Positions 1 through 24,062 of a DNA stretch of 24,062 nt are shown in pieces. Numbering within the stretch: position 1 is the first letter of the stretch; every line of letters starts with the position of its first letter. The stretch is from the IMG/VR virus record IMGVR_UViG_3300008339_000473, positions 1 to 24,062 of that record, one strand, 5' to 3'. The stretch comes from a virus. The notes under the pieces were generated by a model, which was not told the DNA's origin, did no database searches, and was given only the letters and a program-made list of their open reading frames with translations. A program made the position numbers and the translations under genes.

Positions 1-495
1 CGGGAGGGCCGGCTGCCTGGTGCTGCGCAGTACCCGAAGGCCAACGGGATGCTCCGGTGGATGGTGGAGCGTGACGGGATCGAGGAGGCATGGGCCCGCA
101 CCAACCGGCGGAAGGCGCGCAAGCCTGAGCCCGGCGCCCCTGCCCCAGCTGCTCCACCACCACTGCCTCCCCGGCTGCCGGCCACCGACGCCCAGGTGCC
201 GGACTACAACGAGAGCCGCGCCCGCCATGAGTTCGAGAAGGCGAACCTCGCCGAGCTGGAGCGCAAGCGGCGAGAGGGCGAGCTGATCGAGCGGGAAGCG
301 GTGGGCCGATCGCTGGCGCGGCTGATGGGGATTCTGCGGGGCGGCCTGCTGGGGCTGCCGTCGACGCTGCGGGATCGGATCCCGCACCTATCCCCGGAGG
401 ATGTCGACACGACAGAGCAGCTAATCAGGCAGCAGCTCGAGGAGCTGGCGGCCGGGATCGAGTCAGACGGCCTGCCGGTGGTGGGTGATGACTGA
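1..495 (+). CDS. Terminase small subunit (Nu1-like), 5' end cut by the window
   Basis: The frame is open from base 1, so the true start lies upstream; the ATG at 49 is probably internal. The visible protein begins with a GRLPGA-type segment as in Nu1-like winged-helix proteins. A proline/alanine-rich stretch follows (about 133-190), then a charged helical C-terminal half (KANLAELERKRREGELIERE and on to LRDRIP...), typical of small terminase subunits that oligomerise and contact the large subunit. In this family the protein recognises the packaging site and recruits the motor. The stop overlaps the start of the large terminase gene by 8-11 nt, which suggests translational coupling. The assignment rests on helix pattern and position ahead of an unmistakable GpA-type gene; no catalytic motif is expected. 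Confidence 0.75.
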   Translation, partial: REGRLPGAAQYPKANGMLRWMVERDGIEEAWARTNRRKARKPEPGAPAPAAPPPLPPRLPATDAQVPDYNESRARHEFEKANLAELERKRREGELIEREAVGRSLARLMGILRGGLLGLPSTLRDRIPHLSPEDVDTTEQLIRQQLEELAAGIESDGLPVVGDD

Positions 496-2389
496 TCTGC
501 GCCTGATCAATGAGGCCCTGGCGGTGCTGCAGCCGCCGCCAAAGCTGAGCCTGAGCGAGTGGGCCGACCGCCACTTTCGGTTGTCAGCCGAGAGCGCCGC
601 GGTGGCCGGGCAGTGGACGACGCTCCCCTATCAGCGGGAGATCCTCGACAGCTTCAGCGACCCCACCGTCGACACGGTGGTGTGGCAGAAGTCCGCCAGG
701 GTCGGGGCCACAAAGTTGTTCAACATCGTGGTGGCCTTTCACATGGCCCAGGATCCGACCACGATTCTGGTCGTGCAGCCGGCGGTGGAGGACGCCGAGG
801 GCTACAGCAAAGACGAGATCGCCCCGATGCTGCGGGACGTGCCGGCCCTGCGGGGCCTGGTGAACGACAGCCGGAAGGAGAAGACCAACAGCGCGACCGT
901 GCTGCTGAAGACCTTCCCGGGCGGGACGTTGCAGATGGTGGGCGCCAACAGCCCCCGCGGGTTCCGGCGCGTCAGCCGGCGCGTGGTGCTGTTCGATGAA
1001 GTGGACGCCTACCCCGCGAGCACGGCAGAGGGCGATCAGATCAAGCTGGGCATCAAGCGGAGCGAATACTATTGGAACCGGAAGATAGGACTAGCGTCTA
1101 CACCGACGACGAAAGACTTCAGCCGGATTGAACGGTGGTTTCAGCAGGGCGATCAGCGCAGGTATTTCGTGCCATGCCCCGAGTGTGGCGCCCATCAGGT
1201 GCTCCGCTGGGGCCAGATGAAGTGGGAACCCGACCGACCGGAAACGGCGGCCTACGAGTGTGAGAACTGCGCGGCCCTGATCCCCCACAGCTCGAAACGC
1301 TGGATGATCGAGCGGGGCGAGTGGCGGCCCACGGCCACCCCCAGCCGGCCGGGCCTGCGCAGCTACCACATTTGGGCTGGCTACGGCTACAGCCCGAACA
1401 GCACATGGGAGCAGCTGGTGAGGGAGTTCCTCGAGGTGAAGGAGGACCGCGACCAGCTGCGCACGTTCGTGAACGTGGTTCTGGGCGAGACGTTCGAGGA
1501 GGACTACGCCACGAAGCAAACCCCCGAGGCCCTCATGGCCCGGCGGGAGGATTACGGATCAGGCGTGTGCCCTGAGGGCGTGCTGCTGCTGACGGCTGGC
1601 GTCGACGTGCAGGGCGGCGGCGGCTCGATCGGTGAGCGCCTGGCGGTGAGCGTTTGGGGCTGGGGCCGGGGCGAAGAGGCTTGGCTGATCTGGCATGGGG
1701 AGATCCACGGCGACCCGACCCGGGCGGAGGTGTGGGAGCAGCTCGACAGCGTGCTGCAGACCAGCTGGCCCCGGGCCGGCGGCGGTGAGCTCAGGATCAG
1801 CCAGGCGGCGGTCGACTCTGGTGGTCACGCCACCCATGAGGTGTACGGCTACTGCCGCGAGCGGAAGGGCTGGGGGGTGGTGCCGATCAAGGGGGCCAAC
1901 GTGAAGGGCGCCCCGGTGCTGGGGAAGGGCCGGGCGGTCGACGTGAACCAGCGGGGCCGGGTGCTCAAGCGCGGCGTGCTGCTGTTCATGGTCGGCGGCG
2001 ACGCGATCAAAACCACGCTCTACGGGCGGCTGAGGCATGGCACCCCGGGCCCCGGGTTCCTGCACTTCGGGCAGGCGGCCGACGATGAGTATTTCCGCCA
2101 GCTGACCGCGGAAAAGGTTCAGGTGCGCAACCTGCGCGGCTTCCCTGTGCGGGAGTGGGTGAAGCGGCCGGGCGATCGAAACGAGGCCCTCGATTGCGCG
2201 GTCTACGCCTACGCCGCCCTGCAGCTGACGGGCCGCCGCTACAACCGGGCAAAGATGTGGGACCAGCTGGAGGCCCAGGTGGCCCAGCGTCAGCAGCTGC
2301 CCCCGGCGCCGGCACCAGCAGCGGAGCCCCCGGCCAGGCGGCGGCAGCGGCCGGCAAGGGGAGGGCAGTCATTCGTGAGCGGCTGGTGA
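488..2389 (+). CDS. terL: Terminase large subunit, GpA family (packaging ATPase/nuclease)
   Basis: This is the DNA-packaging motor and headful/cos-cutting nuclease. Numbered from the ATG at 488 (633 aa), a Walker A-like QKSARVGATK lies near residues 67-76 and a Walker B VVLFDEVD near 166-173. A four-cysteine CPECG...CENC zinc-finger-like pair near 230-261 is characteristic of the lambda GpA family. The C-terminal nuclease half has conserved acidic positions in LTAGVDVQGG, AVDSGGH and NEALDCAVYAY. Its length fits the family (about 600-650). The frame also offers GTG at 485; ATG 488 is preferred but neither start has a strong ribosome site. The last ~40 residues are Pro/Ala/Arg-rich and probably disordered. 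It is followed by a short gap with a promoter-like element. Confidence 0.95.
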   Translation: MTDLRLINEALAVLQPPPKLSLSEWADRHFRLSAESAAVAGQWTTLPYQREILDSFSDPTVDTVVWQKSARVGATKLFNIVVAFHMAQDPTTILVVQPAVEDAEGYSKDEIAPMLRDVPALRGLVNDSRKEKTNSATVLLKTFPGGTLQMVGANSPRGFRRVSRRVVLFDEVDAYPASTAEGDQIKLGIKRSEYYWNRKIGLASTPTTKDFSRIERWFQQGDQRRYFVPCPECGAHQVLRWGQMKWEPDRPETAAYECENCAALIPHSSKRWMIERGEWRPTATPSRPGLRSYHIWAGYGYSPNSTWEQLVREFLEVKEDRDQLRTFVNVVLGETFEEDYATKQTPEALMARREDYGSGVCPEGVLLLTAGVDVQGGGGSIGERLAVSVWGWGRGEEAWLIWHGEIHGDPTRAEVWEQLDSVLQTSWPRAGGGELRISQAAVDSGGHATHEVYGYCRERKGWGVVPIKGANVKGAPVLGKGRAVDVNQRGRVLKRGVLLFMVGGDAIKTTLYGRLRHGTPGPGFLHFGQAADDEYFRQLTAEKVQVRNLRGFPVREWVKRPGDRNEALDCAVYAYAALQLTGRRYNRAKMWDQLEAQVAQRQQLPPAPAPAAEPPARRRQRPARGGQSFVSGW

Positions 2390-2407
2390 GCCCTTCCTAG
2401 GCCTCCG

Positions 2408-2413
2408 TAGACT
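2408..2413 (+). promoter_or_regulatory. Promoter-like -10 element (TAGACT) before the gpW-like gene
   Basis: TAGACT preceded by CCG and followed by GAGG lies in the 50-nt gap after the large terminase, 26 nt upstream of the next start codon. It matches the bacterial -10 pattern TAnnnT. The same core with near-identical spacing recurs at 4589, 10931, 18083 and 18957. No good -35 box is visible here. Promoter activity is inferred from recurrence and position. Confidence 0.5.
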
Positions 2414-2439
2414 GAGGCGAAGGCGGATTAAGCGGGCCG

Positions 2440-3012
2440 ATGGCGGTGCCAAGCACGATTAGAGCCGGCGACACGATCGTTTGGATCGAGCCGCCTGGCG
2501 TCGACGGGGCCGGGGAGGTGGTGGATTCCAGCACCTGGACCGCGACCGCCTATCTGCGGTTCAACAAGGCGGCCGAGGGAATCACCGTGACCGGGGCGGC
2601 CCGCAGCGACGGCGGGTGGGACTTCACCATCAGCGCCACCACCAGCGCCACGATGGATGCCGGGGCATGGGTGGCCCAGGTGGTGGCGACGCAGGGGGCC
2701 GAGCGGCTCACGCTGGCCGCCTCAAGTGTGACGGTGCTGGCTGACCTGGCCTACACCGGCACCCCCGGCGCCTTCGACGGTCGCAGCGCGGCCGAGGTGG
2801 AGCTGGCCGAGGTGCGGGCCGCCATCCGCGCGCTGATCACAAAGGGGGCGCAGAGCTATGCGATCGGGTCGCGCAGCTACACAGCCCTCGACCTGGGGCG
2901 GCTGACCGCGCGCGAGTCGCAGCTGCGGGGGATCGTGGCCCGGGAGCAGGCCGCGGCGGCCCTGGCCAATGGCCGGGCTGATGGGCGAAACGTGTTCGTG
3001 AGGTTCAGCTGA
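2440..3012 (+). CDS. gpW-like head-tail connector with N-terminal beta-rich extension
   Basis: The C-terminal third (about residues 118-170) follows the lambda gpW pattern: an ELAEVRAAIRALITKG helix, a short Y-x-I-x-x-R beta hairpin, then a second helix LDLGRLTARESQLRGIV. gpW closes the filled head and forms the platform for the tail. The slot between terminase and portal is exactly where gpW sits in lambda. Classical gpW is under 70 residues, whereas this protein is 190: residues 1-110 form a Thr/Val/Gly-rich, strand-like domain (Ig-like in appearance) that I do not recognise. Its stop overlaps the portal start (TGATG). A TAGACT element lies 26 nt upstream. The gpW call is fairly firm; the role of the N-terminal domain is unknown. 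Confidence 0.65.
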   Translation: MAVPSTIRAGDTIVWIEPPGVDGAGEVVDSSTWTATAYLRFNKAAEGITVTGAARSDGGWDFTISATTSATMDAGAWVAQVVATQGAERLTLAASSVTVLADLAYTGTPGAFDGRSAAEVELAEVRAAIRALITKGAQSYAIGSRSYTALDLGRLTARESQLRGIVAREQAAAALANGRADGRNVFVRFS

Positions 3013-4634
3013 TGGCCCGCAAGAAAGCAACGCCCCATGCCGTCGAGGCGACCCCGACAACGCGCCGCCCCCGGCGCGGCCGGCGGATCTATCAGGGCGC
3101 CCAGGTGGGGCGGCTGACGGCCGATTGGGTGACGAGCTCCACCAGCGCGGACGCCGAGATCGCGGCCAGCCTGGTGCGGCTGCGCGATCGCGCGCGTCAG
3201 CTGGTCCGCGACAACGACTACGCCCGGGCCGCAGTGCGGGCGGTGCGCGACAACGTGGTGGGAACCGGCATCAAGCTGCAGGCCCAGGTGCCGATGCTGC
3301 GGGGCCGCGGCCGGCTGGATCAGGCGACGAACGACAGGATCGAAGCGGCCTGGGCCCGGTGGGGCAGGGCCGAGACCTGCCACACGGCTGGCCGGCTGAG
3401 CTGGCCGGACATTGAACGGTTGGCGATCGGTGCCTGCGCCGAGGCCGGCGAGGTGTTCGTGCGCATGGTGCCGCAGGCGTTCGGCGGCGGCCGGGCGCAG
3501 CTGGCCCTCGAGGTGCTCGAGGCCGATCTGCTGGATGAAACGGTAGATGGGGCCGGCGGGATTCCTGGCCAGCTGGCCGGCGGATCGTGGCGCATGGGCG
3601 TCCACGTCGACGATTGGGGCCGGCCGCTGGAGTATGCCTTCCTGACCCATCACCCCGGCGACCGGCGGGGCGGGCCGATCGGGCGGCGCCACGTACTGGT
3701 GCCCGCGGAGCAGGTGATCCACCTGGCCATCCTTGAGCGCCCGTCACAGACCCGTGGCGTTTCGTGGTTCGCCTCAGCGATCAAACAGTTGCATCAGCTC
3801 GCCGGTTACTCGGAGGCCGAGGTGGTGCGGGCCCGGGCATCGGCCAGCCTGATGGGATTCGTGACCACGGACGGGGAGCTGGCTGGGGAGACGCTGGGCG
3901 AGGAGATCGAAGGCGAATACGTGAGCCAGTTCGAGCCCGGGGTGATCAAGACCCTGTTTCCAGGGCAGGCCATCACGGTGCCGGACCTCAACGCGCCCGA
4001 TGGGCAGTTCGAGCCGTTCGTGCGGGTGATGCTGCGCGCCATGGCCACCGGCCTGGGCGTGTCCTACGAATCGATCAGCAACGACTACAGCCAGACCAAC
4101 TACAGCAGCAGCCGCCTCTCGCTGCTGGCTGAGCGCGAGCACTGGCGCAGCCTGCAGCAATACCTCATTCGCGAGCTTCATTCGCGAGTGTTCCGCGCCT
4201 GGCTGCGGGCCGCGGTGGCCGCCGGCGAGCTGACCCTGCCCGGGTACGACGCAGCGCCCGAACGGTACGAGGAGGCGGTGCGGTTCGTGCCCAGGGGCTG
4301 GGATTTTGTCGACCCGCAGAAGGAAGGGGCGGCCTACCGGGCAGCAGTGCGGGACGGCTTCATGAGCCATTCCGAAGTGGTGGCCTCGCGCGGCGGCGAC
4401 TACCAGGAGCTGCTGCAGGCCCGGGCCGCGGAGCTGGCGCAGTGTGATGAGCTGGGCCTGGTATTCGACACTGACCCGCGCGTCACCACGGGCGCCGGTA
4501 TCAGCCAGGCGGTGGCCACCGGCCAGGTCGACAGCTCAGGGGATCCTGCGGCCGATTCCTCTACGCCTGCGGAGACTGACAGCTCCGGTAGCATGGCTGC
4601 AGACCCCCAGGTATCCGATGGATCTGGCGCGTGA
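3012..4634 (+). CDS. Portal protein, lambda gpB-type family
   Basis: The dodecameric portal forms the DNA gate at the unique head vertex and docks the terminase and connector. The 540-residue protein has the family hallmarks: an early Arg-rich stretch, then RQLVRDNDYARAAVRAVRDN and VVGTGIKLQ (about residues 60-90). Later come ADLLDE, VIHLAILERPSQTRGVSW (about 237-254) and the long helical stem after SWFASAI. The N-terminus is basic. The C-terminal ~50 residues are Ser/Asp/Thr-rich low complexity. The start overlaps the previous stop by 1 nt. The 3' end overlaps the protease-capsid gene by 17 nt and contains a TAGCAT promoter-like element. Confidence 0.93.
   Translation: MARKKATPHAVEATPTTRRPRRGRRIYQGAQVGRLTADWVTSSTSADAEIAASLVRLRDRARQLVRDNDYARAAVRAVRDNVVGTGIKLQAQVPMLRGRGRLDQATNDRIEAAWARWGRAETCHTAGRLSWPDIERLAIGACAEAGEVFVRMVPQAFGGGRAQLALEVLEADLLDETVDGAGGIPGQLAGGSWRMGVHVDDWGRPLEYAFLTHHPGDRRGGPIGRRHVLVPAEQVIHLAILERPSQTRGVSWFASAIKQLHQLAGYSEAEVVRARASASLMGFVTTDGELAGETLGEEIEGEYVSQFEPGVIKTLFPGQAITVPDLNAPDGQFEPFVRVMLRAMATGLGVSYESISNDYSQTNYSSSRLSLLAEREHWRSLQQYLIRELHSRVFRAWLRAAVAAGELTLPGYDAAPERYEEAVRFVPRGWDFVDPQKEGAAYRAAVRDGFMSHSEVVASRGGDYQELLQARAAELAQCDELGLVFDTDPRVTTGAGISQAVATGQVDSSGDPAADSSTPAETDSSGSMAADPQVSDGSGA
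4589..4594 (+). promoter_or_regulatory. Promoter-like -10 element (TAGCAT) before the capsid gene
   Basis: TAGCAT flanked as CCGG-TAGCAT-GG lies inside the 3' end of the portal gene, 23 nt before the ATG of the protease-capsid gene. The same CCGG-TAGCAT-GG context occurs before the tail-tube block at 10931. Extra transcription of the capsid gene would make sense because capsid is the most abundant virion protein. The -35 region is not recognisable. Confidence 0.45.
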
Positions 4635-6441
4635 TGTAACCGGGCAGGAGCTACGCCGCCATCAGGCGGTGGAGTTCCGCGCGCTGGGTGAAGATCGCAC
4701 GCTGGAGTTTCCATTCAGCTCGGAGCTCCCCGTCGAGCGGTGGTTCGGTTCGGAGGTGCTCAGCCATCAGGCCGACGCCGTGAATCTCGACCGCCTCAAC
4801 GACGGCGCCCCGGTGCTGTGGAACCACGACCCCGGCGCCGTTATCGGCGTGGTGGAGCGTGCCTGGGTTGACGGTGAGAAGGCGCGCGGCATGGCCCGCG
4901 TTCGGTTCTCCCGCAATGAGCTGGCGCAGCAGATCGTTGCCGACATCACGGACGGCATATTGCGCAACGTCTCGGTCGGTTACGCGATCAGAGAAGCCAG
5001 CCCCGGAGCTGATGGCCAGATCATCGCGACCTCATGGCAGCCCCATGAGGTGTCGGTGGTGAGCGTGCCAGCGGATCCAACAGTTGGGATCGGGCGCAGC
5101 CTCGAGCCCGGCGCAGCAGCCGCCCCCGCGGCGGCAACCCCCACCCCTTCCCTACCCCCAATGGAAGATCAAACCCAAACCCTCGACCTCGAGGCGGTGC
5201 GGGCTCAGGCTGCGGCCGACGAGCGCGCCCGTGTTGCTGAGATCCACGGCATGACCCGGCGCCATGGCGTTGAGAACCTGGCGCAGGAGCTGATTGAGCG
5301 CGGCGTGGCCGTGTCCGACGCCCGGGCCCAGGTGCTCGACGAGCTGGAGAAGCGCGGCAAGCAGCCCGCCACCCCCAAGGCCGCGGCCGCTGCGCAGCCG
5401 ATCGGCGGCAGCGCTGACATCGGCCTGACCGATAAGGAGGTGCGCAGCTACAGCTTCCTGCGCGCGATCCGCGCCCAGGCCTTCCCCAATGACCGCGAGG
5501 CCTGGGAGGCTGCAGGGTTCGAGCGTGAGGTGAGCGAGGCCACCCAAAAGGCCAGCGGCAAGAGCGCCCGCGGCTTTATGGTGCCCGACCAGATCCTGAC
5601 CCGCGGCCTGACCGCTGGCAGCCCCACGCAAGCCGGCGACCTGATCGCCCAGGACTTCCGCGCCGACAGCTTTATCGAGCTGCTCCGCAACCGGATGGCC
5701 CTGGATTCCCTGGGCGTCACCACCATGACCGGCCTGACCGGCCCGGTGGCCTTCCCCCGCCAGACCGGCGCGGCCACGGCCTACTGGGTCGCGGAGGGTG
5801 GCGACGTGACCGAATCGACCCCCAGCGTGGATCAGGTGAACCTCTCGCCCAAGACCCTGGGCGGTTACACCGAGCTGAGCCGGCGCCTGATCATGCAAGC
5901 GTCCGTGGATGCTGAGCAATGGGTTCGCACCGAGCTGGCAACCGTGCTGGCGCTGGAGATTGACCGGGCCGCCCTCTATGGCACCGGCACCAGCAACCAG
6001 CCCCAGGGCCTCAAGAATGTCACCGGGATCAACACCGAAGATTTCGGCGCCGCCCAGCCGACCTACATCGAGCTGGTGAGCATGGAGACCAAGGTGGCGG
6101 CGGACAATGCCGACATCGGCAGCATGGCCTATCTGACCAACAGCACCATCTACGGCGGGTTTAAGACCACCAGCAAGGCCGGCACCGAGGCGATTTTCGT
6201 GCTCGAGCCTGGCAACACCGTGAACGGCTACCCCGTGCAACGGTCCAATCAGGTGGCCACCGGGGATGTGTTCTTCGGCGTGTGGTCCCAGCTGATGGTG
6301 GGCCTGTTCGGTGGCCTCGATCTGCTGGTGAACCCTTACGCCCTGGACAAGTCCGGCGGCGTGCGTGTGACCGCTCTGCAGGATGTGGACGTGGCAGTTC
6401 GCCACCCCGAATCCTTCACCCGCGGCAACAACACCCTCTGA
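4618..6441 (+). CDS. Fused prohead protease (S78-like) and HK97-type major capsid protein
   Basis: A single 607-residue ORF carries two head-maturation functions. Residues ~1-160 are an S78-type prohead protease: catalytic His is likely H70 in VLWNHDPG, Ser likely S119 in ILRNVSVGY, followed by EVSVVSVPADP (144-154). An Ala/Pro linker (165-181) leads to a charged helical delta/scaffold-like segment (about 185-260). The HK97-fold capsid domain follows, from about 275 or the likely cleavage region near 315-330, with FIELLRNRMALDSLGV, AYWVAEGG, ALEIDRAALYGTG and the C-terminal DVAVRHPESF. ATG 4618 is chosen because the upstream in-frame part overlaps the portal and is not protein-like. In most relatives protease and capsid are separate genes. 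An in-frame ATG at 5161, right after the linker, could give a separate capsid product, but I see no ribosome site there. Confidence 0.92.
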   Translation: MDLARDVTGQELRRHQAVEFRALGEDRTLEFPFSSELPVERWFGSEVLSHQADAVNLDRLNDGAPVLWNHDPGAVIGVVERAWVDGEKARGMARVRFSRNELAQQIVADITDGILRNVSVGYAIREASPGADGQIIATSWQPHEVSVVSVPADPTVGIGRSLEPGAAAAPAAATPTPSLPPMEDQTQTLDLEAVRAQAAADERARVAEIHGMTRRHGVENLAQELIERGVAVSDARAQVLDELEKRGKQPATPKAAAAAQPIGGSADIGLTDKEVRSYSFLRAIRAQAFPNDREAWEAAGFEREVSEATQKASGKSARGFMVPDQILTRGLTAGSPTQAGDLIAQDFRADSFIELLRNRMALDSLGVTTMTGLTGPVAFPRQTGAATAYWVAEGGDVTESTPSVDQVNLSPKTLGGYTELSRRLIMQASVDAEQWVRTELATVLALEIDRAALYGTGTSNQPQGLKNVTGINTEDFGAAQPTYIELVSMETKVAADNADIGSMAYLTNSTIYGGFKTTSKAGTEAIFVLEPGNTVNGYPVQRSNQVATGDVFFGVWSQLMVGLFGGLDLLVNPYALDKSGGVRVTALQDVDVAVRHPESFTRGNNTL

Positions 6442-6455
6442 CCTGAGGTGATCTG

Positions 6456-6692
6456 ATGCTGCTCGAGATCCTGGCGCAGACCTCCATTGCCGGCCGCCCC
6501 GTGCGGCCTGGTGACGTGGTGGATGCCGCCGACCGTGACGCCCGCTATCTGGTGCTGCGCGGCAAGGCGCGCGAGGCCCAGGCCCCTGCGGCCGATGCCC
6601 CGGTGGCCCAGGAGCTCGAGCAGTCCACCCCGGCAGAGGTGCCGGCGCCTGAGGCCCGCAAGCCTCGCACCCGCAAACCCCGCGAGACCTGA
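6456..6692 (+). CDS. Small head-region protein of unknown function
   Basis: A 78-residue protein starts with MLLEILAQTSIAGRPVRPGD followed by a DARYLVLRGKA segment. This small beta-type N-terminal domain is common in short genes just after phage capsid genes, and it is followed by a Pro/Ala/Glu tail ending in basic RKPRTRKPRET. A strong Shine-Dalgarno (GAGGTG at 6445-6450) sits 5 nt before the ATG, which decides the start. The slot corresponds to head-stabilising or completion proteins, but I cannot assign a role. The 3' end is 2 nt from the next gene. Confidence 0.75.
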   Translation: MLLEILAQTSIAGRPVRPGDVVDAADRDARYLVLRGKAREAQAPAADAPVAQELEQSTPAEVPAPEARKPRTRKPRET

Positions 6693-6694
6693 CC

Positions 6695-7072
6695 ATGGCC
6701 ATTCGAGCTCAGACGCTGGAGAAACTCCAGCATTTCGCCCTCTGCGCGGCGACCATCACCGCGATCAGCGACCAGACCGGTGTCGACATCAGCGACATTG
6801 AGGGCGACATTCAGTTCATCCTCAACGCTGCGGCTGCTGGTTCCGGCGCCACCTTCGACGCCAGGATCGAGCACTCCGACACCCTGGGCGGCACCTATAC
6901 CGCTGTCACCGGTGGCGGCTTCACGCAGATCGGCAACACGGCCACGAAAGAGGTCATCACCCTGAACGCCGATGCTCTGAAGGCGTTTGTTCGGTTCAGC
7001 ATCACCAGCGACGCCGGCACCGGCTCCAGCTACATGGTGGTGAACGCCATCGGCCTCAAAAAGTACGGCTGA
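6695..7072 (+). CDS. Putative head decoration/structural protein
   Basis: The 125-residue protein has a short N-terminal helical part (QTLEKLQHFALCAATI). A Thr/Gly/Ser-rich region with regular strands follows (DGDIQFI-like start, IEHSDTLGGTYTAV, KAFVRFSITS, SSYMVVNAIGLKKYG), the look of a compact beta-sandwich virion protein. It lies directly after the capsid gene where lambda has its decoration and stabilising proteins. Its stop overlaps the next start by 1 nt. No catalytic motif is visible. It could equally be a minor head fibre or an assembly factor; a virion role is inferred from context only. Confidence 0.6.
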   Translation: MAIRAQTLEKLQHFALCAATITAISDQTGVDISDIEGDIQFILNAAAAGSGATFDARIEHSDTLGGTYTAVTGGGFTQIGNTATKEVITLNADALKAFVRFSITSDAGTGSSYMVVNAIGLKKYG

Positions 7073-7419
7073 TGATCACGGAAGATCCCGCAATCTTCCT
7101 GGCCGAGTTCGGCGTCACTGTCACCAGTGGCGCCGTTTCTGGCATGGGGATTCTCGACATGCCCGGGGAGGCGATCCTCGACGGCATGGTGATCAGCACC
7201 GACTACCGGGTGCGGTGCCTGGCGTCGCTGTTCGGCGGCCTGGCGTGGGGATCTTCCATCACCGTGGGCGGGACCGCCTACACCGTCCGCGAGGTGCGCC
7301 TGGTGGATGACGGCGTGTTCTGTGAGATCACGCTCCAGCAGTCGCTGGGCAACTACATCGCGACCATCAGCGGGCTGCGGCTCACTGCGCTGAACGGCGA
7401 CCGAATCCTCGTTTCATAG
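7072..7419 (+). CDS. Head-tail joining protein, lambda gpFII-like
   Basis: A 115-residue protein with the gpFII/Phage_attach pattern: an N-terminal acidic segment (MITEDPAIFLAEFGVTVT), then a small beta-barrel with the signature GGTAYTVREVRLVDDGVF about two-thirds in. In lambda, FII sits below gpW and provides the docking surface for the tail. The start overlaps the previous stop (TGATG), so translation is probably coupled. The last ~20 residues extend beyond the core. The fold pattern and position agree, though the small size leaves some doubt. Confidence 0.65.
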   Translation: MITEDPAIFLAEFGVTVTSGAVSGMGILDMPGEAILDGMVISTDYRVRCLASLFGGLAWGSSITVGGTAYTVREVRLVDDGVFCEITLQQSLGNYIATISGLRLTALNGDRILVS

Positions 7420-7421
7420 CC

Positions 7422-8867
7422 ATGGCCGACACCACGATCACAGGGCTGCCGAACGCCACGACCCCGCTGGACGGGACGGAGCGCGTTCCGATGGATCAGG
7501 CCGGCGTGACGGTGGACGCCAGCAGCCAGGCGATTGCCGACCTGGCGGGCGCTGCGATCACGTCTGCGGTAGCTGCGCACGCGGCGGCTGGCGATCCTCA
7601 CCCGCAATACCTGACCGCAGCTGAGGGCAATGCCGCCTATGCGACGGCTGCCCAGGGCACCGACTCGCGGGAGTGGACAGCGGAGACGGTGAGCCAGGCC
7701 GAGGCCGAGGCAGGAACAGCCACCACGCGCCGGGCGTGGACCGCTCAGCGCGTGTTCCAGGCGATCGCAGCCTGGTGGGCGGCCAGCTCGGCCAAGGCAA
7801 AGCTGGACGGGATTGAGGCCGGGGCTCAAGTCAACGTCGCCACTGACCTGAGCTACACCGCCAGCACGCGGCTGCTGGCCAGCAGCACCGGAGCTGATGC
7901 CACGTTGCCGTTGTTCACCAGCGCGAACGCGGGCCTAGTGCCAGCTTCTGGCGGCGGCACGACTAACTTTTTGCGGGCTGATGGGACGTTTGCGGCGCCG
8001 CCTGGCGGCACCCCCGGCGGCTCGACCACTGAGGTTCAGTACAACAACGCAGGCGCGTTTGCTGGCATCTCAACGCTGACCTACGACGGCACGACGCTGA
8101 CGTGCGCGGGTCGGATGCGGAACAGCTTCACCAGCATCGCCAGTACTCCGGCTAAAGCCTTCACCGGGACGTGGTTCACAGGCGGCAGTGCCACAACGAC
8201 CAAGCCCCACCTCCTGATTGAGCCTGCGGGCACCACGTCTACGGCGTGGAGCACCAGTGGCACCGGCCTGGGCGTCAATGCGGCGAGTGGGTTTGCGGGG
8301 AACCTGCTGGACTTGCAAGTGGCGGGGGTTAGCCGATTTAGAGCGGCCGCCACAGGCGCTGTAAGCGTTTCCGGTAGTGAGAACGCCTTCTTAGGCCTGA
8401 GCATTGTAAACTCGTCGTCTGCGTCTACCGCTAGCGCAGGCTTTGCAGTCACCGGCAACAACACATCGTCACTCCTTGCCCGCACCTACAGCAGCGGTAA
8501 CACCGTGGCGGTTTGGGGTATCACATTAGCAAACTACAGCGGTCTGTTTAGTGACGGTGCCGATTCTAATGGCTTCCTCCTTGGAACCCTTACCAATAAG
8601 CCGATAGTCATTGGGACTAACACTGCCGAACGGCTGCGTATTGGAGGCGGCGGCGGGATAACCATTGCTGACGCCAACGACATTGCCGTGGGCACCAGCA
8701 CCGGCACCAAGATCGGCACCGCCACCACGCAGAAGCTGGGCTTTTACAACAAGGCTCCGGTGGTGCAGCCGGCGGCCGTGGCTGATGCGACGGATGCTGC
8801 CAGCGTCATCACCCAACTCAACCTGCTGCTGTCCCGGATGCGGGATCTCGGCCTCATCTCTACTTGA
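7422..8867 (+). CDS. Fibre protein (head or tail appendage)
   Basis: The 481-residue protein is a phage fibre. It opens with TTITGLPNATTPLDGTERVPMDQ, an anchor motif common at fibre N-termini. Then come an Ala-rich helical shaft with GDPHPQYLTAAEG, the repeat motif DGIEAGAQVN, the segment TTNFLRADGTFAAPPGG, and a Ser/Thr/Gly-rich distal part. It ends with GTATTQKLGFYNKAPVVQPA and a short helical C-terminus that probably trimerises. Such trimeric fibres mediate adsorption or decorate heads. It lies between the head-tail joiner and the tail terminator rather than after the tail tip gene. Its distal-coding half (about 8340-8700) drops to roughly 50% GC, well below its neighbours, suggesting exchange of the receptor-binding part. 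(Anchor motif shown in pieces: TTITGLPNATTPLDG, then TERVPMDQ.). Confidence 0.8.
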   Translation: MADTTITGLPNATTPLDGTERVPMDQAGVTVDASSQAIADLAGAAITSAVAAHAAAGDPHPQYLTAAEGNAAYATAAQGTDSREWTAETVSQAEAEAGTATTRRAWTAQRVFQAIAAWWAASSAKAKLDGIEAGAQVNVATDLSYTASTRLLASSTGADATLPLFTSANAGLVPASGGGTTNFLRADGTFAAPPGGTPGGSTTEVQYNNAGAFAGISTLTYDGTTLTCAGRMRNSFTSIASTPAKAFTGTWFTGGSATTTKPHLLIEPAGTTSTAWSTSGTGLGVNAASGFAGNLLDLQVAGVSRFRAAATGAVSVSGSENAFLGLSIVNSSSASTASAGFAVTGNNTSSLLARTYSSGNTVAVWGITLANYSGLFSDGADSNGFLLGTLTNKPIVIGTNTAERLRIGGGGGITIADANDIAVGTSTGTKIGTATTQKLGFYNKAPVVQPAAVADATDAASVITQLNLLLSRMRDLGLIST

Positions 8868-8872
8868 CCGCC

Positions 8873-9259
8873 ATGACCCTCACCATCACCCTCGACCACC
8901 CCCGCTTCATCGACGGCTTCATCGAGGCCGCCAACCGCAACGGCACCACCGCCGAAGCCCTCGCCCTGGAGCTACTGGAGGCGCAAGGCAAAAGCTACGC
9001 CGACCTCTTCAAAGTAGGCGTCATCACCTCTGCCGCCTTCATCGCTCGCTTCACCCCAGCTGAGTACTCGGGCATCCTCGCCGCTGCCGAGACCGATGCC
9101 ACTGTCGCCGGCCTGCTGGCAACGCTGCTGGCTGAGCCTGTGGTCAACTTCGACGATCCGCGCCTGGAGCCGGGGCTGCAGCAGCTGGTGGACGCTGAGC
9201 TGCTGGAAGCTGACCGTGTTGCGGCGTTGCTGAGCTACGAGCGGCCGGTGGCCCCATGA
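8873..9259 (+). CDS. Small fibre-associated protein
   Basis: A 128-residue acidic, helical protein begins MTLTITLDHPRFIDGFIEAA. It contains VGVITSAAFIARFTPAEYSG and a C-terminal run about binding pairs of short helices (FDDPRLEPGLQQLVDAELL). Genes with this ITSAAFxxRFTPAEY pattern often follow phage fibre genes and may act as fibre partner or assembly factor; that role is inference. The ATG at 8873 is chosen over an in-frame TTG at 8864, which overlaps the preceding stop. Its 3' end overlaps the next gene by 4 nt. Confidence 0.7.
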   Translation: MTLTITLDHPRFIDGFIEAANRNGTTAEALALELLEAQGKSYADLFKVGVITSAAFIARFTPAEYSGILAAAETDATVAGLLATLLAEPVVNFDDPRLEPGLQQLVDAELLEADRVAALLSYERPVAP

Positions 9260-9687
9260 CCGACATCAAGCGCGAGCGAATCCTGGCGGCGGTGGCAACG
9301 GCCCTGGCCAGCACCACGGGCGTGAGCGGCCGGGTCTATCGCAGCCGCGTGGAGGCCTTCGCCCGCAATGAAGCGCCGGCCATCGTGATCGAGCCCGGGA
9401 ACGACGTTCCCGCGTCAGAGCCCATCAGCACGTGTCGAATCGACTGGCGCCTCGACGTGCTGGTGCAGATCCACACGCGGGGGGCGATCCCTGACCAGCT
9501 GGCGGCGCCGATCGTGGCCAGCGTCCACAGCCTGCTGATGGCGGATCAGACGCTGGGGGGCCTGGCCCTCGACGTGTGGCCAGGGACGGTGCAGCACCAG
9601 CGGGAGCAGGCGGACGCCGCGGCCGGCTGGGTCACGTGCCCCTATTCGGTCCGCTACCGGACCTCTACCACTGACCTAACGAGCTGA
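9256..9687 (+). CDS. Tail terminator/completion protein, lambda gpU-like
   Basis: The 143-residue protein matches the minor tail U pattern: a first helix KRERILAAVATALAS, strands with VYRSRVEAFARNEAPAIVIE, a central strand CRIDWRLDVLVQIHTRG, a helix with SVHSLLMADQTL, and a closing strand TCPYSVRYRT. In lambda, gpU caps the tail tube as a hexamer when the correct length is reached and then contacts the head connector. It overlaps the upstream gene (ATGA). Two further adhesin-like genes separate it from the tail tube, unlike lambda, where U is immediately followed by V. Confidence 0.75.
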   Translation: MTDIKRERILAAVATALASTTGVSGRVYRSRVEAFARNEAPAIVIEPGNDVPASEPISTCRIDWRLDVLVQIHTRGAIPDQLAAPIVASVHSLLMADQTLGGLALDVWPGTVQHQREQADAAAGWVTCPYSVRYRTSTTDLTS

Positions 9688-9691
9688 GGCC

Positions 9692-10045
9692 ATGGCTATT
9701 TCACGCGGCAAACTGGCGGACATTCAGTACGTGGCGAGCTCGGCCGGCTCGATCTACGCGAACCCCGCCAGCACGAAAACATTCATCGCAGGCTTCACGC
9801 TGTTCAACGGCAACACCACCGCCGAGACGGTGAAGCTCTACAACGTGCCCGATTCTGTCGGCAGTTTGGGCACGGCTGGCGTGTCGAATCAGTTCCTCGA
9901 AATCAGCCTTGCCAGCCTGGAGACGTTTGTGTTTGAGGCCCCGGCCGATGGCATCGTTCTGAGCGACACGAACGATGCGATTTTTGCCACTACGACCACA
10001 GCCTCAAAAGTCACCGTGATGATCCACGGTACGAAGGACGTTTAA
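9692..10045 (+). CDS. Putative small virion structural protein
   Basis: A 117-residue beta-rich protein (LADIQYVASSAGSIYANPAS, FIAGFTLFNGNTTAETVKLY, VTVMIHGTKDV). The pattern of paired strands with N-T-T turns is common in small head- or tail-decorating proteins encoded next to phage adhesins. I recognise the style but cannot name the family. It starts 4 nt after the tail terminator and ends 2 nt before the adhesin gene, so it is probably expressed and assembled with them. Function is inferred from context. Confidence 0.6.
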   Translation: MAISRGKLADIQYVASSAGSIYANPASTKTFIAGFTLFNGNTTAETVKLYNVPDSVGSLGTAGVSNQFLEISLASLETFVFEAPADGIVLSDTNDAIFATTTTASKVTVMIHGTKDV

Positions 10046-10047
10046 TC

Positions 10048-10911
10048 ATGGCAGGAGTTCGCCGGACTGCGTTCAGAGAAGCCGCCTACGTGGCGCGCGG
10101 CCAAGGGCTGGTGCGGCTTAGCAACAGCCGCCCACAGAACCTGTTCGATGCTGATGCGTGGGACTACATCAGGCGGGTGGAAGCCGCAGACAACTACCCG
10201 CTGGAGGATCGGGTGCGGGTGCTGATTGATCTGTTCGTGCGTGGTTGCAAGGCTGACTCAACATGGACGCCGATAAAAGCATCCTGCCTGATGGTGGGCG
10301 CCAGGACGCTGGCCGGCGCCTTGACGCCCCTGGTCGGCAGCGCGCCAACCAACAACAATTTCGTGGCCGGTGACTACAGCAGGACAACGGGACTGCTAGG
10401 CAACGGCAGCAGCAAGTACCTGAACACCAACCGCAACAACAACGCAGACCCGCAGAACAGCTGCCATGTTGCGGTGTATGCCACGTCAGTTGGGGCTACA
10501 ACCGCAACCAACAAAATCATGCTGGGTGGGCAGATTGGCGGCACCAACGAGAAGCTGATCATCGCAGGGACCAGCGTCAACAGCGGCAACGCTTCATTCA
10601 GGTGCCAAACGACTGGGACCATCGTTTCCGCTGGCGCTGCCCGTTTCGCGCCGGGCCTGATTGGCGCTTCGCGTGCAAGTTCTTCTCAGGTAACATTACA
10701 CAACTCTGGAGGAAGTACGACCGTATCCTCAACATCAACCGCGCCATCAAGCGGCAACCTGGGCGTGTTCGCCTCGTTCAATGGAACGGCCGGCCAAGAC
10801 TTCGACGATTCTCGCCTAGCGTTCTATTCGGTGGGGGAGGCGGTTGATCTGCTGCTGCTGAACCGGCGCCTATTTGCGCTGACCCAAGCGCTGCCCCGGG
10901 TGATCGCATAG
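10048..10911 (+). CDS. Adhesin-like protein with a lectin/LamG-like region
   Basis: The N-terminal ~75 residues are helical and charged (FREAAYVARGQG, YIRRVEAADNYPLEDRVRVL) and may attach to the particle. From about residue 85 the protein has the phage jelly-roll adhesin pattern: GALTPLVGSAPT, GDYSRTTGLLGNGSSKYLN, asparagine-rich turns, VYATSV strands, LIGASRASSSQVTLHNSG, and the ending RLAFYSVGEAVDLLLLNRRL. Such concanavalin/LamG-like domains bind surface glycans. It is the second adhesin-type gene inside the head-tail joining block. Base composition is lower in GC than the flanking tail genes. Confidence 0.65.
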   Translation: MAGVRRTAFREAAYVARGQGLVRLSNSRPQNLFDADAWDYIRRVEAADNYPLEDRVRVLIDLFVRGCKADSTWTPIKASCLMVGARTLAGALTPLVGSAPTNNNFVAGDYSRTTGLLGNGSSKYLNTNRNNNADPQNSCHVAVYATSVGATTATNKIMLGGQIGGTNEKLIIAGTSVNSGNASFRCQTTGTIVSAGAARFAPGLIGASRASSSQVTLHNSGGSTTVSSTSTAPSSGNLGVFASFNGTAGQDFDDSRLAFYSVGEAVDLLLLNRRLFALTQALPRVIA

Positions 10912-10930
10912 CAACGGCTGCCAGCCCCGG

Positions 10931-10936
10931 TAGCAT
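10931..10936 (+). promoter_or_regulatory. Promoter-like -10 element (TAGCAT) before the tail-tube block
   Basis: CCGG-TAGCAT-GG, the same context as the element at 4589, lies in the 50-nt gap after the adhesin gene and 25 nt before the GTG at 10962. It would add transcription of the small leader gene, the tail tube and the chaperones. No clear -35 box. Confidence 0.45.
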
Positions 10937-10961
10937 GGGGCCAGTTCTACGCCTACGCAGC

Positions 10962-11123
10962 GTGAGCAAGGCCACCCCCAAGCCGCTGCCACCCCGGCCC
11001 AGGACCGGCGGCAGCTACGTGCTCGACCCCAAGGCCTGGGCCTGGGTGCCTGCTCAGGCCGCTGCAGAACCGGCTGCCCCTACCCTCTCCCCTGAGGTGC
11101 TGACCAATGCCGACGACGTTTAA
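10962..11123 (+). CDS. Small proline/alanine-rich protein ahead of the tail tube
   Basis: The 53-residue frame from GTG 10962 reads SKATPKPLPPRPRTGG, then YVLDPKAWAWVP, then an Ala/Pro/Glu region. An upstream in-frame ATG at 10935 overlaps the promoter-like hexamer and is less likely. Its 3' end overlaps the tail-tube start by 17 nt, so it may act as a coupling leader; the ribosome site for the tube (GAGGTG) lies within it. The low-complexity sequence gives no function. That it is translated is supported by its reading frame, its overlap with the next gene and the promoter spacing, but not proven. Confidence 0.5.
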   Translation: MSKATPKPLPPRPRTGGSYVLDPKAWAWVPAQAAAEPAAPTLSPEVLTNADDV

Positions 11124-12045
11124 CCGGCTGGTGCTGGCCAAGGCTGAAAGCACCTACGGCACCCCGGAGACCTTGACGGGTTCCGACGTGGTGCGGATCG
11201 GAAATGATCTGCAGCTGTCACCGCTGCAGATGGAGCTGATCGACAGGGATCTGCTCTACCCCTACGCCGGCAACCGGCCGCGGACGGTGAGCCAGAAGCT
11301 GGCGGCGGTGTCGTTCAGCTTCGAGCTGACTGGCAGCGGTGCGGCTGGGACTGCGCCCAAGACCGGGCTTTTCTTCCGAGCCGCGGGTTACGGCGAGACC
11401 ATCGTGGCGTCGACCTCTGTCACCTACGAGCCGATCGGGACCGGGTTCGAGGGCCTGACACTCAACGTCCACCACGGCGGCAAGCGGCACATCCTCTCAG
11501 GTGTCCGCGGGGAGCTGTCAATCGAGCTGAAAACGGGCGAGATCCCGGTGGGCAAGTTCGACGGCATGGGGTTCTACACCGCGCCCACGGACACGGCCAA
11601 CCCTTCGCTCACTTTTGCCGATCAGGCTGATCCCCTGGTGGTGAACGCCGACAACACCACCCCGGTGTCGGTGTTCAGCTACAGCGCGTGCATGGAGTCG
11701 TTCAGCCTCAAGGCTGGCCGGTCTCCCAAGCTGCACCAGCGGGCGGGCTGCACGAAGCAAATCAGGATTGATACCGAGAGGAAACCCGAGGGCGAAGTCG
11801 TAATCGAGTCGCCTACAATTGCGCAGAAGAATTATTTCAGCGCCGCGACTGCTCAGACCCTGGGCGCCATCAGCTGGACTCACGGTGCCACCGCCGGCAA
11901 CATCGTGGCGTTCAGCGCCAGCAGCAACAGCCTGGGGGATCCTGAGTACGACGACGGCGATGGCGTGGAGCTGCTGAAACTGCCGTTCATGCCGATCCCC
12001 ACGGCTGGTGACGGCTATGACGACCATTCCTTCACCTTCACCTGA
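11107..12045 (+). CDS. Major tail tube protein
   Basis: A 312-residue protein with the tail-tube look: TFNRLVLAKAESTYGTPETL at the start, the LIDRDLLYPYAGNRP segment, then long alternating strands (VSFSFELTGSG, LSGVRGELSIELKTGEIP, ALEFxFTG-like GKFDGMGFYTAP), and a C-terminal Gly/Asp-rich section ending DDHSFTFT. Tail tube proteins stack as hexameric rings around the tape measure and conduct the DNA. Identity is supported by its position immediately before a frameshifting G/G-T pair and the tape measure. Ribosome site GAGGTG lies about 8 nt before ATG 11107. The stop overlaps the next ATG by 1 nt. Confidence 0.82.
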   Translation: MPTTFNRLVLAKAESTYGTPETLTGSDVVRIGNDLQLSPLQMELIDRDLLYPYAGNRPRTVSQKLAAVSFSFELTGSGAAGTAPKTGLFFRAAGYGETIVASTSVTYEPIGTGFEGLTLNVHHGGKRHILSGVRGELSIELKTGEIPVGKFDGMGFYTAPTDTANPSLTFADQADPLVVNADNTTPVSVFSYSACMESFSLKAGRSPKLHQRAGCTKQIRIDTERKPEGEVVIESPTIAQKNYFSAATAQTLGAISWTHGATAGNIVAFSASSNSLGDPEYDDGDGVELLKLPFMPIPTAGDGYDDHSFTFT

Positions 12046-12434
12046 TGGCGTTCGTTCTAGACCTCTCTGATTCCTACTCCTGGCCGGTAACGGTCAAGGT
12101 TCCCCAAGACGGCGGCCGGTTCCGGTCCTATGCCTTCGACGTGGAGTTTCTGCGCGTGTCGCAGGAGCGCCGCGAAGAACTGGGCCGCCAGCTGGCCGCA
12201 CAGCAGAACCGGGTCGAGGCCGGCGACTTTGAGGGCGAGCTGTTGACACCCCGCAGCATCGCCCAGGAGCTGGTGGTCGGCTGGTCCGGCATCCTCACCA
12301 GCGAAGGCAAGGGCGCCGAGGAAGTGCCCTACAGCGAGGCCACAAAGGCGCAGCTGCTCAACGTGCCCGACGTGGCGGAAGCGATCCTGCAGGCCTGGCA
12401 GGCCAGCATCCCCGGGGCGAAGGCAAAAAACTAA
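12045..12434 (+). CDS. Tail assembly chaperone, gpG-like (zero-frame product)
   Basis: The 129-residue acidic, helical protein (FDVEFLRVSQERREELGRQL, IAQELVVGWSGILTSEG, VADVAEAILQAW-like helix) sits between the tail tube and tape measure genes, the slot of lambda gpG. gpG coats the tape measure before tube polymerisation. The gene ends in codons GCA AAA AAC TAA, which place a slippery A AAA AAC directly before the stop. Most ribosomes should therefore make this short form and a few the longer G-T form. Sequence similarity to lambda G is not needed for the call; position plus the frameshift architecture carry it. Confidence 0.85.
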   Translation: MAFVLDLSDSYSWPVTVKVPQDGGRFRSYAFDVEFLRVSQERREELGRQLAAQQNRVEAGDFEGELLTPRSIAQELVVGWSGILTSEGKGAEEVPYSEATKAQLLNVPDVAEAILQAWQASIPGAKAKN

Positions 12435-12470
12435 CCGGGGCCGTCGACTATTGGTTTACCGGCGGCGGCC
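12425..12470 (+). promoter_or_regulatory. Programmed -1 ribosomal frameshift signal (slippery site plus stem)
   Basis: The heptamer A AAA AAC (12425-12431) is in the correct zero-frame phase (xxA AAA AAC) and the zero-frame stop TAA follows immediately. After a 7-nt spacer, GGCCGTCG (12439-12446) can pair with CGGCGGCC (12463-12470): seven Watson-Crick pairs and one T-G wobble, with a 16-nt loop. The -1 frame is open from here to 12802. Both elements match the standard layout of -1 frameshift signals, and G/G-T frameshifting is widely conserved in long-tailed phages. Confidence 0.9.
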
Positions 12471-12802
12471 AGCCAGATCCGCAGATGATCCAGGACGCGA
12501 AGGCGTTCGGGATGGAGCTCCCACCGGAGAAGCTGCGGGTGCGCGACTATGCGGTGTGGCCTGAGAACCTGCAGGTGGTCGAGCTGTTCCTGCGCTGCGC
12601 AACGCAGTGGCGGATGGGTGAGCCGTCAGCCGTGGCGCCGGCTGGCGTGTCCGGCCTGGACTATTCGGCGGTTCTGAGCCTCGCTAGCCTGTATCTGCCT
12701 GCTGAGGCTCAGATGCGCGAGATCCTCGAGGAAGTGCAGACGATGGAACGGCGGGCGCTGGAGCTGATCTATGAAGCCGCAGAGCGGCAGAGGGCGAGCT
12801 GA
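12431..12802 (+). CDS. T extension of the G-T tail chaperone (reached by -1 frameshift)
   Basis: This -1-frame segment has no well-placed start of its own; the first ATG is at 12485. Read from the slippery site it continues as LTGAVDYWFTGGGQPDPQ and then a helical domain (AKAFGMELPPEKLRVRDYAV, VELFLRCATQWRMGEPSA, EVQTMERRALELIYEAAE). The predicted G-T fusion is about 252 residues (129 + 123). In lambda the T part recruits tail tube subunits while the G part binds the tape measure. The 3' stop overlaps the tape measure start (TGATG). The open frame upstream of ATG 12485, back to the slippery site, is strong evidence that the fusion is the real product. Confidence 0.87.
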   Translation, partial: LTGAVDYWFTGGGQPDPQMIQDAKAFGMELPPEKLRVRDYAVWPENLQVVELFLRCATQWRMGEPSAVAPAGVSGLDYSAVLSLASLYLPAEAQMREILEEVQTMERRALELIYEAAERQRAS

Positions 12803-14763
12803 TGGCCACCACCCTCTCCGCACTGCTGAACATCCGCGCGAACGTCCAGGGCGAGGGCGCCGTGGCTGGCTTGGGTAAAGCCATCGGTGGGATCCAGAGC
12901 AAAGCCGCGGCAGCCAGCGGCGGGCTTAAGGCGCTCACCAGCGCGGCCGGCATGGGTGGCCTGGGTGGTGCGTTCAGCACCCTTGCCCCTTTGCTGTCTG
13001 GCGCTGGGCTGATCGCCATGGGGCAGGGAGCCGTCAACGCCGCCGACAACATGAACGACCTGGCCCAGAAAACCGGGGCCAGTGTCGAGACCCTCAGCAA
13101 GCTGCAGCAGGCCGCCAACGCAGGCGGAACCAACATCGACGCAGTAGGGAAGGCCCTGATCAAGCTGAACCGCGGCCTGGGTCAGCTGGCAACCGAGGGC
13201 AAGGGGCCGGCGGCCGATGGCCTGCGCGCGCTTGGCATCAGCGCGAAGGATGCCAGAGGCAACATGCTGAGCGCTGACGAGATCATGCTGCGCGTTGCCG
13301 ACAAGTTCAAGGCCATGCCAGATGGCGCGGCCAAGACTGCTGCGGCGATGGATCTATTCGGCAAGGCTGGCGCCGACATGATCCCGCTGCTGAATGGTGG
13401 CCGGGCATCAATCGAGAGCCTAACCGCGACGATGACGACGAAGTTCGCGAAGGGGGCCGACGCAGCGAACGACAAGATGGCAGAGCTGCAGGCCAAGCTG
13501 GCGGGCGTCGGGGCCAAGCTGGGCGAGGCGCTGCTGCCGGCAATCACAGCGTTAACCGGGTTCGTTGTGGCATTGGTGGATGGGTTTGGGAAACTGCCCG
13601 AACCGCTCCAGCAGGCAATCGGGATACTGGGAATCCTGGCGATTGGCCTCGCCGCATTGGCCCCGATCATCATGTCGGTGGTGAGCTTGCTCGGCGGCCT
13701 GGCCGGCGCATTGCCCGCGGTGGCCGGTGCCCTGGGCGCCGTGGTGCCGGCCCTTACGGCAGTTGGCTCAGCAATCGGCGGATTCCTGGCCGCGGCCGGC
13801 GCGTTGATCTCCTGGCCGGTGCTGCTGGTGGCGGCCCTGGTGGCGGCGGCCGTGGCGATTTTCGTGTTCCGCGACAAGATCGCTGAGTTCTTCCAGGGGA
13901 TTGGCCAGCTGATTGCCGGCTGGGTCGAATCCCTGTGGGAGTGGGGCGAACCCATCCGGGCGTTCTGGATCGGGATCTGGGATGGCCTGGTGGAGCTGGC
14001 CGCCCCGGTGCTCGAGGCCCTGACAGAGGCCGTGGGTAATGCCTTCGCCACCATGCTGGAGCTGGCCTATCAGGTGTTCGTCGAGCCCTACGTGAAGCTG
14101 TGGGAGGGCCTGCAGGTGGTGGGCGGCCTGCTGATCAAGTCGCTACAGGACGCCTGGGGCGGGTTCTCCAAGTGGATCACCGGCATTTTCCAGGCGATCG
14201 GCGACACGTTCCGCCGGCTGTTCGTCGACCCGATCACGAAGGCTTTCACGTTCGTGGTCAACACCGGTAAGGCAGCCCTGCGCGGCCTGCTCCAGTGGGG
14301 GGCGAACGTGATCAACGGCATTATCCGCCTGATCAACAACCTGATCGACGGGATCAACCGGGTCCGCAGCGCCCTGGGAATGTCGACATTCGGCAAGCTC
14401 GGCGAGGTGAAGGTGCCCGCGTTCGCCCAGGGCGGCTACGTGACCGGGCCCACCCTGGGCCTGATCGGCGAGGCCGGCAGCGAGTACGTGGTGCCTGAGC
14501 GGAAGGCGGCAGCGTTCGCCTCCAACTACCTGGCCGGTGCCCGCGGCGCCGCTGCCATCCCCACGCGCGCCGGCAGCAGCAGCACGGCCGCGGCCGGCGG
14601 CCCTGTGACCGTCAATCTCACCACCGGCCCTGTGATGCAGCAGGCCGATGGAACCCGCGCCGTGGCCCTCGAGGAAGTCGAGCGCCTGGTGCGTCAGGGC
14701 GTTGCCGATACGGTGCGGCAGCTGCGCACGCCGGGCGGACGCTACGCCCTGGGGGTGCGCTGA
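12802..14763 (+). CDS. Tail tape measure protein
   Basis: The 653-residue protein starts with TLSALLNIRANVQGEGAVAG and Ala/Gly-rich helices. It has the typical DNMNDLAQKTGASVETLSKL...ANAGGTNIDAVGKALIKLNR pattern (pieces near residues 75-130) and the MDLFGKAGADMIPLLNGG motif (near 185). Strongly hydrophobic helices fill about 250-355 and are thought to help genome entry across the inner membrane. A Gly-rich C-terminal segment carries GLIGEAGSEYVVPERKAAAF. The tape measure sets tail length; at the usual ~0.15 nm per residue this suggests a tail near 100 nm. It overlaps its neighbours by 1 nt at each end. Confidence 0.95.
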   Translation: MATTLSALLNIRANVQGEGAVAGLGKAIGGIQSKAAAASGGLKALTSAAGMGGLGGAFSTLAPLLSGAGLIAMGQGAVNAADNMNDLAQKTGASVETLSKLQQAANAGGTNIDAVGKALIKLNRGLGQLATEGKGPAADGLRALGISAKDARGNMLSADEIMLRVADKFKAMPDGAAKTAAAMDLFGKAGADMIPLLNGGRASIESLTATMTTKFAKGADAANDKMAELQAKLAGVGAKLGEALLPAITALTGFVVALVDGFGKLPEPLQQAIGILGILAIGLAALAPIIMSVVSLLGGLAGALPAVAGALGAVVPALTAVGSAIGGFLAAAGALISWPVLLVAALVAAAVAIFVFRDKIAEFFQGIGQLIAGWVESLWEWGEPIRAFWIGIWDGLVELAAPVLEALTEAVGNAFATMLELAYQVFVEPYVKLWEGLQVVGGLLIKSLQDAWGGFSKWITGIFQAIGDTFRRLFVDPITKAFTFVVNTGKAALRGLLQWGANVINGIIRLINNLIDGINRVRSALGMSTFGKLGEVKVPAFAQGGYVTGPTLGLIGEAGSEYVVPERKAAAFASNYLAGARGAAAIPTRAGSSSTAAAGGPVTVNLTTGPVMQQADGTRAVALEEVERLVRQGVADTVRQLRTPGGRYALGVR

Positions 14764-15224
14764 TGGCACGCGGCCAATCCCAATTCCTGAGGCTCTACAG
14801 CGGCAGCACCACCTACGACCGCTGGCAGAACTACTACGCCAACGCCAGCGTGGTGCTCGACGGCGGCACGTGGAGCTTCCTCCCCTTCGACGCTGACGGC
14901 TACACCGAAGGTCAGACCGGCGACGAGGGCGGCGTGGCCATCACCCTCCCTGCCACCGCCACGGTGGTGCAGGAGGTGGAGCAGGCCCTCCGCAATGCCT
15001 GGCTGGCTGAGTTGAAAGTGTTCGAGTTCGACACGCTGGAGGGAAACGACGCCCCCCAGGCCGGACAGCCCCTGATCGCCAGCTATCTGGGCGAGGTGGT
15101 GGGGGCCGGCGGCAGCTTCGCCACCATCACGCTGGAGCTCGGCAGCAGCCTCAGCCCCATCGGCGCCCAGGTGCCGCCCAGAACCTTCACCACGCGCCTG
15201 GTGGGCGTGCCGTGCAAGCTATGA
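14763..15224 (+). CDS. Minor tail protein (distal tail / gpM-gpL-like)
   Basis: A 153-residue beta-rich protein follows the tape measure directly, in the place of lambda M/L-type distal tail proteins. It has FLRLYSGSTTYDRWQNYYA, a Trp/Phe strand (GTWSFLPFDADGYTEG), a helix VVQEVEQALRNAWLAELKV, and the C-terminal TFTTRLVGVPCKL. The ending resembles the spot where L-type proteins begin their cysteine cluster, but only one cysteine is present, so a full gpL is not supported. It probably forms the ring between tube and tip. Its stop overlaps the ATG of the tip protein (ATGA). Family assignment is tentative. Confidence 0.6.
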   Translation: MARGQSQFLRLYSGSTTYDRWQNYYANASVVLDGGTWSFLPFDADGYTEGQTGDEGGVAITLPATATVVQEVEQALRNAWLAELKVFEFDTLEGNDAPQAGQPLIASYLGEVVGAGGSFATITLELGSSLSPIGAQVPPRTFTTRLVGVPCKL

Positions 15225-17374
15225 GCATTGTTGGAGCCGACCCCCTCGAGCTGCTGCTCTACCAGCAGGGCCAGATCGGTGCGCCCCTCACAGCGGGCGC
15301 TGCTGCTGGTGCCGATGACCTCGACAGCGCCCATCGGTCCATCACCATCGGCGAGCCGGTGCCCGTGGTGTTCGGGCGCAGGCGTGACGATGGGACCGGC
15401 GGCGTGCTGATCAGCCCCGGCGCGGCTGAGTGCCGCTTCGAGAACAGCGTCACCAACGAAGTCACCGCCTATTACCGGCTGGTGCTCAGTGAGGGCGAGC
15501 TGGAGGGCATCCAGGTGCGCGACGTGTTCCAGCGTTCGTGCCGGGTTGGTTCGTTCTCTCAGGCCTTCGAGCTGCGCGCTGGCACGTGGACGCCGGGGAA
15601 CTTCATTGTTGAGCGGGTGGGGCTGCCGAAGCCTGAGGCGTCCTATTACTGCGGGACAGGCGGCAGCTACGAAGGGCTGACAACCGCTTCATTCCAGATC
15701 ACGGCCCCGGCCGATGACACGCGCTGGGACCGGCAGGTTCACCTGTTCGTGCGGGGCGGAATGAAGGTGACGCGGCTGCTCGATTCGGTCTACGGGCCGT
15801 CTGACAACTTCGCTGATCTGGTGCTCTGGCTGATCCAGCAGACCAGCCGGGTTCCCGCGGCGTTGATCGACACCGACGCCCTGGAGGCCGCGGCAGCCTT
15901 CACCGACAACACCGGGCTGCGCTTCAACGCATGGATCCGCGAGAGCTCGAACCTCGAGGACTTCCTGGCGGCCCATGCCCGCTACATGCTGCTCGACAAG
16001 TCGAAGCGCAACGGGAAGATCGGCCTTCGCCCGCTGCTCCCCACCACCGTGGGCAATGCGATCGACACCGGCACCATCACTCCGGCGACGCTGTTTGACG
16101 AGTCGCGGGTGATTCCCGACAGCTTCGAGATCAGCTGGGTGCCGCTGGCGGACCGTAAGCCGGTATGCCTGCTGATGGTGTGGCGGCAACAGCCAGAAGA
16201 TGATCTGGGGCTGGTCCGCACCACGGAGGTTCGTTACGTGGCGACGGCCGCTGATGGCCCCTATGAGCAGCACGATTTGAGCGCCTTCGCAACCAGCGAG
16301 CTACACGCCGTCAGGGTCGGCGCCTACATCCTGGCCCGCCGCCGCTACGTGACCCACACCCTGCGCATCCGCGCCAGGCCCAGCGAAACCAACCAGCAGC
16401 TCAGCCGCGGCGACATCGTTCAGGTGCGGCTGCAGCGCACGGCATCATCCGCCGCGGCGGGTGAGCACAATTACCTCTACGAAATCGACCGGATCGGTAA
16501 GGCGCGAAACGGCGAGCTGAGTTTCGATCTGGTGCATTTTCCCGTGGATTCCACCGGCCGCAGCCTGGTGGCCCTCGACGTGGTAGCCGCAACCGCCAGC
16601 GGCGTGCTGCTGCCAACCGGCAAGGCTGACGCCGTGACCTGCGACGTGAACAGCGCCGACGATGAGACGGTGCCAGAGGATGACACCCTTGACCCGGTGG
16701 ACTTCCTCGAGGAATACGGCAGCGGCGGCGGGCTGGAGGCCGGGGGCGATCCGTTCAGCGGCGGCGACTTCCCCGATGTGCCGGTCGAGGATGGCGGCAG
16801 CGTGGGCGGCGGCGGCGAGGGATCGCCAGGCAATGGCAGCAGCGAGGGCGAGGACAACAACGACGCCCAGGAGCCCATCGACGTAACCGGCCCTCCCCAG
16901 AACATTGCCGTGGGTGAAAGCCTGCCCGCAATCCAGCTAGCCAAGATCAACGAGGCAATCGCCAACCAGCCGGACGGAGTGCCATTTGAGTTCGACTGGA
17001 ATAAGTGGAGCGTAATGAAATTTACGGTGGTCTTTAGGTTCTCTGCCTATCGGGCAACCATCGAGGGGAGCGGGCCAGCTGACAGCACAGCCCGTACTGT
17101 TACCGTCACGAACGTTATCGGTACATCAGACCTAACCGACATGTATGCGGGCGCAGCGTCTGGCGGGGGAAGCGGTGATACGTCGCTATACAGGGCTGAT
17201 GTTTTTGTGGTCACACGGATTGGCAACGGTGCGACAATCGGCGCCAGCTATCGCCGCAACGGTGATACAGGATTCCCGCTGTCAATCAGAACGTGGGACA
17301 GTTCCGAGTTCTCTCTTGATTCGGACTATTCGCCGGAGCAAATCACCATACAGTCGGCAACCCGGACGGAGTGA
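15221..17374 (+). CDS. Tail tip/hub protein (gpJ-like) with a variable C-terminal domain
   Basis: The 717-residue product has a tail-hub body: ITIGEPVPVVFGRRRDDGTG near the N-terminus (a TipJ-like start), strand-rich segments, RFNAWIRESSNLEDFLAAHA, MLLDKSKRNGKIGLRPL (about 260-285), DSFEISWVPLADRKP, and RGDIVQVRLQR. This body closes the tube and leads adsorption and DNA release. Residues ~472-562 are an acidic, Gly/Ser-rich linker. The C-terminal ~150 residues are a separate strand-rich domain whose coding sequence drops to about 42-60% GC. ATG 15221 is chosen because it overlaps the previous stop; an in-frame GTG lies at 15212. The linker plus GC shift suggests a swapped receptor-binding module. 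Confidence 0.82.
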   Translation: MSIVGADPLELLLYQQGQIGAPLTAGAAAGADDLDSAHRSITIGEPVPVVFGRRRDDGTGGVLISPGAAECRFENSVTNEVTAYYRLVLSEGELEGIQVRDVFQRSCRVGSFSQAFELRAGTWTPGNFIVERVGLPKPEASYYCGTGGSYEGLTTASFQITAPADDTRWDRQVHLFVRGGMKVTRLLDSVYGPSDNFADLVLWLIQQTSRVPAALIDTDALEAAAAFTDNTGLRFNAWIRESSNLEDFLAAHARYMLLDKSKRNGKIGLRPLLPTTVGNAIDTGTITPATLFDESRVIPDSFEISWVPLADRKPVCLLMVWRQQPEDDLGLVRTTEVRYVATAADGPYEQHDLSAFATSELHAVRVGAYILARRRYVTHTLRIRARPSETNQQLSRGDIVQVRLQRTASSAAAGEHNYLYEIDRIGKARNGELSFDLVHFPVDSTGRSLVALDVVAATASGVLLPTGKADAVTCDVNSADDETVPEDDTLDPVDFLEEYGSGGGLEAGGDPFSGGDFPDVPVEDGGSVGGGGEGSPGNGSSEGEDNNDAQEPIDVTGPPQNIAVGESLPAIQLAKINEAIANQPDGVPFEFDWNKWSVMKFTVVFRFSAYRATIEGSGPADSTARTVTVTNVIGTSDLTDMYAGAASGGGSGDTSLYRADVFVVTRIGNGATIGASYRRNGDTGFPLSIRTWDSSEFSLDSDYSPEQITIQSATRTE

Positions 17375-17377
17375 CCC

Positions 17378-18085
17378 ATGGCAGTGTTCCCCTCCCTGGT
17401 CCCGGTCGGCCGCACCTTCACCCCAGGGATCTACCCTCACACGCCCCATAGCGTCTACAACGGACGCCAAGCGCGGGTGCGCCATTCCAACGCCGTGGTG
17501 GGCGGCCAGCTGCGGCTGACGTTCGGCCTGCTGACACGGGCCGAGAAGCTCGACATCCAGCAGCACTACGCCGACCAGCTGGGCGGGTTCCTGCCGTTTG
17601 AGATTCCGGCCGACCTGCTGCTCGACGTGGCCGACACCAGCACGGTCGACCTGGCCGGCTACGCCTGGCGCTACGCCGAGCCGCCGCGGGTGGTCGACGT
17701 GGCGATCGACAGCAGCACGCCTCTGAACCGCCACAACGTCGAGGTGGCGCTCGAGTGCGTGCCCCCGGAGACCACCATTGCAGGTGGCGCGCGCTGGCGG
17801 GTGCGCATGACATGGGCCCCTGGTAAGGCATCCGCCCCACTGCTTTGGCCGGTGGTGGCAATCGGCTGGACGCCAGGCGCGGCCTATGCCGAGGCGCCCG
17901 GCGCGGCGTGGAGCGTCACCACCAGCTGGACGCCTGGTGTTGAGCCGACCGTCAGCGCCGTCTGGGCGGTGGGCGTCACCTGGACCCCCGGCGCTGCGTC
18001 TGACGCCAACGCCAGTACAACCCTCTGGCTGCCGGCCGTGGTGGACTTCGACCCGCCCCTGTTCCTGTTCCCGCCTAGTTCGTAG
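17378..18085 (+). CDS. Tail tip protein with paralogous N-domain and WTPG repeats
   Basis: Residues 1-130 (FPSLVPVGRTFTPG, LLTRAEKLDIQQHYADQLGG, WRYAEPPRVVDVAI, VEVALECVPP) are clearly related to the gene at 18537, with the same blocks in the same order. Residues 140-216 form four degenerate repeats of 17-21 residues, each W-x-V followed by (S/T/G)W(T/A)PG. The protein ends in Pro/Phe-rich FDPPLFLFPPSS. I do not recognise a named family; its place after the hub gene argues for a tail tip or fibre-attachment role. It starts 3 nt after the hub gene's stop, and its stop overlaps a TAGACT promoter-like element. Confidence 0.65.
   Translation: MAVFPSLVPVGRTFTPGIYPHTPHSVYNGRQARVRHSNAVVGGQLRLTFGLLTRAEKLDIQQHYADQLGGFLPFEIPADLLLDVADTSTVDLAGYAWRYAEPPRVVDVAIDSSTPLNRHNVEVALECVPPETTIAGGARWRVRMTWAPGKASAPLLWPVVAIGWTPGAAYAEAPGAAWSVTTSWTPGVEPTVSAVWAVGVTWTPGAASDANASTTLWLPAVVDFDPPLFLFPPSS
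17795..18025 (+). repeat. Four degenerate in-gene repeats (W-x-V...W-(T/A)-P-G units)
   Basis: The encoded units begin at Trp residues 140, 157, 178 and 196 of the protein starting at 17378, with a further partial unit at 217. Each has a Trp, a short strand, then W(T/A)PG and an Ala-rich turn. DNA words such as CTGGACGCCAGG and CTGGACGCCTGG recur but have drifted, so the duplication is old or under selection for the protein motif. Confidence 0.7.
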
Positions 18086-18088
18086 ACT
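18083..18088 (+). promoter_or_regulatory. Promoter-like -10 element (TAGACT) before a tail-tip gene
   Basis: TTCG-TAGACT-GG overlaps the stop codon region of the preceding gene and lies 27 nt before the GTG start at 18116. It shares TTCG-TAGACT-G with the element at 18957. The -35 region is weak. Confidence 0.45.
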
Positions 18089-18115
18089 GGTCCTAGGACT
18101 TCGCAGGCCAAGATC

Positions 18116-18532
18116 GTGGCATCCTTCGCCTACACATCCTGCATCGAGGACGCGGCGAAAGGCGCGATCGACTTCGACACGGATACCTTTTACGTGATGC
18201 TGGTGACCTCCAGCTATACCGAAAACAAGGACACGCACACGAAGCGCAGCGACATCACGAACGAGATCACAGCCACTGGCTACACCACAGGCGGGAAGGC
18301 CTGCACCGTGGCGGTCGCCAAGGACACAGCAACCGACCGTGTGACGGTGACCTTCCAGTCGGTCAACTGGACAGGCTTTACCGGCACGGCGCGAAAGGCG
18401 ATCTATTACAAGAGCCGCGGCGGTGCCAGCTCAGCCGATGAGCTGGTGGGCGTGAACGACTTCGGCGCTGACGTGACGCTGACCGCCTCCACCTTTGTGG
18501 TGGCCGACACGATCCTGACCTACCAGAACTGA
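18116..18532 (+). CDS. Small tail structural protein
   Basis: The 138-residue protein reads FAYTSCIEDAAKGAIDFDTD, TFYVMLVTSSYTENKDTH, then EITATGYTTGGKAC, VTVTFQSVNWTGFTGTARKA, and a final VVADTILTYQN. This ...GAIDFDTDTFxVMLVTSSYxxNKDTH pattern recurs in many long-tailed phages, close to tail tip or fibre genes, as a beta-sandwich structural protein of unknown detailed role. The start is GTG; no alternative start fits the frame. It is sandwiched between two paralogous tip genes and has its own promoter-like element. Confidence 0.7.
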   Translation: MASFAYTSCIEDAAKGAIDFDTDTFYVMLVTSSYTENKDTHTKRSDITNEITATGYTTGGKACTVAVAKDTATDRVTVTFQSVNWTGFTGTARKAIYYKSRGGASSADELVGVNDFGADVTLTASTFVVADTILTYQN

Positions 18533-18536
18533 GCCG

Positions 18537-18938
18537 GTGACTGCTGCTTTCCCCGCGATCGAGCCCACCGGCCGCACCTACGCCATGGGGGTGTTCTCCA
18601 TGTCGCAGGCCCAGGCCTTCGCCGGCAGCGCGGTGCGGTTCACGCACAGCAGCACGCCCATCGGCCACGCGCTAGAGCTGTTTTATGCCGACCTGCCGGA
18701 TGCAGAGCTCCAGCTGATCCGCGATCACTACGTGGAGCAAGAGGGCGGCTACCTCTCATTCCTGCTGCCTGACGTGATCTGGCAGGGCTTCGACGATCCC
18801 GAGGATCTGGTGCCCGCCACCTACCGCTGGAAATACAGCGCCCCGCCAGAGGAGGCCGGCAAGCCCGGCGGGTTCTACGACGTGACAGTGCCCCTCGAGT
18901 GCGTGGGGCCAGAGCTGGGCTCCCTGCTCGACCTTTGA
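18537..18938 (+). CDS. Tail tip protein, paralogue of the gene at 17378
   Basis: The 133-residue protein (GTG start) repeats the block order of residues 1-130 of the protein at 17378: FPAIEPTGRTYAMGVFSM, VRFTHSSTPIGHALELFYA, LQLIRDHYVEQEGGYLSFLL, YRWKYSAPPEE, and VTVPLECVG. It lacks the WTPG repeat tail, so it may be the ancestral or minimal form. Function is unknown; tip or hub association is inferred from position. The last coding bases overlap the -35 box of the next promoter candidate. Confidence 0.68.
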   Translation: MTAAFPAIEPTGRTYAMGVFSMSQAQAFAGSAVRFTHSSTPIGHALELFYADLPDAELQLIRDHYVEQEGGYLSFLLPDVIWQGFDDPEDLVPATYRWKYSAPPEEAGKPGGFYDVTVPLECVGPELGSLLDL

Positions 18939-18962
18939 CGCGCCCCTGCGCGTTCGTAGACT
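18935..18962 (+). promoter_or_regulatory. Promoter with -35 and -10 boxes before the lysis cassette
   Basis: TTGACG (18935-18940), a 16-nt spacer and TAGACT (18957-18962) form the best sigma70-type promoter in the window. The -10 shares TTCG-TAGACT-G with 18083. It lies 25 nt upstream of ATG 18988, the first lysis-region gene. The -35 box contains the preceding gene's stop codon. Confidence 0.6.
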
Positions 18963-18987
18963 GAGTGCATCCGCCAACGACTGGGCG

Positions 18988-19323
18988 ATGCCTCCCACTG
19001 AGCCAACCCACGGAGAGATCCTGGAGCGGATCGGGGAGTTGAAGGGCAACGTTGCCGCCCTGACTGCCCTCATGGCCCAAAAGCGAGAGGACATCTCGGC
19101 AGCCTTCGCCCTAATCCGTGCGCTGGAGCAGCACAGCGCCACGCGTGAGGAGGTGAACGCTATCGACAACCGCATCCGCTCCATTGAAGCGGCGATGTCG
19201 CGCTGGGCTGGGGTGCTGCTGGCGGCCACCTTCCTTTCGCCCATCGTGGTGCCAATCGCCCGCCAGTCGCTGCAGGCGCTGGAGCAGCCGCATCAACAGC
19301 AGACGCAAGGGCCGCGGCGATGA
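18988..19323 (+). CDS. Coiled-coil protein with a C-terminal membrane helix (lysis region)
   Basis: The 111-residue protein has a predicted heptad-rich helix over residues ~8-70 (EILERIGELKGNVAALTALM, EEVNAIDNRIRSIEAAM). One hydrophobic segment follows (WAGVLLAATFLSPIVVPIA, about 73-91), then a short polar Gln-rich tail. It begins the small-gene cluster before the endolysin, so a role as holin, antiholin or spanin-like accessory is plausible. The topology (soluble coiled coil, single helix near the C-terminus) does not single out one. Its stop overlaps the next start (ATGA). Confidence 0.65.
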   Translation: MPPTEPTHGEILERIGELKGNVAALTALMAQKREDISAAFALIRALEQHSATREEVNAIDNRIRSIEAAMSRWAGVLLAATFLSPIVVPIARQSLQALEQPHQQQTQGPRR

Positions 19324-19535
19324 CACCGGCCCGACTGCTGGGTGGGGTGCTGGTGTTCGCCGGCCTGGCCCTGCTCGGCAGCGCAGCGGTCGCCACCGCC
19401 GACTGGGGCCTGTGCCTGGCCGGTGGTGGTGGCCAGGGCTGCCGGCAGTCGAAAGGCGACGCCCTGCAGGCGTGGAGCGGTGCCGCCACCACGGCGCTGG
19501 GCCTGGCCGTTCAATCCCCGAGGAACAACCCATGA
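19320..19535 (+). CDS. Small membrane protein, candidate holin
   Basis: The 71-residue protein has a strong membrane helix at about 5-27 (LLGGVLVFAGLALLGSAAVA) and a weaker hydrophobic stretch at 48-66 (ALQAWSGAATTALGLAV). They are joined by a Gly-rich loop with two cysteines (C32, C41). The size, two potential membrane passes, and tight placement three genes before the endolysin suit a class II-type holin, which would open the membrane so the endolysin reaches the wall. The C-terminus lacks the usual strongly basic tail. ATGA overlaps connect it to both neighbours. The holin identity is inferred. Confidence 0.6.
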   Translation: MTPARLLGGVLVFAGLALLGSAAVATADWGLCLAGGGGQGCRQSKGDALQAWSGAATTALGLAVQSPRNNP

Positions 19536-19816
19536 AGCTCCAACGATTCCAGCCCCTGGCGATTCGCATCGCGCGGGCCCTGCTGGTCCGCACGTTGCGC
19601 CCGCAGCTGCGGCGCCAGCTGGCCGCGATCTTCGCCGAAACCGACGCCACTATCCCCGAGTCCCTGGCGGCCGGTGCGCCGCCGGTCGTGGTGGAGGGCC
19701 TGATCGTTCAGGCGGTGAAGCGCGCCACCGGCATCCAACCCACCGCGTCTGACATTCAGGTGATCGGCGCACTGTTCGACGTGGTGGCGGCTGCGGTGCC
19801 GCTGAGCAAGCGATGA
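19532..19816 (+). CDS. Small helical protein in the lysis cassette
   Basis: The 94-residue protein has an Arg-rich amphipathic N-terminus (FQPLAIRIARALLVRTLRPQ, LRRQLAAIFAETD) and a hydrophobic C-terminal helix (IQVIGALFDVVAAAVPL). ATG 19532 overlaps the previous stop (ATGA), and the 3' end overlaps the endolysin start by 4 nt, so it is part of the coupled lysis unit. I do not recognise the family. Possible roles include antiholin or a tail/lysis accessory, none supported by a specific motif. Confidence 0.6.
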   Translation: MKLQRFQPLAIRIARALLVRTLRPQLRRQLAAIFAETDATIPESLAAGAPPVVVEGLIVQAVKRATGIQPTASDIQVIGALFDVVAAAVPLSKR

Positions 19817-20874
19817 CCAATCACGCCCCCATCACTCTGGGCCAGCTGTTCCGCTACTGGCGCAACCTGCCCCACCAGGCCGCGGCGATTATTGAGCTCG
19901 AGGACGATCTGCAGCGCAACGGCTACGAGGCCGCCATGCGCCGCGACCGGCCGTGGTTCAGCGTCTGGAGCCAGTCGGGCCTGCAGGCGGATGATGCCTG
20001 GCTGGCACCGGCCACCAAGCTGATCCAGTCGTTCGAGGGCCTGTCGCTCACGGCCTACCGCGACCCGGTGGGTGTGTGGACAATCGGCTACGGCAGCACC
20101 AGGCTGAACGGCGAGCCGGTCCGCGAGGGCGACACGCTCACCACGGTGGAGGCCGAGGGCCTGCTGCGCCGCGAGCTGCTGGAGCTGTTCGGCCCTGGCG
20201 TGTTCGCGCTGCTGCCGCTGGCGAAGAAGTGGCGCCCCGAGCAGCAGGCGGCGCTGGTGTCGTGGGCCTTCAATGTGGGCCTGGGGGCGGTGGAGGAGTC
20301 CACCCTCCGCAGGCGCCTGCTCGCCGGCGAGGATCCCGCCACCGTGGTGCGTGAGGAGCTGCCTCGCTGGGACAAGGCGGACGGCAAGCCCCTGGCCGGG
20401 TTGACGCGCCGCCGTCAGGCCGAGGTGGCGCTGTTCACCGGCGGGGCCGCCCCGAAGTTCACCCCGGGCGCGCCGTTCAGCTTCCGGGTCACGCCCCACA
20501 TCACCTACGGGGAGCTGACGCTGGGCGAGGAGTCCCGCCGGTTCCAGCACCAATACCAGTGCGACATGGCACTGGAGCTCTGCGTGTTCGCCGAGAAGGC
20601 CCGGGCCGCGTTCGGCGGCAAGCCGGTGGTCGTGACCAGCGCCTACCGGCCGCCAGCCGTCAACGCCGCCGTGGGCGGTGCCCGCAACAGCGAACATCTC
20701 TACAACGCGCCTGGGATCGGGGCGATCGACTTCTATCTGGAGGGCGTGCCGGTGCTGGAGCTGCAGCAATGGGCCGAGCGGGCCTGGCCCTATTCGCTCG
20801 GCTACGGGGCGCCGAATTTCATCCACATCGGCAAGCGCCAGGGCGCGCCGCGGGTGCGGTGGGACTACGCCTGA
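19813..20874 (+). CDS. Two-domain endolysin: GH24 lysozyme plus M15-type peptidase
   Basis: The 353-residue protein joins two wall-cutting enzymes. Residues ~64-210 are a T4-type lysozyme (GH24, cuts the glycan strand): E75 in FEGLSLTAYRD, D84 and T90 in VWTIGYG keep the spacing of T4 E11/D20/T26. WAFNVGLGAV (151-160) matches the conserved core. Residues ~225-353 are an M15-like metallopeptidase: SAYRPPAVNAAVGG, then zinc ligands likely H295 (NSEHL), D306 (GAIDFYL) and H338 (FIHIG). The first ~60 residues are a helical leader without a clear signal peptide, so export probably depends on the holin. The gene ends the late operon, overlapping a convergent gene by 10 nt. Confidence 0.9.
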   Translation: MTNHAPITLGQLFRYWRNLPHQAAAIIELEDDLQRNGYEAAMRRDRPWFSVWSQSGLQADDAWLAPATKLIQSFEGLSLTAYRDPVGVWTIGYGSTRLNGEPVREGDTLTTVEAEGLLRRELLELFGPGVFALLPLAKKWRPEQQAALVSWAFNVGLGAVEESTLRRRLLAGEDPATVVREELPRWDKADGKPLAGLTRRRQAEVALFTGGAAPKFTPGAPFSFRVTPHITYGELTLGEESRRFQHQYQCDMALELCVFAEKARAAFGGKPVVVTSAYRPPAVNAAVGGARNSEHLYNAPGIGAIDFYLEGVPVLELQQWAERAWPYSLGYGAPNFIHIGKRQGAPRVRWDYA

Positions 20875-21041
20875 CGCCCCAGCACCGGCGCCGGCCCGTC
20901 GTACCCCGCAGCGGTGGCGAGGCAGTGCCAACGCAGCTGGGCCTGCTCCAGCTGCTGGTGCCGGCTGACGAGGCCCAGGCCGCAGACCTCGAACATGGGC
21001 CGCCCGTCAACGATCACGACCTGAATGGTGGGAGCGTCCAT
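20865..21041 (-). CDS. Small minus-strand hypothetical protein
   Basis: A 58-residue protein reads PTIQVVIVDGRPMFEVCGLG, then a helical RHQQLEQAQLRWHCLATAAG. The N-terminal strand pair (VVIVDGRPMFEV) resembles a small globular domain, and the amino-acid mix is protein-like rather than a shadow of a plus-strand frame. It is convergent with the endolysin (10-nt overlap) and divergent from the NblA-like gene. ATG 21041 is preferred over longer in-frame starts (ORF open to 21128) because the extra N-terminus is low quality and would run into the neighbouring gene. Function unknown. Confidence 0.5.
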   Translation of the reverse strand: MDAPTIQVVIVDGRPMFEVCGLGLVSRHQQLEQAQLRWHCLATAAGYDGPAPVLGRQA

Positions 21042-21118
21042 CACGAACTGGCGCCTCAGCCTCAGCAGACACAGACTGGCGGGATCCTGCTGCGGTCGCC
21101 ATGGGCTGGGGTGAATGG

Positions 21119-21373
21119 ATGGTGCCATCGCTGACGCCCACGCAGGACTTCGAGCTGCGCCGGGCTGAGCTGAACCTGGAGGACGCCGCCACCAGCGAGC
21201 CCCACGCGGTGGCCGCCTTGGCCGCCAGCTTGCTGCGTCAGAACGCGCTGCAGGGATCGATCATCCAGCAGGCCGCGGCCCGGGTGATGGCGCTGGAGTG
21301 TGAGCTGGAGCTGGTGCGCCGGCCGCGACCGCGGCGGCCCTGGTGGGCGATCAGCTGGCCCAGGTTGTGGTGA
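21119..21373 (+). CDS. NblA/Ycf18-like protein (candidate phycobilisome-degradation adaptor)
   Basis: Residues ~5-52 of this 84-residue protein follow the NblA layout: LTPTQDFELRRAELN (like the L-x-x-x-Q-x-F-x-(I/L)-R-x-x-E start of NblA), a variable turn, then a helix LAASLLRQNALQGSIIQQ, matching the L-(Y/L)-(K/R)-Q-x6-(M/I)-(Y/I) helix. NblA recruits the Clp protease to phycobilisomes, and some freshwater cyanophages carry nblA genes. The C-terminus adds an Arg/Pro/Trp-rich tail (RRPRPRRPWW...) not usual in NblA. ATG 21119 has GGGGTGA 4 nt upstream; ATG 21101 is an in-frame alternative, with a weak CAGACT hexamer 23 nt before it. The gene is likely real; the NblA call is from pattern only. 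Confidence 0.55.
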   Translation: MVPSLTPTQDFELRRAELNLEDAATSEPHAVAALAASLLRQNALQGSIIQQAAARVMALECELELVRRPRPRRPWWAISWPRLW

Positions 21374-21442
21374 GGGGCGCTTGATTGGTTCAGCCGTATC
21401 ACTTATCACCCAGACCCGTTGCAGCGCGGCGGGTTAGCTGTT

Positions 21443-21459
21443 GAGAATCACTGATTCTC
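21443..21459. repeat. Perfect 17-nt palindrome
   Basis: GAGAATCA-C-TGATTCTC has 8-bp arms around one central base, at the left of the non-coding region, about 70 nt after the NblA-like gene. It could be an operator for a dimeric repressor. No T-run follows, so it is not an obvious terminator, and the one-base loop makes an RNA hairpin unfavourable. Confidence 0.5.
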
Positions 21460-21521
21460 TGAGTTTGTGTCGTGATGTGAAGCGGGTGAGTGTGACAGTG
21501 CCGCGCGGACGGTTCTCCACA

Positions 21522-21535
21522 AGTATGCCCGTACT
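21522..21535. promoter_or_regulatory. LexA-like box 1 (AGTATGCCCGTACT)
   Basis: The dyad AGTAT-GCCC-GTACT differs at two positions from the RGTACNNNDGTWCB consensus described for Anabaena LexA. Its partner site is at 21757. A phage operator bound by host LexA would tie expression to DNA damage. Binding is inferred. Confidence 0.4.
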
Positions 21536-21604
21536 GTTTTGAGCAGATCCCTTGCGGCGCAATGTATTTGAGCTGTAGTGCGCCTGTACCTGTGGAATCT
21601 ATTC

Positions 21605-21700
21605 TGTGCCGAGTCGATACCGAATCCGGGCCAGCATGTGCCAGTTGAGACCCGACCCGTGTGCGTGGAGTGTGCCAGTTCGTTCTTATGTGTGCCACTT
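21605..21700 (+). repeat. Short direct repeats TGTGCC(A)(G/C)TT
   Basis: TGTGCC occurs at 21605; TGTGCCAGTT at 21637 and 21671; TGTGCCACTT at 21691. An inverted copy of the core (TGGCAC) lies just right of these, in CACTGGCACT at 21704-21713. Spacing is irregular (32, 34, 20 nt). Such clustered short repeats can be regulator-binding sites or the terminal repeats of an IS21-type element remnant; no transposase is present. Confidence 0.5.
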
Positions 21701-21756
21701 TGTCACTGGCACTGCGGGGCCAGAACGACTGCGCCGCAACGGGTCTGGTCAATCTG

Positions 21757-21770
21757 AGTACAGCAGTACC
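21757..21770. promoter_or_regulatory. LexA-like box 2 (AGTACAGCAGTACC)
   Basis: AGTAC-AGCA-GTACC matches every position of the Anabaena-type LexA consensus RGTACNNNDGTWCB. It lies 68 nt before the first small gene of the downstream cluster (ATG 21839), so it could control that cluster. Confidence 0.5.
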
Positions 21771-21838
21771 AGCAGCCCGCCCCGTCCATCTGGTGACGAT
21801 GTGGTGCACAGTGGAGGAGCCCCACGCACCACCCACCC

Positions 21839-22030
21839 ATGGACGACTGGAGGACCGATGACCGCGAGGCCGCCGACGAGGCCGCCTGTGACGGCATCCG
21901 CGCCCTGGAGGCGCTGCAGTCCACCGACGTGTGGATGCACCTCCCGCTGCACGTCCAGCGGGACCTGAGCCGCGCCCACGGCGTGCTGCTCGCCATGGCC
22001 AACGCCATGGCCACCGAGGGCGTCGTCTGA
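21839..22030 (+). CDS. Small acidic hypothetical protein
   Basis: The 63-residue protein is acidic at its N-terminus (DDWRTDDREAADEAACDG) and helical after (IRALEALQSTDVW, HVQRDLSRAHGVLLAMANAM). The composition is protein-like, whereas the long antisense frame over it is Arg/Gly-rich and shadow-like. No close ribosome site precedes ATG 21839; GGAGGAG lies about 22 nt upstream. It opens a small-gene cluster downstream of LexA-like box 2. No family recognised. Confidence 0.55.
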   Translation: MDDWRTDDREAADEAACDGIRALEALQSTDVWMHLPLHVQRDLSRAHGVLLAMANAMATEGVV

Positions 22031-22062
22031 CGCCCGCCACAGACCGCCACCCGGAGGGCGCC

Positions 22063-22302
22063 ATGCCTGACACCACCACCACCGACCTGGCCGCCCTGGA
22101 GGCGGAGATCGACGCGCTGCTGGCAGCGGGCGTCGAGCAGGACGCGCGCGTGGACGTGCTGCTGCGCAGCACCGGCACCACGGCCATGCGGCTGGCTGAC
22201 CTGCAGCTGGTGGCCCAGCACCACGCCGTCGAGCTGGACCGGATCGAGCGCCAGCAGCGCGCGCTGGACCGCCAGCTGGCCGCCCTGGAGCAGGACGCCT
22301 GA
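22063..22302 (+). CDS. Small coiled-coil protein
   Basis: The 79-residue protein is almost entirely amphipathic helix with heptad character: LAALEAEIDALLAAGVEQ, VDVLLRSTGTTAMRLADLQL, HHAVELDRIERQQRALDRQL. A Shine-Dalgarno GGAGGG at 22053-22058 sits 4 nt before ATG 22063, which fixes the start. It probably oligomerises. No known family is evident; small coiled-coil proteins of this sort are common in phage accessory regions. Confidence 0.7.
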   Translation: MPDTTTTDLAALEAEIDALLAAGVEQDARVDVLLRSTGTTAMRLADLQLVAQHHAVELDRIERQQRALDRQLAALEQDA

Positions 22303-22322
22303 ACGGCGCCTGCGTGCCCCAG

Positions 22323-22349
22323 CACGGGGCCGAGCCACGGCGCCCCGTG
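22323..22349. terminator. GC-rich hairpin after the coiled-coil gene
   Basis: CACGGGGC (22323-22330) pairs perfectly with GCCCCGTG (22342-22349) across an 11-nt loop, 21 nt after the coiled-coil gene's stop. There is no following T-run, so it is at best a weak or factor-dependent terminator, or an RNA-processing/stability element. Confidence 0.35.
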
Positions 22350-22417
22350 TCCTAGACCGTCACCCTGGACAGGGCCCGTCACAGGCCCGCCTGCAGCCCA
22401 CCCACGCACAGCACCCC

Positions 22418-22648
22418 ATGACCGCCGACTCGAGCACCGCGCGCACGCGCCGCTACCGGGCCCGCCTGCGGGGGCTGCCCGATCCCGACGCCCCCCAGCC
22501 GTGCTCAGGCTGCGCCCGACTGGTGCGGTCGCGGCGCACTGCTCCCCTGTGCTCGCACTGCTGGAAGCGGTCCCCAGCCGGGCGTGAGGTGAACCGGCAG
22601 CGGATGGCCGCGGCCCGGGCACTGGTGCGGAGTTCTCAGCCTGCGTAG
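22418..22648 (+). CDS. Small zinc-ribbon protein
   Basis: The 76-residue basic protein has two CxxC knuckles (CSGC near residue 29 and CSHC near 46) separated by a basic spacer, which should bind one zinc. It is flanked by an Arg-rich N-terminal helix (RTRRYRARLRGLPDP) and a C-terminal helix (GREVNRQRMAAARALV). This is typical of a small nucleic-acid-binding regulator or structural protein. It lacks the His/Asn residues of an HNH nuclease. The 115-nt gap upstream carries a GC-rich hairpin. Confidence 0.65.
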   Translation: MTADSSTARTRRYRARLRGLPDPDAPQPCSGCARLVRSRRTAPLCSHCWKRSPAGREVNRQRMAAARALVRSSQPA

Positions 22649-22651
22649 CGT
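22646..22651 (+). promoter_or_regulatory. Weak promoter-like hexamer (TAGCGT)
   Basis: GCG-TAGCGT-GAG overlaps the stop codon of the zinc-ribbon gene and has the usual 25-nt spacing to an ATG at 22677. The ORF there (69 codons) looks poor and overlaps the minus-strand HTH gene, so the element may be fortuitous or may drive a short non-coding transcript. Confidence 0.2.
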
Positions 22652-22780
22652 GAGAGTGCTCCGCATGGAGTGAGCGATGAGACGCCATCCCTCGGTGGTA
22701 GTAGCCCGGGGGATTTTTCTAGGCTGGCCCTGTCGTTTCTTTGATCGATCCAAGGGTCCGCCGCGGAGGCCGACGGCAAG

Positions 22781-22801
22781 CCCCAGGGCGTTCCCCTTGG
22801 G
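22781..22801 (-). terminator. Hairpin downstream of the minus-strand HTH gene
   Basis: CCCCAGGG and CCCTTGGG pair with one mismatch around a 5-nt loop, 15 nt beyond the stop of the minus-strand HTH gene. On that strand no U-rich tail follows, so termination is possible but weakly supported. Confidence 0.3.
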
Positions 22802-22815
22802 CAGGCCTCAACCCT

Positions 22816-23004
22816 TCACGCCATCAGCAACCGGCGGACGGTGGAGCGGCTGCAGCCGAGCCGGTTGGCGATGGCCTGTTGCGTGAGGCCGTCACGGCGC
22901 CAGCGCCGGGCCCGCTGCTGGCGGGTCTCCATGGCCCAGGCCAGGACGATCAGCGGGAGCAGCAGCAGGGCGACGGCCCAGGCGGCGATGCAGGTTGCGG
23001 GCAT
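22816..23004 (-). CDS. Membrane-anchored helix-turn-helix protein
   Basis: This 62-residue protein has one hydrophobic segment (IAAWAVALLLLPLIVLAWA, about 6-24), a basic stretch (ETRQQRARRWRRDG), and a resolvase-type helix-turn-helix (LTQQAIANRLGCSRSTVRRL, about 40-59). GGAGGG 4 nt before ATG 23004 fixes the start and excludes the longer in-frame N-terminus. The basic residues after the helix predict a cytoplasmic HTH, i.e. a DNA-binding domain held at the membrane. The gene diverges from the operon beginning at 23170, with overlapping promoters, so it may regulate that operon or itself. The family is unknown. Confidence 0.75.
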   Translation of the reverse strand: MPATCIAAWAVALLLLPLIVLAWAMETRQQRARRWRRDGLTQQAIANRLGCSRSTVRRLLMA

Positions 23005-23082
23005 GATTCCCTCCGGCCAGTGCCGGGCGATGGTGGGACGGTGTTCCGGGGGCGGCTGCGCCTGGCTCCCCTCGACCCCACC

Positions 23083-23110
23083 ACCATAGATCAATCCTGC
23101 TGCTTTGCAA
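23083..23110 (-). promoter_or_regulatory. Minus-strand promoter for the HTH gene
   Basis: Reading the minus strand, TTGCAA (23105-23110), a 16-nt spacer and TATGGT (23083-23088) form a -35/-10 pair about 80 nt upstream of ATG 23004. The -35 hexamer is its own reverse complement and is shared with the plus-strand promoter. Confidence 0.5.
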
Positions 23111-23132
23111 AAGGATCCTTAGAGCTTAAGAT
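23105..23132 (+). promoter_or_regulatory. Plus-strand promoter of the early-type operon with internal palindrome
   Basis: TTGCAA (23105-23110), 16 nt, TAAGAT (23127-23132), about 37 nt before ATG 23170. The spacer starts with the perfect 10-nt palindrome AAGGATCCTT (23111-23120), a good place for a repressor. AGATCAA occurs twice (23088 and 23129), once in each -10 neighbourhood. Confidence 0.5.
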
Positions 23133-23169
23133 CAAAGGAACGCGGCCAACGGCGCCGCGCCTTGATGTC

Positions 23170-23835
23170 ATGCCACTTGATCCCGAGCCGGCACGTCCGG
23201 CACTGACACCCCCAGACCTAGCCAACTACGAAGCCCGCCAGGCCGCCCTCTACCGCGCCCTGGCCCAGTACCAGCACGCCGCAGCAGGCGAGGCCCTGGT
23301 GCATCCCGGCGCCTTCGGCCTGGCCGTCTACCACCAGCTAGAGCGGTACGACGGCGACTTCCTCCGCGCCGTGCTGGTGCATTGCGAAGGCGGCAGCCTC
23401 GACAGCGGCCCGGCCCGCATCGACAGCGGCGACCTGGCCCTGCTGCCCGACGAGCTGACCGCCCTCGTTCTGGGCGTTCGTGCGCCCGCCCCGTCTGCTC
23501 CTGCGCAGTCGCAGGCCGTGGAGCCTGCCCCGGTGGAAGTGACCGAGGCCCCAGCCCCTAAGCCCGAGCCGGCCTGCCCCATGCCCGCGGCCCCGGAGCC
23601 AGCAGAGCAGCCGGACGTGACCGACACGGACGACGCGCCCCCAACCGAGCAGGAGGTGGAGGAGGTGCTCAGCGACCTCGACGCCATCAACCTGGCCGCG
23701 CCCGACAGCCTGAAAGCGATCCTGGCCGCCTACAAGGCCGAGCACGCCATCGGCCGGACCCCGTTCGTCAAGTCGATCACCAGCCGCGACCGCCTTGCCA
23801 CCATACGCCGGCTGATCGCGGAGCATCAGCCATGA
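23170..23835 (+). CDS. Hypothetical early-region protein with two domains and a Pro/Ala linker
   Basis: The 221-residue protein has a helical N-terminal domain (residues ~15-95: LANYEARQAALYRALAQYQH, FGLAVYHQLERYDGDFLRAV, LALLPDELTALVLG). A Pro/Ala/Glu-rich linker follows (about 98-150), then a helical C-terminal domain (EVEEVLSDLDAINLAAPDSL, ILAAYKAEHAIGRTPFVKSI, RLATIRRLIAEHQP). ATG 23170 is the first start downstream of the promoter; the frame is open further upstream but crosses the divergent gene. A Shine-Dalgarno is not obvious (AAAGGAA is about 30 nt away). It overlaps the next gene (ATGA). No family recognised; it could be a replication or recombination accessory, but no motif shows this. 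Confidence 0.7.
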   Translation: MPLDPEPARPALTPPDLANYEARQAALYRALAQYQHAAAGEALVHPGAFGLAVYHQLERYDGDFLRAVLVHCEGGSLDSGPARIDSGDLALLPDELTALVLGVRAPAPSAPAQSQAVEPAPVEVTEAPAPKPEPACPMPAAPEPAEQPDVTDTDDAPPTEQEVEEVLSDLDAINLAAPDSLKAILAAYKAEHAIGRTPFVKSITSRDRLATIRRLIAEHQP

Positions 23836-24035
23836 GCACCAGCACATGGGCCCTGCGCCATGAGTGCGGCTGGTGGCTGGCCCTCGACCCCGAAGAGCCC
23901 GGCGGCATCGGCTGGCGTGCCAGCGCGACCGAGGCCATCCTGGCCCGCGATCCGCTGCTGTTCGCCGCCCGGTGCCGCCAGGCCCTCGACGGCGCCATCC
24001 GCCGCCGCTGCCAGCTGGTGGAGGTGCAGACGTGA
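23832..24035 (+). CDS. Small hypothetical protein (early operon)
   Basis: The 67-residue protein is Trp/Arg/Ala-rich: WALRHECGWWLALDPEEPGG, then IGWRASATEAILARDPLL and a helix FAARCRQALDGAIRRRC. The start overlaps the previous stop (ATGA) and the end overlaps the next start (GTGA), so it belongs to a coupled operon. It may be a small DNA- or protein-binding factor, but no named family is recognised. Confidence 0.65.
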   Translation: MSTSTWALRHECGWWLALDPEEPGGIGWRASATEAILARDPLLFAARCRQALDGAIRRRCQLVEVQT

Positions 24036-24062
24036 GCCGTCGCGGGCCCAGACGCATCCCAC
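24032..24062 (+). CDS. Start of the next gene, cut by the window end
   Basis: GTG 24032 overlaps the previous stop (GTGA), with GGAGGTG about 5 nt upstream, a good ribosome site. Only about ten codons are visible (SRRGPRRIP), basic and proline-containing, too short to identify. Confidence 0.45.
   Translation, partial: MSRRGPRRIP

Follow-up and report, generated by a model that had tools for sequence, protein, structure and literature searches.

Does the short gene beside the endolysin gene of a siphophage encode a relative of NblA, and would it act as one? The small adaptor NblA binds both phycobiliproteins and ClpC and sets off degradation of the phycobilisome; in crystals it forms four-helix bundles of dimers (PMC7966870). 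When NblAs from several phage groups were expressed heterologously, phycobilin was lost (reviewed in PMC9602691). The DNA analysed here (hereafter the window) is a 24,062-base IMG/VR virus record carrying a siphophage structural module with terminase, portal, major head protein, tape measure and tail proteins.

The gene and its coding status

The following features of the window were considered.

19813..20874, + strand: endolysin (Phage_lysozyme 7e-36; Peptidase_M15_3 9e-16), the conserved upstream neighbour
20865..21041, - strand: small divergent ORF, MDAPTIQVVIVDGRPMFEVCG..., about 58 aa
21042..21100, no strand assigned: intergenic region between the divergent genes, with CTCAGYCTCAGCAGACMCAGACTGGC kept in L001, L002 and L005; candidate promoter region
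21101..21373, + strand: NblA-like ORF, 90 aa, with the C-terminal Arg/Pro/Trp tail RRPWWAISWPRLW

A preliminary description had placed an NblA-like gene at 21119-21373. The ORF and both peptides quoted from it are present; its start, however, is better placed 18 nt upstream, at ATG 21101. From this ATG the product begins with MGWGEWMV, which is kept in the close relatives L001 and L002 and is replaced by MGWGQWMV in L005 and by MSWAEWMV or MSWAQWMV in S-CBS1 and KBS-S-2A. ATG 21101 was chosen over 21119 because of this conservation upstream of 21119.

The NblA-like ORF is a real coding gene under purifying selection. In the + frame, dN/dS was 0.21-0.30 in the window subgroup, 0.11-0.25 inside the S-CBS1 group and 0.13 for S-LBS1/L008. 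One could suppose instead that the ORF is spurious and that the true gene lies on the opposite strand (21062-21409, minus), as spurious ORFs can be long in high G+C DNA, and no stop interrupts the opposite frame in the window and its close relatives. We consider this extremely improbable: coding on the opposite strand was rejected on the + frame dN/dS of 0.11-0.30 across the three subgroups, and S-CBS1, KBS-S-2A and S-LBS1 all have a gene annotated in the + frame.

The 59 bp upstream of the gene are conserved in close relatives. The block CTCAGYCTCAGCAGACMCAGACTGGC occurs in one copy in the window and is therefore not a repeated phage promoter there; neither a sigma-70-like promoter nor a terminator was found for the gene. 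On its 3' side, about 460 bp (21374-21838) hold no convincing gene and differ from the DNA of L002 and L005 at this place. L001, otherwise near-identical to the window, differs here by an apparent deletion.

Relatives, gene order and host

Copies of the gene with 76-100 % identity were found on several IMG/VR contigs. When 50,697 phage records were searched using tblastn, matches were obtained in S-CBS1 and KBS-S-2A only (E 0.03-0.04), and the S-LBS1 member was identified through its gene position. The three homologues (S-CBS1 gp26, KBS-S-2A CPKG_00010 and S-LBS1 A32), all annotated as hypothetical and all from Synechococcus siphophages, share 22-39 % identity with the window protein over the alignment and occupy the equivalent place between endolysin and sigma factor. 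The gene order common to the three isolates is endolysin (+), small ORF (-), NblA-like gene (+) and RNA polymerase sigma factor (-). The window contains the first three of these genes and has no sigma-factor gene directly downstream. The place beside the endolysin, which the preliminary description had singled out as notable, is conserved in all three isolates.

The window endolysin resembles those of the Synechococcus siphophages S-LBS1 and S-CBS3. Compared with the endolysin of L005 (3620-4774) it shows a domain swap: both have the M15-type C-terminal half, but the phage lysozyme at the N-terminus of the window enzyme gives way in L005 to what looks like a different, muramidase-like lytic domain. 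In the case of the small divergent ORF (20865-21041), no family was matched in Pfam/PHROGs-type scans, and proteins that look similar by reading lie at the equivalent position in S-CBS1, KBS-S-2A and S-LBS1.

Further differences were observed downstream. L005 encodes a large serine recombinase (5725-7494; phrog_95 integrase, E 8e-41) shortly after its NblA-like gene and is therefore probably temperate; in the window this place is taken by other small ORFs. A small protein that reads as a hydrophobic helix followed by a helix-turn-helix is conserved between the window (22816-23004, minus) and L005 (5382-5570, minus), and the L005 product matches phage HTH families (phrog_664, E 1e-6).

Members of the family were also found on Cyanobiaceae contigs. 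On the assembly contig L160, which has phage-like genes, the NblA-like gene carries an S-LBS1-type tail and converges on an ORF whose product reads as a sigma factor. The gene adjoining it there is, by reading, a C39-peptidase-like ORF, a different lysis-type neighbour in the equivalent place. On L171, the gene has an S-LBS1-like C-terminus and lies near an apparent integrase start, which suggests that this copy is in a prophage.

A phycobilisome-bearing cyanobacterial host had also been proposed. This agrees with the nearest cultured phages, which infect Synechococcus; TCC793, the host of S-LBS1, shows phycobilisome fluorescence (PMC6157547), and the host of the window phage would be of this kind by its relatives.

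Comparison with NblA

The NblA family profile PF04485 (curated cut-off of 25 bits) had been put forward as a check on the gene, and this plain check failed: no family member was matched at E<=10. When known phage NblAs were used for calibration, those of Ma-LMM01 and PaV-LD passed PF04485 clearly and that of S-SCSM1, published as NblA on HHpred evidence (PMC9602691), failed like the cyanosiphophage family. Thus, the failure is not decisive alone, and family-level tests were used; as PF04485 is not matched, we call the gene NblA-like and not a PF04485 member.

Scans of the protein against Pfam, PHROGs and NCBIfam gave chance-level matches only (DUF2076, E 0.04; DUF1118), and among PDB chain sequences nothing beyond weak matches to Rof and S21 was obtained with the family profile. 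When phage records were searched by tblastn, three NblAs, two of them canonical and one picocyanobacterial, did not reach the cyanosiphophage family, and a fourth NblA retrieved the known Microcystis and Planktothrix phage NblAs only. A scan of genome contigs with the family alignment found no relative, whereas a profile search of genomes did (see below).

In a search of 4,829 ORFs from cyanobacterial loci with the family HMM, the best 12 matches were all NblA (top E 6e-4), and 137 of the 139 NblA ORFs were among the 217 matches at E<=100; as NblA ORFs are mutually related, this amounts to one strong test and not 137 independent ones. HMMs of single subgroups put NblA first for the S-LBS1 pair and for KBS-S-2A, and not for the window subgroup. 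In the opposite direction, a canonical NblA HMM built from 65 NblAs was searched against 2,405 phage ORFs. Ma-LMM01 and PaV-LD ranked first and second, with KBS-S-2A third, S-LBS1 fifth and S-CBS1 sixth, as high as or higher than the published S-SCSM1 NblA (rank 7); the window protein ranked 22nd (E 11). The same HMM retrieves phage-borne NblAs (Ma-LMM01, PaV-LD, MaMV-DC and S-SCSM1 ORF237) together with the cyanosiphophage family. The published ones belong to other phage groups and gene neighbourhoods and have no tail.

Alignment of the whole family with NblA by hhalign gave P 88 and a score of 37.8 over 55 columns, compared with 17.8 for the best of 100 column shuffles. By subgroup, P was 88 for the S-CBS1 type, 42 for the S-LBS1 type and 23 for the window type, and each subgroup scored above all of its 100 shuffles. 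The score varies with how broad the NblA profile is: stand-alone hhalign with smaller NblA sets gave P 56 for three PDB sequences and P 16 for ten proteins closely related to Anabaena NblA. When small-protein families of related phages, 89 in all, were ranked against NblA, the two clusters that make up the NblA-like family came first and second.

At E<=0.05, the family HMM had matches in 147 of 300 picocyanobacterial genomes, the best of which read as small NblA-like proteins, e.g. MSNSIELTVGQQFEMERF. Most of these were matched by an NblA HMM at about 1e-5 to 1e-8, and an alignment of eleven of them gave P 94 against canonical NblA. By profile, such proteins (L167, L168, L152) are the closest cellular relatives of the whole family (hhalign P 96). 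Their NblA function is putative; they are about 57-70 aa long, lack the Trp patch and the tail, and mostly fall below the Pfam cut-off. The Cyanobiaceae genomes L161, L163-L168, L172 and L173 encode small NblA-like proteins, sometimes several per genome, which PF04485 misses or scores far below cut-off. With a combined canonical and picocyanobacterial HMM, six of the top nine of the 2,405 phage ORFs were family members, including the window protein (E 0.0066), and the other three were published phage NblAs; this result is partly circular because the bridging set was found with the family HMM. The picocyanobacterial HMM alone put the S-SCSM1 NblA first (E 3e-7), which argues that the bridge is sound.

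The NblA-like residue pattern noted in the preliminary description is therefore beyond chance, as judged by profile searches in both directions, hhalign shuffles and decoy families. Judged by profile similarity over a core of about 50 residues, the family appears to belong to NblA in the superfamily sense, weakly so for the window subgroup alone, and the gene is very likely a remote homologue of NblA. Alternatively, it could encode an unrelated small helical-hairpin phage protein (e.g. an accessory protein for lysis or an assembly factor of coiled-coil type) that resembles NblA by convergence of short amphipathic helices. Short helical proteins do give false remote matches, Pfam has no match, and the window subgroup is weak by itself. 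This explanation nevertheless seems quite improbable, since NblA comes out on top from both search directions, no match to NblA was seen for other small phage families, the matches are collinear over the whole core, and the phages infect phycobilisome-bearing hosts.

Predicted structure, added segments and proposed role

The helical hairpin expected of an NblA was also seen by prediction. AlphaFold2, run on the window protein with nine relatives, gave helices at 13-29 and 33-73 (mean pLDDT 73, pTM 0.40), and a genuine NblA treated equally gave helices at 9-23 and 27-55 (pLDDT 79). In the alignment, the first helix begins just past the aligned Ser/Thr in both proteins. With moderate confidence, the window protein is thus predicted to share the NblA layout, a helix-loop-helix monomer with a short first and a longer second helix. 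Foldseek and VIA searches of PDB and BFVD returned nothing useful for the window model; as Foldseek listed no NblA chain from PDB for the genuine NblA model either, the missing NblA chains say nothing.

The likeness to cyanobacterial NblA/Ycf18 (PF04485; PDB 1OJH, 2Q8V, 2QDO, 3CS5) lies in the collinear core, L[ST]-x-E/Q-Q/D-F/L..., followed by a loop and the second helix of the predicted helix-loop-helix. The family differs in that it falls below Pfam detection, with about 18 % core identity, and is longer (70-98 aa, 90 aa in the window, compared with about 60 aa for canonical NblA): a core of about 55 aa is extended at both ends, with a Trp-rich N-terminus and an Arg/Pro/Trp (RPWW) tail beyond the NblA core. 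The tail occurs in the S-CBS1 and window groups, is absent from KBS-S-2A, L016 and L017, and is of another kind in S-LBS1; it is therefore accessory and not part of the core. Another difference concerns Lys53 of Anabaena NblA, which we take to be needed for phycobilisome binding. At the equivalent position most members have Ala or Gly (Ala60 in the window protein; Gly in the proteins of S-CBS1, KBS-S-2A and S-LBS1). A basic residue at this position is not universal, since picocyanobacterial L167 has Glu. An Arg is found one residue past it in the window, S-CBS1 and KBS-S-2A.

These differences call for caution over the role of the protein. A repurposed NblA homologue would keep the adaptor fold, and perhaps ClpC binding, and have another host or phage protein as its target, possibly one connected with the adjacent sigma factor or with a decision over lysis or lysogeny, with specificity given by the Trp N-terminus and the RPWW tail. 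The retention of the extra N- and C-terminal segments across members that are about 40 % identical, the loss of the basic residue at the Lys53 position and the fixed place between endolysin and sigma factor favour this. However, the constant part of the family is the NblA core and not the tail, and phycobilin loss is the effect of those phage NblAs that have been tested (PMC9602691). We therefore consider repurposing of the window protein rather unlikely. That the whole family, with its Trp-rich N-terminus and Arg/Pro/Trp tail and its place between lysis genes and phage sigma factor, consists of repurposed NblA-derived cyanosiphophage adaptors that bring host ClpC a target other than phycobiliproteins, or a further one besides them, is likewise unlikely.

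The reading that we prefer, at a probability of about two in three from sequence comparison and modelling, is a divergent NblA-type adaptor that delivers phycobiliproteins to the host ClpC. The carrier would be a cyanosiphophage of the S-CBS1 / S-LBS1 / KBS-S-2A group, and its host a phycobilisome-bearing, Synechococcus-like picocyanobacterium. We infer that during infection phycobiliproteins would be bound by the helix-loop-helix core, which probably forms a dimer, and handed over to the ClpC(P) protease of the host, with bleaching of the cells; the antenna would be stripped, amino acids freed and excess excitation lowered ahead of lysis. The place beside the endolysin suggests late expression, and transcription may, as a guess, depend on the phage sigma factor encoded next door in the isolates.

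NblA itself is already known, and in phages it was previously found in those of Microcystis and Planktothrix, in marine and estuarine cyanopodoviruses and in some cyanomyoviruses. A published list of phage NblAs includes no cyanosiphovirus (PMC9602691). In our literature search, which covered mainly papers available without subscription, so that earlier recognition is possible, no cyanosiphovirus NblA of the S-CBS1 / S-LBS1 / KBS-S-2A group was named in any paper. What appears to be new is that cultured Synechococcus siphophages carry an NblA-like gene that had gone unannotated. The Pfam NblA model misses this cyanosiphophage family as well as many picocyanobacterial NblA-like proteins. As three members are in phages isolated on cultured Synechococcus (S-CBS1, KBS-S-2A and S-LBS1), the hypothesis is directly testable. 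If it is right, the dismantling of the host antenna would extend to the siphophages of picocyanobacteria.
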